Source: Nitrosopumilus sp.
GTDB lineage: Archaea; Thermoproteota; Nitrososphaeria; Nitrososphaerales; Nitrosopumilaceae
Direction of reading: 5' to 3'
Length of the DNA stretch: 64,000 nucleotides
Assembly: GCF_025699125.1 (NCBI RefSeq)
Contig: NZ_JAILWC010000001.1
Coordinates: 1-64,000, forward strand
Part shown: one piece after another, positions 1 to 64,000 of the stretch
Numbering within the stretch: position 1 is the stretch's first letter
Layout: every line of letters begins with the position of its first letter
The notes under the pieces: generated by a model
What the model was told of the DNA's origin: nothing
Databases searched by the model: none
Seen by the model: the letters and a program-made list of their open reading frames with translations, nothing else
Program-made: the position numbers and the translations under genes

Positions 1-147
1 ACCTTCTCTTCTTCTATCACCACCTTCTCTTCTTCTATCACCACCTTCTCTTCTTCTATCACCACCTTCTCTTCTTCTATCACCACCTTCTCTTCTTCTA
101 TCACCACCTTCTCTTCTTCTATCACCACCTTCTCTTCTTCTATCACC
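1..147 (-). repeat. 21-bp in-frame tandem repeat (7 copies visible)
   Basis: Seven identical 21-base units run from the window edge to 147. Read on the minus strand they encode GDRRREG each, so the array extends the basic tail of NOP5 without breaking frame. Copies are identical at nucleotide level, including codon choice, which points to recent slippage or unequal exchange rather than old duplication. More copies probably continue to the left. Confidence 0.95.
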
Positions 148-1314
148 AAAGCTTCCACTATCACGTCTGAATGATTGAGGTTTTCTGATGTCTTTCTCAG
201 TTGGATTTTCGTATTTTTTGCCTATTTCGTCTACTCTAATGTTGAGTTTTTCAAGCAGAGTTTGATTTAGGCCTTCACCATAAACATCAACTCTGGCAGC
301 AATGACTGCTTTTGCAGCAACTGCTCTTGCAATCTTTCCTCTTTGCCATCTAGGAGCAGCATGAACCATAGCATGTTGGAATAGTAATCCGTGTTTTGGT
401 GGTTGTGAACCTGTCTTTAATGATCTAAACAATGCTTTCTCAGCTCCTAGAACTTGTATTGTACTGGCAGGAAGAGATGCTAATCTTTTGAGACTTCCTG
501 CTCTTCCTAAAATTCTAGCGCCCACTGCACTTCCAAGAATTGCTGAAAGGTTTGGTGCAATTTCTTGCATTGCAGTTTCAACGTGCTCTTCAAGTTTTTT
601 ACGTAACTCGTGGAAATCTAAAATTTGTTTTGCTATTGATTGCACTATAGCTAAATTAACGTCTGAGATGTCTCCTCCTCTGCTTTTAGATGAAATTAAA
701 GACAGCATTTCTACTTTTGATTCTGGAAAACCTGCATCTTCAAAAACTTGTTTTGTTAATGATTCTCGTTTTCCAGCAAGAACGATTTGTGCATATCCAT
801 TAATACTATCAATGATGTTATCCAATTCTGGAAAATGTAATCCATACCATTCTCTGAGTCTTGAACTTAGACCATTTGCAATTTTATCAATTTCATCTAA
901 TGAATTGATTGCTTGAATTATGTGAAGATCTGGACTTTCTGATACTTCAGTAACTTTTGATGATGATAATCCTAAAGCAAACTCTCTTAGTTTACCTAAC
1001 GTGTCTTGCAAATTGGAAGCAAATCCTGAATCTACAATAATTTGAGGTTTTGTTGCTTGAATGTTGTTTAATTCTGATGCTTCCATCAAGTAACAGTCAA
1101 TAGAAAATTTTTTTAAAATTGAAAGTAATGATTCATCACTAACAGAAACTCCTCTTTGAATAGAGGCAAGATAGTTGATTAATTCATTTAGTTTTGATTC
1201 CTTGTTTTTTACTAACAGATATTCTTTAACTGGATTTGAGAATGGAAACGCTCTTTCAATCTTTCCGTCATTGAAAACTGAGATTCCTAACTCTGTTAAT
1301 ACCACAGAATACAT
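1..1314 (-). CDS. nop5: NOP5 (Nop56/58-like) C/D box RNP core protein, 3' end cut by window
   Basis: Core protein of the archaeal C/D box RNP. It bridges L7Ae-bound guide RNA and fibrillarin for rRNA/tRNA 2'-O-methylation. The minus-strand frame is open from ATG at 1314 to the window edge (438 codons). It contains the Nop-domain stretch around GSAVGARILGRAGSLKRLA and the following GLLFQHAMVHAAPRWQRGKIARA segment, both typical of Nop56/58. The N-terminal fibrillarin-binding part and a central coiled coil are present. The visible C-terminus is a highly basic tail built from at least seven perfect GDRRREG repeats (1-147), and the stop lies outside. Basic or KKE/D tails are usual for the family, but a perfect heptad array is not. 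Fibrillarin would be expected next, off the left edge. The gene diverges from pyrD across a 43-base symmetric promoter region. Confidence 0.93.
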   Translation of the reverse strand, partial: MYSVVLTELGISVFNDGKIERAFPFSNPVKEYLLVKNKESKLNELINYLASIQRGVSVSDESLLSILKKFSIDCYLMEASELNNIQATKPQIIVDSGFASNLQDTLGKLREFALGLSSSKVTEVSESPDLHIIQAINSLDEIDKIANGLSSRLREWYGLHFPELDNIIDSINGYAQIVLAGKRESLTKQVFEDAGFPESKVEMLSLISSKSRGGDISDVNLAIVQSIAKQILDFHELRKKLEEHVETAMQEIAPNLSAILGSAVGARILGRAGSLKRLASLPASTIQVLGAEKALFRSLKTGSQPPKHGLLFQHAMVHAAPRWQRGKIARAVAAKAVIAARVDVYGEGLNQTLLEKLNIRVDEIGKKYENPTEKDIRKPQSFRRDSGSFGDRRREGGDRRREGGDRRREGGDRRREGGDRRREGGDRRREGGDRRREG

Positions 1315-1322
1315 GACTAGTT

Positions 1323-1357
1323 GATTCTAAATCACCTTTAAAAAAGGTACCAGAATC
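1323..1357. promoter_or_regulatory. Dyad-symmetric divergent promoter between nop5 and pyrD
   Basis: The 43 bases between the two starts hold nested inverted repeats: gattct (1323-1328) with agaatc (1352-1357), and accttt (1334-1339) with aaaggt (1343-1348) around an AAA centre. The central A/T run can act as a TATA element for both directions, lying about 20-30 bases from either start codon. Sharing one element would tie expression of NOP5 and PyrD. The TATA role is inferred from spacing. Confidence 0.5.
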
Positions 1358-2311
1358 GTGAATCAACTATTATATTCGAAACTAAGTTCATTATTCAAAG
1401 TGGAACTCAGTCTAGCAACTTCCATAGGTCAAATTCAATTAGATAGGCCTGTGATGCTAGCGTCTGGAATTTTGGGCATATCTTTGGATGTTTTTAATCG
1501 ATTGTATCGTTCTGGCGTAGGTGCTGTTGTAACTAAATCTCTCAGTACAGAACCATGGGAAGGTTATCCCAATCCGACTATCTTTAGTGTCAAGGGGGGT
1601 GGATGGATAAATGCAGTGGGTCTCTCGAATCCAGGAGCTACTAATTTTGCAAAAATGATTGAACCTAATCAGGATGTTCCAATAATTGTGAGTTTGGTGG
1701 GTTCAATTCCAGAAGACTTTGAAACAATGATTAAACAATTTGAAAATTGTAAAGTTACGGCATATGAGCTAAATCTATCCTGTCCACATGTAGCCAAAGT
1801 TGGTTTAGAAGTTGGCGATGATCCTGAATTAGTTAAAAAAATTGTAACTACTGCAAAAAATACCACTGATGTTCCAATAATAGCCAAAGTTGGTTTAGGA
1901 ACTACTCATTATCTTAATACTGTAAGTGCGGCAATAGATTCTGGAATTGATGCAATCACTGCAATCAATACTGTCAGAGCAATGGCAATAGATGTTGAAA
2001 CTCAACGACCAATTCTCAGTAATAAATTTGGAGGGTTATCTGGGACTCCAATCAAACCAATTGCATTGAGATGTGTCTATGAAATTTCTTCAAAACATGA
2101 TATTCCAATAATTGGGTGTGGTGGTATATCTACATGGGAGGATGCAGTTGAATTCTTTTTGGCAGGGGCTTCTGCAATTCAACTTGGTAGTGCGGTAGGA
2201 GATAATTGGATTGATGTTTTCAATGACATCAATAATGGAATATTACAGTACATGAAAAGAAAAAACTATTCTTCAATAAAGGAAATGGTGGGTCTTGCAA
2301 AGAAACAATAA
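1358..2311 (+). CDS. pyrD: Dihydroorotate dehydrogenase, catalytic subunit (class 1B type)
   Basis: Oxidises dihydroorotate to orotate in pyrimidine synthesis, using FMN. The 317-aa product has the N-terminal P-V-M-L-A-S-G segment, the NLSCPH motif at about residues 139-144 whose Cys142 is the class-1 catalytic base, and the FMN-phosphate loop GCGGIST near residue 255. The GTG at 1358 gives a slightly long N-terminus; no better start lies before the conserved region. It overlaps pyrK by 17 bases, and this pairing marks a class 1B enzyme that passes electrons through PyrK to NAD. The upstream region is the symmetric promoter shared with nop5. Confidence 0.94.
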   Translation: MNQLLYSKLSSLFKVELSLATSIGQIQLDRPVMLASGILGISLDVFNRLYRSGVGAVVTKSLSTEPWEGYPNPTIFSVKGGGWINAVGLSNPGATNFAKMIEPNQDVPIIVSLVGSIPEDFETMIKQFENCKVTAYELNLSCPHVAKVGLEVGDDPELVKKIVTTAKNTTDVPIIAKVGLGTTHYLNTVSAAIDSGIDAITAINTVRAMAIDVETQRPILSNKFGGLSGTPIKPIALRCVYEISSKHDIPIIGCGGISTWEDAVEFFLAGASAIQLGSAVGDNWIDVFNDINNGILQYMKRKNYSSIKEMVGLAKKQ

Positions 2312-3107
2312 TCATACAACAATTGTTACCATTGAAAAAGTAATTGATGAAACACCAACTGTCAGAACTTTAGTTTTTTCTGATGATGTGATGTCCAATG
2401 TTCTTCCCGGACAATTCGCAATGGTTTGGATTCCAGGAGTAAATGAATTGCCAATGAGTGTGATGATTTCTAAAGAACCTGGAAAGGCAGCATTCACAGT
2501 TAGAAAACATGGACCTGCTTCAACTGGGTTGTTTAATATTCTCGAAGGTCAACAAATTGGAATTCGTGGCCCGTATGGAAATTCATTTGATCTAAAAGAA
2601 GGAAAACTTTTGTTAGTTGGTGGTGGAACCGGTCTTGTTCCAATGATGCGATTACTCACTTTTGTAAAACCTACTGACGATGTTACTGTTTTAATTGGTG
2701 CAAAATCTAAAGATGAGGTATTTTTTGAAGACTTGGCAAATAATTTGCTGGAAAATAATCCTCACAAAGTAATTGTCTCAACTGATGATGGAAGTTATGG
2801 CGAAAAAGGGTTTGTCACTGATTTGGTTGAAAAACTTGTCAGCAAATCTCATTTTGATGGGGTTTATGTATGCGGGCCTGAAATAATGATGTACAAAACC
2901 GTACAATCAGCTCATTCTAGGAAAATGTTTGTCCAAGCTAGTCTTGAGAGGATGATGAAATGTGGTGTTGGAATTTGTGGTAGTTGCTGTGTAGGCGAAG
3001 ATCTGGTATGCCGTGATGGGACTGTCTTTGATGGGCAACATCTCTCAACAAACAAGGAATTTGGTCATTTTTACAGAAATAAGGCTGGAATATTAGAAAA
3101 TTATTGA
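2295..3107 (+). CDS. pyrK: Dihydroorotate dehydrogenase electron-transfer subunit
   Basis: Ferredoxin-NADP reductase-like subunit that binds FAD and a 2Fe-2S cluster and carries electrons from PyrD to NAD. The 270-aa product has an N-terminal FAD-binding barrel (PGQFAMVW), the nucleotide-binding segment LLLVGGGTGLVPM at about residues 110-122, and a C-terminal cysteine cluster (CGVGICGSCC then a further Cys after GEDLV) for the iron-sulfur cluster. The start must be the TTG at 2295, inside pyrD, because no ATG or GTG lies before the conserved N-terminal strand. The overlap implies co-translation with pyrD. Confidence 0.93.
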   Translation: MQRNNNHTTIVTIEKVIDETPTVRTLVFSDDVMSNVLPGQFAMVWIPGVNELPMSVMISKEPGKAAFTVRKHGPASTGLFNILEGQQIGIRGPYGNSFDLKEGKLLLVGGGTGLVPMMRLLTFVKPTDDVTVLIGAKSKDEVFFEDLANNLLENNPHKVIVSTDDGSYGEKGFVTDLVEKLVSKSHFDGVYVCGPEIMMYKTVQSAHSRKMFVQASLERMMKCGVGICGSCCVGEDLVCRDGTVFDGQHLSTNKEFGHFYRNKAGILENY

Positions 3108-3149
3108 ATTTGACTAGCAAGGTTTAAAATAAATCACAAAATTATTTCC

Positions 3150-4883
3150 ATGACGGAAATGGGAACTCCAAAAATTGTATTGACTGCAGATAGAACCCTG
3201 ATGTCTCCATATAGGGGATTGTCGCTTGCAACATTTTTTGGATGTGCACCGGCTATTGACCCAAACCGCGATAAAAACAGCTTTTGGTATAAAATTCTTG
3301 GAAAACAGGTAACTCCCAAAATACTGTTTGATTTTATTTGTAATTATATTCCTCATACAAATGGTGTTGCAAACTATGCTCCATATGGCTTGAGAAAATT
3401 AGAAGCTGGTTTGCTTCGAGATGGATTTAGCAGACAAGATGTAGTAGTTGCACATCCTGATCATATTGAACAATTTATTGGTCCTCAAACAGAAGTTGTT
3501 GGGACCTATGAGATGGATCCTCTTGGAATGGGTCCTGTAACTATGACATTTACTTATGGCAGAAAACAAACATCTTATGATGAATTTTACAATACTGAAC
3601 TACATCATAGAATCAAAGCTGCTAAATTAAAAACTGGAAGTAAGGCCAAAGTAATTTCTGGTGCATCTGGAACTTGGCAATACAATTATGATCCGGAAAA
3701 AATTGAAGAATTTGGAATTTATGCAATTCTAGAAGGAGAATTGGGTGGGATTGCACCTGAAATTGATGGACATGCTGGACGATTCTTCAACTATTTGATA
3801 AATGGTGACTTTGAAAACATGGATCCTTTCAGAAAGAGAAGTGACTTTAAAGTTAACATAAAAGAATTTGAAAGAAACGGAAAAAAAATCCATGGACGTT
3901 TTGTTAATTTCTGGGATAGACCTGAACTTGAAGAAATTCCTGACATTGTAGAACCAAGTATGCATGGAATGGTTGAGGTAATGCGTGGTTGTGGTAGAGG
4001 TTGCAAATTCTGTGATGTTACATTAAGATCATTGAGGTATTATTCTCCTGAAAAAGTCAAAAGAGAAATTGAAGTTAACATAAAGAAGGGTGGTTCTAAG
4101 TCTGCATGGATTCACAGTGATGATATTTTTGTTTATGGTATGGATCCTAGAACTGCGAAAGGTATGGAGCCAAACAGAGAAGCACTCGAAGAACTGTTCA
4201 CTGCAATCATGTCAACAGGAGTTGAACACACAAACCCAACTCACGGAACTCTTGCTGGAGCTATTGCCGATGAAAAATTAATTCCTAATCTTTCTAAAAT
4301 CATCAAAGCAGGCCCTGATAACATGATTGGTGTTCAAGCTGGATTTGAAACTGGCAGTCTTAGATTAATCGGTAAATACGCTGATAGAAAACTTGCACCA
4401 TATTCACCTGATGAATGGCATTGGGTTGTCAAAGAAGGTGTCAAGACATTAAATCAAGACTATTGGATTCCTGCATTCACCTTGATTATGGGTCTTGATA
4501 ATGATGAAACGCCTGAAGACTCTTGGGAGACTATACGTTTACTTAGTGAATTAGAAAATGAACAACCTGATTCTATGTTTACAGCTACTGCATTAACATT
4601 CGTTCCTATTGGATTACTAGAAAAATCTGATTTCTTTAACATTGGAAATGAGATGACTCCTGCTCAACTAGGTGTGCTTTACAAAACTTGGCAACACAAT
4701 TTCAAATATGGCATTCAGAAATTTATGACCAAGACCGGCTCTAAAGGCCCTCAAAGATACTTCTTTAATGCCATAGCAAGATCTCTTGGCGGTGTTCCCC
4801 TTGGTGCAATGGAGAGATATGCTCGAAGAAAGAGTAAGGAACACGAAAAAGTCATTGAGATTGTTAAAGCCAAGTATTGGTAG
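3150..4883 (+). CDS. Radical SAM protein with B12-binding-like N-terminus
   Basis: A 577-aa protein with the radical SAM signature CGRGCKFC (CxxxCxxC, about residues 280-288) that would hold a 4Fe-4S cluster and cleave SAM. About 275 residues precede it, as in cobalamin-dependent radical SAM enzymes, although the B12 DxHxxG motif was not clearly seen. The downstream half has GVQAGFETGS, a typical later barrel strand. Substrate is unknown. A TATA-like TTTAAAAT lies about 27 bases before the ATG, fitting a leaderless transcript. It stands alone between pyrK and the S30e gene. Confidence 0.8.
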   Translation: MTEMGTPKIVLTADRTLMSPYRGLSLATFFGCAPAIDPNRDKNSFWYKILGKQVTPKILFDFICNYIPHTNGVANYAPYGLRKLEAGLLRDGFSRQDVVVAHPDHIEQFIGPQTEVVGTYEMDPLGMGPVTMTFTYGRKQTSYDEFYNTELHHRIKAAKLKTGSKAKVISGASGTWQYNYDPEKIEEFGIYAILEGELGGIAPEIDGHAGRFFNYLINGDFENMDPFRKRSDFKVNIKEFERNGKKIHGRFVNFWDRPELEEIPDIVEPSMHGMVEVMRGCGRGCKFCDVTLRSLRYYSPEKVKREIEVNIKKGGSKSAWIHSDDIFVYGMDPRTAKGMEPNREALEELFTAIMSTGVEHTNPTHGTLAGAIADEKLIPNLSKIIKAGPDNMIGVQAGFETGSLRLIGKYADRKLAPYSPDEWHWVVKEGVKTLNQDYWIPAFTLIMGLDNDETPEDSWETIRLLSELENEQPDSMFTATALTFVPIGLLEKSDFFNIGNEMTPAQLGVLYKTWQHNFKYGIQKFMTKTGSKGPQRYFFNAIARSLGGVPLGAMERYARRKSKEHEKVIEIVKAKYW

Positions 4884-4923
4884 TCATACAAATACATAAA
4901 TTCACTAATTCCTATTTCTAAAT

Positions 4924-5106
4924 ATGGCAACACACGGTTCACTTACCAAAGCAGGTAAAGTAAGAGGACAGACACCAAAAGTTGAAGGACGAAAAATTGT
5001 AGGTACTAGTTCTAGTCTTAGAAACAAAAGTAACTTCAAAAAGCGATTTGTTCTAGGTAGATTTCCTGGTCAGAACAAACCAGGACAAAGAAGAAAGAGA
5101 CGTTAA
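4924..5106 (+). CDS. rps30e: Ribosomal protein S30e
   Basis: A 60-aa, very basic protein matching archaeal/eukaryal S30e: N-terminal HGSLTKAGKVRGQTPKV and C-terminal NKPGQRRKRR. It is a small-subunit protein near the decoding centre. Length is normal for the archaeal form, which lacks the ubiquitin-like fusion found in eukaryotes. It starts at ATG 4924, 40 bases after the radical SAM gene. Confidence 0.95.
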   Translation: MATHGSLTKAGKVRGQTPKVEGRKIVGTSSSLRNKSNFKKRFVLGRFPGQNKPGQRRKRR

Positions 5107-5250
5107 TCAATTATTATCAAAATTTTATCATTTTACGATCTGTGCCTATGATCTGTAATTCTAAATGACCGATCCGACGACTTTTGACAATGAGAATTTC
5201 CGACGGAGACTTGACAGAACCCCAAAACAATACTCTTATAAAGTACTCGT

Positions 5251-5271
5251 ACCGTACCATACGGTATGGTA
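5251..5271. promoter_or_regulatory. Nested inverted repeats over the radA start codon
   Basis: Two overlapping dyads are seen: accgta (5251-5256) with tacggt (5260-5265), and taccatac (5255-5262) with gtatggta (5264-5271). The second covers the ATG at 5266. A TATA-like TTATAAA lies about 30 bases upstream. A repressor bound here would block initiation or, as RNA, a hairpin could sequester the start. The function is inferred. Confidence 0.45.
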
Positions 5272-6453
5272 GAAGATTTAAGATTAGATAGTTTAGAGGG
5301 CGTAGGTCCTGTAACTACAAGAAAATTATCCGATGCAGGTGTCCACAACGTCATGGATCTCATCGTCAGAGGTCCTGTGGAAATTGCAGAAATAACTGGA
5401 ATGGAAAAGGACACTGCTGAAAAAATTGTCAATAAAGCCAGACAACATTTAGTTGATGGTGGACTAATTGCCAAACACTTTGTTAGTGCAACTGAAATTT
5501 ACAAACATCGACAAAGTATTGGTAAAATTACAACTGGTACAAATTGTCTTGATACACTATTTGATGGTGGTATTGAGACTCAGGCTCTTACAGAAGTTTA
5601 TGGTGAATTTGGATGTGGTAAAACACAGTTTGCTCATACAATGTCTGTGATGGTTCAAAAAACCAAAGAAGAAGGTGGTCTTGAAGGCAGTGTATTATAC
5701 ATTGATACTGAAAATACTTTCAGACCTGAAAGAATTGTATCTATTGCCAAAGCTCATGATATGGACCCAGAAAAAGTTCTAGATAACATCATAGTTGCTC
5801 GTGCATACAACAGTGCACATCAAGTGTTAATTCTAGAAGAAGCTGGTCCCATAATTGAAGAAAACAATGTTAAACTAATTGTTGCAGATTCTGCAGTTGG
5901 ACTATTCCGTGCTGAATATCTTGGAAGAGGAACATTGTCTGTTAGACAGCAAAAACTAAATCATTTTGTTCATTTGCTATCTAGAATTGCAGAAACATAC
6001 AACTGTGCTGCAATTGCAACCAACCAAGTTATGGCATCCCCTGATGTCTTTTTTGGAGATCCAACAAGACCTATTGGTGGAAATGTAGTTGCACATACCA
6101 GTACATACAGAATCTACTTTAAGAAATCAGGTAAGAAACGAATTGCTAGAATGGTAGATAGTCCTCATCATCCTGAAGAGGAAGTAATCTTTGCACTAGG
6201 TGAAGCAGGTGTAATTGATCCTGAAGACGCCGATAAAAAGACAAAAAAGACTACCAAAAAAACAACCAAGCCTGCAAAAGAAACAGCTGAAGTAGATGCT
6301 ACAGAAACAGCTGAAGTAGATGCTACAGAAACAGCTGAAGTAGATGCTACAGAAACAGCTGAAGTAGATGCTACAGAAACAGCTGAAGTAGATGGCATTG
6401 TGAAATCTACAGCAGATGATGAATCAGAAGATTCAGAACCAATTGAAGAGTAA
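5266..6453 (+). CDS. radA: DNA repair and recombination protein RadA
   Basis: Archaeal RecA/Rad51-family recombinase that forms filaments on single-stranded DNA for strand exchange. Order of parts: N-terminal helix-hairpin-helix domain (residues 1-65), polymerisation motif F72-V-S-A75, Walker A GEFGCGKTQ at 113-121, Walker B region LIVADS, and the L2/ATN region. The family is usually about 320-350 aa. This 395-aa protein is extended by a Lys/Thr linker and an acidic tail of four ETAEVDAT repeats plus a partial fifth (6280-6396). The tail could modulate DNA binding as acidic tails of other recombinases do, which is inference. T-rich sequence after 6453 could terminate transcription. Confidence 0.97.
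   Translation: MVEDLRLDSLEGVGPVTTRKLSDAGVHNVMDLIVRGPVEIAEITGMEKDTAEKIVNKARQHLVDGGLIAKHFVSATEIYKHRQSIGKITTGTNCLDTLFDGGIETQALTEVYGEFGCGKTQFAHTMSVMVQKTKEEGGLEGSVLYIDTENTFRPERIVSIAKAHDMDPEKVLDNIIVARAYNSAHQVLILEEAGPIIEENNVKLIVADSAVGLFRAEYLGRGTLSVRQQKLNHFVHLLSRIAETYNCAAIATNQVMASPDVFFGDPTRPIGGNVVAHTSTYRIYFKKSGKKRIARMVDSPHHPEEEVIFALGEAGVIDPEDADKKTKKTTKKTTKPAKETAEVDATETAEVDATETAEVDATETAEVDATETAEVDGIVKSTADDESEDSEPIEE
6280..6396 (+). repeat. 24-bp in-frame tandem repeat in radA tail
   Basis: Four identical 24-base units (6280-6375) and a 21-base partial unit encode ETAEVDAT repeats at the RadA C-terminus. Nucleotide identity between copies implies recent expansion. Being a multiple of three, copy-number change would lengthen or shorten the tail without frameshift. 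Confidence 0.95.
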
Positions 6454-6543
6454 CTCTTCTCCTTTCTCTTCATTTATTTTTTAATTTTTATTTATTTTTC
6501 TCAATATTGATTAAATTATAATATCATTTGTGACTATCAATAC

Positions 6544-7602
6544 ATGATGACCGATCTTTATCGATTACTTCCAGAGGAGATGGAACAGCTAGTCATTGAC
6601 ATGGGTTATCCTAGATATCGTGCAGATCAAATCTTACTTCCGTTATATTATAAATTTCCAAAAGACATTAACGACATACCCCAACTTCCAAAAAAATTAA
6701 GAGAAGAACTGACGGAAGCTGGATATACAATTGGTTCTGCAAAAGAGATTCATAGAGTTGTTAGTGATGATGGAGAGACAACTAAACTCTTACTCAATTT
6801 GACTGACAATAATTCTGTAGAAACAGTTTTGATGCAATACCCTTCATCTAAAATTGGTGGTCATCCAAGATCAACCATTTGTGTTTCTACTCAAATTGGT
6901 TGTGCAATGGGGTGTGTATTTTGTGCAACGGGGCAGATGGGTTTCAAAACAAATCTTACTGCAGAACATATTGTATCTCAAGTAATTCATTTTGCAGAAA
7001 TTTTGGAGAAACGCGGTGAACATGTAACAAATTTGGTGTTTATGGGAATGGGTGAACCAATGGCAAACTATGATGAGATGATCAGGGCCATACGAATTTT
7101 AACTCATGATAGAGGTTTTGGATTGGGTCAAAGACACATCACAATTTCTACAATAGGTATTGTTTCTGGAATCGATAAACTCGCTGAAGAAAATCTACAG
7201 ATTGGTCTTGCCATATCACTTCATTCACCAAATAATACATTACGAAAAAAACTTGTTCCGACTGCTGGACCAAATTCTGTTGAAGATATCATTGAGGCAG
7301 GGAGACGATATTTTAAAAAAACTGGAAGACGTGTTACATTTGAGTATGCTTTGATGGAGGGAATTAATGACTCTCCTGAGATTGCAACAGAACTAGCTAG
7401 CCTTTTGAAAGGCAACGGATCTCATGTCAACCTAATCCCAATCAATCCAACAGCTGGAGATTTTAAACGCCCATCAAAACAGAGAGTACTTGAATTTGAA
7501 CGAATTTTATCTAATGCTGGTGTAAATTGTACTGTGCGGGTGGAAAAAGGAACTGAGATCTCAGCTGCTTGTGGGCAACTCCGAACCGATATTATTGGCT
7601 AA
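6544..7602 (+). CDS. rlmN: RlmN-like radical SAM rRNA/tRNA (adenine-C2) methyltransferase
   Basis: Predicted to methylate C2 of an adenine in 23S rRNA (A2503 in bacteria) and possibly tRNA. The 352-aa length matches bacterial RlmN. Seen: N-terminal accessory domain, the TIC-V-S-T-Q-I-G-CAMGCVFC block that contains the first catalytic Cys and the CxxxCxxC cluster ligands (about 113-127), the GMGEP motif, and the C-terminal ISAACGQL with the second catalytic Cys near 343. All residues for the two-cysteine ping-pong mechanism are present. The family is mainly bacterial, so an archaeal copy suggests old transfer. It is a single gene with a start at ATG 6544 (ATG 6547 also possible). Confidence 0.92.
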   Translation: MMTDLYRLLPEEMEQLVIDMGYPRYRADQILLPLYYKFPKDINDIPQLPKKLREELTEAGYTIGSAKEIHRVVSDDGETTKLLLNLTDNNSVETVLMQYPSSKIGGHPRSTICVSTQIGCAMGCVFCATGQMGFKTNLTAEHIVSQVIHFAEILEKRGEHVTNLVFMGMGEPMANYDEMIRAIRILTHDRGFGLGQRHITISTIGIVSGIDKLAEENLQIGLAISLHSPNNTLRKKLVPTAGPNSVEDIIEAGRRYFKKTGRRVTFEYALMEGINDSPEIATELASLLKGNGSHVNLIPINPTAGDFKRPSKQRVLEFERILSNAGVNCTVRVEKGTEISAACGQLRTDIIG

Positions 7603-7659
7603 TTTTGCCTAAAACATGTTCTAAGTCTTAAAATAGGGCTTTCGAGGATTTTACACTTA

Positions 7660-7959
7660 ATGGCAACTAAGAAATCTCATGGTCGTTCACATGGATTTAA
7701 GCACAAATCTAGATCCGTTATGAAGAAAGTATCTCCTAGAGGAGTCTCGTTCTTGTTACGTGAATATCAGGAGGGCCAGCAGGCACTTGTCATTATTGAT
7801 CCTAGACAGCACAAAGGACTGCCACACAGAAGATACCATGGCAAAGTAGGTGTCATTACAAACGTTGGTAGACGTGCAATTACACTTGATGTGAAATTAG
7901 GAGAAAAATCGAAAACCTTAATCACTAGATTGGATCACATAAAACCATTCGGTGTATGA
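7660..7959 (+). CDS. rpl21e: Ribosomal protein L21e
   Basis: A 99-aa basic large-subunit protein. It has the typical N-terminal KKSHGRSHGFKHKSR and the RYHGKVGVITNVGRRA segment of the L21e SH3-like barrel. It is first gene of the conserved archaeal run L21e-rpoF-DUF655-ksgA-hemK. A TATA-like CTTAAAATA lies about 30 bases upstream of the ATG. Confidence 0.96.
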   Translation: MATKKSHGRSHGFKHKSRSVMKKVSPRGVSFLLREYQEGQQALVIIDPRQHKGLPHRRYHGKVGVITNVGRRAITLDVKLGEKSKTLITRLDHIKPFGV

Positions 7960-7960
7960 T

Positions 7961-8284
7961 ATGGAAGAAGTACAAAAGAAACAAGCAATTTCTCTTTCAG
8001 AAGTTAAAGAAATCTTAGGTAAAGTTGATCCTGAGGAAATGGATCAAATTCAAAGATGGACTTATGATTATGTTTCAAAGTTTGCATCAATAGAACCAAA
8101 GGATGCAAAAGAAATGAAAAAACAACTCATTAAAGAATGTGAGTTAACAGAAGACGAGGCTGTTGAAATTGTTAACATTAGACCCACAAGTTTAGCTGAA
8201 CTACGTTCATTTACATTTGGTTGGAAAAAACTAATTCTTGCTGAAACTCTAGAAAAGATGCTCAAGATAATCAAGGGGCAATAG
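7961..8284 (+). CDS. rpoF: DNA-directed RNA polymerase subunit F (Rpb4 homologue)
   Basis: Forms the RNA polymerase stalk with subunit E (Rpb7). The product is 107 aa if started at ATG 7961, one base after the L21e stop; a GTG at 7952 would overlap L21e. It has an N-terminal helical region then the HRDC-like helical domain with the archaeal-typical NIRPTSLAELRSF. The position after L21e is conserved in archaea, which supports the call. Confidence 0.93.
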   Translation: MEEVQKKQAISLSEVKEILGKVDPEEMDQIQRWTYDYVSKFASIEPKDAKEMKKQLIKECELTEDEAVEIVNIRPTSLAELRSFTFGWKKLILAETLEKMLKIIKGQ

Positions 8285-8308
8285 TACTTTTTTTCGGAGA
8301 ACTTTATT

Positions 8309-8875
8309 TTGTATAGGGCACAATCCCCACCTAGGAAATATGAAGAGCATGCTTATGTTCTGGATTTCAATCCTAGGGGAAAATCATCAACAGTTCGAGG
8401 ACGAGAAGGAATTATTGTTACTGCGATTGGGGAAGATCGTCTTACTCTTTTAGAAATTCTTGGAATCCCAAACTCTGTTTTTGAAATTGGTGAGAAAATC
8501 TATATCGGAAAAGATGGCCGAACCAAAGTTCTATCTGTTTTAGGAAAAATGGATTATGACAAAATTTCATCATCTGCACAAAGTGAGTTGCCTGCTGTTG
8601 TCGAAAAGATTGTAACTGATAATGAATCCAAATTTGTAGAGTATCTGAACAAAGCACAACCATTAACACCTCGAATTCATGCTCTTGAATTAATTCCTGG
8701 AATTGGCAAGACCTACATGAAAACAATGTTGGAAGAACGAGAAAAGAAAAAATTTGAAAGTTATGATGATTTACAAGAAAGAGTTGGGCTCAAAGAACCA
8801 GTTAAGCATATTTCACAGCGAATCATGGATGAAATCACTGGTGAAAGCAGAATGAATCTCTTTGTCAAGAGATGA
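8309..8875 (+). CDS. DUF655 family RNA/DNA-binding protein
   Basis: A 188-aa conserved archaeal protein with an N-terminal OB-like part (EEHAYVLDFNPRGKSS) and a C-terminal helix-hairpin-helix (LIPGIGKTYMKTMLEEREKK). It is always found near rpoF and ksgA in archaea and is presumed nucleic-acid binding, but its function is not established. Start is TTG at 8309; the next candidate would remove conserved sequence. Its stop overlaps the ksgA ATG (ATGA), indicating coupled translation. Confidence 0.88.
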   Translation: MYRAQSPPRKYEEHAYVLDFNPRGKSSTVRGREGIIVTAIGEDRLTLLEILGIPNSVFEIGEKIYIGKDGRTKVLSVLGKMDYDKISSSAQSELPAVVEKIVTDNESKFVEYLNKAQPLTPRIHALELIPGIGKTYMKTMLEEREKKKFESYDDLQERVGLKEPVKHISQRIMDEITGESRMNLFVKR

Positions 8876-9579
8876 TAAAACGTAAACGATTCGGACAACA
8901 TTTTCTAAACTCTAATTCCATAGCAAAATCCATTGTTTCTGAGGCTAAAATCACAAAAAATGATACCGTTTTTGAATTAGGAACCGGATTGGGTATCTTG
9001 ACTCCTCTTCTATGTGAGAAAGCAAACAAGGTTATCTCCATGGATGTGGATGAACAACTGATTGAAGATGCAAAATCTGATTTCTCTAAAATTCATAATT
9101 TAATTCTGAAATCTGGTGATGGTTTTAAGAACAACGACTCTTTCACTATTTTTGTGTCCAATCTTCCATATTCTAAGAGTAAAGAAGCGATTGAATGGCT
9201 CGCGGAATCCTCGTTTTCACATGGTGTGATAATGGTTCAAAAAGAATTTGCAGAGAAACTGCTTGCAAAATCATCAAAAAAACGCAAAGCAATAAGTGTA
9301 ATTGCTGATCATGCATTTGAAATTAGTATTCTTTCTAATGTGAGTAAGAATAACTTTTCACCGCCTCCCAAAGTTGATTCAGTAATTCTAAAAATAGTGA
9401 AAAAAAATATCATGAAAAAAGATCTAATTCAAACAATAAATAAAATTTTTTCATATAGGAGGAAAACTGTTAAAAATATTTTAAAACAATTCAATAAAGA
9501 AACTGTAATAGATAAAAGAGTGGATGATCTTTCTGGGGATGAAATAATTAACATTGCAAACCAAATTCTTGAAAAATGA
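8872..9579 (+). CDS. ksgA: 16S rRNA dimethyladenosine transferase (KsgA/Dim1)
   Basis: Dimethylates two adjacent adenines in the 3' terminal hairpin of 16S rRNA and acts as a late assembly checkpoint. The 235-aa protein starts with RFGQHFLNSNSIA and has SAM-binding ELGTGLGILTPLL, catalytic SNLPYSKSKEAIEWL (NLPY) and the family FSPPPKVDSVI. It is slightly shorter than the usual 260-270 aa at the C-terminal domain. It overlaps DUF655 by four bases and hemK by 26. Confidence 0.95.
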   Translation: MIKRKRFGQHFLNSNSIAKSIVSEAKITKNDTVFELGTGLGILTPLLCEKANKVISMDVDEQLIEDAKSDFSKIHNLILKSGDGFKNNDSFTIFVSNLPYSKSKEAIEWLAESSFSHGVIMVQKEFAEKLLAKSSKKRKAISVIADHAFEISILSNVSKNNFSPPPKVDSVILKIVKKNIMKKDLIQTINKIFSYRRKTVKNILKQFNKETVIDKRVDDLSGDEIINIANQILEK

Positions 9580-10087
9580 AGAATATCCTCCCTCTGAGGA
9601 TACTTTTTTCATCGTAAAAAATATTGAAAATGAAAAAGGAAATTTTGCTTTGGATATAGGGAGCGGTTCTGGATATCTGACTAAATTACTTTCTGAGAAT
9701 TTTGTTTTTGTAGTTGGGACTGACATCAATTTCAAAGTCTTAAAAGATCAAACTTACAAAACCAAAAACATTGTTTGTTGTAGTGGTTCTGATGCATTAA
9801 AAATCAAATTTGATTTTATTGTGTGTAATCTGCCCTATCTTGCAACTGATGACATCTTGGATGTTGCCACGGATGGTGGTGCGGAGGGGTTTGAGATCCC
9901 TAAAAAAATATTCGACTCTGTAATTAACAATATCGCAGAAAATGGAAAGTTTGTTTTTGTAACTTCTTCATTGTCTAACTATCAAAAATTAATTCATTAT
10001 GCCCAAAAATTAGGCTTGCAAACCCGTATTGTGGCAAAAAAGAAACTTTTCTTTGAGGAATTAATTCTAGTAGAGGCTTCTAACTGA
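9554..10087 (+). CDS. HemK-like class I methyltransferase (release-factor glutamine type)
   Basis: A 177-aa SAM methyltransferase, probably for the GGQ glutamine of archaeal release factor aRF1. Evidence is the N-terminal YPPSEDTFF, SAM loop LDIGSGSGYLTKLL and the catalytic CNLPYL, a variant of N/D-PPY. The short single-domain form matches archaeal/eukaryal Mtq2 rather than bacterial PrmC. The start is TTG 9554 or TTG 9569, both inside ksgA. It is last in the operon. Confidence 0.85.
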   Translation: MQTKFLKNEEYPPSEDTFFIVKNIENEKGNFALDIGSGSGYLTKLLSENFVFVVGTDINFKVLKDQTYKTKNIVCCSGSDALKIKFDFIVCNLPYLATDDILDVATDGGAEGFEIPKKIFDSVINNIAENGKFVFVTSSLSNYQKLIHYAQKLGLQTRIVAKKKLFFEELILVEASN

Positions 10088-11119
10088 CTATTTTCTAAGT
10101 TTTTCTTTTGCATATGTGATAATCGCATCTGTCATTTGGGTAGTTGATGCGTTTCCTCCGATATCCCAGGTAACTGTTTTTCCTTCATTAATCACTTGAT
10201 AAGTTGCATCAAAGATTGCGTCTCTGATTTCTTTCTCACCTATATATTCTGCCATCCAAGCACCTGATAGAACGGTTGCAGTAGGATTCACTTTATTTTG
10301 ACCTGCAAATTGAGGTGCACTTCCATGCGCTGCTTCAAACATTGCAAAATCATCTCCCATATTTGCAGAATAAATCAATCCGATAGATCCTACCAATCCA
10401 GAAGCCAACTCTGAAATAATGTCCATGAACAAATTAGTACTTACAAGAACTGCTCCATTAAACTGCTCAGGAGCTACTACCATTTGTTGCGCCATATTGT
10501 CAATGTAAATTTCTGATAGTTCTACATCTGTCCCTTCAACGGCTTTTTGAGCCGAACTCCAAAATATTCCGTCTGTCTCTTTGAGAATATTTCTTTTGGT
10601 GATTGCCACCATTTTTTTCATATTGTATTGTTTTGCCCAATTCATTGCAGAATTTAAAAATCTATCACAACCTTGTCTTGTAATTTTTCTAATGGCAATT
10701 GCCGCATCATCTGTTATTTTTGCTTCAATACCAGTGTACAAGCCCTCAGTTGCTTCTCTAAAACAAACACAGTCTAATTTTCTATCCGGTGTTAATCTAT
10801 CAAAAGTTTTGGTTGGTCTGATATTGGAATATAGTTCAAATTTTTGACGTAGAGTGACAGCAACACTTCTTGGAGCCCCTGGAACCGGAATTGTGGTAGT
10901 CGGCCCCTTAAAACACGCATCGGATTCTTCTAAAATACTAATTGTCTCATCAGGAATGTATGATTTGTCTTTCCTTCCATTTTTATCCCATTGCTCTGAA
11001 CCTGCCTCACAGAGAATAATCTCTGATTGGATGTTACATTCTTTCAAAACTTTTAGCATCGAGTCTACTACTTCAGGTCCAATGCCATCTCCTCTCATAA
11101 CTGCTGCTTTTTTACTCAA
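10088..11119 (-). CDS. NAD(P)-dependent isocitrate/isopropylmalate dehydrogenase family
   Basis: A 343-aa decarboxylating beta-hydroxyacid dehydrogenase with GDGIGPEVV, the R-Q-K-F-E-L-Y-S-N-I-R-P substrate region, the catalytic Tyr-containing FREATEGLYTGIE and the cofactor-binding FEAAHGSAPQFAGQNKVNPTA. Size suits short NAD-type isocitrate or isopropylmalate dehydrogenases; the sequence alone does not separate the two. In this lineage such a gene is commonly the TCA-cycle isocitrate dehydrogenase. Start is TTG 11119 because the N-terminal strand lies upstream of the first ATG. It is tail to tail with hemK with no gap. Confidence 0.88.
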   Translation of the reverse strand: MSKKAAVMRGDGIGPEVVDSMLKVLKECNIQSEIILCEAGSEQWDKNGRKDKSYIPDETISILEESDACFKGPTTTIPVPGAPRSVAVTLRQKFELYSNIRPTKTFDRLTPDRKLDCVCFREATEGLYTGIEAKITDDAAIAIRKITRQGCDRFLNSAMNWAKQYNMKKMVAITKRNILKETDGIFWSSAQKAVEGTDVELSEIYIDNMAQQMVVAPEQFNGAVLVSTNLFMDIISELASGLVGSIGLIYSANMGDDFAMFEAAHGSAPQFAGQNKVNPTATVLSGAWMAEYIGEKEIRDAIFDATYQVINEGKTVTWDIGGNASTTQMTDAIITYAKEKLRK

Positions 11120-11230
11120 AACTGCCTGCTTTTGATGAGTTTATTATTTAATTCTACCTTGCAATTGAAATGTGATCTACATATTTTCTATAGCGATGAT
11201 TTAATACCTAATTTGCCAAGGTTTTATCAA

Positions 11231-11977
11231 ATGAAAATAGTTCAAATCTCTGATCTGCATGTGGGCTCTCAATTTTTACAGGACAAATTTGATACTCTAG
11301 TTGCAGAAGTCAATGAATTAAATCCTGAAGTGATTGTAATTACTGGTGATCTGACAAATGAAGGCTTGATGAAAGAATATGCGCAATGCAAATCACTGTT
11401 GGAAAAGTTTAACACAAAAAAAATTATTGCAATTAGTGGAAACCACGATTATCGAAATACCGGTTATCTGTTATTCAAAAAATTCTTTCCGTTTGAATCT
11501 GTAAATGAATTGAATGATGATGTTGTTTTAGTTACAGTTGGAACTGCTAGGCCTGATAGAAATGAAGGTGAAGTAGGTTACAGACAAAATTTATGGTTGG
11601 AGAGAACTATGAAAAAATACAAAGATAAAGTAAAGATTGTTGCAATGCATCATCATTTGATTGCAATTCCTGACACTGGTTCTGATCAACTCACTGTTGT
11701 CGATGCAGGTGATGTGCTGCGAACTGTTTTGGATACCCATGTTGACATAGTACTGTGTGGACACAAGCATCGACCTTGGGCTTGGAATTTTAGAACTCTT
11801 ACTGTCGTTAATGCTGGAACCGCTACATCTGAGCGTGTACGTGGTTTCTTTGAAAATACCTACAACATTCTAACAATCTCTGATAAAAAAGTTCAGGTGG
11901 ATCTCAAAATAGTAGGTGGAAAAAGACTGCCAATTGATGAAATAGTGAATAATTATAGTCAATTTACCGACGAGTGA
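11231..11977 (+). CDS. Calcineurin-like metallophosphoesterase
   Basis: A 248-aa phosphoesterase with all dimetal motifs in order: ISDLHVG, TGDLTNEG, SGNHDY, MHHHL and CGHKHRP. This resembles cAMP-type (CpdA) and ICC-family enzymes, but substrate is unknown. The frame is open 33 codons further up; ATG 11231 was chosen because it begins right at the first beta strand and a TATA-like TTTAATA lies about 28 bases before it. Confidence 0.88.
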   Translation: MKIVQISDLHVGSQFLQDKFDTLVAEVNELNPEVIVITGDLTNEGLMKEYAQCKSLLEKFNTKKIIAISGNHDYRNTGYLLFKKFFPFESVNELNDDVVLVTVGTARPDRNEGEVGYRQNLWLERTMKKYKDKVKIVAMHHHLIAIPDTGSDQLTVVDAGDVLRTVLDTHVDIVLCGHKHRPWAWNFRTLTVVNAGTATSERVRGFFENTYNILTISDKKVQVDLKIVGGKRLPIDEIVNNYSQFTDE

Positions 11978-12010
11978 ATTTATTTACAGATTAAATCTAG
12001 GCATCTTTGT

Positions 12011-12097
12011 GCGGGGGTCGCCTAGCCTGGTAGGGCGTAGGATTGCTAATCCTATGTTCGCAAGAACGCGGGGGTTCAAATCCCCCTCCCCGCGCCA
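12011..12097 (+). tRNA. tRNA-Ser (anticodon GCT)
   Basis: Class II tRNA with acceptor stem GCGGGGG (12011-12017) paired to 12087-12093, D-stem GCC/GGC, anticodon stem TAGGA/TCCTA with loop TTGCTAA, long variable arm GTTC-GCAA-GAAC, and T-arm GGGGG-TTCAAAT-CCCCC. The anticodon GCT reads AGC/AGU. Discriminator G94 position 12094 is followed by an encoded CCA (12095-12097). No intron. A TATA-like ATTAAATC lies about 25 bases upstream. Confidence 0.97.
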
Positions 12098-12133
12098 TTA
12101 AAACTTAATAGACCGATTTGGGAAGTTTTTTCA

Positions 12134-12295
12134 ATGGGACGAAGAAAAACACAAAAAATTATTCGTACTGGTCCGAAAAATGCAACTACTGGAATGTGTC
12201 CTGTCTGTAAAACAATCGGCAAGGTATTCCTTCTAGGTCCACCTGGACAAGAGAGAGGAAAATGTGAAAAATGTCGCCAAGAATTTGAATTATAA
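12134..12295 (+). CDS. Small zinc-ribbon protein, possibly Elf1-like
   Basis: A 53-aa protein starting MGRRKTQKIIRTGPK with two zinc knuckles, CPVC and CEKC, separated by 19 residues. The MGRRK start and single zinc ribbon recall the transcription elongation factor Elf1, but the spacing is shorter and the match is weak. It could also be a ribosome-associated zinc protein. A TATA-like ATTAAAAC lies about 30 bases upstream, just after the tRNA, so it has its own promoter. Confidence 0.7.
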   Translation: MGRRKTQKIIRTGPKNATTGMCPVCKTIGKVFLLGPPGQERGKCEKCRQEFEL

Positions 12296-12688
12296 CATTC
12301 TAACAAATACCATATCTTTCATTTACTGACCATGCATACTGTGATCTGATATCCAATCCATAGTCTTTGGCAGAATCAAATTTTTTTAGAACTTGGTAAA
12401 CTTTCAACATCTGGGGATGCTAAAAGAGATTCCAATTAATTCTGTTCCAATACCGTATAATGATTTTTGCAAACTAGAAGCAATACCATATTTTAAAAGT
12501 CAATTTTGGATGTAACAGAAAAATCTCCCGCTGACGGTATAAAAGATACACAATACATCTTCATTATTTTAACAAATGGGTTTTGGAAAACAGCTATCTG
12601 TGCAGTGTCTCTATTTCTATCCCAAAATGCATTTCAATGAATGATCAAAATATTAAAACTTGATATACGAAAAAACGCGTAATTGATA
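12296..12688. other. Intergenic stretch without a convincing gene
   Basis: About 390 bases. A 36-codon minus-strand frame (ATG 12410 to TAG 12300) reads YGLDIRSQYAWSVNERYG, which looks protein-like and may be a gene remnant, but it has no clear promoter or recognisable family. The right end carries an A/T-rich promoter region for the following repressor gene. Nothing else was recognised. Confidence 0.4.
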
Positions 12689-13168
12689 ATGATGAGTAAT
12701 CTATCTGACAAAAAAGAAAAGAGATTGAACTCTATAAAAAAAGCTCATAGTCAAAAGAATTCATTTACCACTCGAATGGAGGATTATCTTGAAGTCATCT
12801 CTGAACTGGTAGAACTCAAAGGATATGCTTCTCCTACAGACATCTCCAATTACATGGATGTCCGGCCTCCCAGTGTAACCAAAATGTTACGTCGTTTAGA
12901 TGCTGATGGTTATTTAGAATATACAAAATACCGTGGATTGAAATTAACTCTTAAAGGAATGAATATTGCAAATGATATACGCCAAAAACATAGCGACTTG
13001 TTGGATTTTTTTGAGATTATTGGCATTGATGGTTCTGTGGCCAACAAAGATGTTGAGGGAATCGAGCATCACATAAACCCAAAAACAATGAAACAGTTAA
13101 GAAAATTTACTACATTTCTTAAATCTAATCCTGATCTACTTTATTCATTTAACAGAGTACGCTTTTAA
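12689..13168 (+). CDS. DtxR/MntR-family metal-dependent transcriptional repressor
   Basis: A protein of about 159 aa with an N-terminal winged helix (ISELVELKGYASPTDISNYM, then VRPPSVTKMLRRLD as recognition helix) followed by the dimerisation/metal region containing D-L-L-D-F-F-E-I-I and VEGIEHHINPKT. The E-x-x-H motif and upstream residues fit Mn or Fe sensing. There is no C-terminal SH3/FeoA domain, as in MntR. Start may be ATG 12689 or 12692. The next genes are a multicopper oxidase and a ZIP transporter preceded by two operator-like sites, so it is the likely local regulator of metal or copper enzyme supply. Confidence 0.9.
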   Translation: MMSNLSDKKEKRLNSIKKAHSQKNSFTTRMEDYLEVISELVELKGYASPTDISNYMDVRPPSVTKMLRRLDADGYLEYTKYRGLKLTLKGMNIANDIRQKHSDLLDFFEIIGIDGSVANKDVEGIEHHINPKTMKQLRKFTTFLKSNPDLLYSFNRVRF

Positions 13169-13240
13169 TCAAAATTTAGTCTTTGAATTATGATGCTTTC
13201 TACGATTCAAAATTTTTCAGTTATCGCTGTGTAAATAAAG

Positions 13241-13273
13241 TTGCACTAGACTAATAAATTTAGCCTAGACTAA
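13241..13273. promoter_or_regulatory. Two DtxR-type operator-like sites before the oxidase-ZIP operon
   Basis: A near-palindrome TTAGCCTAGACTAA (13260-13273) fits the TTAGnCTAGnCTAA form, close to the DtxR/IdeR consensus. A second copy shares CTAGACTAA (13246-13254) but has a degenerate left half. CTAG centres are 19 bases apart, so two dimers could bind. The sites abut a TATA-like CTTTATAT (13274-13281), about 25-30 bases before the oxidase ATG, where binding would block the basal factors. Confidence 0.6.
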
Positions 13274-13305
13274 CTTTATATTGTTCGGCACACCTACAAG
13301 CATCG

Positions 13306-14364
13306 ATGATGGTGGCATCCCGCTCTGGAATAATGATGGTGTTGATAGTTGCAATGGTTGCAATATCTGCAATTTTCTTTGTGTTTCCTGAAGGAATCAA
13401 CGCACAAAAAGAAGAGAAAACATTTGTTACTCATTCTGGGGGTGTGGTGAAAACCACTGGTGAAATACTAGATCCATTATACACCAGTGCGACAGTAGAA
13501 TTTGATCCGATGGAATTCCTACGTGATTTTAATTATGGACGCGTAACCCAACTGTCTGATGGAACAACTGTGCGCGAATTTACAATTATTGCTAATGATG
13601 ATGAAATAATGGAGGTCTCTCCTGGAATATTTTATAATGTATGGACATTTAATGGAACAGTTCCAGGACCGACAATTAGAGCAACAGAAGGGGATATTGT
13701 GCGAGTCAAGTTCATCAACAATGGAGAAAAAGAACACACAATTCATTTTCATGGCATTCATCCAGCCGGAATGGATGGCGTTTTTGAACCCGTAGGTGGA
13801 AATGGTGGACAGTTTGTTTATGAATTTGAATCTGGCCCTGTTGGTGTCCATCCTTACCACTGTCATGTTATGCCACTTGAAGAACACATTGTACATGGCT
13901 TGTATGGGGTTTTCATCGTAGATCCAAAAGAAGAACGTCCACCAGCTGATGAAATGGTGATGGTCTTAAATGGATTGGACACTGATTTTGACACTGAAAA
14001 TAATTTCTATGCTGCAAACACTATTCCGTTTTACTATCAGCATCATCCAATTCAAATTAACACCGATGAATTGATTCGAGTTTATGTTGTTAATATGGTA
14101 GAATTTGACCCAATTAACAATTTTCATCTTCATGGTAATTTGTACAAGTATTATCCAACAGGAACTGACATTGTGCCCTCATTTTATACCGATATGATTA
14201 CTCTCTCACAAACCGAACGTGGAATAATGGAATTTGAGTATGAATATCCTGGCAAATATCTTTTCCATGCACACAAGGTAGAATTTTCTGAAAAGGGCTG
14301 GGTGGGAATATTCATGGTGCATGAAAATAAAAATGCTGTAGAGTCAGAAGGATATGGAACTTAG
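13306..14364 (+). CDS. Two-domain multicopper oxidase, secreted
   Basis: A 352-aa cupredoxin oxidase with an N-terminal signal/anchor (hydrophobic segment at about 8-28). Domain 1 carries HFHGIH and the HPYHCHVMPLEEH copper block with the type 1 Cys. Domain 2 carries HLHG and HAHKVEF without a Cys. Type 1 copper in domain 1 only fits the two-domain C-type oxidases common in ammonia-oxidising archaea, not the classic nitrite reductase. It probably oxidises metal ions or an organic substrate at the cell surface. It overlaps the ZIP gene by 11 bases, so both share the operator-containing promoter. Confidence 0.9.
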   Translation: MMVASRSGIMMVLIVAMVAISAIFFVFPEGINAQKEEKTFVTHSGGVVKTTGEILDPLYTSATVEFDPMEFLRDFNYGRVTQLSDGTTVREFTIIANDDEIMEVSPGIFYNVWTFNGTVPGPTIRATEGDIVRVKFINNGEKEHTIHFHGIHPAGMDGVFEPVGGNGGQFVYEFESGPVGVHPYHCHVMPLEEHIVHGLYGVFIVDPKEERPPADEMVMVLNGLDTDFDTENNFYAANTIPFYYQHHPIQINTDELIRVYVVNMVEFDPINNFHLHGNLYKYYPTGTDIVPSFYTDMITLSQTERGIMEFEYEYPGKYLFHAHKVEFSEKGWVGIFMVHENKNAVESEGYGT

Positions 14365-15532
14365 TAACAAATCCTCAAAAGTAAAAATGATTGCAAGTGG
14401 TATCATCCCATTTGCATTTTTAGTAATCATGATCGCATACATCTTTGGCCCTGGTTCCGATTTGTTGGATTTGGGAATTCCTTTACCTGAAATTACAATG
14501 GAAAAAGTAGATTTTGTAGATTCTGAAATACAAGTCACAGTCCGAAACACTGGACCTATGCCTGTGGAAGTTGCGATGGCAGACATTAACGACCGGATAC
14601 AACCTGCTGCAGTTGAACCTGATAGGTATTTGGACAGATATGAAACGGCTTTGGTAAGAATTCCATTTGAATGGAATGAAGCAGAACCATACATCATTGG
14701 AATCACAGTTGAAGATGGAACCCGATTTGAAAAAGAAATAGAAGCAGCAGCTCCTGCACTAGAGCCAACACTTGAACTTGCAGTATTTTTTGCCATAATC
14801 GGTACATATGTTGGAATCATTCCTGTGATGATTGGTTTATTGTGGCTTCCATTTATCAAAAAAATTAAGAAAAGCAAATATCATTTCTTTTTGGCATTAA
14901 CTGCCGGATTGCTGTTATTTTTGGGAATTGATTCCATTGAAGAAGCAATACAAGTATCTGATGAAAGCCTTGCAGACAGTTTTAATGGCACATTACTCAT
15001 TGCCACAATTACTATTCTTTCATTTCTTGGGTTACACTATACAGGTGAAAAATTAATAAAAAAATCTGAAACCTCCAGACTTACAAAACCCGTAGCAATT
15101 GCATTAATGATTGCGATAGGGATTGGATTGCACAACTTTGGAGAGGGATTGGCAATTGGGGCTGCTGTAGGTCTTGGGTCTATTGCATTTAGTACGTTTT
15201 TGATAGTGGGGTTTGCGTTGCACAACACTACTGAGGGAATTGCAATTGCATCTCCAATGTCCCGAGAAAAAACGGTAATCTGGAAACTTGCAGCTATGGG
15301 CATGATTGCAGGGGCTCCCGCAATTTTTGGTGCATGGGTTGGAGGTTTTGTGTATTCTCCGTTTTCCTCGGTGATATTTCTTTCAATAGGGGCAGGTGCA
15401 ATATTTCAAGTAATTATGACAATCTTGAAATGGATAAGGGTAGAAGGCGACAAGAATCTTTCAAGTGCTGCAGTAGTATCAGGCTTTGCTATAGGAATGC
15501 TGATAATGTATGCTACTAGTATTCTTGTTTGA
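14354..15532 (+). CDS. ZIP-family divalent metal transporter with extracytoplasmic N-terminal domain
   Basis: A 392-aa protein. Residues 12-32 form a membrane helix, followed by a ~90-residue beta-rich extracytoplasmic segment (ITMEKVDFVDSEIQVTVRN) and then the ZIP channel with HNFGEGLAIG and HNTTEGIAIA, the two metal-binding helices. The extra soluble domain is unusual for ZIP proteins and might receive metal from the co-transcribed oxidase. Expected cargo is Zn, Fe or Mn. Translation is coupled to the oxidase gene through overlap. Confidence 0.87.
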   Translation: MELSNKSSKVKMIASGIIPFAFLVIMIAYIFGPGSDLLDLGIPLPEITMEKVDFVDSEIQVTVRNTGPMPVEVAMADINDRIQPAAVEPDRYLDRYETALVRIPFEWNEAEPYIIGITVEDGTRFEKEIEAAAPALEPTLELAVFFAIIGTYVGIIPVMIGLLWLPFIKKIKKSKYHFFLALTAGLLLFLGIDSIEEAIQVSDESLADSFNGTLLIATITILSFLGLHYTGEKLIKKSETSRLTKPVAIALMIAIGIGLHNFGEGLAIGAAVGLGSIAFSTFLIVGFALHNTTEGIAIASPMSREKTVIWKLAAMGMIAGAPAIFGAWVGGFVYSPFSSVIFLSIGAGAIFQVIMTILKWIRVEGDKNLSSAAVVSGFAIGMLIMYATSILV

Positions 15533-15691
15533 CATTGGCAATATAATCAGAGATTTACTCCGCGATACCAACTATTCTCCTAAGGACTAGAATTTAATTT
15601 TTCAATCTTTTTTTAATTTGCACTTGGAATATTTTTCTAACATGAGTTTGAATTTGGTTATTTTGAATCTAAACAATCAAAATGGTTGGAT

Positions 15692-16066
15692 TTATTTCAA
15701 ATCCCAAACGCATGTATCATGATTAAATGTGTGAGTACTGTTTTCAATTTTTTTAACCGGTGCAAATCCGCCAGGAGTACAAAACTCTACATATGGACTT
15801 AGGCCGGAACTCTGACTTTCTTGTGGGATGCTGCATCTGACAGCTTTGGCTTTTCCAATCTCCCTGTTTTCTGAAGACCAATATCTGTTTGAAGAATCTT
15901 TTTGTATAATTTCAGGACAAGACATTTTTTCGATCTCTTCTCTTTCTAGTTCCGCATTGGGAAAAATTGTGTTTATTTTATAATCTAACGCAAAAGAAAA
16001 TATGGCAGCTACTATTACCATGCATACAATTGGAATAATCCAAAAATGAAGAGAGTTCTCTTCCAT
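15692..16066 (-). CDS. Hypothetical single-span membrane protein
   Basis: A 124-aa product from ATG 16066 (a longer GTG-started form reaches 16087). A membrane helix at about residues 8-27 (IIPIVCMVIVAAIFSFAL) is followed by a polar outer part with four cysteines (SCPEII, VRCSIP, EFCTPG, DTCVWD), which could form two disulfides. No family was recognised. It is convergent with the ZIP gene. Confidence 0.6.
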   Translation of the reverse strand: MEENSLHFWIIPIVCMVIVAAIFSFALDYKINTIFPNAELEREEIEKMSCPEIIQKDSSNRYWSSENREIGKAKAVRCSIPQESQSSGLSPYVEFCTPGGFAPVKKIENSTHTFNHDTCVWDLK

Positions 16067-16324
16067 GTTTGTAAATGGGACACACACTATTTAATCGCTT
16101 TATCATGTTGCGTCTAGATCTTAACCACATTAATGAATAGACTACTTTATGACTATCATATTTGGAGAAGGCAAAAACCAGATAATCTGAAATTGGGATT
16201 CTGCAAGATTTTCTCAAAATACTGTTTGGCTTTTTATTATTTCATTAACTATCAAAAATATCGTGCACACAGTTACCCCAATGTGTTATCAAAAATTCTG
16301 CGTATTTTGAACCACTAATCTTAA

Positions 16325-16540
16325 ATGTTCAAACATCCTAGTATGAGTATGGATTCAAAAATTGCACTGTTTTCTATACTTGCACTAGCTGCAATATTTG
16401 CAATGGCACTTCCAATGGATTCTGTCTATGCTCAGACTGGAGATGCATCTCCTGATGGTGAGGACGGGGAACATGAGGGAAAATCTTGTCCGTCTAAAGA
16501 TAAAAAAACCGCATTCATTGACAGTGGTTTGAATTTATAA
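16325..16540 (+). CDS. Small secreted protein, unknown function
   Basis: A product of up to 71 aa with a clear signal peptide (KIALFSILALAAIFAMALP then VYAQ). The mature part is about 35 residues, acidic, with one Cys (KSCPSKDKK). ATG 16325 and ATG 16343 are both possible; the second gives a more typical signal peptide. Signals ending in YAQ are frequent in this window, as in the coiled-coil protein at 24213. Confidence 0.65.
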   Translation: MFKHPSMSMDSKIALFSILALAAIFAMALPMDSVYAQTGDASPDGEDGEHEGKSCPSKDKKTAFIDSGLNL

Positions 16541-16704
16541 TTTTCAATTTCTAACCCTAAAATGTTGTATGAAATGTGGCATTGAACCTAAAGTCACTCA
16601 AAGTAGTCGATACTTTCTATGTTAAATATAGTTCAAAAAGCTAACCTGCCCATCAAAATAATTACCCATAACTTTTTAAGACAATTTTTTCTTGATAGAT
16701 AATC

Positions 16705-16875
16705 ATGAGTTCAGAAGCTGAAACCATCTATGAACGAGTTGCAAAACTTGAAGATGAGATTGCATTACTTAGAAGCGAAGTAGATATTCTCAAAAAGGCA
16801 TTTAGAAATAAAATTGCTCGTCATGAAATATCTATGATTAAGAAAGGCAATGATATAGATTCCATCATTGATTAA
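16705..16875 (+). CDS. 56-aa coiled-coil protein
   Basis: A short frame encodes a 56-aa protein with a strong heptad pattern (YERVAKLEDEIALLRSEVD) in residues 8-32, likely a dimeric coiled coil, then a basic segment. A TATA-like CTTTTTAAG lies about 28 bases before ATG 16705, which supports expression. Its stop overlaps the end of the convergent SirB1-like gene by four bases. Function unknown. Confidence 0.7.
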   Translation: MSSEAETIYERVAKLEDEIALLRSEVDILKKAFRNKIARHEISMIKKGNDIDSIID

Positions 16876-17690
16876 TTTTTTGATTTTATACTTCTAATTA
16901 ATTCCAAAACAAAATCTACATCTTCTGCATTTGGATTAATTTCTAAATATTTGTTCAAATATTTCAATGCAGTATCAGAATTAAGTAATCTTTCCTCCAA
17001 AATTCCTTTATCTCTAATGTCTTCTGCCGATTCTGGTTCAATTGCTAATACCATGTTGACGCATCGCAACGCCTTGTCATAAACAAACGATTGAACATAT
17101 GAATTTTTTAAATTACGGGTCATTCTAACAAGAATTTGTTCTGGTTTTACCTCGTCTAGGTATTCTGGCTGAAATTCTAATTCCCCTCCAAAGTTCACAT
17201 CCAATATTTCTTGCAAGTCATCTACGTCTACAAGGCGACCGTCATAGAATGGATCTAGAATCATCTCCTCGTTGTATTTTACCAATACGTGTCCCGGAAA
17301 ACCAACTATCTTAAGATCTAACCCTACAAACTTTGCAACTTCGGCATAAAGAATTGATAGTGTTATTGGAATTCCTGATTTTTTATCTATTACTTCATTT
17401 AGAAAATTATTTTTTGGGTTATAGTAATCATCATCATCCCCACTAAATCCTAAATTTTCAAAGAGATGTTCGTTTAACATCGAAATCAAGTATGTGGGAT
17501 TCTTAACATCATTAATTGATTCTTTTAGAGACATGCCAATGCGGTTGATCTTCTCAATGTATTCGTCTACATTTAGTTCAGGATATTCTAGAATCTGTGC
17601 AAATTTTAGACATTTTTCTACCAAGTTAAAATTTGGATTTTTTACAAATGCAAACCATTCTGCAACTAATGGATCAAATCTTTCTTCCAA
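16872..17690 (-). CDS. SirB1-like transglutaminase-fold protein with TPR tail
   Basis: A 272-aa protein of the SirB1/transglutaminase-like family. The core includes LNEVIDKKSGIPITLSILYAE, the GFPGHVLVKY segment with a conserved His, and LDPFYDG, whose Asp and the His are family-conserved. The usual catalytic Cys is not seen, so it may be non-enzymatic. The C-terminal ~70 residues fit TPR-like helices. It lies five bases after the 397-aa unknown protein, so the two form an operon. Confidence 0.8.
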   Translation of the reverse strand: MEERFDPLVAEWFAFVKNPNFNLVEKCLKFAQILEYPELNVDEYIEKINRIGMSLKESINDVKNPTYLISMLNEHLFENLGFSGDDDDYYNPKNNFLNEVIDKKSGIPITLSILYAEVAKFVGLDLKIVGFPGHVLVKYNEEMILDPFYDGRLVDVDDLQEILDVNFGGELEFQPEYLDEVKPEQILVRMTRNLKNSYVQSFVYDKALRCVNMVLAIEPESAEDIRDKGILEERLLNSDTALKYLNKYLEINPNAEDVDFVLELIRSIKSKN

Positions 17691-17695
17691 TTGAA

Positions 17696-18889
17696 TTAAC
17701 TCAGTTTTTTGAGGTATAGTTGCGGATCTTTTAACTCTCTTGTGTTTGGCGGTATTTCCATCATTTTTTTAAAAGTATTTCTGCCTAATTTTTCGTAAAT
17801 AGTTTTTGTAAAATCTTTTCCCATGCTCTTTCTTACCTGATATGATGAAAAATCTGTTCCCATAAATGTCGTAAGATAATTCTGAAAATCTTGATCTTCT
17901 TTTAGGATATTCTCGATGGCGAATCCCGCCATGCCTTCCATAGTGGTGAATGCTGCGTGGTGTTGCTGAATTGGCACTAACCACCTCTTGTAGATGTCTA
18001 AAAGATGGGGAATTGATTCATCGATCTTTGGATCTATTTCCACATGTGTAAACGTCATGACATCTGGTCCAATCTGCTCAATTAAGAAATGATCTGGATT
18101 CAAAAAGAAAAACAAATTTGCTTTTTTGGCAAATGGAAAATCATCAGGTACTGCTTGCAATTGACAATATTCTGAAAGTTTGTTTATAGTTTCAGTGTCC
18201 AGTGATAGAATTATTTTGGCCAATTCTTCATTAATTTTGTTTACCTCCATTGCGGCATTTTTGTTTATTTGATGTAGATTTCCTTGTGCTGAATGAATTA
18301 ATTCCTCAAGCACTGTCATTTTTACTGCGCCAAGATAACCCGAATTCACGTTTTCAAATCTTGATTCGTATGGTTCCCCTTGTTTATGAAGAATGATCTG
18401 AGGATATCTTGATAAAATGAATTTGTTTAGATAAATGATTGAATCTAGATAATCCCCGTATGTGGTTGTAATTTTTGAAATGTATTGAATTGCATATGTG
18501 GAGTATACCAAGTATTTTGCAGTGTTTTCCTTCATTAGCTCTGCAATTGTCTTAAGATCTTCTCTTGCAACTGCATTGAATAATTTTTTTACAAACTCCT
18601 TTGATTCAGAATCTGCAAATACTTTGTCCCCCTTTAGTCTCTTCAAATCTTCTAATTCGGGAAATTTTAACTGGAGATTATCTGCAAGTTTAATTCCTAG
18701 AAAATCTTCTACTTTTTCTTTGAATGATGGAAATATTTCGTTTGCAATCTCTTCTAGCTCCCTGAATTGCACTTTTCCTGCAATGTCTTCTCTCGCTCTT
18801 GTTGCAAGCTGCATGATCTCTTTTTCTTCATTAATCTCAACCGATAATTGGCCAAACAGTGCCTCTGCAAACTCTTCAAATTCTCCCAA
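17696..18889 (-). CDS. Unknown 397-aa protein with zincin-like EExxH and EGxA motifs
   Basis: No known family was recognised with certainty. The protein is mostly helical and cytosolic, with no signal or membrane helix. At about residues 193-200 it has EELIHSAQ, which resembles the HELxHxxQ zinc-peptidase motif with the first His replaced by Glu. About 120 residues later comes MEGMAGFAIE (near 316), like the EGxAxxxE third-ligand region of zincins. It may be a metallopeptidase with altered metal site or an inactive relative. It is cotranscribed with the SirB1-like gene. Confidence 0.75.
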   Translation of the reverse strand: MGEFEEFAEALFGQLSVEINEEKEIMQLATRAREDIAGKVQFRELEEIANEIFPSFKEKVEDFLGIKLADNLQLKFPELEDLKRLKGDKVFADSESKEFVKKLFNAVAREDLKTIAELMKENTAKYLVYSTYAIQYISKITTTYGDYLDSIIYLNKFILSRYPQIILHKQGEPYESRFENVNSGYLGAVKMTVLEELIHSAQGNLHQINKNAAMEVNKINEELAKIILSLDTETINKLSEYCQLQAVPDDFPFAKKANLFFFLNPDHFLIEQIGPDVMTFTHVEIDPKIDESIPHLLDIYKRWLVPIQQHHAAFTTMEGMAGFAIENILKEDQDFQNYLTTFMGTDFSSYQVRKSMGKDFTKTIYEKLGRNTFKKMMEIPPNTRELKDPQLYLKKLS

Positions 18890-18980
18890 TTTGCATCAAA
18901 TCGGAAAATACTACATTTAACATTATCTTGTAATTTGCATCAAAGAAATTATTAGTTCACAATCCTTTGGCATATCATAA

Positions 18981-19850
18981 ATGCTAGAACACACTCCTGA
19001 ATTTTTAAGATGTGTTGGATGTGGTTCTAAACTTGAACTTGATATCTTACAAATGAACAAAGAAATTGAAGAAGGAATTTTAGAATGTAAGAAATGCATT
19101 CTGGCATTCCCAATTATTGAGAAAATTCCCATCTTGTGGAATGATTTTTCCAAATATCTCTCTCATCGTAAAGTTCTGGGAGGCCAACTCTATCAATTGT
19201 CAAAAACTGAAAAAATGAAAAGTTTTCTGAAATCGTCTTTATCAAAAACTATACCTGTTGATGATAGAACCGCAATCGAAGATAGGTGGTCGAAAATTTA
19301 TCAGAACAGCATGCATTCGAAATTCTACTCTTTGATCAGAAGCCATCTTGATTCTCTGCCAAAATCAAATCTTGTATTGGAGCATGGCTGCTCAATTGGG
19401 ATTGTTACTTCGTCACTAGCTGATTCAAGCAATACTGTGTTTGGAATAGATAGATCATTTAGCGCATTAAGGTTTGCAAAAAAAACTTTCAAACATAACC
19501 TTGATTATGTTGTTGCCGATTCTCTGTCTCCTGTGTTTGGAAAATTGCAGTTTGATTTGGTGCTTGCACTAAACCTTTTGGAATTAGTAGAGCCTTTAGA
19601 ATTATTAAAACACGTATCAAAACAAATCACTTTTGGATATTTTGTAATCTCTGATCCATATGATTTTGACAGGGGCGTCAACTCTGTTAAAAAATCTCTC
19701 GATGAATTCACATTACGTGCAAATTTGGAAAAATTTGGGTTCAAAATTTCTCCAAAGACAAAAAACCCTTCTTACCTTCCATGGAATTTAAAACTCAATT
19801 CACGTGCTATCTTAAACTACAAGGTAGATTTGGTAATTGGTAAAAAATGA
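18981..19850 (+). CDS. SAM-dependent methyltransferase with Trm112-like zinc domain
   Basis: A 289-aa protein. Residues 1-55 form a zinc ribbon (CVGCGSKL and CKKCILAFPIIEKIPIL), the Trm112/YcaR-like module often joined to methyltransferases. Residues 120-230 are a class I Rossmann core (VLEHGCSIGIVTSSLA, then ALNLLELV). The SAM loop is slightly unusual, with E-H-G-C in place of D-x-G-C. Substrate unknown. It diverges from the 397-aa gene across 91 bases. Confidence 0.8.
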   Translation: MLEHTPEFLRCVGCGSKLELDILQMNKEIEEGILECKKCILAFPIIEKIPILWNDFSKYLSHRKVLGGQLYQLSKTEKMKSFLKSSLSKTIPVDDRTAIEDRWSKIYQNSMHSKFYSLIRSHLDSLPKSNLVLEHGCSIGIVTSSLADSSNTVFGIDRSFSALRFAKKTFKHNLDYVVADSLSPVFGKLQFDLVLALNLLELVEPLELLKHVSKQITFGYFVISDPYDFDRGVNSVKKSLDEFTLRANLEKFGFKISPKTKNPSYLPWNLKLNSRAILNYKVDLVIGKK

Positions 19851-19856
19851 TTTTCA

Positions 19857-20384
19857 CTAAATCAAATCCCTCCAAATCCCTTGAAATTCATCACTTGCAA
19901 CCACGGTAACTATTTTGATCTTTCCTAATGGAATTAGATCCTGTCTCTTGTCATAGTATAGATACTCTCCTTCTTTGTCGGGATAGATTGTGATTGTATC
20001 TTGTTGTCCTGGTTCCAGAAGATCAGTTTGAACATTAAATCCTTCAATGTAAAGCCTGTGATTTGTTGTACCGTTATTAATCACAGTTAGTATGTATGCA
20101 AATGATGTGCGTGACAATAATGTGGGGTTGATGTCTCCTGCGACTCCTTTTATTCCTCTAATCTGTGCCTTTCCATCAATATCTTCAAAAACTACAGTAT
20201 GTTCCACTTTTTCCTGCCAGAAAATTGTTACATGCCTTACATTTCCTTCTCCGATAAAACCAACAATTACTGTCAATGCAATCATTCCTCCTACTAGTGC
20301 CACGATAACCAAAATTTTATCATTTGACTTCAATATGCTAAGATTCTGTACTCTCTCCTTAAAGAAATTAATGTTAATTCGCAA
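19857..20384 (-). CDS. Membrane-anchored cupredoxin-like domain protein
   Basis: A 175-aa protein with one membrane helix at about residues 24-46 and an extracytoplasmic beta-rich domain (VEHTVVFEDIDGKAQIRGIKG, TVINNGTTNHRLYIEG, GEYLYYDKRQD). The strand pattern resembles cupredoxins and cytochrome oxidase subunit II, but the Cys and most His copper ligands are missing, so copper binding is doubtful. Convergent with the methyltransferase. Confidence 0.65.
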   Translation of the reverse strand: MRININFFKERVQNLSILKSNDKILVIVALVGGMIALTVIVGFIGEGNVRHVTIFWQEKVEHTVVFEDIDGKAQIRGIKGVAGDINPTLLSRTSFAYILTVINNGTTNHRLYIEGFNVQTDLLEPGQQDTITIYPDKEGEYLYYDKRQDLIPLGKIKIVTVVASDEFQGIWRDLI

Positions 20385-20461
20385 TAAAAAAACCGTGTCT
20401 TGATGACGCGATGTAAAGTAATCAGATAATTTAAGAATGAGAAAAGCATTGTTTTTCTATC

Positions 20462-20713
20462 TTGGTTCAGTATTTCATCAGTCAAATAAAACGTGTTCAA
20501 AACAGACCCCCTAAATGTGTCAATTGTGGTGGATTGGATCTTAAAGATGATGCCGTACTAGCTACAATTGGTCCTTCTGAAACAAATGCCGACTATGTGC
20601 CATCAGTTTTATGCCTCTCTTGTGAAACATTGATGATTATCACCACTCATTCAGAATTGGTTGTTGGAATACATCACACAGTTGGAAATCAAGCGACTAT
20701 GCGTAATTCTTAA
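20462..20713 (+). CDS. Small zinc-ribbon protein
   Basis: An 83-aa frame with CVNCGG and CLSC knuckles about 30 residues apart, suitable for one zinc ribbon. The start is uncertain (TTG 20462). C-terminal hydrophobic stretch LMIITTHSELVVGIHHTVG. Function unknown; similar small zinc proteins recur in this window. Confidence 0.65.
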   Translation: MVQYFISQIKRVQNRPPKCVNCGGLDLKDDAVLATIGPSETNADYVPSVLCLSCETLMIITTHSELVVGIHHTVGNQATMRNS

Positions 20714-20809
20714 AAAGTTGCATTCGTCTATATTTCAAATTAATTTGTGTCGCTGTTTTTAAAACTACAAAAGAACAACAATGAAATACTGAAATGACGT
20801 GTATGAGAC

Positions 20810-21109
20810 ATGGCATCAATAATTATCATTCCAGTTATCATAGTTGCGATAATAGGGTTATCTGGATACCTTGTTTATCGATTTTTGATTTATGATTTGT
20901 ATTGCAAAAGATCTGTTAATCAGACACTTTTGAAATACAATATTAAAAAAACTCCGTCTCAAATTATTAAAGAATACTACCATAGTAAGGGGGAATCGAT
21001 CTCCCATAAGGAAATTCAGATCCTTGAAAAAAATTACAGACAAAATGAACCTGAGCAATTTCTAGCAATGTATGATGCATTAAGGGATAAATCAAAAAAC
21101 ACTGAATAA
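20810..21109 (+). CDS. Hypothetical single-span membrane protein
   Basis: A 99-aa protein with an N-terminal membrane helix (SIIIIPVIIVAIIGLSGYLVY) and a charged helical cytoplasmic-type tail. No family recognised. ATG 20810 sits right before the hydrophobic segment. Convergent with the SPFH gene 13 bases away. Confidence 0.65.
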   Translation: MASIIIIPVIIVAIIGLSGYLVYRFLIYDLYCKRSVNQTLLKYNIKKTPSQIIKEYYHSKGESISHKEIQILEKNYRQNEPEQFLAMYDALRDKSKNTE

Positions 21110-21122
21110 TTTCCTGAACTAC

Positions 21123-21986
21123 TTATGGTTTAACCGGAATTTGAATGAATGGTGTTCCGCCTTCTCCGACTACAAGTGGTAATTTGCCATCCCACGCTTG
21201 TGTCTTTAACCAGTCCAAGTAATTTGGATTCTCAGCTAATGCTCTGTTGATAATTGCTATGGCTTCTGCCTCACCCTTTGCTTCGGCAATGTTTGCATTG
21301 GCCAAACCTACGGCATTAGCTTCTGTTTGCCTTGCCTCGACTTCGATTCTTCTGAGATCATTTTCTGCTCTGAGTGCATTTTGTTCCGCCTCGACTTTTG
21401 ATTCAATCGCTTGAGCAAATAATGGTGAAAACTCAAAGTCCGTAATTGAAATGACGTCAGTTACGACTTCAAATTGATTTAGTCTTTCAGTGATTGCAGC
21501 TTCGATATCTTGTTTGACCAATGGTCTTTTTGTGATTAATTCTTCAGCATTGTACTTTGCAGTTACTTGTTTTACTGTTTCCTCTATGGCTGGCTGAATT
21601 ACTCTGTTTTCGTAATCAAGACCTAAATTCTTGTACAGTCTGTGCACTGCTTCTCTATCTGGATGATAGTTTACTGTGACGGTTGTTTCAACTGTTTGCA
21701 GATCTCTTGATGCACTTCTAGCATCACTTGCATATTTTAGAGTACGAACTTCAATGTTAACTACTTCATCTTGAAATGGAACCACAAAATGCAATCCTTC
21801 GTCAAGTGGTGGTTGTGTTAGATCAACTGCATTCCAGTGTAATAGAACTCCTCTGTGACCTGAATCTACGATTTTCACCGAGGCTGATATCACTACTCCG
21901 ATAATTATAAGAAGAATAATTCCTACTGCCACTCCTTTTGCGGCACTCATATTCACATTAACTTTAGGTGATTGATATTTTGACAA
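21123..21986 (-). CDS. Prohibitin-type SPFH/Band 7 membrane protein
   Basis: A 287-aa protein with an N-terminal membrane helix (about residues 13-35), SPFH domain (SGHRGVLLHWNAVD to FEFSPLFAQAIESK) and a coiled coil rich in Ala/Glu (VEAEQNALRAENDLRRIEVEARQTEANA). This matches the eukaryal prohibitin subgroup. Such proteins form ring scaffolds in membranes and often modulate proteases. It stands alone. Confidence 0.92.
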   Translation of the reverse strand: MSKYQSPKVNVNMSAAKGVAVGIILLIIIGVVISASVKIVDSGHRGVLLHWNAVDLTQPPLDEGLHFVVPFQDEVVNIEVRTLKYASDARSASRDLQTVETTVTVNYHPDREAVHRLYKNLGLDYENRVIQPAIEETVKQVTAKYNAEELITKRPLVKQDIEAAITERLNQFEVVTDVISITDFEFSPLFAQAIESKVEAEQNALRAENDLRRIEVEARQTEANAVGLANANIAEAKGEAEAIAIINRALAENPNYLDWLKTQAWDGKLPLVVGEGGTPFIQIPVKP

Positions 21987-22093
21987 TGATGTTCATGTTT
22001 TTCTCCTACTATTATATCAATGCCAATGAAAAAATATTTTTGACATTAGAATTCTACTCAACAAATTTATGACATCATGTTATTGTGAAAATA

Positions 22094-22522
22094 ATGGCAG
22101 ATCCTAATTTTTCGTGGATTTATTTGGTAATTTTCTTGGCAATTCCGTTATCTAGAATAATCCCTCGTCTATTATCCAAAAAGGGAATTAGATTTAATAC
22201 GCCTAAAACAATTCAAGAAAGACAATTTCCTCCAAGTTCTGACAGTTACTTTCAAAAATCTTCGATGGATTCTCCTAAACCTGAAATAGTTCCATCAAAG
22301 CCTCAATCAAAATCAATGCTTGTTTTGGGAGAATTAAACCGGGGGACAAAATATTTTGAAAACATCCAAAAAAACACCGGCCTTGATAACCAGGAACTAG
22401 AATCAATTCTGGAAGATCTAGAAAATAACGGCTTGATGAAAGTAAATCAAAAACAAGGGTTATTTGGTCTCAAAACCGAGTTACTTCCCACGGATAAGGG
22501 CTTTAAAGAGTATTATTCTTAG
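22094..22522 (+). CDS. Membrane-anchored winged-helix protein
   Basis: About 142 aa: an N-terminal membrane helix (SWIYLVIFLAIPLSRIIP), a Pro/Ser-rich linker and a C-terminal winged-helix-like domain (LGELNRGTKYFENIQKNTG then ILEDLENNGLMKV). The layout suggests a DNA-binding or protein-binding domain tethered to the membrane. ATG 22094 or GTG 22085 can be the start. Confidence 0.65.
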   Translation: MADPNFSWIYLVIFLAIPLSRIIPRLLSKKGIRFNTPKTIQERQFPPSSDSYFQKSSMDSPKPEIVPSKPQSKSMLVLGELNRGTKYFENIQKNTGLDNQELESILEDLENNGLMKVNQKQGLFGLKTELLPTDKGFKEYYS

Positions 22523-22606
22523 AAAACTGCATTCATTGTCGGTTTAAATTAGCGACAAGTTGTAACCCTACATGATTCACAATGGTGGAAAAATAGGTGA
22601 ATTTGC

Positions 22607-23512
22607 ATGGTAAGTTCAAATCAAAATTCTAGTTGCATGAGATGTGGAAAAAACTCCATGTTAACTGATGACACTACTGGTGAACAATTTTGCTCAAAAT
22701 GCGGTTATGTAGTTTCAGAAAAAACCCAGGAATCAGGTCCTGAATGGAGATCTTTCCAAAAAGATGGTGGTGCTGATCCTGCAAGAACTGGCGCTCCATC
22801 ATCATTACTAATGCATGATATGGGATTATCCACCGTTATCAATCCATTGAACAAGGATGCTTCTGGAAAACCACTTTCTACCTCCATGAAGAGTACCATT
22901 GAGCGTCTTAGAACTTGGGATAACCGAAGTCAGGTTCATGAACCAGTGGACAGAAACTTGCGACAAGCTCTTGGTGAGTTAACTAGGCTAAAGGACAAGA
23001 TTGCGATTTCTGCAAATGTTCTTGAAAAAGCCGCTTACATTTACAGAAAAGCTTTGGAGAAAAAACTTGTACGCGGTAGATCTATTTCTGCAATGATTGC
23101 TGCATCTCTTTATGCTGCTTGCAGAGATACTGCAACGCCTAGGACCCTCAAAGATGTTGCAGATGCTGCAAATGTAAAACGAAAAGATATTGCGCGATGT
23201 TATAGATTGTTACATTACGAATTGGAATTAAAGATGCCTGTAGTTGATTCAGTTCAATGTATTGCAAGGATTTCAAGTAAACTCGATATTACAGAAAAAA
23301 CAAAACGATATGCAATTAAGGTACTAAAAGAAGCTCAGGAACGTGAAGAGTCAGCTGGAAAAGATCCTATGGGTCTTGCAGCTTCCGCATTATACTTATC
23401 CTGTGTTCATAACGGTGCGTCTGTAACTCAAAGAGATATTGCAGAAGCTGCAGGTGTTACTGAAGTTACAATACGTAATAGATACAAGGGATTGAAAGCT
23501 AGCCATTCATAA
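22607..23512 (+). CDS. tfb: Transcription initiation factor B (TFB)
   Basis: A 301-aa TFIIB homologue that bridges TBP-DNA and RNA polymerase. N-terminal zinc ribbon CMRCGK and CSKCGY, B-reader region ending ESGPEWRSFQKDGG, then two cyclin-like repeats, including AASLYAACRD and AASALYLSCVHNGASVTQRDIAEAAGVTEVTIRNRYK. Full length. The ATG is preceded by AGGTGA about 10 bases away, and a TATA-like TTTAAAT lies some 60 bases upstream, so this message probably has a leader with a ribosome binding site, unlike many neighbours. Confidence 0.96.
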   Translation: MVSSNQNSSCMRCGKNSMLTDDTTGEQFCSKCGYVVSEKTQESGPEWRSFQKDGGADPARTGAPSSLLMHDMGLSTVINPLNKDASGKPLSTSMKSTIERLRTWDNRSQVHEPVDRNLRQALGELTRLKDKIAISANVLEKAAYIYRKALEKKLVRGRSISAMIAASLYAACRDTATPRTLKDVADAANVKRKDIARCYRLLHYELELKMPVVDSVQCIARISSKLDITEKTKRYAIKVLKEAQEREESAGKDPMGLAASALYLSCVHNGASVTQRDIAEAAGVTEVTIRNRYKGLKASHS

Positions 23513-23577
23513 TTAAAAACAGATACAAGTGTCTTTGAGATTTCAAATCAAAATTTTCTTAATTTAATTTTGTAAAC

Positions 23578-24096
23578 TCATACTTTTACCAGAGTTTTTT
23601 GTGATTTGTTTTGTGGATTTGTCCAAACATCCGGTTCTGTCTTTTTGCCCTTTTCCATAATGAATGCTTCTGCATTTGCATTTATTTGCGTCAATGTCTT
23701 TTTTGTAATCTCCAGATCTTTTTTAGATATTTTGTCTAGTCCTATGTCTCGCATCTTTACTATGCAATCTATTATGGGATCTACTGTCTTCTTGGCCTTT
23801 TTTGTTAAAAAAATCAGATTGTTTCTTCTGTCTTTAGGATCTGACTGTCGTGTGAGGTATCCTTCCTTTTCTAACTTGTCTATTATTGGTACCAGTGTTG
23901 GCGCCTCTACGAACATCATATCTGCAAGCTGCTTTTGTGTGATTCCCTCATTAATTGAGAGTCCAGTGATTACTTTCCACTTCCCACCAGTAAGACCAAA
24001 ACGCTCAGTTAGTTCAATGTCTGCTGCCCTCTCCCATGCCTTGGCAGATCTTTTCATCATTAGGCCTATGCTATCTTTGAGATCTAGCGTCTTCAT
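23578..24096 (-). CDS. MarR-family transcriptional regulator
   Basis: A 172-aa winged-helix protein: GLTGGKWKVITGLSINEGITQKQLADMMFVEAPTLVPIID-type core with the DPKDRRNN wing motif typical of MarR. Long helices at both ends support dimerisation. It diverges from the large secreted coiled-coil gene 24213 across 116 bases of A/T-rich DNA and may control it. Confidence 0.9.
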   Translation of the reverse strand: MKTLDLKDSIGLMMKRSAKAWERAADIELTERFGLTGGKWKVITGLSINEGITQKQLADMMFVEAPTLVPIIDKLEKEGYLTRQSDPKDRRNNLIFLTKKAKKTVDPIIDCIVKMRDIGLDKISKKDLEITKKTLTQINANAEAFIMEKGKKTEPDVWTNPQNKSQKTLVKV

Positions 24097-24212
24097 TTAT
24101 TTTAGCACCACGTTTATCAGATTAATCAAAGCTATATTAGTTAATATGTTATTCATTTAAATCATAATCATTAGTGCCCTAAGCTTTATTATCCACAGCA
24201 CCGTACCCCTGA

Positions 24213-26108
24213 ATGATGACTCACGGTTTCAGAGATGAACTGAGGCAACATGTAACAGTTAACACCAGGTTTCTAATTTTAGCAATATTTGCAGTTTCAA
24301 TGACACTTTTTACTGGAAACTATGCTTATGCACAACAATCCAATATGAGCGAGCAAACCATGCTGTCTGAAGATCTAAAAAATGATCCCATGGCACAGAA
24401 TCTTCTAAAAAAGATAGAGCAGACCAAGAAAATGATCGAAGATCTGCAGCAAAAAGAGTATGAGCAAAACCAAGCTCGAGAAAACCTTGAAAGGGCACGC
24501 GATCTATCTTTGGAAAATCTGAATCAAGATCTAAAAATGTGGGAGCGACTTTGGGAACAACATTCTTCAAGAAATGCATTTGATAGCTTTGTGAGCAACA
24601 AACCAGAACATGTTCAGGGAGTGTTTTGGGATCAGTTTGAATTCAAGGAACAAAAGGTCAAAGCAGGAAGATCTGCAATGAACCAAGTTCTGGCAAATGG
24701 CGGCACCATGCAAGCTGCAAAGGATGCTTACAATACGGCAGCATCCACGCAGAGAATCGAGCTAATTGAGGTAAATGCTCAATTTAATGTAAAGCACAAT
24801 CTTGCAGATTATGAAGAACAGCAACTCTTCAACTCTACAGGCCAAATCCATTTTTCTCCTTATGCTGAATCTAAATTGTCTGAATTTTACTCAGATCACA
24901 AACTGCAACCAAACTATATCCTGGCAAATCCTGACGACGCCAGCATATCTGTACAACGAAGTTTAACAGGCAATGATGTCACTCAATGTGATGAAGGGTA
25001 TGTTTTGGTATCTCGTATAACCTCAGAATACAAGACCTGTGTTGATGAGGTCATTGCTGAGACCTGGGCAACCAACAATGTTCCAGGCATTATTATCTAC
25101 AATCATGATGTGGGTGAGATTTCATCTGACGTAAAAACAAATCCTGCCACTAATTGTGGAGAAGGATATCAGGTAGTTTATCATCTATCACAGTCAGAAT
25201 ATCAATGCGTTTCAGACTATGCTGCAAAACAGATGCTATCTGATGATACGGCAGAGATTCACACGCTAATAGAATACATCCACGGCAAGGACAAACAAAA
25301 GATAACTGCGGACAACATTTATGAAATAAACCAGAAAATTCTAAAGATAAACAAAGACTTTTCTGCTGCCAAGAAAAGCTTAGAATCAGAATATCAGGAA
25401 ATGCTTGCAAATGAAGAGATGTTGATAAAACAAGACATCAGGCAAGTCATAATTGAATACAAATCTAGTCCTAATTTCACAAGAGAGGAACTTAGTGAAT
25501 CCATCTCCGAATTAAACAATGCACATGATGCAATTAAAGAGAAAATAATTGAACAAAGAGATACTGCCTTGTTCAAACTTGAATCTGAGCAAAAAAACAA
25601 GATACTGGATGCGGTAAAGGGATATGAGCAAAATCCTGACATTAAAATAGATTGGAACGACTATGTGGATGAGACACCAAATGCAAAGGAATCCGAATCC
25701 AAACAAACTATTGGTGCAACAACATCCAAAGTGTCATATGAACCACCTAACAACGACTTTGTTTTTGATAATAAAGTAATACGCATCGACAACGTAGACA
25801 TTGTAAATTCTTTTGGCCAGAAATTAAGCAATATTAAATCCAGTCAGATTTTGCAGGTTGTAGCGGACATTACAAACCCCAGTGATCTCAAGCAGGACTT
25901 TGTGTATATGCTGGACATAAAAGACAACAAAGATAATCCAATTCGACCCACTGCGTGGGTAACTGGGACACTTACAGCAGAACAGACCTTTAATGTAGGT
26001 CTTTCATGGATTCCAGAAGAATCTGGTGAGTTTACCGCAACAATTTCCACTGGAAACAGCATGGAGTCGGTTTCACACGTTGCAGATATTGGAATAGTAA
26101 TAAGTTAG
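24213..26108 (+). CDS. Large secreted coiled-coil protein, paralogue of 31172-32005
   Basis: A 631-aa protein with a signal peptide (hydrophobic FLILAIFAVSMTLF, then YAYAQQ). Residues 60-110 are coiled coil. A conserved core (RNAFDSFVSN, then GVFWDQFEFKEQKVKAGRSA, NGGTMQAAKDAY, KHNLADY) is shared with the gene at 31172. The middle has two copies of a C-x-E-G-Y-x-V...S-E-Y-x-C-V motif. A second coiled coil and a C-terminal Ig-like beta domain (VADITNPSDLKQDF, EFTATISTGNSME) follow. It may be a surface adhesin or S-layer-associated protein. A TATA-like TTTATTAT lies about 28 bases upstream. Confidence 0.8.
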   Translation: MMTHGFRDELRQHVTVNTRFLILAIFAVSMTLFTGNYAYAQQSNMSEQTMLSEDLKNDPMAQNLLKKIEQTKKMIEDLQQKEYEQNQARENLERARDLSLENLNQDLKMWERLWEQHSSRNAFDSFVSNKPEHVQGVFWDQFEFKEQKVKAGRSAMNQVLANGGTMQAAKDAYNTAASTQRIELIEVNAQFNVKHNLADYEEQQLFNSTGQIHFSPYAESKLSEFYSDHKLQPNYILANPDDASISVQRSLTGNDVTQCDEGYVLVSRITSEYKTCVDEVIAETWATNNVPGIIIYNHDVGEISSDVKTNPATNCGEGYQVVYHLSQSEYQCVSDYAAKQMLSDDTAEIHTLIEYIHGKDKQKITADNIYEINQKILKINKDFSAAKKSLESEYQEMLANEEMLIKQDIRQVIIEYKSSPNFTREELSESISELNNAHDAIKEKIIEQRDTALFKLESEQKNKILDAVKGYEQNPDIKIDWNDYVDETPNAKESESKQTIGATTSKVSYEPPNNDFVFDNKVIRIDNVDIVNSFGQKLSNIKSSQILQVVADITNPSDLKQDFVYMLDIKDNKDNPIRPTAWVTGTLTAEQTFNVGLSWIPEESGEFTATISTGNSMESVSHVADIGIVIS

Positions 26109-26275
26109 AATGCCCTTCCTTTGGAACCATATCACTGCCAATAACTTTCAACAATACTATTTTACAACGTTCAATTTTGAATAAAATCAGTTTATTTTAA
26201 AAATAAAAAAATTAACTCTAGATCGATATTATTTTCAACACGATACTTAATCCATCAATCACTTGTTGGTCTTTT

Positions 26276-26377
26276 ATGGAATGTAAGAAAGGATTTATTC
26301 ATAATTTTGCGTATTTCTTGATTTTAGATACGCGACGATGCATCAATTGTGGTATTGATGAAAAAAACATTTCATAA
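26276..26377 (+). CDS. 33-aa zinc-knuckle microprotein
   Basis: A short frame from ATG 26276 encodes a Cys/His-containing peptide with an early Cys and His (ECKKGFIHNFAYF) and a TRRCINCG knuckle near the C-terminus. This pattern suggests one zinc site. It is the first of four similar small frames between 26.2 and 28.2 kb. Coding status rests on the motif only. Confidence 0.5.
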   Translation: MECKKGFIHNFAYFLILDTRRCINCGIDEKNIS

Positions 26378-26575
26378 ACAAACCTGCTTTGCTTATGAAG
26401 TATTTTAAAAATTAGTTACCAGTTACTAAATCCCAGATAAAACCTAAGAATTCTTTTATCATGGAATCATATTTTTAAAAATGTAGTTAATTTCAGATCT
26501 TAAAATTCATTGACAAATATTGTGCAATATTTCAATCAAAGAATTATAATTCCATCTAGAATAATCTAATGATCT

Positions 26576-26671
26576 ATGATAGGATTGTGTTCTAAATGTT
26601 ACTCATCTGGAGTTTCACTTGTATTAGATGATGATACCTTTGAGGCAGTATGCGACAAGTGTAGAAAATAA
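26576..26671 (+). CDS. 31-aa double-CxxC microprotein
   Basis: ATG 26576 opens a 31-codon frame with two knuckles, CSKC near the start and CDKC near the end, separated by an acidic loop (LDDDTFEAV). It would be a minimal zinc ribbon made of almost nothing else. The two-knuckle arrangement in so short a frame is unlikely by chance in A/T-rich DNA. Confidence 0.6.
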   Translation: MIGLCSKCYSSGVSLVLDDDTFEAVCDKCRK

Positions 26672-26779
26672 AATGTACGTAATTTTGATTTCAACTCTGG
26701 AAATAGTTGATTTCCCATGGATTAAAGTCAATTATAATTCTGTTTAATATTATGTTTGATAATTAATTATTTAATAAAA

Positions 26780-26947
26780 ATGAGATGCTCAAACTGCGGA
26801 AATCAGGCAAGCTGGAGAGATCCAGAATGTCATAAGTGTGACAAGCCATTACATCAAAAAAACTGTAAAGGAAAATCTGCCGATTGTAAATGCCATACGA
26901 TAAATGAACAAATGTGGTCACAGAAAAAAGTTGTAACTACTCAATAG
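26780..26947 (+). CDS. 55-aa cysteine-rich protein
   Basis: From ATG 26780 the protein begins with CSNCG, then CHKCDKPLHQKNCKGKSADCKCH, giving seven Cys and two His able to bind two metal ions. The frame is open eight codons further upstream (26756), but that part is A/T-rich noise. An A/T-rich promoter-like region precedes it. Function unknown. Confidence 0.65.
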   Translation: MRCSNCGNQASWRDPECHKCDKPLHQKNCKGKSADCKCHTINEQMWSQKKVVTTQ

Positions 26948-27007
26948 TTTGCAAATTATTTTTGTAAAAACAAATGTTCTGTTATTGATAACTATGACTA
27001 ATGAAAT

Positions 27008-27439
27008 TTATGTTCCTTTTGGTATTTCATAATCCTTTTTTACAATTAATTCATCAAATCCTTCCCCACTTACTGGTGTCTCAAGCTCGTTGAGTTGTTT
27101 ATAAATTGCAGATAGTGGAAAGGGATCTCGCCTACTTTTTTGTCTTTTTTCTAACAATCCTCTTGAAGTGTTCATAAAAATTCCTCTTACTTTGGCATTG
27201 TATTTTTTGGCAAGATCTATGTGTCTTTTTCGTATGTCTTCTGTAAGATTTGTGTCATCTATGACTATGCTTTTTCCTTGGTTGAGACATTCTTCAATGT
27301 ATTCAAGTTCTTTTTTTCTATTATTGTCAAAAAATGATAAAGAAATTCGCTTATGCTTAAAATTGGCTTTGATGTAAGTAGTCTTCCCACTTAATGCAAC
27401 ACCGATCATCAAAACATATTCTATTTGTGACACAACCAT
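27008..27439 (-). CDS. P-loop kinase (polynucleotide-kinase/zeta-like AAA_33 family)
   Basis: A 143-aa kinase with Walker A GVALSGKTTYIKA, a Walker-B-like VIDDTNLTEDIRKRHIDLAKKY typical of T4-type polynucleotide kinase N-terminal domains, and the lid R-x-x-x-R residues in EKRQKSRRDPFPLS. It may phosphorylate nucleic acid ends, a nucleotide or a small molecule; no partner domain is fused. Confidence 0.8.
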   Translation of the reverse strand: MVVSQIEYVLMIGVALSGKTTYIKANFKHKRISLSFFDNNRKKELEYIEECLNQGKSIVIDDTNLTEDIRKRHIDLAKKYNAKVRGIFMNTSRGLLEKRQKSRRDPFPLSAIYKQLNELETPVSGEGFDELIVKKDYEIPKGT

Positions 27440-27542
27440 TTTTGATATAAAATGTACTTTAAAAAGAGATTTTCAATTAAAAAACCCGTTTGTTTATTTG
27501 AATCAAACTTGATTTCTTAATCTTGTGAAATTAATCAAATTC

Positions 27543-27938
27543 ATGAAGCCTAAGGTGATCATAATCGATGATGATATGGAAAGCGCAGAAATCCTGTCTG
27601 ATCTTCTTAGTCTTCGTTCAATCGAAGTATTGGGAATGGGATATGATGGACAAGACGCAGTTAAACTGTATCAAAAATACTCTCCTGATGTCGTTATAAT
27701 GGACTATTGGATGCCTGATTTTGACGGTCTGTATGGGCTCGAAAATATTCGAAATTTAGACTCTAATGCCAAAGTGATAATTTTGACAGGAAGTCCAGAC
27801 AATGAATGCGGCAATGAATTATTTGAACTAAAACCCTCTGCTATAATTCAAAAACCATTCAATACCAATAAACTAGTTCAATTAATTGATAAAATTTCCT
27901 TAGGTGACATTATACAATTGGATAATAAATCAAAATAA
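27543..27938 (+). CDS. Orphan response-regulator receiver protein
   Basis: A CheY-like receiver of about 131 aa with acidic pair IIDDDMESAE, phospho-acceptor Asp in VVIMDYWMPDFDG, the conserved Thr in ILTGSPD and Lys in IQKPFNT. No output domain. No histidine kinase is in the window. ATG 27543 starts just before the first strand; GTG 27525 is an alternative. Confidence 0.9.
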   Translation: MKPKVIIIDDDMESAEILSDLLSLRSIEVLGMGYDGQDAVKLYQKYSPDVVIMDYWMPDFDGLYGLENIRNLDSNAKVIILTGSPDNECGNELFELKPSAIIQKPFNTNKLVQLIDKISLGDIIQLDNKSK

Positions 27939-27974
27939 ACTTAGATAAAATCTGTTCTTTGAGCTGTATGGTGT

Positions 27975-28124
27975 GTGAAAATACAGATCTATTATATTTG
28001 TAAAACGTGTATTGATATCATGAGTATACACTGTGAATGTGGGATTTGTGGGCATTGTGCTGAAAAAGAATGCATCGCAAAAGAATGTGAATGTTGTACA
28101 AATTTTCACATGCGTTCGGGATAA
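27975..28124 (+). CDS. Cysteine-rich microprotein (49 aa, or 34 aa from ATG 28020)
   Basis: The frame has CKTC, then CECGICGHC, C and CECC, nine or more Cys in under 50 residues. The GTG start at 27975 is needed to include the first CKTC knuckle; ATG 28020 would give 34 aa. The density of Cys suggests metal binding or an Fe-S or zinc cluster. No family recognised. Confidence 0.55.
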   Translation: MKIQIYYICKTCIDIMSIHCECGICGHCAEKECIAKECECCTNFHMRSG

Positions 28125-28276
28125 ATCCCCTAAATTCCTATTTTTGATATTTGTATAAAGCCTCTACTCGTGTTTAACATTAGTCAAGTCAATAAATGAT
28201 TAAATGAAAATTGATCTAATGTAAACAATAACTTTTTCATATATTCATTAATGGTAAGTTATTCGAAAAAATATTC

Positions 28277-30919
28277 ATGAAATTTTGTTCTAATTGTGAT
28301 ACCAAGCTTTCACAAAATTTTGAAGATGTTGGCGGACCGTGGGTTTGCCCAAAGTGTAATCCTGAAAAAGTAATTCCAAAAAGACCAACTTATGGGATGA
28401 ATTACTCTGGAATAACCAAATCTTGCTCCAAAGGATGTGGTGCACAAATCTATTGGGATGATCAATTCAAATCTGATAGTGGAAAATTCATTCCGATTGA
28501 TACACGAACAGATGAGCCCCACAGATGTGATGATCCTGCTGAATCAGAATATTTTCCAGATGAAATAAAAAAATATGCTCAGCCTAAAGAGTCAAAACCA
28601 GAATCAAAAATTACATTACCTGCAGAAATTTTATTTGATGTTGAAAAAATCCCGAAATCTCTTGTTGATGAAGACAGGATTGTCCATGAGATAGTTCAAG
28701 GCCATAAAGAAGAATCATTGGCAATTATTCATTATGAGAAAATGTCCTCACCGGAACCTGAAACGATTCCTGTTCAAAGTCTTAGAGATGTACTGTCTGA
28801 AAATATTCTGAAAGGAATTGAAAAGTACGGATTTTCTGGATTGCTTCCGTTTCAGGAAGAGTCAATACGCTCAATTTTAAATGGAAATAACTCGATAATT
28901 TCTGCGCCAACTGGCTCTGGAAAGACTGAGGCTTTTTGCATTCCAATTTTACAAAAGATTTCCCAAGAAGAACAGCCTGGCGTATTTGCATTGTTTGTGT
29001 ATCCTCTTAACGCTCTAATTGATGATCAGGTCTCAAAGATATCGCAGCTAATTGATAGATGTGGATTGAAAAACAAAGTTGCCGTTTATTCGATTCATGG
29101 TGGTCAGAGTTCAGACTACAAAGACATGATAATTTCCGATGCCATTAAAAAATCATTAATCATTGCTACAAACTTTGATTTTATCAATTATCATTTGATA
29201 TTACAAGACAAAAAATGGAATGAATTATTCAAAAATGCCAGAATAATTGTAATGGATGAAGCTCATTCTTACACTAGCTTTCATGGATCAAATGTGTATC
29301 ATGTCCTAAATAGAATGAAACGATACATGGCTGATATTCAATTTGTTGGTTCTTCAGCTACACTGGATAATTCAAAAGAATTCTTTTCAAGTATGTTTGA
29401 TTTGCCTGAAGATTCATTCTCATACATCAAAAGCAAGATTCGAAGAAAACACAACATGCACATGTTTTTCATAATGCCCAGAAAATATGGACAGCGAACT
29501 ACCATGGAGATGCTGGCATCAATATGCTACAAGAATAAATCTACTCAGCTAATCTTTAGTAATTCTCATAATGATTCGGAATTTCTAGCATCAAATGTGG
29601 AAGCTGCAAATGATGGAATTAGAATTCAAATACATAGAGGAGGTCTTGACCAAACTAGCAGAAAGTTATACGAATCTCAAATGAAAGCAGGAGAACTAGA
29701 TGCATTATCGTGTACACCTACATTGGAGCTTGGAATAGACATTGGTCATGTGGATGTAGTGATATCTGCATTCAAAAATGAGTATGATTCTTTTGTTCAG
29801 AGAATTGGACGTGCTGGACGTATGGGGCAAAAATCCTATGCAATATGCGTTTTTGATCCTGATGATGCTGCATGTCACTACTTTGCACGCCACATTGATG
29901 ATTATCTGTCACAAGACCATGTCATTCCAATAAACAAGAAAAATCCAATCATTTCTGATAAGCATCTGGAATCAATAGAAATTGAAAAGGTGGCAGCAAC
30001 TGAATCTGATAAATCTCAATTCTTTGATTTTGCAAACAGCATCAATTTACGTGGTACATCCGGCGAGATTGCAATTTACTTTAACTCTAAAAAGATAGGA
30101 ACCCGTGGCATTCCTGTTGGATATTATCAGTTGCATCAAAACGCCATCTATCATTTTAACAAGCAAAATTATGAGGTCACATCTCTGATAAAATCTCAAA
30201 ATGGTGCAAGAGCGTATCTGAAGAGATCATATGAAAAACAAAAAAGAACCATTCCTATAGTCCGAACATCCATACTTGAGACATCAGAAAGGAATGCAAC
30301 GCATCGAGACATTACTATAAAATCTAAAACACTCTCATTACGTTATGGCATAATCGAGCTAAGCAGAACCATCACTGGGTATGTAAAAGGAAACTATAAT
30401 GAATCATCAGAAAACTTTGAAACCCACAATGGAACCAGCATTTCATCCTGGAGGAATTTTAATTGGAAATCAAAACATTCCTCAGTAAGCATCGTCATTC
30501 CTTCAGAATTTATTCTAAAATCAAACTCTGAATCAAAAAGTCAAATTGCAGCTGACTCTAGAATTCATACAATAACGCACGTGCTTATCAACGCTGCAAA
30601 AATTATCACAAAATCTGAATCAAATGATATTGACGCATATTATGAAAACGGAATGATTTACCTCTACGATAATTCCTCAGATGGATTCAATGGGTGCAGT
30701 AAAATAATCTATGATGATTTTGAAAAAATTCTCAATACCTGTTATTCATTATTGTGTGACTGTGATTGTCCTGCGGATCCTAAACAGAAAAAGCTAGTTC
30801 AACAAGGGGATAATTGGGGCGGATGCCCAAAATGTACATTTACAACTAATTACTGTGTAACTAAAAACAAGGAACTATCAAAAAAAGACGCAAAAGATTT
30901 TTTTCAATTTTTTCACTAA
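28277..30919 (+). CDS. DEAD/DEAH helicase, MrfA/DUF1998-like, with two N-terminal zinc modules
   Basis: An 880-aa superfamily 2 helicase. Residues 4-27: zinc ribbon (CSNC, CPKC). Residues 50-84: a second module C-x3-C-G...GK-F-I-P...PHRC, of the kind seen in phage and mobile-element proteins. Walker A PTGSGKTEAF near 211, MDEAHSY near 325, motif VI QRIGRAGRMGQ near 515. The C-terminal part ends in DUF1998-like cysteines (CDCDC and GGCPKCTF near 830-865), as in MrfA-type repair helicases that track along DNA. It is a distant paralogue of the 53364-55874 helicase. It has no operon partner; secreted paralogues and microproteins surround it. Confidence 0.88.
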   Translation: MKFCSNCDTKLSQNFEDVGGPWVCPKCNPEKVIPKRPTYGMNYSGITKSCSKGCGAQIYWDDQFKSDSGKFIPIDTRTDEPHRCDDPAESEYFPDEIKKYAQPKESKPESKITLPAEILFDVEKIPKSLVDEDRIVHEIVQGHKEESLAIIHYEKMSSPEPETIPVQSLRDVLSENILKGIEKYGFSGLLPFQEESIRSILNGNNSIISAPTGSGKTEAFCIPILQKISQEEQPGVFALFVYPLNALIDDQVSKISQLIDRCGLKNKVAVYSIHGGQSSDYKDMIISDAIKKSLIIATNFDFINYHLILQDKKWNELFKNARIIVMDEAHSYTSFHGSNVYHVLNRMKRYMADIQFVGSSATLDNSKEFFSSMFDLPEDSFSYIKSKIRRKHNMHMFFIMPRKYGQRTTMEMLASICYKNKSTQLIFSNSHNDSEFLASNVEAANDGIRIQIHRGGLDQTSRKLYESQMKAGELDALSCTPTLELGIDIGHVDVVISAFKNEYDSFVQRIGRAGRMGQKSYAICVFDPDDAACHYFARHIDDYLSQDHVIPINKKNPIISDKHLESIEIEKVAATESDKSQFFDFANSINLRGTSGEIAIYFNSKKIGTRGIPVGYYQLHQNAIYHFNKQNYEVTSLIKSQNGARAYLKRSYEKQKRTIPIVRTSILETSERNATHRDITIKSKTLSLRYGIIELSRTITGYVKGNYNESSENFETHNGTSISSWRNFNWKSKHSSVSIVIPSEFILKSNSESKSQIAADSRIHTITHVLINAAKIITKSESNDIDAYYENGMIYLYDNSSDGFNGCSKIIYDDFEKILNTCYSLLCDCDCPADPKQKKLVQQGDNWGGCPKCTFTTNYCVTKNKELSKKDAKDFFQFFH

Positions 30920-30923
30920 AATC

Positions 30924-30943
30924 TAATTTGGATATCCAAATTA
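30924..30943. promoter_or_regulatory. 20-bp perfect palindrome after the helicase gene
   Basis: taatttggat and its exact reverse complement meet with no spacer, five bases after the helicase stop, followed by a T-rich run. It may be a terminator hairpin or a protein-binding site. The lack of a loop favours the latter. Confidence 0.4.
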
Positions 30944-31171
30944 CGTGGTTTTTATTTTCATCATTGATTGTAAACGATCTTGCGATGATAAGACAAAGAT
31001 AGCGCAATTGCTGGAATTTCTAAAAAGAGAACACGTGGCATGCAAAAATTAGTTGAACAAATACATGTCCTAGTCTGCAATCCCTTGAAGGCTTGTATTA
31101 AAACCATCAGTATGATTTAATCTAATAATTCCTACGAATTCCTCATAAATGATTTTTAGTTTTTATGTTCA

Positions 31172-32005
31172 ATGACCAAACTACTGTATGCCTCCATCAT
31201 TGCTTCTGTAATTGTAATGTCTGTTTTTAGTGCTGACGCCTTTGCACAGTCAGATTTTAAAAAAATTGAAGGCAATGATCTGAACAATCCTGTTTCTCAG
31301 GACATTCTTGCAAAAATAGAATTTGCCAAAAAACAATTCCTGCAAGCAAAAGAGACTGAAAACAAGCGTAATACCCAACAAAAACTCATTGATGAGCAAC
31401 GGGCCATTTCACAAGAATCTCTAAAACAAGAACTCCAAAGAATGGAAAAAACATATGAAGAATTCACGCCTAGAAATGCATTTGCAAAATATGTTTCAAA
31501 TCTCAATGCTACAAACCATGGGATATTCTGGGATCAATTTGATTATCTTCACGCAAAAATATCTCTGGCAAGAGATGCAAGGGATTCTGTTATAAAACAA
31601 GGCGGAACATTTTCTGAAGCTATGAAACAATATATCCAATTTGCCAAGATGCCAAAAATCGAAATGCAAAACATTGTGAGAGATCTTAACATAAAACACA
31701 ACCTTGCACAAGAAGACATTCAGTCAAATTTTGACGTAAATGGGAAATTACCCCGATACGAAAATGACATCGAAGCTCCATGCTATGGATGTACTGCAAA
31801 AATCTCCAAAGTTCAAATTGATTCAAAGCAGTCAGTTCCTATAACAAGAACTGTGTTTGAGCCAAAGCCTACGCAGATAAGTGATCTAAAAGACTCTCTT
31901 TCCGACCTCCAAAGCCAATTCTTAGAATCAAAGAATATCATTGCTCAGAAAAAAATGGTATTTGAGATGAATGAAATCATAAAACGAATTCAAGAACTTC
32001 AATAA
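31172..32005 (+). CDS. Secreted coiled-coil protein, short paralogue of 24213-26108
   Basis: A 277-aa protein with signal peptide (IIASVIVMSVFSADAFAQ). It shares with the 24213 protein the block RNAFAKYVSN, GIFWDQFDYLHAKISLARDA, QGGTFSEAMKQY and KHNLAQED, plus the preceding coiled coil. It lacks the C-EGY repeats and Ig-like domain and instead has CYGCTAK, one CxxC pair, and a C-terminal coiled coil. Function unknown; probably envelope structure or interaction. Confidence 0.8.
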   Translation: MTKLLYASIIASVIVMSVFSADAFAQSDFKKIEGNDLNNPVSQDILAKIEFAKKQFLQAKETENKRNTQQKLIDEQRAISQESLKQELQRMEKTYEEFTPRNAFAKYVSNLNATNHGIFWDQFDYLHAKISLARDARDSVIKQGGTFSEAMKQYIQFAKMPKIEMQNIVRDLNIKHNLAQEDIQSNFDVNGKLPRYENDIEAPCYGCTAKISKVQIDSKQSVPITRTVFEPKPTQISDLKDSLSDLQSQFLESKNIIAQKKMVFEMNEIIKRIQELQ

Positions 32006-32058
32006 CCATTCTCTTTTATTTTTAATACGGGCTGATAAGATCAGGCATTACGAAGCAA

Positions 32059-32241
32059 TCATGCAACCCCGTAAACTGACGGCCTGTAGTTCACATCTAC
32101 TAACCTGCAGATAGAGTGAATCTGCTCATCTGTTTCAAAGTTACAATTCTTGCAGGAAAATTTTATCGGTTCTATGCAAATTGAACATTTTTGTTTTGTC
32201 TCCAAGACGAACCCACATTTTCTGCAACTATCCATTCTCAT
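32059..32241 (-). CDS. Small protein with three CxxC knuckles
   Basis: A protein of about 60 aa with CRKCGF, CSIC and CKNCNF, plus a further Cys and His, enough for one or two zinc ribbons. ATG 32241 is preferred because AGGTGA precedes it by eight bases; this SD overlaps the stop of the upstream 37-aa gene. The two genes form a small minus-strand operon. Confidence 0.65.
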   Translation of the reverse strand: MRMDSCRKCGFVLETKQKCSICIEPIKFSCKNCNFETDEQIHSICRLVDVNYRPSVYGVA

Positions 32242-32253
32242 TGTATTTTTCAC

Positions 32254-32367
32254 CTACAATCCTAATGAAAGAACAATAACCGAAATTACTGCAAAAACAT
32301 AGAAACCAATGAATGCCTTTTTGTATCTAGGAATCATTAATTTTGATTTTTGTTTATTTTGAATCAT
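32254..32367 (-). CDS. 37-aa single-span membrane microprotein
   Basis: A 37-aa protein with a basic N-terminus (NKQKSKLMIPRYKKA) and one membrane helix (FIGFYVFAVISVIVLSLGL). The start at 32367 is set by a strong GGAGG about eight bases upstream, one of the few clear SD sites in the window. It ends exactly where the zinc-knuckle gene's leader begins. Function unknown. Confidence 0.65.
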   Translation of the reverse strand: MIQNKQKSKLMIPRYKKAFIGFYVFAVISVIVLSLGL

Positions 32368-32471
32368 TGTGATTCCTCCTTTGAAAAAACAGCGAGAAAT
32401 CTGTGGAAAAAATCACAGTTCTTGACTGGTCTAGAGCAATGTAGTTCTCGCATGGAAAGAATACGTTATTA

Positions 32472-32492
32472 CTGACCATATACATTGGTCAG
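32472..32492. promoter_or_regulatory. Inverted repeat in divergent promoter region
   Basis: ctgacca (32472-32478) and tggtcag (32486-32492) are separated by seven bases, giving a dyad typical of a dimeric regulator site. It lies between the minus-strand 37-aa gene and the plus-strand 48-aa gene. A weaker ggtaa/ttacc dyad follows at about 32505-32525. Confidence 0.4.
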
Positions 32493-32560
32493 CTATTCAG
32501 CTTACCGGTAATCTAAATAATTTACCAGAATCTATGAAGAACTAGCACTATAGTATAATC

Positions 32561-32707
32561 ATGAAACAACAAATCTCAAACTGGGATAAAATGGTTCATG
32601 CTCCATTCAAAAAGGTCGTAAAGTTTGACCTCATCTGCATGGGAATCGGTGTAGTAATGGGAATGGGCGCTGGAGCCTATCTTGTTGCTAGCGGTTTATT
32701 GGGCTAG
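32561..32707 (+). CDS. 48-aa membrane microprotein, family member A
   Basis: A 48-aa protein with a conserved WDKMVHAPFKKVVKFDLICM stretch followed by a glycine-rich membrane helix (GIGVVMGMGAGAYLVASGL). It is nearly identical over the core to the 50-aa protein at 42434, with silent codon differences, so selection acts on protein. The amphipathic N-terminal helix and Gly-x-Gly helix packing suggest a small subunit of a membrane complex. No family recognised. Confidence 0.8.
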   Translation: MKQQISNWDKMVHAPFKKVVKFDLICMGIGVVMGMGAGAYLVASGLLG

Positions 32708-32748
32708 CAACAATTTCTTTTTTATAATAACTGTTCATAACTATCAGC

Positions 32749-33717
32749 ATGCAATTTCAAACAATAGAGCCGTCTTACACATCAAAGGAGGGATGTAGGT
32801 TAGTTTGGAAAGGAGTTGATGAGGATGATACTGATGTGGTCATTCTAAACAAAAAAGAATTAGAGGATTTAGTTGAAATTTTTAAAAAAAATTCCACTGG
32901 CGAAGTAGAATTGGAAGATCAATCAAGTCTCATCAGAGTAAATTCTGACGTTACTCAGTTTACTCTAACAAATCACCCGTTATTGGAAGCAAAGACAACT
33001 GATCTTCAACAGCAAGTTTTAGAGTATGCTGAGGTCCCTCACGAGCCCCAGTATGTCTACATAGGTTCAAAGGAATTCTATCCTTCAGTATGGATACGAA
33101 AAGATGACAAAGTGCAAGAAAAATTTTCTAAAACAAATCAAAAACAATCCCTGATTGAAGCTATTCTGTCATCCGAACCTGAAAAAATAAGACAAGACCT
33201 TTCTCCAACAGACCTGTTCAGAGTTTTTGCTACAAGGCGTTCCACAAGAAAATTTGATAAAACCAAGGTTGAGGACTGGAAGATTGATAAAATTCTCTCG
33301 GCAGCAGATGTTGCTCCAACAGCTGGTAACTTTCAAGGATTTCAGGTATTTCTGATTAAAAATAAAAATACCAAAGAAGCACTTGTCGAAGCTGCAAACA
33401 AGCAACCCTATGTCAATGCACCTGTTGTTTTGGTATTTTGTACTGATCCATCCAGAGTCAAACTGAAATTTCCTCCAGAGACATTGGAGAAATTCTCGTT
33501 ACAAGACGCCACTATTGCCGCTGCATTTTCATTATTGGCAGCCTCGGGAGTGGGGCTTAGCACAATTTGGATTGGAATGTTCGATGAGGAAAAAGTAAAG
33601 AAGATTTTGGGAACTGATTTGAAACCTTCATCAATTCTTTGTATTGGTTACCCAGATAAGAAAAAGCCGCCAAAATCAAGAAGAAAGCTCAAAGAACTAA
33701 TCAAAGTTATAGAATGA
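32749..33717 (+). CDS. Nitroreductase-family protein with N-terminal extension
   Basis: A 322-aa protein. Residues 150-322 are a nitroreductase FMN domain (ATRRSTRKFDKTKVEDWKID, APTAGNFQGFQVFLI, DATIAAAFSLLAASGVGL, IGYPDKK). About 150 residues of unknown type precede it. Natural substrate unknown; such enzymes reduce quinones, nitro groups or flavin. It has its own TATA-like TTTTTATAATA about 30 bases upstream. Confidence 0.85.
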   Translation: MQFQTIEPSYTSKEGCRLVWKGVDEDDTDVVILNKKELEDLVEIFKKNSTGEVELEDQSSLIRVNSDVTQFTLTNHPLLEAKTTDLQQQVLEYAEVPHEPQYVYIGSKEFYPSVWIRKDDKVQEKFSKTNQKQSLIEAILSSEPEKIRQDLSPTDLFRVFATRRSTRKFDKTKVEDWKIDKILSAADVAPTAGNFQGFQVFLIKNKNTKEALVEAANKQPYVNAPVVLVFCTDPSRVKLKFPPETLEKFSLQDATIAAAFSLLAASGVGLSTIWIGMFDEEKVKKILGTDLKPSSILCIGYPDKKKPPKSRRKLKELIKVIE

Positions 33718-33757
33718 TTTTGTAATCATTTTTATCCAGTATTGAGGAATATGTTCA

Positions 33758-34558
33758 ATGCCTGATCTTTTCGATGAGACTGCAAACTATGTGCTTGATT
33801 TGGCCAGTCCTCAACGAATGCAGATTTTATTCAAATTACTTGAAAAAAACTATACTCCTACTGCATTGGCAAAAGAAATTGACGCTACAAAACAAGAAGT
33901 ACATAGAAATTTTGTAAGGCTGGAGGAAAGTGGCCTTATTGAAAAGGAAACAAATGGTACCTATTTGTTAACAACATTTGGAAAAATTGTGTGCACTCAA
34001 GTGCCATCACTTATTTTTATCTCGCAAAATAGGAAATATTTTGAAGAGCATAACTTTGGTGACATTCCATACAAGTTTCAAATGCGCTGTGGCCAGCTTG
34101 CAAATGGTCAATACGTCAAAGGAATCTCCAAAGTTTTGGAACAATGGAAAAGCATTTACAAAAACTCAAATGAATACATCTACGAAGTGTTATCAGACGT
34201 TCCATTGGATTTGATAGAGCCACTGGTGAAACAAGTCAAAAAAGGAGTCAGATTCAATTACATATTTTCAGAATCTGCATCAGTTCCTAAAGGGAGAAAG
34301 GCATTGCTGAAGAAACTTGGTTTTGACAAATTAATTGAAAAAGGTCTGATTGAGAGAAAGATGGAAAAGAATGTCCAGACAGTTGTAATTCTGAATGAAA
34401 AAGAGGCATGCATAATGTTTCCAACTTTGGATGGGGAGTCTGATCTTACTGAAATGTTTTATTCAGATGACTTGATGTTTCATGAATGGTGTCTTGATTA
34501 TTTTAGATACTGTTGGTATGGCTCTGATGTGTTCAGGGAAAGTAAGTTAAAAGAATAA
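33758..34558 (+). CDS. Winged-helix regulator with FilR1-type sensor domain
   Basis: A 266-aa archaeal regulator: N-terminal ArsR-like winged helix (SPQRMQILFKLLEKNYTPTALAKEI, then QEVHRNFVRLEESGLIEKE) and a middle/C-terminal domain of the DUF1724/FilR1 type (YEVLSDVPLDLIEPLV, RKMEKNVQTVVILNEKEACIMFP). It lies upstream of the ureohydrolase and proline genes and may respond to an amino acid or derived metabolite, which is inference. Confidence 0.85.
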   Translation: MPDLFDETANYVLDLASPQRMQILFKLLEKNYTPTALAKEIDATKQEVHRNFVRLEESGLIEKETNGTYLLTTFGKIVCTQVPSLIFISQNRKYFEEHNFGDIPYKFQMRCGQLANGQYVKGISKVLEQWKSIYKNSNEYIYEVLSDVPLDLIEPLVKQVKKGVRFNYIFSESASVPKGRKALLKKLGFDKLIEKGLIERKMEKNVQTVVILNEKEACIMFPTLDGESDLTEMFYSDDLMFHEWCLDYFRYCWYGSDVFRESKLKE

Positions 34559-34688
34559 TCTTGTTCATATCTGTTCTTCCTAGTTGGTCTTTGTGAGAAT
34601 TAGTTCGAGTCTCTGTTATTGAGTGTTACATCTATTTCATTTGGTTCAAGGCAAAAAAATACAAATTCTATAACATTGCAAAGTAATT

Positions 34689-35537
34689 ATGGAGAAAATT
34701 TGTTGGGCTAACACTGATAATTTTGATGAATCCGAATTTGTCATATTGGGAATTCCAGACGAATCCCAATCACATGCTTTAAGGAAAGGAACGGAGGAAG
34801 CGCCATCTAAAATCCGACAAATCTCTAATCTGCGTGATTCCTATGTTCGGAATGGTGAAATCTCCCTTGGGAGGCCATTTCAAGGCAATGAAAAAAAAGT
34901 GCATGACATTGGGAACATCGGCAGAACCGATATTGAAAATATGTATGACAAAATTTCCGACTCCTCAAAGATTCCTATTTCTATTGGAGGTGATCATTCC
35001 ATTACAAGTCAAATAATTAACTCCATGGCAAACACCTATGAAAAAATCTCTCTGGTGTATTTTGATGCTCATCCTGACTTTGTAAGTTCCGCTACCAACT
35101 ACTATGGTTCAGTAATCACTGATGTTCTTTCTAGAATTGAGATTGAATCAAGTATTCAAATAGGAATTCGAACTCCTGAACAAGAAGAATTGGATAATAT
35201 CAAAAAATACAATCTACAAGTAATTACCCCTTTTGACATTGCAGAGCAGGGAATAGCAAAAGTTGCAAACACAATCTTGGACAAATTAGGGGATAAAGTA
35301 TATGTCTCATTTGATATGGATTGTATCGATCCTGCATATGCCCCAGGTGTTTCTGTTCCAGTTCCTATGGGTCTTAACAGTAATGATGCTATCTATTTAT
35401 TACAAAAAATTGCAAAAAGAGGAATAATTGGAATGGATATAATGGAAGTGTGTCCTAGTTTTGACATCAAAGACAGAACATCGCATTTGGCATCTAGAAT
35501 AATATCTGAAGTGCTTTATTCATCAGGTGAAACATAA
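34689..35537 (+). CDS. Ureohydrolase (agmatinase/arginase family), atypical active site
   Basis: A 282-aa Mn/Ni-type ureohydrolase expected to split a guanidino group into urea plus an amine. All metal ligands are present: GGDHS, DAHPD and SFDMDCIDPAYAPG. The His that normally follows the DAHxD motif by about 12-15 residues, and acts as proton shuttle, is absent (NYYGSVITDVLSRI). So agmatine or arginine cannot be assigned. It overlaps the P5C dehydrogenase gene by 11 bases if that starts at GTG 35527, which links its product to ornithine/proline-type metabolism. Confidence 0.85.
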   Translation: MEKICWANTDNFDESEFVILGIPDESQSHALRKGTEEAPSKIRQISNLRDSYVRNGEISLGRPFQGNEKKVHDIGNIGRTDIENMYDKISDSSKIPISIGGDHSITSQIINSMANTYEKISLVYFDAHPDFVSSATNYYGSVITDVLSRIEIESSIQIGIRTPEQEELDNIKKYNLQVITPFDIAEQGIAKVANTILDKLGDKVYVSFDMDCIDPAYAPGVSVPVPMGLNSNDAIYLLQKIAKRGIIGMDIMEVCPSFDIKDRTSHLASRIISEVLYSSGET

Positions 35538-37110
35538 CTTGTCTGAATTTGAAAACGAATACACATGGGGCAAGGCTGTAGCAAATAATACTACTGAAAA
35601 GTTTCATGAATCTTTTGATAGTGCAATTGACAAAGTCAGAAAAATTCTTGGGAAAAAATATCCGATAATAGTTAATGGCAAAGAGATCTATTACGATGAT
35701 TGTTTTTCCGTCCGATGTCCTTCTGACACTGAAATCGTTGTTGCAGAATTTCCAAAAACGTCAGTTGATGACACAAAAAATGCCATATCTAGTGCAAAAA
35801 ATTCATTTGAAAAATGGAGTAATACAACGTTTCAAAAAAGAGTTGAAACATTCAGAAATTGTGCAGATGCTTTCTCCAAAGAAAAATTCTTTTTAGCTGC
35901 CCTTATGACTTTTGAGAATGGAAAGAATCGACTAGAATCTATGGGAGACGTTGATGAAGCTATAGACTTTATGAGATTTTATGCATTACAATTAGAAAAT
36001 AACCAAGGATTCTGCAAGCAGACTGCTCATCCAAATCCTCATGAGAAAACACAGGTTATAATGAAACCGTATGGTGTGTGGGGAATAATTGCGCCATTTA
36101 ACTTTCCATCTGCAATTGCAATAGGTATGACTACTGCTGCGTTAATCACAGGAAATACTGCAATTTTAAAGCCTGCAAGTGACGCACCATTATCTTCCTT
36201 TCAGTTTGCAAAAATCATATATTCTGTAATTCCAGACGGCGCAATTAATTTTGTAACAGGTTCCGGAGGAATAGTTGGAAAAACCATCATTGAAAGCAAA
36301 GACGTTGACGGCATTGCATTTACTGGCTCTCGTGAGGTTGGCATGAAGGGATTCCAAGAGTTTACTAAAATCACGGCAAAACCTTTCATCTCTGAAATGG
36401 GAGGAAAAAATCCAGCCATTGTAACTAAAAATGCTGATTTGGACAAGGCAGCTGAAGGAGTAATGAACGCTGCTTTTGGATTTGGAGGACAAAAATGTAG
36501 TGCGTGCTCTCGAGTTTATGTTCAAAATGATGTTGCTGATCAGTTCATTTCAAAGATTGTTGAGAAGACAAAGAAACTAAGAATAGGAATGCCTTGGGAA
36601 AGGGATGTGTTTCTGGGACCTGTGATTAACAAGGATGCAAAAACAAAATTTGAAAGTGCAGTAAGCTTGGCAAAACAAGACGGCGAGGTTCTTACAGGAG
36701 GTACAATACTGACTTCGTCAGGGCTTGAGAAGGGTTATTTTGTGGAACCTACGATAGTCACAAAATTACCTGATGATCACAAACTTGTCAAAGAGGAGCT
36801 ATTTTTACCATTTTTGTGCATTCAAAAATACGATACCTTTGATGATGCAATCAAACTTGCAAATCAAACAGAATATGGGTTGACTGCAGGTATTTTTAGC
36901 AATGATGACAAACAGGTGGAAGAATTCTTTGCAAAAATTCAAGCAGGTGTTGCGTATGCTAATCGTTTCGCAAGTGCAACTACTGCTGCATTAGTTTCTA
37001 GTCAGCCATTTGTTGGTTGGAAATATTCAGGATCTACGGGAAAAGGTACAGGTGGTGAAAACTATCTGCAGCAATTCATGCATAGTCAGACTCAAACCCG
37101 TTGTGATTGA
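35527..37110 (+). CDS. 1-pyrroline-5-carboxylate dehydrogenase
   Basis: Aldehyde dehydrogenase that oxidises P5C/glutamate semialdehyde to glutamate. The 527-aa length and long N-terminal extension fit P5C dehydrogenases. Seen: APFNFPSAIAIGM, FTGSREVG, EMGGKNPAIV (catalytic Glu), FGGQKCSACSR (catalytic Cys) and EELFLPFLC. Start at GTG 35527 or TTG 35539. The convergent proline dehydrogenase supports the assignment. Confidence 0.92.
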   Translation: MKHNLSEFENEYTWGKAVANNTTEKFHESFDSAIDKVRKILGKKYPIIVNGKEIYYDDCFSVRCPSDTEIVVAEFPKTSVDDTKNAISSAKNSFEKWSNTTFQKRVETFRNCADAFSKEKFFLAALMTFENGKNRLESMGDVDEAIDFMRFYALQLENNQGFCKQTAHPNPHEKTQVIMKPYGVWGIIAPFNFPSAIAIGMTTAALITGNTAILKPASDAPLSSFQFAKIIYSVIPDGAINFVTGSGGIVGKTIIESKDVDGIAFTGSREVGMKGFQEFTKITAKPFISEMGGKNPAIVTKNADLDKAAEGVMNAAFGFGGQKCSACSRVYVQNDVADQFISKIVEKTKKLRIGMPWERDVFLGPVINKDAKTKFESAVSLAKQDGEVLTGGTILTSSGLEKGYFVEPTIVTKLPDDHKLVKEELFLPFLCIQKYDTFDDAIKLANQTEYGLTAGIFSNDDKQVEEFFAKIQAGVAYANRFASATTAALVSSQPFVGWKYSGSTGKGTGGENYLQQFMHSQTQTRCD

Positions 37111-37943
37111 ATCAGCGAACTTCCAAGCAGCAGTATGTTTCTTTTTCTCTCTTTAATTCGCCTGAATGAATAAGGTAACCAATTAATTCCATATGGGATG
37201 TAATCTGAAACAACCAGTTTCTTTTTAATTAGTTTGGGCTTTAGTTCCTCTCTGATTCCTTTTAACATCTGAAACTCAAATTTTTTGGGATATTTTTTTG
37301 ACAAGTTTTCTGCTTTTCGTATCATTTTTTCGTCATGTGTTGCTATTGCAAATTCGTTTCCTTTCTTGAATAGCATTTTCATTAGCTTTAGATAATTTTT
37401 GTCCACATCTTCTTTTGATTTGAATGATGTGCTTGCTTTTTCTCGGTATGCTCCTTTTACTAGGCGTATTTTTGCACCCATCTGTAACAAGTCATTCAGA
37501 TCATCTTCAGTTCTCTTGAGATTGGCTTGTAATGCAATACCGAGTCTTTCATATTTTGAAAAAAATGTACTGTAAATTTCTATTGTCTCATCCGTATGTT
37601 CAGCTGACTCCATGTCCAACCAAACAAAGACATGTGCATTACATGCTTTTTGTATGATTTTTTCAAAATTATGATAACATTCTTTCTGGCTAATGGAAAG
37701 GCCTATCTGTGTTGGTTTTACCGAGATTGCCCCACGAATCTTCCACTTTCTAAAAGAATCTATGATTTTTTTATACTCTTCCATAGCTACGCTGATTTGC
37801 TTTTTAGAGGTATGGTATTCGCCTAATTTGTTTATGATTGCATGTCTTCCTAATTGGTATGCGTTTTTTGCAGAAACTAGCGCATCATCAATAGTATTTC
37901 CTGCAATCCATTGTTTTGCAATTTTAAACAAAACTTTTTCCAT
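37092..37943 (-). CDS. Proline dehydrogenase (stand-alone)
   Basis: FAD-dependent oxidation of proline to P5C, passing electrons to the quinone pool. About 283 aa, with the beta/alpha barrel motifs SVKPTQIGLS, VWLDMESAEHTDETI, ALQANLKRTEDDL, RLVKGAYRE, and FEFQMLKGIREE; C-terminal RRIKERKRN is the substrate arginine region. ATG 37943 is preferred over GTG 37964. It overlaps the P5C dehydrogenase end by 19 bases, convergently. Confidence 0.92.
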   Translation of the reverse strand: MEKVLFKIAKQWIAGNTIDDALVSAKNAYQLGRHAIINKLGEYHTSKKQISVAMEEYKKIIDSFRKWKIRGAISVKPTQIGLSISQKECYHNFEKIIQKACNAHVFVWLDMESAEHTDETIEIYSTFFSKYERLGIALQANLKRTEDDLNDLLQMGAKIRLVKGAYREKASTSFKSKEDVDKNYLKLMKMLFKKGNEFAIATHDEKMIRKAENLSKKYPKKFEFQMLKGIREELKPKLIKKKLVVSDYIPYGINWLPYSFRRIKERKRNILLLGSSLIQSQRV

Positions 37944-38033
37944 CAACTGTGTACCGGTTCCCACAGTGAGTGTTCTTTGACGATAATTATATGATTTTAG
38001 TTATTCTTGAACCACAAAAGAGAAATTTGATGA

Positions 38034-38420
38034 TTGTGTACTGTTATTGTGGATAAGGCTTTTGTTCTAATTAATTGTGATCCGGGTAAAGAGCAGTCAA
38101 TACTGGGACAATTGAGGAAAATTAACAATGTAATTGATGCTCAAGGAACATACGGTGTCTATGACATTGTGGCAAGAATAGAATCTGATAGTAAATCACA
38201 ACTTGACAATATTATTTCTGATCAAATCCGAAAGTTAGATCATGTTAATTCTACTTTGACGCTTATCCCCGTTGATGAGCAAAATATTGTTCCTGATTTA
38301 ATTCCAGATGTCATCCCAGATGTCATCCCAGAACAGAAAAAACCTTTGGATGAATCTTCTGAAGATGAAGAAGAGGATTTAGACGAAGATGATTATGATG
38401 ACGAGACAAAATTAAACTAG
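38034..38420 (+). CDS. Stand-alone RAM (Lrp/AsnC ligand-binding) domain with acidic tail
   Basis: A 128-aa protein. Residues 6-80 form a RAM domain (FVLINCDPGKEQSILGQLRKI, TYGVYDIVARIE, STLTLIPVD) that senses amino acids and oligomerises, with no DNA-binding part. A repeated IPDVIPDVIP linker and an Asp/Glu-rich tail (EDEEEDLDEDDYDDE) follow. It could modulate an Lrp-type partner. The start may be GTG 38049. It neighbours proline catabolism. Confidence 0.85.
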   Translation: MCTVIVDKAFVLINCDPGKEQSILGQLRKINNVIDAQGTYGVYDIVARIESDSKSQLDNIISDQIRKLDHVNSTLTLIPVDEQNIVPDLIPDVIPDVIPEQKKPLDESSEDEEEDLDEDDYDDETKLN

Positions 38421-38559
38421 TCTAAACAGTTTGAAATTCTTTATAGTCTTATATCTGAATTGACAAATAATTTAAATTTGTAAGTAATACCTGTATTTTT
38501 TAAAAATCTTTAAGATGTTTTTTTGAACTATTAAAATACGATTGCAGATAAAGGAAATT

Positions 38560-38799
38560 ATGAATAAAGCATATGTTTTGATAAACTGTGAATTAAATAA
38601 AAAGAAAAAAGTCATCGAAAATCTAAAACACATTGACTCTGTAAAAGAAGTACAGGGTACATTTGGTGCCTATGATGTTATTGTTAAAATTGAGCATGAA
38701 CAAAAAGACAATGTACGAGAAACCGTGAAATGGAATATTCGAAAAATGGATGATGTTCGTTCCACGCTTACTTTGGTAGATACGGGACAACAAAACTAG
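38560..38799 (+). CDS. Stand-alone RAM-domain protein, paralogue of 38034-38420
   Basis: A 79-aa protein made only of the RAM fold (AYVLINCELNKKKKVIENLKH, GTFGAYDVIVKIE, RSTLTLVD). It shares the layout VLINC...GT-x-G-x-YD...STLTL with its neighbour, so the pair arose by tandem duplication and could form mixed oligomers. ATG 38560 chosen. Confidence 0.85.
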   Translation: MNKAYVLINCELNKKKKVIENLKHIDSVKEVQGTFGAYDVIVKIEHEQKDNVRETVKWNIRKMDDVRSTLTLVDTGQQN

Positions 38800-39185
38800 T
38801 GTAAATAATCCAGCTGAAATTATTGTTATTAGCTTAGTGAATGTTATTAGATAATACAATTATTATGAATTATGCACGTTAAAAAAACCTACGAAGTGGA
38901 AAGACTTCAAAAGATAATGAAGGCAAAACTTGAAAATAAAAAAAACATTCCACGAAAGGAAATAAAACAAGTAATGGATGATTATGTTAATTCATAAATA
39001 ATATTGTGAATATTTATGATAAAAAACAGATTAAATGTTCAGTTTGTGGATAATTTTTAGTAATGATGAATGATGGTTTAGTTCTAACTTAATAATTCTA
39101 ATGTTGAAATATTTTTCCGTTTTCTAGCTTAAAATAATGTTTATGCTTTACAGATATTTTTTTCAAATGCAAAAAAATCTTTAAT
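38800..39185. other. Intergenic stretch without a convincing gene
   Basis: About 385 bases, A/T-rich. Two broken reading frames are visible: a 30-codon frame from ATG 38872, whose continuation in another frame after an A run reads protein-like, and an isolated KCSVCG tail near 39040. These may be remnants of small genes. The right end has the promoter region of the SNF-family transporter. Confidence 0.4.
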
Positions 39186-40502
39186 GTGGATCACGAAATA
39201 AAAAGAGAAGAATGGACATCGTCTAGTGGTTTTATTCTGGCATGCATTGGTTCTGCTGTGGGCATAGCCAACATCTGGAGATTTCCTTATATTGTTGGTG
39301 AAAATGGTGGTGGTGCATTTCTAATTCCTTTCTTAATGGTGGTTATTGGATTGGGATTATCTTTAATGATGTTAGAATTTGCAGTTGGGAAATATTTTCA
39401 ATCCTCAATTGTCAAAAGTCTTGAAAAGATAAAAAACAAATTAAAATGGTCGGGTGTTTTCATTGCTTTTGTATCGTTAGCAATTTTAAGCTATTATCTT
39501 GTGATTATCGGCTGGATTGGATTCTTTCTTTCAAGATTTCTTGTTGCCTCTCCTGTTGATTTTGGAGCCATGTCTGAGACCTATTTTCCCCTGATTGCAT
39601 TCGTCATTGTCTCGTTAATCGTTGTAGTCATAGTTGGTAAGGGTGTTATTAATGGAATTGAAAAGTTCAATAAAATTTCAGTACTTGTTCTTATCTCTAT
39701 ATTGATACCTTTTTCGATATATTCTGCAACACTTCCAGGGGCTTTTGAGGGAATTTCGTATTTTCTGATGCCTGATTTTTCATATCTCTCAAATCCTGGC
39801 ATTTGGGCTACAGCTATGGGGCAAGCATTTTTTTCACTATCTTTAGGTTCTGGGGCATTGTTGACTTATGGAAGCTATCTTGGAAAACGGCAATTTCTCT
39901 TAAAACCTACTGCCATAATTATCAGCACAAATACATTGGTGTCTATATTTGCAGGAATTTTGATTTTTTCACTTGTGTTTTCTAGTGACCAAAGCCCTTC
40001 CCAAGGGTTGCCTTTGGTATTCAAAATACTTCCAGAGATATTTTTCCAAATGGATTATGGTTTTGTTTTAGGGACAATATTTTTTGCATTACTTTTTGTT
40101 GCAGGTATGACTTCTGCTATAGGATTGTTTCAGGTTCCTATGTCCTCCTTGCAAGAATCATTAAAAATTTCTAGAAAAAAAGCTACTTTGATTGTATTTG
40201 TATTGTTGATGGTAATTGGAATTCCTTCTGCACTAAGTTATACTCCGTTGGCCATCCAAATCAATCAAATGACCTTTTTGGATTTTATGGATGACATTTT
40301 TGGAACCTATGGGATTACTCTAGCTGAATTGGTGTTTGTTTTATCTGTCACTTGGTTTATGAACAAGAAAAAAATTCTAGAAAATCTAAACAAAAATTCT
40401 AAATACACTTTTCCAAGTTGGACGATTCACTTGATCAAATTTGTTGCACCGTTATTGATAATCTTTACAATCATCTATTCCATGTTTTTGAAAACTTTTT
40501 AA
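39186..40502 (+). CDS. Sodium-dependent amino-acid symporter (SNF/NSS family)
   Basis: A 438-aa transporter with about 11 membrane helices. The N-terminal SSSGFILACIGSAVGIANIWRFPYI holds the Na/substrate-binding unwound helix 1 of LeuT-type transporters, followed by ENGGGAFLIPF. It is the shorter bacterial/archaeal form. Substrate is probably an amino acid or related osmolyte; its location beside proline genes makes proline import possible. Start GTG 39186. Confidence 0.92.
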   Translation: MDHEIKREEWTSSSGFILACIGSAVGIANIWRFPYIVGENGGGAFLIPFLMVVIGLGLSLMMLEFAVGKYFQSSIVKSLEKIKNKLKWSGVFIAFVSLAILSYYLVIIGWIGFFLSRFLVASPVDFGAMSETYFPLIAFVIVSLIVVVIVGKGVINGIEKFNKISVLVLISILIPFSIYSATLPGAFEGISYFLMPDFSYLSNPGIWATAMGQAFFSLSLGSGALLTYGSYLGKRQFLLKPTAIIISTNTLVSIFAGILIFSLVFSSDQSPSQGLPLVFKILPEIFFQMDYGFVLGTIFFALLFVAGMTSAIGLFQVPMSSLQESLKISRKKATLIVFVLLMVIGIPSALSYTPLAIQINQMTFLDFMDDIFGTYGITLAELVFVLSVTWFMNKKKILENLNKNSKYTFPSWTIHLIKFVAPLLIIFTIIYSMFLKTF

Positions 40503-40667
40503 TTTTTCATTCATACATATTTGAAACAATTTTACTTGAAATATTTCCTGCTGAACTACAAACTCTGTTTGCAAGATGAATGATGAAAAGCTTAATGTTC
40601 ATTATAGAGCTTATTTTAAATTAAAAAAATTAGTTACCTATATGTAATTTTTCAACGTAATTTAATC

Positions 40668-40826
40668 ATGACAGAAAAACAACCTGTCGCTGAAACAACA
40701 GAATCAGAAGGGAGACTGGAATCCTCAAAAAGTTCCAATGTCCAAAAGGGATCTCGACCTTCTGATACTTGTAGAGAACAAGAAGAAGCACCTAAGCAAG
40801 AAAAGGCTGCTGCTTCACCCAATTAA
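40668..40826 (+). CDS. 52-aa hydrophilic disordered protein
   Basis: A short frame rich in Glu, Ser, Lys and Gln (TEKQPVAETTESEGRLESS), with one Cys, no hydrophobic core and no family. An A/T-rich TATA-like TTTTAAATTAA lies some 45 bases upstream. It could be a nucleoid- or stress-related disordered protein. Moderate doubt that it is expressed. Confidence 0.5.
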   Translation: MTEKQPVAETTESEGRLESSKSSNVQKGSRPSDTCREQEEAPKQEKAAASPN

Positions 40827-40933
40827 TTTTTTAAAATTGTTTGTATTCATAATGTTATTTGCTCCTAGACACACAATTGTGTGACATATGTTAAAAAAAT
40901 TTCAGATTAAATTATTAGCAAGTTTTTATGAAA

Positions 40934-42313
40934 TCATGTGGAATCAATTTCAATAAATTTTTCTAGTTCTAAATTAAAGACTTGTTCAACTCCGGTAAAA
41001 GACGTCCTCATTATCTTTTTTTCATCTTCAATGATGTAAATCTGCAAATAATCCTCTTCCTCAAATAGATTTGAATTATCTACTTGTGTAACTGTACCTT
41101 CAAGACAGAAAACGTCAACAGATGTTGGACACATAGTCTGTATGTCAAATTCCACTATGGCTAAATCATCATCTGTAGTGTGAATTATTCTGTTTTTATC
41201 CCATAAAGTGATCCAAAAATCTTCAGATAACCCTAAAAGATTTGCATTGGATTTTGCAAAATAATAGGGCTTTTTGACATTATATGGTTCTTGAGTTTCA
41301 TAAATTGCTACTTTGTCAGCGTCTTTTAATGCAGCAAACAATCTTCCAGTTTTTTCATCATAATGTATGTCCCATGGATATGTCTCAGTAGTTATGGCGT
41401 ATTCTAGTTCTTCGGAATCTAGATTTATGGAATTTATCTGATTTTCATATTGATGAGAGACATACAAAATATTGTTTTTAGCGTCCAGCGTTAGTGCTTG
41501 CGCGGTATACTCCAAAGGAATTGTTTTGATAACTCTTGCATCTATGATTGATAATACTGTGATTTCTTCACTTCCTCTATTTGCAATATAAGCAATATGT
41601 TCTTCTGAATCAATTTCGATATCCCATGGACCCTCATGAACATTGATGGTTTTTACTACTTTGTGACTAGGAAATTTTCTCTCAGAGTCAAAAACTGGCT
41701 CTATAACACTAACCGAATTACCTGCAGTAGAAGTAACAATTAATGTGTTGGAGATTTCATCAATTGCCATTTCAAATGGATGTGCTGGCACAGTTATTTG
41801 TTCAATAATTTGATCATTGTAAGGATTTATCACGTATATTATATCCGAGTGATAGTCAAGAACATAAACTAATTCAAGATTTTGATTATATGATATAGCC
41901 CATCCGCCGGTATCGTATGACAAATCTTTACTAATCTGATCAGAAGGAGGTGCTTCAAAAGAAATTTGTGAACTAGGTAATTGAAGTGTATGAAAATAAG
42001 TCATGTTTAAGAAAAAAACATCTATTTTACTACTACCATACATTGATACGTATAACTTATTCATTTCTGAAATTACTTCAATGCCCATAACACCAGTATC
42101 CGATGTTGTAAAAAACTCAGACTCCATTGAGGATAGATCAATTATTGATACATGTGGATATTCAAAACTTGATGTAAATAATTTGTTATCTTCAAGTACA
42201 AGTTTCATGGGACTTGGAGAAACTGGTATGGTTTGTTCTAACGTTTGTGCCTCTACATTAGATATGCCCATAAAAAATATAATTGGAAAAATAACCAAAA
42301 AATAATTTCTCAT
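40934..42313 (-). CDS. Secreted YVTN-type beta-propeller protein
   Basis: A 459-aa protein with signal peptide (FLVIFPIIFFMGISNVEAQ) and repeated blades of about 45 residues, such as ELVYVLDYHSDIIYVINPYND, TLIVTSTAGNSVSVIEP, IAYIANRGSEEITVLSI and ILYVSHQYENQINSINL. This gives a 7-blade-like propeller, then a short C-terminal beta domain with two Cys. Probably a surface binding protein. It diverges from the 50-aa membrane microprotein. Confidence 0.85.
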   Translation of the reverse strand: MRNYFLVIFPIIFFMGISNVEAQTLEQTIPVSPSPMKLVLEDNKLFTSSFEYPHVSIIDLSSMESEFFTTSDTGVMGIEVISEMNKLYVSMYGSSKIDVFFLNMTYFHTLQLPSSQISFEAPPSDQISKDLSYDTGGWAISYNQNLELVYVLDYHSDIIYVINPYNDQIIEQITVPAHPFEMAIDEISNTLIVTSTAGNSVSVIEPVFDSERKFPSHKVVKTINVHEGPWDIEIDSEEHIAYIANRGSEEITVLSIIDARVIKTIPLEYTAQALTLDAKNNILYVSHQYENQINSINLDSEELEYAITTETYPWDIHYDEKTGRLFAALKDADKVAIYETQEPYNVKKPYYFAKSNANLLGLSEDFWITLWDKNRIIHTTDDDLAIVEFDIQTMCPTSVDVFCLEGTVTQVDNSNLFEEEDYLQIYIIEDEKKIMRTSFTGVEQVFNLELEKFIEIDST

Positions 42314-42351
42314 AAATAAAATAACTCTTGGATTATTTATTAAATCGCATA

Positions 42352-42400
42352 AGCTGATTGTTTGAAAGTTAGCTGATTGTTTAAAAATTAGCTTGTTTCT
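42352..42400. promoter_or_regulatory. 19-bp-spaced direct repeats in divergent promoter
   Basis: agctgattgttt occurs at 42352 and 42371, and a shorter relative agcttgttt at 42390, giving a strict 19-base period. The array fills the space between the beta-propeller gene and the 50-aa microprotein gene and overlaps likely basal promoter sequence, so it may be a multi-site operator. Confidence 0.5.
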
Positions 42401-42433
42401 TTACTCAACTTCAAGTACTACTAGGAAAGTACA

Positions 42434-42586
42434 ATGCATATGAAACACGAAGACAGTACTTGGGATAAGATGGTTCATGCACCATTCAAAAAGGTAGTAA
42501 AGTTTGACCTTATCTGCATGGGAATAGGTGTAATGATAGGAATAGGTATAGGGGCATATCTTGTCACTAGTGGATTGTTCAGATAA
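42434..42586 (+). CDS. 50-aa membrane microprotein, family member B
   Basis: A 50-aa protein with the core WDKMVHAPFKKVVKFDLICM and a Gly/Ile-rich membrane helix (GIGVMIGIGIGAYLVTSGL). It matches the 48-aa protein at 32561 almost residue for residue across the core. A second in-frame ATG (42440) is possible. The charged amphipathic start and conserved His and Cys suggest a role within a membrane complex. Confidence 0.8.
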   Translation: MHMKHEDSTWDKMVHAPFKKVVKFDLICMGIGVMIGIGIGAYLVTSGLFR

Positions 42587-42781
42587 CAGCAAGAATTTTT
42601 TAATTTTTCGCTAGAATCTGAAATATTGTATTTTATTTTCATAACATGACAGCATCTGAAATACAAAATGATTTTCTTGTATTGTTGATTGGAATTGAAT
42701 CTTAGAAATGTCTGTTTTAAAATGAAAATAATATTTCATTAAACGATAATGTTTCACAGTCTGAGATTTTTAAAATTATTT

Positions 42782-43789
42782 CTAGAATTGGGGTTTTAAC
42801 GATAAAAATCCCAATAAGATGCTTAATCCGATGAAAATTGTTATTGTTATTATCATGTGTTGCTGAGCTTTTTCTTTTTCATAAAACTTTCTTGGAGTGA
42901 CGCCTCCGATGAAGAAGACAATCATCATTCCCAATACCAATCCGATAATGTTTGCACCAGTAAGAGTTAGTGCGCTTGAAAAAATTTCAAAATCCCACAA
43001 AGCAATCCCGATTCCTGAAACAACTGCAGGTGGTACTAAAGCTGCTGCAATTGCTACGCCTACCAAGATTCCAGGAATATTTGTAGACATTGCAATTCCA
43101 CCTGCAATGCCAAGTGCTATTGCAACTGCTAAGAATACAGGGGAAACGACAGTTCTAGACAATATTTCATTAGTTAAGGGTAAATCTACAAACTGTGCAG
43201 CAATTACAGTTAAAATGGCACCAGTAGCGACAACTGCAGCAAGTAAAATCGATCCAGACACAAGTGCCTTGAACATTTTGTTGGTTTTTCCTACTGCCGT
43301 GTTAAATGAAAAAGCAGAGATAGGTCCTAGTAACGGGGATATTAGCATCGCCCCAATTACCAAAGAGGCGTTATTTGCAAATAATCCTGCCACTGTAACT
43401 CCCGCGGCTATGACAATCATAAAAAGTAGATTTTTGTTAAACCTTACATTTGGTTCAATTAATGACTCATACTCTTCAATGAGTTTTTTCTTTTTTACTT
43501 TGACTTGTTTTGTTTCAAGTTCTTTGACATAGTTTGTTAGGTAATCTGATAATGTGGCTTCAATTGCTAAACTCGTGACATACAATTCTTTTCTTCTGGT
43601 ATCGATTATTTTGTTTAATTCGTTTGTTAACGCATTGGCCAAGGAATCTGGGCATATTCCGGTATAGCGAAGAAGCTTTTCATTTTCTGCCATAGTCAAT
43701 TCAACGTGGTATGGAATTTTGTATTTTTTAAAAGTAAATTCTAAACTTTGGCTTTGTTGTTCATAACAAATAACTTCAATTTTTCTCAA
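42782..43789 (-). CDS. DUF389 (TIGR00341-type) membrane protein
   Basis: A 335-aa protein: N-terminal ~115-residue cytoplasmic ferredoxin-like part, then six or more membrane helices with the family motif NNASLVIGAMLISPLLGPI and ALVPPAVVSGIGIA. Function of DUF389 proteins is not established; transport is suspected. It is a single gene. Confidence 0.9.
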   Translation of the reverse strand: MRKIEVICYEQQSQSLEFTFKKYKIPYHVELTMAENEKLLRYTGICPDSLANALTNELNKIIDTRRKELYVTSLAIEATLSDYLTNYVKELETKQVKVKKKKLIEEYESLIEPNVRFNKNLLFMIVIAAGVTVAGLFANNASLVIGAMLISPLLGPISAFSFNTAVGKTNKMFKALVSGSILLAAVVATGAILTVIAAQFVDLPLTNEILSRTVVSPVFLAVAIALGIAGGIAMSTNIPGILVGVAIAAALVPPAVVSGIGIALWDFEIFSSALTLTGANIIGLVLGMMIVFFIGGVTPRKFYEKEKAQQHMIITITIFIGLSILLGFLSLKPQF

Positions 43790-43926
43790 ATCTTATCTGT
43801 CTTGTAAATCGTTTTATGTATTAGTTGTTATCTTTTGTGGTGTTAGAAAATAAGACCTAGTATTCAAACTCTCTACGATTCACTAAACTAAATCTGTTGG
43901 AATTTGAAAAACAAGAATTGGTTTGT

Positions 43927-44631
43927 TTATTTACCATACATTTCATCTATGATTCCCTTGAATGTGGTGTAAGGTTGTGCTCCTGTAATCATTTCTGCAT
44001 TTTCAGGCCCAATGATGATAAATGTCGGAGTAGATCTTACTCCTGATTCTGATGCTATCTTTTTGTTGTCCTCCACCCGCTTTTCATATTTTCCAGAATC
44101 AAGACATTGGACAAACAAATTTGTGTCTAATCCGTCAATTTCAGACACGAGTTTCTTCAGATTTTCTGAATTTGCCCAGCCGTCGTTTTCATGTCCTTGG
44201 TTTGCATATACAAAGTCATGATATTTCCAATAGATATCTTGTTCCTGAGCACAGTAGCTTCCGGCATGAATGGTTAAAGAGTCAGGTCCTATGATGGGAA
44301 AGTCAATGTAAATCAGACTAGCTTCTCCACTCTCAATCAGATCCTTTTCTATAGCAGGTTTTGTTGATTCATTCCATCTCTTACAGAAAGGACATTGATA
44401 GTCCCCAAATTCTATAATTGTAACTGGTGCAGACATATCACCAAGAACTGGAGAACCACTACGAGTATCAAGCGATAATTTGACAGCGTTTGGATTGTCT
44501 GCCTTTATTGCATCTGGATTCACATATGATATTCCAACTACTGCAACAATTACTGCGCATATTATGCCAATCATGACAATTTTGGTATTTGATTTTCCAG
44601 GCTGTCTTGTCTTCTTGTTTCGCTTTCCCAC
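43927..44631 (-). CDS. DsbA-like thioredoxin-fold oxidoreductase, membrane anchored
   Basis: A 234-aa protein with a basic N-terminus, a membrane anchor at about 18-38 and an outer DsbA-type thioredoxin domain (VTIIEFGDYQCPFCKRW active site, GVRSTPTFIIIG cis-Pro loop). It would form or rearrange disulfides in exported proteins, of which this window encodes several. Archaea of this lineage carry multiple such genes. Confidence 0.92.
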   Translation of the reverse strand: MGKRNKKTRQPGKSNTKIVMIGIICAVIVAVVGISYVNPDAIKADNPNAVKLSLDTRSGSPVLGDMSAPVTIIEFGDYQCPFCKRWNESTKPAIEKDLIESGEASLIYIDFPIIGPDSLTIHAGSYCAQEQDIYWKYHDFVYANQGHENDGWANSENLKKLVSEIDGLDTNLFVQCLDSGKYEKRVEDNKKIASESGVRSTPTFIIIGPENAEMITGAQPYTTFKGIIDEMYGK

Positions 44632-44713
44632 AACAGAACAAATTCAAAGTGTTAAAAGAATCTATCTTGAATTATGCATAAAACAACATTCTGCTAGAGA
44701 ATCTGTTCTGTCT

Positions 44714-44965
44714 TTAGTTTTTAGTTTCTGTATACTCAAATCGCTCACCACAAAAAGGACAAAAATCAATTGGATAATAGACCACATCATCATGAGATAC
44801 TGTGTCTGCCCAACAAAACTTGCCTGACTTCTTGTTCCACAAATGTAACTGTGAATCCATTATACGCAGTCTATAACAACAAAATTCAATATCCTCAATT
44901 ATCTTATACTCTTCAAATGTGGCAAACTCGTAATTTGTAACGTGTTTTTGAAATTTTACATTCAT
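44714..44965 (-). CDS. Small protein with C-terminal zinc knuckle
   Basis: An 83-aa protein with FCCYRLRI, a central KFCWADT, and DFCPFCGERFEY near the end. Two Cys pairs could bind one zinc ion. No family recognised. It is followed on the same strand by the DsbA-like gene. Confidence 0.65.
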   Translation of the reverse strand: MNVKFQKHVTNYEFATFEEYKIIEDIEFCCYRLRIMDSQLHLWNKKSGKFCWADTVSHDDVVYYPIDFCPFCGERFEYTETKN

Positions 44966-44989
44966 AGCATTCTCAATAACGTCTTATCT

Positions 44990-45385
44990 TTACAGTCCTT
45001 CTTTTTCCAAGATTTGTCCTATCTCTTTAAAGGTAAATGGAACAACCCCCTCTAATCGAGTCTTTGGATCATGATAATCACTCAAATGTATCAGAAATTC
45101 GTTTAGCCCAAATTCAGATTTGTCGCATGCAGGACAGTTATACAATTTCCTAAATTGTTCTCGGGTAATCCCATAGTTTTCTTTTAGGAATTCAAAATCG
45201 CCACGAACATCAAGCTCTTCCCAACTATTCTTACTACTCATATTTCCTGTATTGTAATACAATAATCCCAGTGCACAAAATGCCTCAGGCTTAGCAGTGA
45301 AGTGATCAGATGAGAAATGAGCCAGAACTCCTGCAATTTTTTTTAGTTTTGTTTTCATAAGGACTTGGCTTATCTTGTCTTTCAT
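44990..45385 (-). CDS. C2H2 zinc-finger-containing hypothetical protein
   Basis: A 131-aa protein whose C-terminal part has CPACDKSEFGLNEFLIHLSD followed by YH, fitting C-x2-C-x12-H-x4-H. The N-terminal ~85 residues are helical with LAHFSSDHFTAKPEAFCALG. It may bind nucleic acid. It lies 24 bases upstream of the small zinc protein on the same strand, possibly an operon. Confidence 0.7.
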   Translation of the reverse strand: MKDKISQVLMKTKLKKIAGVLAHFSSDHFTAKPEAFCALGLLYYNTGNMSSKNSWEELDVRGDFEFLKENYGITREQFRKLYNCPACDKSEFGLNEFLIHLSDYHDPKTRLEGVVPFTFKEIGQILEKEGL

Positions 45386-45541
45386 ATTGTGCCCTATCTA
45401 ATTCATCCGTCATAAATTATTCGGATCAGCGGTTACTGGTGTTTCGAAATAATGTAGAACAACTTATGAATCTCTTATATTTACCAAATACCGTGGGATG
45501 TTTTTTAGTTTTATCATTAATCGAGATTGTTGAGGAAAAGC

Positions 45542-46285
45542 ATGAATAATTTCAATTACTTTTTTACTCCAGTGGGTCCCAAATACAAAAAGAAATTTGC
45601 AAGAAATGTGGGAATTGCAATGTTGATTCTATTTGCATTTTACGGAATATCAAGTTTAGTTTCAAGTTTGTCTGATTCTGTTAGTGACATTTCAGAAAAC
45701 CACGCACCAGAAACTAGAAGCATCATCACAGTTCAAGACAGACCTGCCAACAGAACAATTGTGCCAATAACAATTACAGAGAAAATTACAAATGCTGAAT
45801 CTTTGGATACTATCACACAGTGGAATTTCTCTCTTATAGGAATAGAAATGTCAACTCTAAATGAATACTGGGGTAATCTTGCAGACAAATACATCACATC
45901 TGGTCTAGTTGATCAAAACGGAAACAATGTTGTAGATTACACCCAAGTCCCAGACGGGCAAATTTTTTACAAGTTATCGCTACAGTACTATCCCGCAATT
46001 TGTAAAGATGGTCAGAAAATTCGAGGAGAGGGAGGATATCCAGAACCTATCCCAATAAAGCAAGGAGTGTCCGAGGTATTTTTTAAAACTGGTAACATAG
46101 GATTGTACCCGGATGATGATGGAAAATATTTTTTTGATTTTGTATCTGGTTTTGAGACAGACGTGGAGTTTCATCCAAACATCCACGTAATATCACAGGA
46201 AACAAAGAAATGTGATTTAGAAAAGAAGCGATGGGATTTTACTCAAGTGTATTATACTCATGCTGTTTTTAGTTTTGAAGACTAG
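45542..46285 (+). CDS. Membrane-anchored hypothetical protein
   Basis: A protein of about 247 aa: a membrane helix at about residues 25-45 (VGIAMLILFAFYGISSLVSSL) and a ~200-residue outer domain with several Asp/Gly loops (DGQIFYKLSLQYYPAICKDG, YPDDDGKYFFDFVSG). Two Cys may pair. It lies eight bases upstream of the CPBP protease-like gene and is probably its partner. ATG 45542 is chosen over TTG 45527. Confidence 0.65.
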   Translation: MNNFNYFFTPVGPKYKKKFARNVGIAMLILFAFYGISSLVSSLSDSVSDISENHAPETRSIITVQDRPANRTIVPITITEKITNAESLDTITQWNFSLIGIEMSTLNEYWGNLADKYITSGLVDQNGNNVVDYTQVPDGQIFYKLSLQYYPAICKDGQKIRGEGGYPEPIPIKQGVSEVFFKTGNIGLYPDDDGKYFFDFVSGFETDVEFHPNIHVISQETKKCDLEKKRWDFTQVYYTHAVFSFED

Positions 46286-46293
46286 GAGAAATA

Positions 46294-46962
46294 ATGATTC
46301 ATGAAATAAGAGACATTAATCCAAAAACATGGCTCAAACCATTTCAGAAAACAAGCATTTTCTACCTTCTAAAAATGGGCCTGTTCTACCACGGATTAGG
46401 CGTGATTTTGATGTATACGGGCTCTTTTTTTGCCACAAATATCATTTCAGACTATGAAATACCGCAATTTCCAGTATCCATAACTCTTGCAATAAGCTCA
46501 GGATTACTAGAGGAATCAATATTTTTTGGGATGCCATACTACATGACTGGCAACCCTTTGATACTTTTGGGTTCAGGAATAATTTGGTCTGCATCACACT
46601 TGTTTAGTTCATCCATATTTTCAGTTGAGGCACTAGCATATGGGGGGTTTCTCCTAACAATTCCGCACATATTTTTTAGCATCAGAACATGGATTAGCAA
46701 AAAAGGATGGTTTGCAATCGTGTTTCATTCTGCATGGAATTTTTCATTTTTGATTCTTTACTGCATGTTGGGATTGCGCCAATGCAGTATTGTTAACGAC
46801 ATGTATGATGTCCTAAACCTAATCATGGCAATATCTGCAGGAGTTATTGTATATCTTGCATATCAAAACAAGAAAAGATATCTCAATCGATTCTTGTATC
46901 TCATTCCAGTTGGAATCATATTTGTGTCAGCTGCTATTTTGTTTTCAGATTATGTTTTCTAG
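46294..46962 (+). CDS. CPBP (Abi)-family intramembrane protease-like protein
   Basis: A 222-aa protein with about six membrane helices and the family motifs: motif 1 LLEESIFFGMP (EExxFFG, lacking the usual Arg), motif 2 GIIWSASHLF with His, and motif 3 FHSAWNFSF. Glutamate and two His suit the CPBP active site. Such proteins process prenylated or other membrane substrates or serve in bacteriocin immunity; the target here is unknown. Confidence 0.8.
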   Translation: MIHEIRDINPKTWLKPFQKTSIFYLLKMGLFYHGLGVILMYTGSFFATNIISDYEIPQFPVSITLAISSGLLEESIFFGMPYYMTGNPLILLGSGIIWSASHLFSSSIFSVEALAYGGFLLTIPHIFFSIRTWISKKGWFAIVFHSAWNFSFLILYCMLGLRQCSIVNDMYDVLNLIMAISAGVIVYLAYQNKKRYLNRFLYLIPVGIIFVSAAILFSDYVF

Positions 46963-47572
46963 AATGTTTCTTAAACTCTTTGTATGACTTTATCATAGAT
47001 TCCATATATTCGTCAAGATCTTTTTGAATTCCTGGAAGTTGATTATACAGTTCCGCCCAAAGTTTTTGATAGTGAGTATCTGATGACAACATCATAGAGC
47101 CAAATAATACCTGTATGTCACGAGATGTTGAATCATCACCATGTCTTATCTTTTCTATTTGTTCTTCGACTGCACTGAAATATTCCAAAAACTTTCTAAA
47201 CACATGTTTTGATTTTTTTAGATTTTCAATAGTTATGTCAAATCCTTCTTTTTCGAGATCTTTTTGAAATTCTTTGTTTTCTATCCATATCAGAAAATAG
47301 TTTTCAATTTTTTCTGCAAACTCTCGATCCTGTTTGTAGGCTTTGATTATCCCATAAACTGTAGGGCCATACCCAATTTTTTTCCTGCCCTTTTTCTTTG
47401 ACTCATAAACTCGAATTTTGCCTGACTTGCTTAACTGCCCAAAGTGTCTGTGAATTGTACCAATTGGAATTCCAGTCTTGCTGTTTGCAGAGTAAAGTGT
47501 GAGGGGACCATTGTCCATTATTGCCTTGAATATATCCAGTGACGTCTGTAAGGCCGTGGATATATTCACCAT
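46934..47572 (-). CDS. Winged-helix transcriptional regulator
   Basis: A 212-aa protein with an N-terminal winged helix (LDIFKAIMDNGPLTLYSANSKT, then TIHRHFGQLSKSGKIRVYES) and a long helical C-terminus. It is convergent with the CPBP gene (29-base overlap) and divergent from the secreted protein at 47625. Copies of GGATATATTCA lie at its own 5' end, suggesting autoregulation. Confidence 0.8.
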   Translation of the reverse strand: MVNISTALQTSLDIFKAIMDNGPLTLYSANSKTGIPIGTIHRHFGQLSKSGKIRVYESKKKGRKKIGYGPTVYGIIKAYKQDREFAEKIENYFLIWIENKEFQKDLEKEGFDITIENLKKSKHVFRKFLEYFSAVEEQIEKIRHGDDSTSRDIQVLFGSMMLSSDTHYQKLWAELYNQLPGIQKDLDEYMESMIKSYKEFKKHSRKHNLKTK

Positions 47573-47622
47573 ATTCCATATATTTGATAATAATGGATAT
47601 ATTCATTTCTATGGATATATTA
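47527..47622. promoter_or_regulatory. Repeated GGATATATT(CA) motif in divergent promoter
   Basis: GGATATATTCA is seen at 47558-47568 and 47595-47605, in shortened form GGATATATTA at 47613-47622, and inverted at 47527-47537. The 47595 copy sits where a TATA box would serve either gene (about 25-30 bases from each start). Copies inside the regulator coding sequence favour operators over chance TATA elements. Confidence 0.55.
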
Positions 47623-47624
47623 AT

Positions 47625-48767
47625 ATGAAACATTATCTTTTCATAGCACTCCTAGTTTTGGGTTTTCCATATGCATCGGCTGCACAGCTTGATGCTGCCA
47701 TACTATCAGATCAAAACACAACAGAGCCGTCATTTCAATTTTTGAGGGTAGTCTACATTGAATATCCTGATGAAGGAGAAATTTCAGAATTATTACGAGG
47801 CACAAAGAAGACCGTTTCCTTTGTTGCAGATTCCAACACACCTGGAATGGATGATCTGGTGAAACTGATTAATCAAAATCTAAAGAAACTTTCAAGCAAT
47901 GCAATTGCCACGGATGCAAAGATAAACTATCAGGCAATATTGCAGGGAAATGAACATTCTGCAGTAATTGAATACAAGGTACAATTAGTTCCAACAATTA
48001 CAAACCACATACTTGAGAAATCGTTTGAAAAGAGCACGGTTGATTCGAATTGGCGAGGGATCTCGCTTGACTCACCGGTAGTTATTCAAACTATTCATGG
48101 TGCATTTGATGTGAATAACCCAAAATCTGCACTTGATGTAATGATTCCAGACGTTTCAGACAAACTAAAAGATATCACAATACTTGAGTTGCCATTAATT
48201 GACGCAAGTGGAATTATGACACTTCCCTTGCACAAATGGCATTCCCTGTTTGATAACACTGCAATAATGTCTGATGCCATACGATATGACTATGCTGGAA
48301 AAAATGTCATTACTCACTATTCCATGGGAGAGTGCAACATAGAAGTTGGCATGTGTGAAGACAAAAAATTGGTGCAGGAAATTATTCTTGATAAAAAATA
48401 TGTCGTAAAAGTTATAGAGTCAAGTGATGATGCAACAATTTCTTTTGAAGGATATGTTGACACCACTCGCCTCAACGGAAACGAGGTATTTCAAACCAGT
48501 CTAAAATCACTTGTAACTCACAAGCCGGACACTGATGAGTTTCCTGCAACTGTAATGTATGGAATGGCAGGAATGGCAGTGATTGGCGGAGTTGTAATGT
48601 TTGTGATAAGTGATAGAAAACTAAAGAGGACCAAAGATGAGGGGCAAACAGGCGTAGATCCCGCACACTTGACATCATATGAGATTGGTAGTTCTGCTGG
48701 AAGCTACAAAACAAACAGAGGCGAATCACATCTGATTACATACGAAAAATCCAAAATGCCTATTTGA
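47625..48767 (+). CDS. Exported protein with C-terminal membrane anchor
   Basis: A 380-aa product from ATG 47625, which begins a clean signal peptide (YLFIALLVLGFPYASAAQ). A ~300-residue outer domain follows (FLRVVYIEYPDEGEISELLRG, NHILEKSFEKSTVDSNWRG), then a membrane helix near 322-342 (VMYGMAGMAVIGGVVMFVI) and a short basic tail. No family recognised, though the layout recurs in this lineage. It shares the operator region with the regulator. Confidence 0.75.
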   Translation: MKHYLFIALLVLGFPYASAAQLDAAILSDQNTTEPSFQFLRVVYIEYPDEGEISELLRGTKKTVSFVADSNTPGMDDLVKLINQNLKKLSSNAIATDAKINYQAILQGNEHSAVIEYKVQLVPTITNHILEKSFEKSTVDSNWRGISLDSPVVIQTIHGAFDVNNPKSALDVMIPDVSDKLKDITILELPLIDASGIMTLPLHKWHSLFDNTAIMSDAIRYDYAGKNVITHYSMGECNIEVGMCEDKKLVQEIILDKKYVVKVIESSDDATISFEGYVDTTRLNGNEVFQTSLKSLVTHKPDTDEFPATVMYGMAGMAVIGGVVMFVISDRKLKRTKDEGQTGVDPAHLTSYEIGSSAGSYKTNRGESHLITYEKSKMPI

Positions 48768-48899
48768 TCAAATTTTGAATTCTTTTTCTTCTTGGTGTAT
48801 TGGTTCTAAGCAAATATGAACAATCACAAATTAGATAAAAACTGTCTAATTATGCCTAGTTTTAATCGTGTGGTGTGAGTTTTGAACTGAATTTGTGTG

Positions 48900-49014
48900 T
48901 GCCGGGGGCGAGTTTCGAACTCGCGACCTCCAGATTATGAGTATTGCCTTAGTTGGAGAACCGTTAGAGATTACCAAGCGAACTGGCACTCTAACCAGGC
49001 TGAGCTACCCCGGC
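48900..49014 (-). tRNA. tRNA-Met (elongator, CAT) with a ~40-nt intron
   Basis: Minus strand. Acceptor GCCGGGG (49014-49008) pairs with CCCCGGC (48907-48901), discriminator A at 48900, no encoded CCA. D-arm GCTC...GAGT and T-arm GCGAG-TTCGAAA-CTCGC are normal. The anticodon loop CTCATAA (anticodon CAT) is closed by CCAGA/TCTGG only if about 48943-48982 is removed. The intron thus lies within the anticodon stem (about 30/31), not at the usual 37/38. Sequence resembles archaeal elongator Met rather than Ile2; that choice is from memory. Confidence 0.88.
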
Positions 49015-49163
49015 ATACTATATGCCTAAAAATTTGGGAAATTAAATGATTCTACAAGATCTTTGAGTTTGTCACATGACTTCCCTCAAAAATATAATTT
49101 TTCCATGCGGTGCATTGCAATGCATTCCTACAGCTTATCTTGATTTTTGATGTTGCATTAATA

Positions 49164-50753
49164 ATGAGAAAAAGTTTTCAACATTTTTCCATTCTGACAT
49201 TAATTATTACATTATCGTTTGTTGTAATGATCTCTCAAGGAGTATCAAATCCAGTCCATGCTGAAGAATATGATTTTGTAGCCGGAATACGCAATGAAGT
49301 AACTTTTCATTTTAGAGATGGCATTGAAACCGTGAATTTTCCTGTTTTTTCCACCACTTCGGATATTGTATCTAATGTTGGAACTAGTTTTGAAGTTGAA
49401 GGTGTTGTAGGAAATAATCCGTACTTGCACAAGGCACTAGATGAAGCATATCTCTATAGAATGTCTACTTTAACTGGAGGTAACAGCTTTGAATATAATT
49501 ATCGATACTTTGATGTTGATGTTAATGTAGTTCAAAATCAAAGTATTCTAAAATCCTTCAAGTACAACAACTGTGAAATTTCTGGATATGGTTTATCTAC
49601 TCTTACAGATGACTATGAATCCTATTTAGCGTCTGATACTGGATTTACGATTGTAAATAATATACAATTTAGATGTAGTGGGGTTGGAATTAACTTAGCT
49701 CATGATAAATCTGATTTGAATTCCATGCCACGTAGTTTTACTGATTATGGTTCGTTACCATTTGCACTTGCAGAAGACGTTCGTACTTTTCTAACATTTG
49801 AATTTGATCATGGTTCTGAAAAAATAGAGTCTGTGATTTTTACCTTGACTTCAGGATTTAATGAGGCCAATGATAGTGGTCCTAGCTTTCAGATAATTAC
49901 TGCAGTTTTGCCTCACCCTTTGATAGATGATGCAATTGATAAATCTCGAAAGGTTTCAGGTATGGCATCTGCGTTTAATGAAGACTTTGATGTGTCTGTA
50001 GAATTTACAAATTCTCAAGAAATACTGCGAGGTCTTGATTTTAAAGATTGCATAGTAAGTGGATATGACATACTGACTCTGAGAGATAAAGAGGAAGGCT
50101 ATACTGGAAAACGAGGATTTGCCACTGCCGAAATTCTTGATGTTGCTTGTTCTGGTTTGACTCCAGTTAATCCTGCTTTTGATAACTTGTACGATGCCAA
50201 AGAATCTAGATCTTCTCAGATGAGTAATACCCACACAACAAATTCCTATAATATGGGAAATGGTCCTCACATTATTGCCACTTTTGATTTTAACAGTGGC
50301 ACTGAAGTTGTAGACTTTCCTGAATTCTACCAAGGCAATCTGATTGCAAGGGCAAATCCAACTTTCACACTTGTGGGAGTTCCTGGCGTCACTCCATTGC
50401 TATATGATGTCGTTGATCGTACTAGAGAGTCTGGATCAAAATCAACTGGTGTCTCTTCCCAAGTAGAATTGTTTGATGTAAATCTTGTTTTAGTATATGG
50501 TGATGATGTTGTTCGGGGCTTTGATTATACAAAATGTCGTATTGTCGATTATATAGTAAGAACAGAACACGATGCAGAGGAGAGCTTTTACAAGGGATTT
50601 GCTTTAACTGATGAATTCTATTTTGAATGCCATGGGTATGAACCATTTGATCCAAAATATGATGAGTTATTTGATACTCCACATGCAAAGACAGAGTCTT
50701 CATTAAATTGGAAAGAAAAACAAAGAGATACTTGGGGTTCTAACTTTAGATAA
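49164..50753 (+). CDS. Secreted protein with three ~170-residue repeats
   Basis: A 529-aa product from ATG 49164 with signal peptide (FSILTLIITLSFVVMISQG). Three tandem domains each begin like TFHFRDGIETVNFPVF / TFEFDHGSEKIESVIF / TFDFNSGTEVVDFPEF, contain a pair of Cys about 45 residues apart, and include a GFxT/GFAL strand. Each pair could form one disulfide. It may be a surface or S-layer-associated protein; no named family recognised. Confidence 0.78.
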   Translation: MRKSFQHFSILTLIITLSFVVMISQGVSNPVHAEEYDFVAGIRNEVTFHFRDGIETVNFPVFSTTSDIVSNVGTSFEVEGVVGNNPYLHKALDEAYLYRMSTLTGGNSFEYNYRYFDVDVNVVQNQSILKSFKYNNCEISGYGLSTLTDDYESYLASDTGFTIVNNIQFRCSGVGINLAHDKSDLNSMPRSFTDYGSLPFALAEDVRTFLTFEFDHGSEKIESVIFTLTSGFNEANDSGPSFQIITAVLPHPLIDDAIDKSRKVSGMASAFNEDFDVSVEFTNSQEILRGLDFKDCIVSGYDILTLRDKEEGYTGKRGFATAEILDVACSGLTPVNPAFDNLYDAKESRSSQMSNTHTTNSYNMGNGPHIIATFDFNSGTEVVDFPEFYQGNLIARANPTFTLVGVPGVTPLLYDVVDRTRESGSKSTGVSSQVELFDVNLVLVYGDDVVRGFDYTKCRIVDYIVRTEHDAEESFYKGFALTDEFYFECHGYEPFDPKYDELFDTPHAKTESSLNWKEKQRDTWGSNFR

Positions 50754-50754
50754 A

Positions 50755-52425
50755 TTACTTTATGCTCTTCCAATCAATATTCTCATTTTTGACCCAGAGG
50801 AATTTCTTTTGCAATGCAGATGTGTACAATTTCTCCCATTCTGCACCTACCTCATCAGTCCATGCCTTGAAAACGCGAGGATCTATGTAATTTCTCAAAG
50901 ATGTTCCAATGTTGTAATCTTTAGTTTTCTCAGACAAATCAATTTGCAATTCTAATTTCTGCAATCTTTCTTTGTGCTTTGCCTTTTGTTTTTTGATTTG
51001 CTCGTTTAGTGTCTTGATTCTCTTTTCTTTGGCCTTCTTTTGTGCATCCGTCTTTGGAGTAGAGGCCTCGACTTTTTTAAGAGTCTCTTGTGTCTTTTTC
51101 CAAGATTCTTCCTTTTCGACTTTTTTAAGAGTCTCTCTTTTCTTTTCTAATGATTGCTCAAATGTCTTTGGAATTGTTCTTTTGTGATTGCACATCATGG
51201 CAGCTTCAAGATTTGCCAATTTTGCATGGTATAGTTTCTCAGTTGCGGTCTTTCCCTTCATGTTATCATGTTTGACTAGATAGTTTTTGACAACTGTTGT
51301 AGCAAGATATGTTCTGAACACCTTGGCAGTTAAACCCTTTACAATGCTTGAATAATATGCATTTACATGCCTTGATGTAATGTCGTCAAAAATCTCGTCT
51401 TTTGGTTTTTTCTTTTCTACTAATTTCTTTAGGTTCTCCTGAAACTGCTTATCGTGTCCTTCTGCAACTACTGTCTCTTGCCATCTTACACTATCTTTTC
51501 CAAGAAAATCAAATTCTATTGTCTTATCAGTAATTTTGATGTGTTCTTTTCTTAGTGTGGTGGCACCTACGGTATCCGCCTCATCAGGATCCTTTTCGTC
51601 TCCGACCCTCATTGCTGTTCTATAAATTAAATAACATGCAGTTGCAATCCTGCTAATTTTTGGATCCTTTATTTTCATGTCTTTTACAATTCTGTCTTTG
51701 ATTTTGTCGATCTCTTTTGCAAGCTTTACTGCTTTTTCGTACTTTTCTTTATCACGATCTTGCTTTAGTCCGGCAGTATCTGCAAGCCACACGTATTTTC
51801 TTTTTTGCGTCAGAAAATCCATCCAGCTTGCAAGCCACATGGAGTCTTTGTCGTGAATAATTTTCCCCCACTTCCCTTCGGGTACTTTGGCCTCTTTTCC
51901 AAGATTTAATGTGACGTCTTTTGCGGTGACTCTTGGTTTCCACCTTCCTCTTAGTGGATGTTCTCCCCTGCCGATGAATATCCCTGGAGGTTCTGCCATG
52001 TAGTTTCCAACTTCCACCTCCTTTCCATCCATGATGGCAATTCCGTATTTTGACTTCAATTTTTCACGCAGCTCTTTTCTTTTTGTTGCGAGAGCTTTCT
52101 TCTCTTCTTTTGTCATCATTTCTCTGATGTCTTTTTCTTTGTCAACTACTTTGTATGCATTTGAAAAATCAATATCTTCATATGATATTTTTTTAAATTT
52201 GGAATCTAGAGTTTTAGCAAAATCTGCTGTAAAGTTTTTCTGAAAAACCTTGTCTTGAACATATGGTGTGTCTTTCTTTTTTGCCCATTGATACACCATT
52301 TCTTCTTGATTTAGATCAAGAGGAACATTTTCGCCTTTGATCTTAATTGTGATACCTTGAGCCTCATATTCAGGCGGAAATAAGATTCCATTATGTTGTA
52401 GCGTTTTCCATTTCATTCTTTTCAC
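50755..52425 (-). CDS. DNA topoisomerase IB (eukaryote-type)
   Basis: A 556-aa enzyme relaxing supercoils through a 3'-phosphotyrosyl link. It matches eukaryal topoisomerase I core: N-terminal clamp with PPGIFIGRGEHPLRGRWKPR, catalytic TAMRVGDEKDPDEADTVGATTLR, K-D-S-V-R-W, then a Lys/Glu-rich coiled-coil linker and the C-terminal SLRNYIDPRVF holding the active Tyr near 513. Among archaea this enzyme is characteristic of Thaumarchaeota, and strongly supports the taxonomic call. It is tail to tail with the triple-repeat gene (one base apart). Confidence 0.97.
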   Translation of the reverse strand: MKRMKWKTLQHNGILFPPEYEAQGITIKIKGENVPLDLNQEEMVYQWAKKKDTPYVQDKVFQKNFTADFAKTLDSKFKKISYEDIDFSNAYKVVDKEKDIREMMTKEEKKALATKRKELREKLKSKYGIAIMDGKEVEVGNYMAEPPGIFIGRGEHPLRGRWKPRVTAKDVTLNLGKEAKVPEGKWGKIIHDKDSMWLASWMDFLTQKRKYVWLADTAGLKQDRDKEKYEKAVKLAKEIDKIKDRIVKDMKIKDPKISRIATACYLIYRTAMRVGDEKDPDEADTVGATTLRKEHIKITDKTIEFDFLGKDSVRWQETVVAEGHDKQFQENLKKLVEKKKPKDEIFDDITSRHVNAYYSSIVKGLTAKVFRTYLATTVVKNYLVKHDNMKGKTATEKLYHAKLANLEAAMMCNHKRTIPKTFEQSLEKKRETLKKVEKEESWKKTQETLKKVEASTPKTDAQKKAKEKRIKTLNEQIKKQKAKHKERLQKLELQIDLSEKTKDYNIGTSLRNYIDPRVFKAWTDEVGAEWEKLYTSALQKKFLWVKNENIDWKSIK

Positions 52426-52491
52426 TTTAAAATTGCGGACTTTGACAAAAACTCTATTCTATGTGTATATCAATTTAACGTACAAGAGATT

Positions 52492-53322
52492 TTAGCCTGG
52501 AAATAGCTCTTTACTCAAGTATTTCTCAAATTCTATGTCTGTTTTCATCTTTTTTGCTTCCATAAACATGGCAGCATCAGTTCCTACAATGTATCTTGGC
52601 AACATTTCATCATCGTGAATTGCTTTCATTATCACTTTGGCAACCTCGGATGGCGGTGTTCCCATTTGTACCATCATCTTTAACCCTGCTAGAATGTGAT
52701 CAGTCAGTTCTTTGTATTTTGGGTCTGTCTTTGAATCTGGAATCTTCATTGATTCAAAAAAGTTTGTTTTGATCACTCCTGGCTCAATTAAGGTGGTCTT
52801 TATTCCAAACTGTCCAAGTTCGTATCGTAAGCATTCTCCCAGTCCTTCTAGTGCAAACTTTGAACTGATATAAGCTGGAGATCCTGGAAGTCCCATTCTT
52901 CCTGCAACTGAACTGATGTTTATGATATTTCCTGATTTTTGTTTTCTCATGATTGGAGCTACTTCTTGAATTATTCTTACAATGCTGAAAAAATTAGTTT
53001 CAAATTGTTTTCTAAAATCATCAATTGATACATCTTCTGTGCATCCAAATTGACCATATCCTGCATTGTTCACTAGTACATCTATTCTTCCACAATCAGT
53101 AATTATTTTTTTAATTGTGGAAACTATTGATTCTTCTTTGTCTACATCTAGTTCTATAATCTCAATTGAAAGATTTTCTTTTTTTGCAGCTTGCTCTAAC
53201 TCTCCTGCTTTTTTTGTATTTCTCATGCTTGCAAAAGTTTTGTATCCGTCCCTTGAAAGTGCCAGTGCTGCTTCTAAACCAATTCCCGAAGAACTGCCTG
53301 TGACAAGAGCTACTTTTTCCAT
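52492..53322 (-). CDS. Short-chain dehydrogenase/reductase
   Basis: A 276-aa Rossmann oxidoreductase with TGSSSGIG cofactor loop, NNAGYG, the Ser (INISSVAG) and the YISSK catalytic Tyr/Lys. The extended C-terminus (PRYIVGTDAAMF) fits the classical SDR with lipid- or retinol-like substrates. Cofactor preference unclear. It lies 41 bases after the helicase on the same strand. Confidence 0.92.
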   Translation of the reverse strand: MEKVALVTGSSSGIGLEAALALSRDGYKTFASMRNTKKAGELEQAAKKENLSIEIIELDVDKEESIVSTIKKIITDCGRIDVLVNNAGYGQFGCTEDVSIDDFRKQFETNFFSIVRIIQEVAPIMRKQKSGNIINISSVAGRMGLPGSPAYISSKFALEGLGECLRYELGQFGIKTTLIEPGVIKTNFFESMKIPDSKTDPKYKELTDHILAGLKMMVQMGTPPSEVAKVIMKAIHDDEMLPRYIVGTDAAMFMEAKKMKTDIEFEKYLSKELFPG

Positions 53323-53363
53323 GCAATTGCTATAATTTTGGCATATTTATCCCATTTTGATTA

Positions 53364-55874
53364 TCATACTAATGGCCTGTCTCCTTCAGTAGGATCTACC
53401 AATTCTGTTTTTTCACCCTTGTGTATTCTTTCAAGAATTTCCAATGCCGAATATTTGTGGAGGAATTCATTATTGTTTCCGCATCTGTATGAGAACGTAC
53501 ATCGTGGACACCCTGACTCATTTTTGCATGGGCATTCTTTTACAATGTACATGCTTCTCTCAAGGACTTTTTCAAATCTGTCGTACAGTGCTTTGCTGGC
53601 ACCACTTCCGCCAATTGCACCATCATAGATGAAAATCAGGCCTGACGTGCCTAACGATATGCCTCCCAAGTCTTGAGACACTCCGCCTGTAATCATATTG
53701 CTTCCTTCAATTACGACATGTTCTGTTGCATGATATCCGCTGGCTTCTGTGTAATCCTCATCCTCTGCCTTTTCCATTATCTTTAGTGGTCTTGGTGCAT
53801 GAAAGACAATTCCTTTTGTAACAAAATCATACTCTAGTGGTGCATCTAGCATCACTTTTTCCCCTTGAGTAATTTCTTGTCCTAGCTCTATGTTGACATA
53901 TCCGTAGACTTTTTTCTGAATATGTAATTTGCAAAAAGCAACCTCTATCCCGTTCGCCCTTCTTCTCTCAAAAACCGTTTCAATGGTAGGCCATTCTTCT
54001 GTGAGTGATTTTGTATAGTATGGATAGTCTCTTGAAATTCTTTCCAGTTTTGCAATATTTTTTTTAGGATAGTCAAACTCTTTTACCTTGTATCTGATTC
54101 CTGCTAAAAAATAGATTGCATCTTTGTGCAACTCCTCAAGCGCGATTGGCAGTACTCTGTCTCCCACTTTTCTGTCTGATAAAAAGATGTCAATAGATTT
54201 GCCAATTCCTCTTATGCTGTATTCATTCAGCATGGAATTTATTTTATCAAAATTCGGAACAATTCTGTTGTTGATTATTTTGAGATTTTCTTTGATGATG
54301 TGATATTCAATAATTTCTTCATGCTCCTTTAATTCGTGTTTGGAAATCGGCCTGTCGCATGCCATTGCCAACACTTGAAACTCCTCCACAAATGGATTCT
54401 TGGGGTCAATGTATGTTTTTTCAATATCCTCAAAATAATCGTCCGGATGATTCTTGTAGTATTGAGAAATGGGATCGTTTCCCAATGCCAGAAATGCATA
54501 ACCTCTTTGTCCTTTTCGTGCAGCTCTTCCTATTCTTTGGATTAGTCTGTTTACCGGGATTGTAGATGAGATGACGCAATCTACATTTCCTACATCTATG
54601 CCTAATTCAAGCGTAGGAGTGCATGAAATTGCTTGTAATTTGTCCTCTTTGAACTGTCTTTCTACTGCAGTTCTATAATTTGCCATCAGCCCTGCACGAT
54701 GAACTTTGATGTTGACTTTTTGCTTTTTTGCTTGTATTGCTAAAAGCTCAGAGTTTAGATGTGAATTGTTAAACACCATGGTCTTGTGCTTTTTTTCAGT
54801 CAATTTTTTTGTCAGTTCTACCATGAGTTTTCTTTGAGTTCTAAGTGATGGAAATAACATTACAAAATCTGTCTGGCCTTTTTTTCCAGACCCGTGAATA
54901 ATTTGCATTTTTTCTCCAAACAACTGCTCACAGAATTTTTTTGCGTCATCTAGAGTTGCTGATGCTGCAACAAATTGTAGCTTATTGCTGCAAATTCTTT
55001 TGAGTCTCTTTATGATATAATGTACGTTTGAGCCAAAAATTCCCGAATATACATGGGCCTCATCCACAATTAGAATTCTTGTAGATGACAGTAATGACGA
55101 AAATTTTGTCTGATGCCACATGTGATAATGCAGCACATCAAAATTTGTAACTAAAATCTGAGGTGGCTTTTCAACAATATCTCTTCTTTCTGGAACTTTG
55201 GTGTCTCCATCGAAAACTTTGACATCAACTCCAATCTTTTCAGCAAATTTCTGTATTTTTGGGAATTGATCTCTTGCCAAAGCTTTTGTAGGGTATACAA
55301 AAATTGCAAAAACATTTCCTTGGTTTGATTCCTTTTTTATTCTCTGAATGACTGGAATCAAAAATGCTTCCGTTTTTCCTGATGCTGTTGGTGCCTCGAT
55401 CACAACATTTTCTCCAAATATGATTTCTTGAATTGTCTCTTCTTGAAACTTGTAAAATTCTCCAATCTGTAATTCCTTGAGGTGCTCTGTGATTGATTCC
55501 TCTAGACCCATATCTTCTATTTTGCAGCCCATTTTGGGCTCAGGGTTCTTCAAAACTTTGTATTGCGAAATGTAGTCTTTTTTTGAAAATAGGATCTCCT
55601 CTGTAATTTTGTCTGGCTTGTTATCTGCTATCATCTCTCTGATTTCATTTTCTGCCCTGATGATTCCCTCATCTTTCAAGCCGTCTGATAATCCCTTCTC
55701 GGTAACTAACCCCCTATCAAATCTTGAGAGAAATTCAAGGAATACCTCGTCAATGTTTTTTGAAAATTCTAGCAGATCTTCAATGCCGCATTTTCCACAA
55801 GAAACATGCATCTTTTTGTTGAATGTTTTTTGTATCTCCATCTTTGATTTGCATTTTGGACATGAGAATTTCAA
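53364..55874 (-). CDS. DEAD/DEAH helicase, MrfA/DUF1998-like
   Basis: An 836-aa superfamily 2 helicase with an N-terminal zinc ribbon (CPKCKSK, CGKCG), Walker A PTASGKTEAF, VDEAHVYSG, motif VI QRIGRAARKGQRG and C-terminal DUF1998-like region (GGVSQDLGGISLG, IYDGAIGGSGASKALYDRFE) ending in CPCKNESGCPRCTFSYRC, the four-Cys site of MrfA helicases. In bacteria MrfA takes part in mitomycin-type crosslink repair; a repair role is inferred. It is paralogous to the 28277 helicase but closer to the classical form. It diverges from the DNA methyltransferase. Confidence 0.92.
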   Translation of the reverse strand: MKFSCPKCKSKMEIQKTFNKKMHVSCGKCGIEDLLEFSKNIDEVFLEFLSRFDRGLVTEKGLSDGLKDEGIIRAENEIREMIADNKPDKITEEILFSKKDYISQYKVLKNPEPKMGCKIEDMGLEESITEHLKELQIGEFYKFQEETIQEIIFGENVVIEAPTASGKTEAFLIPVIQRIKKESNQGNVFAIFVYPTKALARDQFPKIQKFAEKIGVDVKVFDGDTKVPERRDIVEKPPQILVTNFDVLHYHMWHQTKFSSLLSSTRILIVDEAHVYSGIFGSNVHYIIKRLKRICSNKLQFVAASATLDDAKKFCEQLFGEKMQIIHGSGKKGQTDFVMLFPSLRTQRKLMVELTKKLTEKKHKTMVFNNSHLNSELLAIQAKKQKVNIKVHRAGLMANYRTAVERQFKEDKLQAISCTPTLELGIDVGNVDCVISSTIPVNRLIQRIGRAARKGQRGYAFLALGNDPISQYYKNHPDDYFEDIEKTYIDPKNPFVEEFQVLAMACDRPISKHELKEHEEIIEYHIIKENLKIINNRIVPNFDKINSMLNEYSIRGIGKSIDIFLSDRKVGDRVLPIALEELHKDAIYFLAGIRYKVKEFDYPKKNIAKLERISRDYPYYTKSLTEEWPTIETVFERRRANGIEVAFCKLHIQKKVYGYVNIELGQEITQGEKVMLDAPLEYDFVTKGIVFHAPRPLKIMEKAEDEDYTEASGYHATEHVVIEGSNMITGGVSQDLGGISLGTSGLIFIYDGAIGGSGASKALYDRFEKVLERSMYIVKECPCKNESGCPRCTFSYRCGNNNEFLHKYSALEILERIHKGEKTELVDPTEGDRPLV

Positions 55875-55968
55875 GATCTACCTGATTGACATTATTTGGT
55901 GATTTATTGTTTAATCATCATTATGGATCCATGACATTATTAAGCTAGGAATGGTCTTGAATTTAAAA

Positions 55969-56745
55969 ATGAAAAAAATTGAAATTAATAATATTTACAA
56001 TCTAAATTGTATTGAAGGAATGAATTTAATTCCTAAAAATAAGGTTGATCTTGTAATTACTGATCCTCCGTTTGCTATAAATTTCAAAGCAAACAAGGCG
56101 AATTATAACAGAACGTCATCTAGAGTGTTGACTGGTTATAACGAAATCAAACCTGAAGATTACTATGATTTCACATTTGCATGGATGAGTGAAGTTTTTC
56201 GAATTCTAAAAGATTCAGGAAGCATGTATGTTTTTTCTGGATGGAATAATCTCAAAGATATTTTGCGTGCACTAGATGACGTCGGATTTACTACAATTAA
56301 TCATATTATTTGGAAATATCAATTTGGAGTGGTCACGAAAAAAAAATTTGTTACTTCACACTATCACTGTCTTTATGTTTGCAAAGACGATAAGAAGCGA
56401 AAATTCTATCCTTTTTCCAGATTTCAAAAAAATGACAAAACAAAAGATGGTAGGAGTCTTCATTATAAAGACAAGGAGGACGTATGGGATATCAAAAGAG
56501 AATATTGGACTGGGGATGAAAAAACTCCTACTAAACTTCCTTCTGAGATCATCAAAAAATTACTGGAATATTCAAGTGAAAAAAAAGATGTTGTATTTGA
56601 TCCTTTTCTTGGTTCAGGACAAGTTGCAGTTGTAAGTAAATCGCTTAATCGACGCTATCTTGGATTTGAAATAGTTTCAGATTATTACAATTTTGCCAAA
56701 AAACGACTCGATAAAAACATGTACAGAATAAAGACATCAAAATAA
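55969..56745 (+). CDS. Orphan DNA methyltransferase (N6-adenine/N4-cytosine, beta class)
   Basis: A protein of about 258 aa with motif IV ITDPPFAINF early and motif I DPFLGSGQVAVVSKSLNRRYLGFE late, the beta-class order. No specificity domain or restriction endonuclease is next to it. It probably modifies one short recognition site as an epigenetic or protective mark. ATG 55969 chosen (GTG/ATG 55951 also possible). It is head to head with the MrfA-like helicase across a ~94-base promoter region. Confidence 0.9.
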   Translation: MKKIEINNIYNLNCIEGMNLIPKNKVDLVITDPPFAINFKANKANYNRTSSRVLTGYNEIKPEDYYDFTFAWMSEVFRILKDSGSMYVFSGWNNLKDILRALDDVGFTTINHIIWKYQFGVVTKKKFVTSHYHCLYVCKDDKKRKFYPFSRFQKNDKTKDGRSLHYKDKEDVWDIKREYWTGDEKTPTKLPSEIIKKLLEYSSEKKDVVFDPFLGSGQVAVVSKSLNRRYLGFEIVSDYYNFAKKRLDKNMYRIKTSK

Positions 56746-56746
56746 T

Positions 56747-57094
56747 CTATTTTTTACTTTCTGACTCGTCAATTCTCTTTTGGCCTATTTTCTCAGAGAT
56801 GCTTTTTCTTAACTCGTCATCGGTTTTACCTTCTACTTTAACTCCTGCAGTTCTTGCAATCATCTCCAGCTTTTCTCTTTCTGTTTCAACTGGTCCTGAA
56901 ATTTTTGGTGATTCTTCTGTAACTTCTTTCATGTGGTCTTGAATTTCGTTTTTTGCTTTGTTGTACTCATTTACTGCTTTTCCAAGTTTTCTTGCAGCAC
57001 CTGGAAGTCTTCCAGTGCCTAAAATTAATACCAGTGCTAAAAAAATTATGATTAGCCATTCGCTTCCACCTATGTTTAGTGAATGTTCTAGCAT
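56747..57094 (-). CDS. tatA: TatA-type twin-arginine translocase subunit
   Basis: A 115-aa protein with short N-terminal membrane helix (EWLIIIFLALVLILG), the G-x-x-R-L-P-G hinge and amphipathic helix (AARKLGKAVNEYNKAK), then a charged tail. It forms the Tat pore exporting folded proteins. No tatC is in the window. The gene is tail to tail with the DNA methyltransferase. Confidence 0.92.
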   Translation of the reverse strand: MLEHSLNIGGSEWLIIIFLALVLILGTGRLPGAARKLGKAVNEYNKAKNEIQDHMKEVTEESPKISGPVETEREKLEMIARTAGVKVEGKTDDELRKSISEKIGQKRIDESESKK

Positions 57095-57228
57095 ATTCTG
57101 CTATTAACCAAATTTGAAATTAAACGTAATGTTGAAGATTTATGCCTAGAATGACAGGGATATTTTCATTGAATATCATTCATGAGAAGTACTTATTGAT
57201 TTAAATAAATTCAGAACTTTAGACTTTT

Positions 57229-57543
57229 ATGAAAAAAATTGAAGCTATAGTTCAATCGGGAGCAAAAGATGCAGTTGTTACTGCAATTAAGAAGATTGGT
57301 GTTGGTGGAATAACTGTTCATCAAGTTCAAGGACAAGGCTCACAGGATCCTCCGCTAGTTGGACAATACTTTAGCAGAGACATGATAATTTGTGTGGTAG
57401 ACGATCCTAAAGTAGATGAAATTTTAGATGCGATTGCAAATGTTGCATGCACTGGAACAAAGGGTGACGGTAAAGTTTTTGTCACTCCTGTTGATGACGC
57501 ACTTGATATTTGCACCAAAAAACGCGGAACCACCTCTATCTAA
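57229..57543 (+). CDS. PII-like nitrogen signalling protein with shortened T-loop
   Basis: A 104-aa trimeric PII-type protein: KKIEAIVQSGAKDAVVTAI, B-loop TGTKGDGKVFVTPVDDAL and KKRG are clear. The T-loop (GQGSQDPPLVGQYFSRD) is shorter than in GlnB/GlnK and lacks the Tyr modified in bacteria, so signalling would rest on ligand binding only. No ammonium transporter lies beside it. The stop overlaps the convergent MFS gene by four bases. Confidence 0.9.
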   Translation: MKKIEAIVQSGAKDAVVTAIKKIGVGGITVHQVQGQGSQDPPLVGQYFSRDMIICVVDDPKVDEILDAIANVACTGTKGDGKVFVTPVDDALDICTKKRGTTSI

Positions 57544-58694
57544 TTTAGAACTCTTTGTGGTTCTAGTTTCTTTCTAGATATGATTGCAAATATTACAACT
57601 CCGATTCCTATTATGCAAAACAGCGCATAAGGTGTTTCATTCCCAAATGACTGTGCAATTGGTCCCCCAATAGTTGGTCCTATTGCCCAACCCATTCCAA
57701 AAATTGTTTCATATGCGCCAATTATTTTCCCTGATATTGCTTTTCTAGTTTTGCTCAAAACAATCTCTAGTGTAAGAGGGAAGAATATGCTGAACCCGAA
57801 TCCCATCAAAACCAGCGCAATTCCAAAAGTTACTGTTGAATCTGCAAAAACTGACATTGCCAATCCTATTGATGCTGCACTTGTTCCGGCAATCAGAGTT
57901 CGACTTGTATTTCTTGCCAACTTTCCAGCTAATGCAAGAGACACAACTCGTGATATCCCAAAAACAAAATAGAGTAGCAAGATATCGGAATCTGTCATGC
58001 CTCTGTCATTTAGAAATGCGGGATAAATTGTGAGTATGATTCCGAATGATGATGTACAAAAAATCAGCAATATTATGGCTTCTGGAAATTTTTTCATCTC
58101 TTTGATTGATGAAAATGAAAATCCTCCATGATGATTTCTGACGCTTTTTCTTGAGGCTAAAAGAGAAGTGATTATTCCAGCAGCTAGGATAAATGCCGCA
58201 ATTTGGAATAGAATTCTGTATGTGACATCAAGGCTTTCTAGTACTGCTGTTCCAAGTAATGGGCCCACCATAAAACCAATTACAAAAAACATTGTAAACC
58301 AAGAAATATTTCTGACTCTGTTTTTCTCAGTGCTTTCATTAGATATTATGGATTCGCATGGTGGCCAAAAAAAAGCATGAGCTATTCCTGTCATAATTCT
58401 GAATCCCATTATTTCTGGAACTGATTGTGCAATTGATAAAAGGTAGATTGATGTAGAGTTGATTGTAGCTCCTAATGCAAGCAGATAACCATTGTTGATT
58501 CTATCAAGAAGAATTCCTACAAATAACGGGATGAACATGTAGGGGATGAAATTTGTTAATCCGATTAATCCGAGCTCAGAATATGTGGCACCGATTACAT
58601 TCTTTGCAAAAACTGGTAGTATTGGACCGTGCAGTCCGTATGAAATTCCTATAATTAGACCTGTGATGTTGACTAATATCAGAACTCTGTTCAT
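57540..58694 (-). CDS. MFS transporter
   Basis: A 384-aa protein with 12 predicted membrane helices and typical MFS loops (GILLDRINNGYL between helices 2 and 3; GKLARNTSRTL in the second half). Substrate unknown, drug- or metabolite-efflux type. It overlaps the upstream methyltransferase by four bases, so it is the last gene of the psmA-methyltransferase-MFS unit. Confidence 0.9.
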   Translation of the reverse strand: MNRVLILVNITGLIIGISYGLHGPILPVFAKNVIGATYSELGLIGLTNFIPYMFIPLFVGILLDRINNGYLLALGATINSTSIYLLSIAQSVPEIMGFRIMTGIAHAFFWPPCESIISNESTEKNRVRNISWFTMFFVIGFMVGPLLGTAVLESLDVTYRILFQIAAFILAAGIITSLLASRKSVRNHHGGFSFSSIKEMKKFPEAIILLIFCTSSFGIILTIYPAFLNDRGMTDSDILLLYFVFGISRVVSLALAGKLARNTSRTLIAGTSAASIGLAMSVFADSTVTFGIALVLMGFGFSIFFPLTLEIVLSKTRKAISGKIIGAYETIFGMGWAIGPTIGGPIAQSFGNETPYALFCIIGIGVVIFAIISRKKLEPQRVLN

Positions 58695-59380
58695 TTGTAT
58701 GCGGCAACCATTATTGCCCCACCCATAAGATCTTTCTCAAATTCGACTCTGGAAAATTTTTCTAGTAATAATGCTTCAAGCTTTTTGTTTGCAGGCCATC
58801 TTTTGAATGTCCCATACAACGTTCCAAACTTTAATCCTAATCTTCCACCTGCAACAAACGCTAGAATGGGGAGAATGCATCGCAGATAAAATGAAACTCC
58901 TGCTCTGATGAATGCTTCATCTGGTTTTCCCAAATCCACAATCACAAATCTTCCGTCATTTTTTAAAACTCTGTGAATCTCAGAAATTGCAATCCTCAAA
59001 TTGATTGCATCCCTTAACGAATACCCGCACAAAACTGCGTCAAATTCTTCATCTCTAAATGGAATGTGTTCAAAAACCCCATTTGCCATATCTGGTGATT
59101 TATCAAAATGCTTACCTGTGTTTTTTAGCATGGGGACTAGAGGATCATAAAGTGTAATTGAAATTTTTCCATCAGTTAATTTCATTGCAGTCTTTGACAT
59201 GTTGCCAAAACCAGAACCTGCGTCAAGAATTTTATTCCCTGGAAGAACTCTTCCCGAAATTCCGCGATTTCTATGCTCTACGTCTTTACCTAATGAAATT
59301 ATGGAATTTACTTTGTCATAAACAGGAATAATTTCTCGAAGTACATCCATTACTTCGCCCCAATAACTTCCTAAACCCAT
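58691..59380 (-). CDS. UbiE-like SAM-dependent methyltransferase
   Basis: A 229-aa class I methyltransferase with NKILDAGSGFGNMSKTAMK, CGYSLRDAINLRIAISEIHRVLKNDGRFVIVD (motifs as in UbiE/MenG). It may methylate a quinone, which would fit a respiratory archaeon, but this is inference. ATG 59380 is selected because the longer frame would run into psmA. Translation is coupled to the MFS gene. Confidence 0.83.
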   Translation of the reverse strand: MGLGSYWGEVMDVLREIIPVYDKVNSIISLGKDVEHRNRGISGRVLPGNKILDAGSGFGNMSKTAMKLTDGKISITLYDPLVPMLKNTGKHFDKSPDMANGVFEHIPFRDEEFDAVLCGYSLRDAINLRIAISEIHRVLKNDGRFVIVDLGKPDEAFIRAGVSFYLRCILPILAFVAGGRLGLKFGTLYGTFKRWPANKKLEALLLEKFSRVEFEKDLMGGAIMVAAYK

Positions 59381-59429
59381 ATTTATCGTCTCAGTATGAT
59401 TGGTTGAATAGTTTTCAAATCTAAAACTT

Positions 59430-60155
59430 CTATTGAGTGTTAAACTTTGATGCGTTTTTAGAATAATTTTCCACGTCTGATTCGGAAACTTTCTCAAAAA
59501 CTTTTGTCTTGTCTGTTATCTTTGCCATCTTTACATTGCTTGCACCATCTTTCTGTTCTGCCTTTAGATTGATTGCTGCAATTGCAAGTCCTGCTGCATC
59601 CTCCAAACTCATGTCTTGGCTGTAATATTTTTCTAAAAATTCATTGACATCCTCTGCACCTGCACCAATTGCCACTGCTGAATATTGCAAATAAGTTCCA
59701 CTTGGATCTGTGACATAGATTGATCCTCCCTTTTGATCAATTCCTGCAATAATCATGGAAACTCCATTTGGACGGACTCCGCCATATTGTGTAAATTGGT
59801 GTGCTTGATCAGCTAAATGCTTGGCAACTGTTGAGACTTCTACTGATTCATCATAAGTCATTCTGTTTCCTTGTGAAAAGAATCTTGCACTATCTACTTG
59901 CACACGTGCATCTGGGATGTATCCTGCTGCGGCTACGCCAATGTGATAATCAACTTGAAAAATTTTCTGTGTAATGTTCTTAGTTTGTAATGGACGTGGT
60001 TTTTCCTCTACTGCTAAAATGACTCCTTCTTTGCTAAGAATTCCAATTGCAATGGTTCCTCTTTTTACTGTCTCAATTGCATATTCTACTTGGTAAATTC
60101 TACCATCTGGAGAATACATGGTTGGTGTCATATCGTAACCACGTGATGCCATCAT
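59430..60155 (-). CDS. psmA: Proteasome subunit alpha
   Basis: A 241-aa alpha subunit forming the outer rings and gate of the 20S proteasome. It has the N-terminal gate helix (RGYDMTPTMYSPDGRIYQVEYA, in parts), the EYA/IET alpha signature and GAGAEDVNEFLEKYY. Two ATGs (60155, 60152) are possible. Intact HbYX-receiving pocket Lys is likely in GTIAIGI...VEEKPRPL. It heads a three-gene unit. Confidence 0.96.
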   Translation of the reverse strand: MMASRGYDMTPTMYSPDGRIYQVEYAIETVKRGTIAIGILSKEGVILAVEEKPRPLQTKNITQKIFQVDYHIGVAAAGYIPDARVQVDSARFFSQGNRMTYDESVEVSTVAKHLADQAHQFTQYGGVRPNGVSMIIAGIDQKGGSIYVTDPSGTYLQYSAVAIGAGAEDVNEFLEKYYSQDMSLEDAAGLAIAAINLKAEQKDGASNVKMAKITDKTKVFEKVSESDVENYSKNASKFNTQ

Positions 60156-60262
60156 GTTATCACGAGTCCATTCTCAGTCAATTTAAGGGTAATTGTCCTT
60201 GCCTGAATATGGAAAAGATCTGGAAATAGGGTTTTAAGCAAAATTCTACATATTTTTATTAT

Positions 60263-60646
60263 ATGTCAAATCAACTCCTGGAATTCAAAGAAATCATTCG
60301 ATCAAAACATGTCTTTAATACAAGAAAACCCGACAAACAAACTCGGAAATTATTTCTCTACCTGTTCACAAGTACTAGGGGCGGATTCACTCGTTTAAGA
60401 ATAATTATGCATCTTCTTGAAAAACCATTCAACACGCATCAGTTAGCGCAAACCCTTGATCTTGATTACAAGGCCGTTCAACACCACATGAGAGTTCTTG
60501 AAAAAAATAATATGGTCTCAAAAATTGGGGAAAAATATGGTGCAATTTTTCATCTCTCTAACTTCCTTGAATTAAACATCCATACTTTGGAAGAGGCAAT
60601 AGATAAGCTAGATAGAAAACTAAATCAGAAAAAAATATACCTGTGA
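60263..60646 (+). CDS. ArsR-like winged-helix regulator
   Basis: A 127-aa protein with winged helix (RLRIIMHLLEKPFNTHQLAQTL, then YKAVQHHMRVLEKNNMVSKI) and a C-terminal helix for dimerisation (LEEAIDKLDRKLNQKK). No metal Cys pair. It lies upstream of the glutamate dehydrogenase (55 bases) and divergent from psmA, and may control either. Confidence 0.85.
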   Translation: MSNQLLEFKEIIRSKHVFNTRKPDKQTRKLFLYLFTSTRGGFTRLRIIMHLLEKPFNTHQLAQTLDLDYKAVQHHMRVLEKNNMVSKIGEKYGAIFHLSNFLELNIHTLEEAIDKLDRKLNQKKIYL

Positions 60647-60701
60647 TTTTATATTTGCCGATCTGAAATTTTGAATCAAACTTAATATAATATGATCAAT
60701 T

Positions 60702-61988
60702 TTGAAAATTATCTTGGTCAAGAATGATCCTTTTGTAAACGCTACACAGCAAGTAAATGATGCTTGTGATCTTCTTGGAATTAAAGATCCTGGATTGCGT
60801 GAATATCTTGCAATGCCAAATAGAGTTTTGAGAGTAAAGATTCCAGTAAAGATGGATAATGGTAAAATCAGAATTTTCACAGGTTTTAGAAGTCAGCACA
60901 ATAATGATCGAGGTCCCTACAAAGGTGGTATTCGTTACTTCAATCCTGAAGGTGGCGTTGAATACATGGAACGCGAAGTTATGGCACTATCATCTTGGAT
61001 GACTTGGAAATGTGCAATTGTTGATATTCCGTTAGGTGGAGGAAAAGGTGGCGTCTATGTTAATCCTAAAACTGAAAAAATCAGTGAAGCCGAACTAGAG
61101 CGATTGACAAGAGGTTTTGCATTTAAAATATTTGAAGTGATTGGTCCTGGAAAAGATATTCCAGCTCCTGATGTTTACACAACAGGAAAAGAAATGACGC
61201 AAATCATGGACACTTACAGTAAACTAACTGGAAACATTTACTCTCCTGGTGTGATCACTGGAAAACCAATCTCCATGGGAGGATCTCTTGCAAGAAATGT
61301 TGCAACTGGTTTAGGTGCAGCATATTGTGTAAGGGAAGCTGCAAAAACAATGAAACTTAGTCTGAAAGGTGCCAAAGTCGTTTTGCAAGGATTTGGGAAC
61401 GCTTCAACATTTGCCGGTGAATACCTGGAAAAAATGGGGGCAAAAATCATTGGTGTTAGTGACTCTAAAGGTTCAATATCTATTCCCAATGGTGCCAAAG
61501 TTAGTAAAATTATTGAATATAAACAAAAACACGGCTCTGTTGTTGGATTTCCAGGGAGTAAAAAGATCTCAACTGAAGAACTACTTACTACAAAATGTGA
61601 TGTTCTAGTTCCAGGTGCATTGGAGAATCAAATTAATGCAAAGATTGCAAAGAATCTGAAATGTAAAATTATTGCCGAAGCTGCAAATGGGCCAACATTG
61701 CCAGAAGCTGATCCAATAATTTTCCAAAAGAAAATACTGGTAATTCCAGATATCTTGGCAAACTCTGGCGGTGTGTGCATCTCATACCTAGAATGGGTCC
61801 AAAATAACATGGGCTACTACTGGACATTTGATGAGGTTGCAAACAAGATGGAGAAAAATATCACTAAAGGATTCAAAGATGCATATGAAATGTCAAAGAA
61901 ACACAAAGTTGACATGAGAAAAGCTACGATGGCTTTAGCAGTTCAAAGAGTTGTTGAGGCATTTAACGAAAAAGGAATCTGGCCTTAG
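60702..61988 (+). CDS. gdhA: Glutamate dehydrogenase
   Basis: A 428-aa hexameric enzyme interconverting glutamate with 2-oxoglutarate plus ammonia. Seen: GPYKGGIRYFNPEGG, PLGGGKGGV with catalytic Lys, PAPDVYT, the Rossmann loop QGFGNASTFAG and the C-terminal GGVCISYLEWVQN. Cofactor use cannot be told. Start is TTG 60702. In an ammonia oxidiser it may assimilate ammonia or, with the proline genes at 35-38 kb, release it. Confidence 0.96.
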   Translation: MKIILVKNDPFVNATQQVNDACDLLGIKDPGLREYLAMPNRVLRVKIPVKMDNGKIRIFTGFRSQHNNDRGPYKGGIRYFNPEGGVEYMEREVMALSSWMTWKCAIVDIPLGGGKGGVYVNPKTEKISEAELERLTRGFAFKIFEVIGPGKDIPAPDVYTTGKEMTQIMDTYSKLTGNIYSPGVITGKPISMGGSLARNVATGLGAAYCVREAAKTMKLSLKGAKVVLQGFGNASTFAGEYLEKMGAKIIGVSDSKGSISIPNGAKVSKIIEYKQKHGSVVGFPGSKKISTEELLTTKCDVLVPGALENQINAKIAKNLKCKIIAEAANGPTLPEADPIIFQKKILVIPDILANSGGVCISYLEWVQNNMGYYWTFDEVANKMEKNITKGFKDAYEMSKKHKVDMRKATMALAVQRVVEAFNEKGIWP

Positions 61989-62362
61989 ACTAGAAAAGAT
62001 TCGTAACAAACTAATTGTTCAATAAACATTATCTTTCCTTTTGTAATTAATCTTAGTTTTCTTTTAAAAGACAGATCGATATTTGTTCTTCTTTGCAGCA
62101 GTTGAATTGTTTTCCAAGTTAGGTGTCTTCCTTTTCTGTCTCTGTCAAAAAGTATGATGAGGTTTTGATATTTTGCAACGCTGTCTGTAAAGTCTATCAT
62201 TCCTTTAAACTTGTGAAATTCTAACACTCTTCCAGAATATCCTAACTTTCTCAATGCATCAGTGTCCCTCTTTCCTTCTACAACAACCACGCTTTTTTCC
62301 TTTGAGTTCAATTGAAAAACAAAATTTTTCAATTCCCTAATTTCTTGTTCGGAAACTAACAC
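61985..62362 (-). CDS. Toprim-domain protein (small, RNase M5/DnaG-like fold)
   Basis: A 125-aa stand-alone toprim domain: VVVVEGKRDTDAL (catalytic Glu) and LIILFDRDRKGRHL (DxD). Such small proteins are found across archaea; nuclease or primase-linked function is presumed. Start GTG 62362. It is convergent with the glutamate dehydrogenase (four-base overlap) and divergent from the amidotransferase. Confidence 0.88.
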   Translation of the reverse strand: MLVSEQEIRELKNFVFQLNSKEKSVVVVEGKRDTDALRKLGYSGRVLEFHKFKGMIDFTDSVAKYQNLIILFDRDRKGRHLTWKTIQLLQRRTNIDLSFKRKLRLITKGKIMFIEQLVCYESFLV

Positions 62363-62412
62363 ACAAACTAAACTTGTTTTAACATATTAAGCACTTTTGC
62401 TAATAGAAAATA

Positions 62413-63096
62413 GTGTCTGATGTTTTACTTGTACAGAATACTAGGATTGAAGGCTCTGGATATCTTGGTGAACTCCTTAAAGAAGATGGGTTTGAAATCA
62501 CCTCTGTTAATGCCAAACACGAACGACTACCTGAAAAAAAATTCTCTCTAGCAGTAATTTTAGGTGCGCCTGAAAGCGCAAATGATGACTTGGTATATCT
62601 TAAGGCTGAACAGAAACTAATCAAAGACTACGTTCAAGAAAACATTCCTGTATTGGGGATATGCTTGGGTTCCCAATTAATTGCAAAAACTTTTGGTGCC
62701 AAAGTATACTCTGGGCCTAAAAAAGAAATTGGATTTTACAATGACTTGAAAATATCTAATGATTCTCCATTATTTTCAGGCTTTACAAATCCATTCACTG
62801 TATTTCATTGGCATGGTGATACATTCGATTTACCTGAAGGTGCAATCAGATTAGCCTCATCTGAAAATTATCTCAATCAGGCATTTCAATACAAAAGCGC
62901 AATTGGGTTGCAATTTCATTTGGAAGTAAATGAGGAGATGGTGAATTTGTGGCTTGACAATGCTGAGGAAAAACTTCAAAAAATTTCATATATTGATCCA
63001 CAAAAAATTCGATCAGATATTGTTGAAAATATTTCGACTGTAAAATCAAATATGAATAATTTTTACAACAATTTCAAATCGTCATTTGCCCTTTGA
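62413..63096 (+). CDS. Class I glutamine amidotransferase (GuaA-like domain)
   Basis: A 227-aa stand-alone glutaminase-type domain with nucleophile Cys84 in GICLGSQ and the FHLEV His/Glu dyad near 174. The layout resembles GMP-synthase-like amidotransferases of unknown partner that may hydrolyse gamma-glutamyl compounds. Start GTG 62413. It has no synthetase neighbour. Confidence 0.88.
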   Translation: MSDVLLVQNTRIEGSGYLGELLKEDGFEITSVNAKHERLPEKKFSLAVILGAPESANDDLVYLKAEQKLIKDYVQENIPVLGICLGSQLIAKTFGAKVYSGPKKEIGFYNDLKISNDSPLFSGFTNPFTVFHWHGDTFDLPEGAIRLASSENYLNQAFQYKSAIGLQFHLEVNEEMVNLWLDNAEEKLQKISYIDPQKIRSDIVENISTVKSNMNNFYNNFKSSFAL

Positions 63097-63121
63097 CCAA
63101 AGTTTAACATAGATAAAGTTA

Positions 63122-63286
63122 TTATTTTTCACGCTTTGGTTTTGAATGAGCTTTAATCATGTGTTTTTTGGTCCTTTCAGGATCGGTAAATTCCATGTTA
63201 CAGATTTTACACGTGTTTGAAAAAGTTGTTTCTCTTTTTAGTATATTTTTCACCACACTTTTGTTAAATGAAATCTTTGTTTTCAT
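63122..63286 (-). CDS. 54-aa C2H2 zinc-finger protein
   Basis: A basic protein whose C-terminal half is a single classical finger, CKICNMEFTDPERTKKHM then IKAH (C-x2-C-x12-H-x4-H), followed by a Lys-rich end. The N-terminal part is basic too, so DNA or RNA binding is likely. It has an ATG at 63286 and no neighbour on the same strand. Confidence 0.75.
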   Translation of the reverse strand: MKTKISFNKSVVKNILKRETTFSNTCKICNMEFTDPERTKKHMIKAHSKPKREK

Positions 63287-63386
63287 GATAAAATCCTGAA
63301 TTTATGATTATAAGGCATTGCTTAACATTGTTAATCCATCAAGACTAGCAACAATAGTTAAAGTCCCATAAAACATACAATCAATA

Positions 63387-63722
63387 TTGGCAGAATCCAA
63401 AAAATACAGAGATCGAATTTACATTGTAAAAGACATTATTCTCACACTATCTGAATATGGGGAGTTGAATCAGACTTCGTTGTTTAGTTTTTGCGGATTA
63501 AACATTACAAAACACAAAGAGATCTTAAATAATTTGGAAGAAAATGACATCATACAAAGAACAGAGACAGTAGAGGGAAAAAGGATCATTACTATTTTCA
63601 AAGTTACTCCTAAGGGCATGAATTTTTGTCATGAAATACTAGAACCATATGAGCAATTATTCCCAAGAAGCGGAAAATCTTCTGATCCCTCAGTAAATCT
63701 AGGTTGTTTATTCTTCGTCTAA
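63387..63722 (+). CDS. Winged-helix DNA-binding protein
   Basis: A 111-aa protein with a winged helix (DIILTLSEYGELNQTSLFSF, then HKEILNNLEENDIIQRT) and a short C-terminus. It resembles small archaeal ArsR/MarR-type regulators. Start is TTG 63387. It is convergent with the partial membrane gene (15-base overlap). Confidence 0.78.
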   Translation: MAESKKYRDRIYIVKDIILTLSEYGELNQTSLFSFCGLNITKHKEILNNLEENDIIQRTETVEGKRIITIFKVTPKGMNFCHEILEPYEQLFPRSGKSSDPSVNLGCLFFV

Positions 63723-64000
63723 ATGAAATTTAGACGATATGTCCTTGTCCAAATCATCTCGTTTTCGCAGATAGTTGGTGTATCTTTGGTTCCAGTTGCT
63801 AAGCGAGCGAAATTGCTGTATGCCTGCAACCAGCCAAATTCCAGAAGTGACCAATACGGCAGTCAGCAAAACTGTCAACAATATTGCAAATTCACCTTCA
63901 TTTTCTATCAAATGAAGGAATTTTGGATGTGTCATCATGTATAGCGATATTCCAATGGCAAGTGGGGCTAAAATTACTGCAGAAAATGAGACGCCTAACA
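63708..64000 (-). CDS. Membrane protein, 5' end beyond window
   Basis: The minus-strand frame is open from the window edge to the stop at 63708. The reading before the internal ATG 63938 is hydrophobic (FSAVILAPLAIGISLYMM), so the true start lies to the right of 64000. A second helix (FAILLTVLLTAVLVTSGIWLVAG) and a charged cytoplasmic-like tail follow. Family not recognised. Confidence 0.65.
   Translation of the reverse strand, partial: LGVSFSAVILAPLAIGISLYMMTHPKFLHLIENEGEFAILLTVLLTAVLVTSGIWLVAGIQQFRSLSNWNQRYTNYLRKRDDLDKDISSKFHLDEE

Follow-up and report, generated by a model that had tools for sequence, protein, structure and literature searches.

A membrane microprotein family of Nitrosopumilaceae as the likely principal output of a small stress regulon

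Two short open reading frames in a 64,000-nucleotide stretch of Nitrosopumilus sp. DNA (the window) encode similar small proteins, each with a glycine-rich membrane helix. Are these frames genes and, if so, are their products small subunits of a respiratory or transport complex, as an earlier note on this DNA had proposed, or parts of something else? The features that bear on this question are collected in Table 1.

Table 1. Positions of the microprotein genes, their putative control elements and their neighbors in the window.
Feature	Position	Strand	Remarks
Zn-ribbon-like Cys-rich protein, 64 aa as listed	32059..32253	-	Recurrent divergent neighbor (cluster 1, 24 loci)
Second membrane microprotein (microprotein 2), 37 aa	32254..32367	-	PR[HY]KK..GFY..A..S.VVLSL; 33 distinct homologs
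Hairpin leader, 62 nt, ATGCGAGAAC...TTCTCGC	32392..32453	-	Start of divergent operon
Palindromic operator GTCAGCTATTCAGCTTAC	32488..32505	.	55 bp before copy 1 ATG; one of the three exact genome sites
Weak second operator copy GTAATCTAAATAATTTACC	32508..32526	+	Adjoins TATA element; 54-bp class consensus
Predicted TATA-like element TCTAT	32531..32535	+	~26-30 nt before ATG; equal distance in both spacing classes
Microprotein copy 1	32561..32707	+	48 aa, 5.1 kDa; TM helix ~ residues 24-42
Nitroreductase-family protein	32749..33717	+	PF00881, E 2e-26; between microprotein copy 1 and regulator
Winged-helix regulator, 266 aa, HVO_A0261_N domain	33758..34558	+	Proposed operator-binding activator; Pfam PF25213
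Tandem repeat TTAGCTGATTGTTT	42351..42394	+	Upstream of copy 2; seen in the sequence
Degenerate operator ATTAGCTTGTTTCTTTAC of copy 2	42387..42404	+	8/12 positions; 35 bp before ATG 42440
Microprotein copy 2	42434..42586	+	50 aa; 48 aa with start 42440

Both frames are real and encode homologous single-helix membrane proteins with WDKMVHAPFKKVVKFDLICMGIG in common. Across their 38 common codons, the two copies show 3 differences at first, 1 at second and 15 at third codon positions (dS 0.87, dN 0.076, dN/dS 0.09), which bears out the note's view of a membrane microprotein under purifying selection whose DNA differs chiefly at third positions. Its count of two copies needs correcting, as a third (91% identical) lies in the same genome at G000:C4:180147. 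A search beyond the source genome found orthologs in dozens of others, so the frames are genes rather than chance ORFs, and the lack of relatives that the note named as counting against its proposal does not apply. Together, the dN/dS ratio and the wide homolog set rule out a chance frame or conservation of the DNA only. The more probable start of copy 2 is 42440, in keeping with the operator register described below.

AlphaFold models copy 1 as a single helix spanning residues 7-43 (mean pLDDT 81), and the transmembrane helix has a positively charged N-flank. The conserved segment reads W-x3-[VI]-x-A-[PS]-[FI]-[KR]-K-V and is accompanied by a helix with GxxxGxG; the W, A, V, K and D residues and the Gly motif are invariant or almost so across members. 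The microprotein matched no known family in Pfam, NCBIfam, PHROGs, PADLOC or PDB. Weak matches from a single-sequence search (E 0.02-0.2) were judged to be chance from the two examined, a thioredoxin-reductase-like frame of 341 aa and an unrelated multi-TM protein of 351 aa.

The family is essentially restricted to Nitrosopumilaceae, where 61 of the 121 sampled genomes carry one to six copies each. Near-complete genomes are among those that lack it (G011, G109 and G119, for example). Matches in a Nitrosocosmicus MAG (L151 and G274:C158, both a 7,907-bp contig) look like a mis-binned contig. A virus-borne origin was considered and set aside, since no viral contig encoding a microprotein was found.

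Copies 1 and 3 have a common 18-bp palindrome, GTMAGCT-N4-AGCTKAC, which has three exact sites in the source genome against none for a reversed-pattern control. In 23 Nitrosopumilaceae genomes, 39 of 48 GTMA-type sites precede a microprotein gene by 20-110 bp. The operator-to-ATG distance is tightly constrained among 57 members, being 34 bp in 14 and 53-55 bp in 43, with no other values, and no shuffle matches the score of this clustering. The two spacing classes are separated by about two helical turns, and in the 54-bp class a weak second operator copy, with the consensus GTAATct...TTTACC, occupies the proximal register that holds the full palindrome in the 34-bp class. From the operator and a TATA-like element at a fixed short distance, we infer a leaderless mRNA for copy 1. 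Archaeal TrmB-type regulators activate from motifs upstream of BRE/TATA and repress from motifs downstream (PMC4158304), and the position of the operator upstream of the predicted TATA element, at 34 or 53-55 bp, suggests an activator.

Copy 2 departs from this pattern. Both copies do lie at divergent promoters, as the earlier note had stated, but their control elements are distinct only in part: copy 2 retains degenerate remnants of the copy 1 operator within the tandem repeat, detected at a lax threshold with a shuffle rate of 1.8%. Because copies 1 and 3 have the same operator, most of which is gone from copy 2, differential use of the copies under different conditions is plausible. Across the family, 36 of 141 members have no operator-like site, so the microprotein family is wider than the regulon; some of these members have Shine-Dalgarno leaders and other neighbors such as hsp20.

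The candidate regulator is encoded close by. It belongs to the HVO_A0261_N winged-helix proteins (E 7e-13, 48.8 bits, cut-off 35); assignment to the TrmB family was rejected, with PF01978 at 16.0 bits against a cut-off of 25.6. Its structure model contains a wHTH at high confidence, with the remainder at low confidence. Operator sites occur in 23 of 28 genomes with a regulator ortholog at least 72% identical and in none of the 93 without one (Fisher 3e-20, kinship ignored); within the genus the counts are 13/13 against 1/27, again ignoring kinship. Five genomes have a close regulator and no exact palindrome. When every regulator homolog at E<=1e-60 is counted, one accompanies the microprotein in 56 of 61 genomes and is found in 20 of 60 that lack it (p 8e-12, kinship ignored). 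The motif is thus enriched upstream of its targets and absent without the regulator, and regulation of the microprotein by the predicted operator and regulator is well supported.

The copy 1 operator also faces a divergent operon that contains the hairpin leader and microprotein 2. The leader has 25 distinct homologs with compensatory changes in the inner helix, and no match in Rfam. Its reading as a peptide, MREQCFPRPE, is disfavored because CCCTAGACCAG is kept although the reading frames differ. Microprotein 2 has 33 distinct homologs, the majority with an upstream operator, and is often found 5' of an MCO4a or Zn-ribbon gene; in the Zn-ribbon-like protein of the window, an internal ATG would give MRMDSC.... 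On the other side of the operator, the placement of the nitroreductase between microprotein and regulator is repeated in many loci; a nitroreductase family is elevated in the biofilms of three AOA (PMC12448741).

The remaining operator sites include that of the MCO4a operon. The source genome has the operator, leader and microprotein 2 upstream of a multicopper oxidase (MCO) matching PDB 9cck at 780 bits, an order also seen in the genome taken as N. maritimus, where the site belongs to the MCO4a operon (Nmar_1354). Further putative targets are Zn-ribbon proteins and, in occasional cases, a universal-stress protein. Nmar_1354 is elevated in biofilm, and MCO4a is a reported producer of HNO from NH2OH (PMC12448741). 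Sharing a DNA switch with MCO4a makes the microprotein look like a stress-response part rather than a fixed respiratory one. MCO4a is no obligatory partner, since Nitrosotalea possesses the microprotein but encodes MCO3 only (PMC12448741).

On balance, we think that the microprotein is probably an inducible single-pass membrane protein and the chief output of a small Nitrosopumilaceae stress regulon. Co-occurrence, position and helical phasing suggest that the 266-aa protein would bind the palindrome as a dimer just upstream of BRE/TATA and activate the leaderless mRNA, with the same operator driving MCO4a, microprotein 2, the Zn-ribbon proteins and occasionally the universal-stress protein. 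Judging by the identity of these targets, the regulon probably responds to redox or nitrosative (hydroxylamine, HNO, NO) or surface stress. The 5-kDa product would insert as one helix with its conserved segment probably at the cytoplasmic side of the membrane; the GxxxGxG helix may pack against a larger membrane protein that it protects, assembles or tunes in stress. Differing chiefly in their promoters, the copies would supply a near-identical protein under different signals. A more specific scheme is offered tentatively: a regulon devoted to hydroxylamine/nitroxyl (or NO) defence and made up of an as yet undescribed winged-helix activator, the 18-bp operator, the hairpin leader as a second sensing layer, MCO4a, and two microprotein families that would shield or readjust the ammonia-oxidising membrane machinery.

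The stress-regulon reading can be sharpened to one in which the inducible microprotein serves a particular membrane complex as an accessory or assembly factor, in the manner of the photosystem II factors LPA1/Rep27 or of CydX/AcrZ-type small proteins; this we regard as conceivable but rather doubtful. Six of 26 members give sub-threshold matches to Pfam DUF3493 (LPA1/Rep27), aligned through the TM helix; yet the score is below the cut-off, short hydrophobic matches arise easily, and TM1 of amino-acid transporters gives a comparably weak match (E 0.12). A constitutive structural subunit of a respiratory, AMO or transport complex, with paralogs exchanged by condition, is unlikely. The single helix with its Gly motif and the strong purifying selection would suit it, and AOA have additional small AMO subunits that came to light only recently (PMC10030591), but AMO subunits occur in all AOA, whereas the microprotein is missing from about half of the genomes, has variable copy number and a dedicated operator and regulator, and has no recurrent amo, cox, nuo or transporter linkage among the inspected neighbor-cluster representatives. 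The note's complex subunit is thus not supported as an obligatory part; an inducible accessory subunit is possible.

That the microprotein is a membrane anchor or sensor acting back on the nearby regulator, the two proteins together forming a split one-component stress sensor, seems very unlikely: their presence correlates and 39 of 93 loci have a regulator family gene no more than 5 kb away, but microprotein copies often outnumber close regulator copies in a genome, and many are far from any regulator. Least likely is a hydrophobic membrane-acting toxin or stress peptide of the type I toxin/TisB kind. Small size, one TM helix, multiple copies and a stress-type regulon would suit it, but conservation goes far beyond hydrophobicity, no antitoxin gene or viral carriage was seen, and the operator position implies a leaderless mRNA, where type I toxins typically pair with an antisense RNA antitoxin and carry long structured UTRs.

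For the stress regulon that we favor, a defined palindrome with its candidate regulator and a small set of targets make a circuit that can be tested directly in a family with scarce genetic tools, and our literature search found no comparable operator/regulator pair for Nitrosopumilaceae. Microproteins are the commonest target of the operator and, having no annotated family in the libraries searched, may escape genome annotation and proteomic searches. The circuit gains interest from MCO4a as a target that reportedly produces HNO (nitroxyl) from toxic hydroxylamine; the title of a 2025 PNAS paper ties this HNO formation to nitrous oxide.

Among known systems, CydX, AcrZ, MgtS and KdpF are single-helix microproteins acting as modulators of a larger membrane protein, and several are stress-induced. 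The likeness to them is one of architecture; the family is not known to be related to them in sequence. The APC amino-acid transporter TM1 match covers 19 residues and was judged convergent, with no AA_permease match in the Pfam search. DUF3493 (LPA1/Rep27) similarly has a short basic segment followed by a helix, but membership was rejected (16.3 bits for one member against a gathering score of 27.1; best E 0.0093 of 26 members), only the first half of the profile is matched, and there is no photosystem. AmoX, AmoY and AmoZ are likewise small, helical, AOA-specific membrane proteins; AmoY/Z, of 9.6 and 12.8 kDa, occur in all AOA and are linked to amo genes in streamlined genomes (PMC10030591), whereas the microprotein is smaller and multi-copy, has a patchy distribution and a stress-type operator, and is not universal as an AMO subunit of this type would be. 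The TrmB/TrmBL1/Tgr regulons of Thermococcales also combine a winged-helix regulator with a palindrome upstream of BRE/TATA for activation, but they use TATCAC-N5-GTGATA and sugar sensing (PMC4158304), the Nitrosopumilaceae palindrome differs, and the 266-aa regulator fits HVO_A0261_N better than TrmB. MCO4a is no homolog of the microprotein but an enzyme, joined to it within the genus as a target of the same operator.

The microprotein family is conserved, a specific operator lies at fixed phases upstream of its genes, a winged-helix regulator co-occurs with that operator, and the same motif is present at the multicopper oxidase MCO4a. That these elements form a regulon is highly probable.

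Coordinates of the microprotein genes and associated elements (window positions, or contigs C1 and C4 of the same genome, G000)
Feature	Position	Strand	Remarks
Microprotein copy 1	32561-32707	+	48-50-aa frame
Microprotein copy 2	42434-42586	+	48-50-aa frame
Microprotein copy 3	C4:180147-180281 (locus L004, 8136-8285)		from whole-genome search; 91% identical
Exact operator	32488-32505		upstream of copy 1
Exact operator	C4:180083-180100		upstream of copy 3
Exact operator	C1:794430		third own-genome site
Winged-helix regulator	33758-34558		266 aa; PF25213
Microprotein 2	32254-32367	-	PR[HY]KK..GFY
Hairpin leader	32392-32453	-	62 nt, conserved; also loci L115, L201, L207, L220, L006 and others

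The proteins of copies 1 and 2 have WDKMVHAPFKKVVKFDLICMGIG in common. Across 38 shared codons they differ at 3, 1 and 15 sites in codon positions 1, 2 and 3 (dN/dS 0.09), which bears out the earlier note's claim of homologous frames whose DNA has changed mainly at third positions. The membrane helix proposed there is also supported: hydropathy gives one transmembrane segment (residues 24-42) with a basic N-terminal flank, and the AlphaFold model is a single helix (residues 7-43, mean pLDDT 81). The family consensus is W-x3-[VI]-x-A-[PS]-[FI]-[KR]-K-V-x2-[FW]-D followed by a GxxxGxG helix. The His and Cys residues present in copies 1 and 2 are not conserved across the family, which makes a metal- or heme-ligand role unlikely for it. 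No annotated family in Pfam, NCBIfam, PHROGs, PADLOC or PDB was matched, the best weak lead being DUF3493 (LPA1/Rep27; 16.3 bits, cut-off 27.1). Copy 3 is flanked by genes resembling a multicopper oxidase and a Cu-ATPase.

Clear homologs occur in other thaumarchaeal genomes, as 1-6 copies in 61 of 121 sampled family genomes (including one genome added from a class-wide profile search). Relatives are found in Nitrosopumilus, Nitrosarchaeum, Nitrosotalea, Nitrosotenuis and Thaumarchaeota MAGs; matches in the class-wide search of 300 genomes fall nearly all within the organism's own family, and some near-complete genomes of the same genus carry no copy. One locus (L151), on a Nitrosopumilus-like 7,907-bp contig inside a Nitrosocosmicus MAG (G274:C158), is probably mis-binned. 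Longer paralogs (about 50-60 aa; L050, L056, L084, L085) have Shine-Dalgarno leaders, with an Hsp20-like gene 5' in at least three loci, and suggest a heat-stress branch. A separate paralog group (L060, L061, L066, L076, L078) has a GAGGTGAAAxAT leader; where other members have the AGCT palindrome, several of these carry the inverted repeat GTTGATT...AATCAAC, possibly a second operator.

Alignment of microprotein upstream regions revealed the palindrome GTNAGCT-N4-AGCTNAC, with exactly three exact copies in the own genome. A reversed-pattern control gave none there or in any of 40 genus genomes. Of the 48 GTMA-type sites present in 23 family genomes, 39 precede a microprotein gene by 20-110 bp. 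Upstream of 57 of the 141 distinct members, 11-12 of 12 palindrome positions are present, a score shuffled sequences never attain, and the distance to the ATG is always 34 bp (n=14) or 53-55 bp (n=43). Both classes have a TCTAT element about 25-30 nt 5' of the ATG; members of the 54-bp class additionally carry a second, weaker operator copy in the proximal register. Copy 2 has only a degenerate operator (8 of 12 positions), 35 bp 5' of the ATG at 42440.

Of 93 microprotein loci, 39 have a regulator-family homolog no more than 5 kb away. The palindrome occurs in 13/13 genus genomes with a close regulator ortholog versus 1/27 without; in that single genome the site is an atypical GTTA one next to an unrelated gene. 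In the family sample the counts are 23/28 versus 0/93. Shared ancestry inflates the significance of both comparisons, although palindrome and regulator are found together in four genera. In other genera, with regulators roughly 58-68% identical, variant TCAACA...AGCTTA and AGCTGA half-sites were seen upstream by eye, as expected if operator and regulator co-evolve. GTTAGCT-N4-AGCTAAC sites at G199:C33:47652 and G077:C24:3758, in genomes without a close ortholog, possibly serve a related regulator.

TrmB-type regulators activate from upstream sites and repress from downstream ones (PMC4158304). The two discrete operator positions, about 20 bp apart and both upstream of the TATA element, fit the needs of an activator that would contact TBP/TFB from one DNA face. 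Judging from the TATA-ATG distance, the mRNA would be leaderless. We infer operator binding, activation, signal, topology and partner.

Most of the other operator sites lie 5' of one of the following: a hairpin leader with microprotein 2 and a 444-aa multicopper oxidase; a leader paired with a Zn-ribbon gene; a gene for either a universal-stress protein or a TM protein of 138 aa; or one for a ribbon-helix-helix-like protein. Microprotein 2, a 37-aa membrane protein with 33 distinct members, is unrelated to the first family; most members have an upstream operator, and it is often encoded just 5' of MCO4a. The leader, directly 3' of the operator promoter, is followed by microprotein 2, by Zn-ribbon genes or by MCO4a, and at some loci no obvious gene follows it. 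It is absent from Rfam. Common to the 25 distinct leaders are an outer stem (GCGAGAAC/GTTCTCGC), a hairpin inside it and a CCCTAGACCAG box. The leader is a candidate cis-regulatory RNA: inner-helix pair 39-60 is U-A, C-G or G-C, single folds give z of -1.9 to -3.4, and none of 500 shuffles attains the 8 double-change cells, a covariation carried by that one pair. It may instead be a DNA-level inverted repeat.

The own-genome oxidase matches PDB 9cck at 780 bits. Its counterpart in G046, a genome we take to be N. maritimus, agrees with the 9cck chain over a stretch compared by eye and is MCO4a (Nmar_1354). The order there is microprotein, regulator, hemerythrin, oxidase, with an operator at each end; the hemerythrin-oxidase order is as described in PMC12448741. 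MCO4a is highly transcribed, rises further in biofilm together with hemerythrin Nmar_1353, and reportedly turns NH2OH into HNO; three AOA upregulate a nitroreductase family when growing as biofilms (PMC12448741). A nitroreductase is also encoded next to copy 1 and may belong to that family.

The microprotein is best read as an inducible accessory or assembly factor. That it is induced by stress and modulates a larger membrane protein is tentative, and confidence in any named partner is low. Its patchy occurrence, in multiple copies, and the regulatory linkage weaken the earlier note's view of a complex subunit, taken as constitutive. A toxin is least likely. The literature and databases searched contained no record of the microprotein family, the operator, the leader or the MCO4a link; single-helix microproteins under stress control, like winged-helix regulons in archaea, are of an already known kind.
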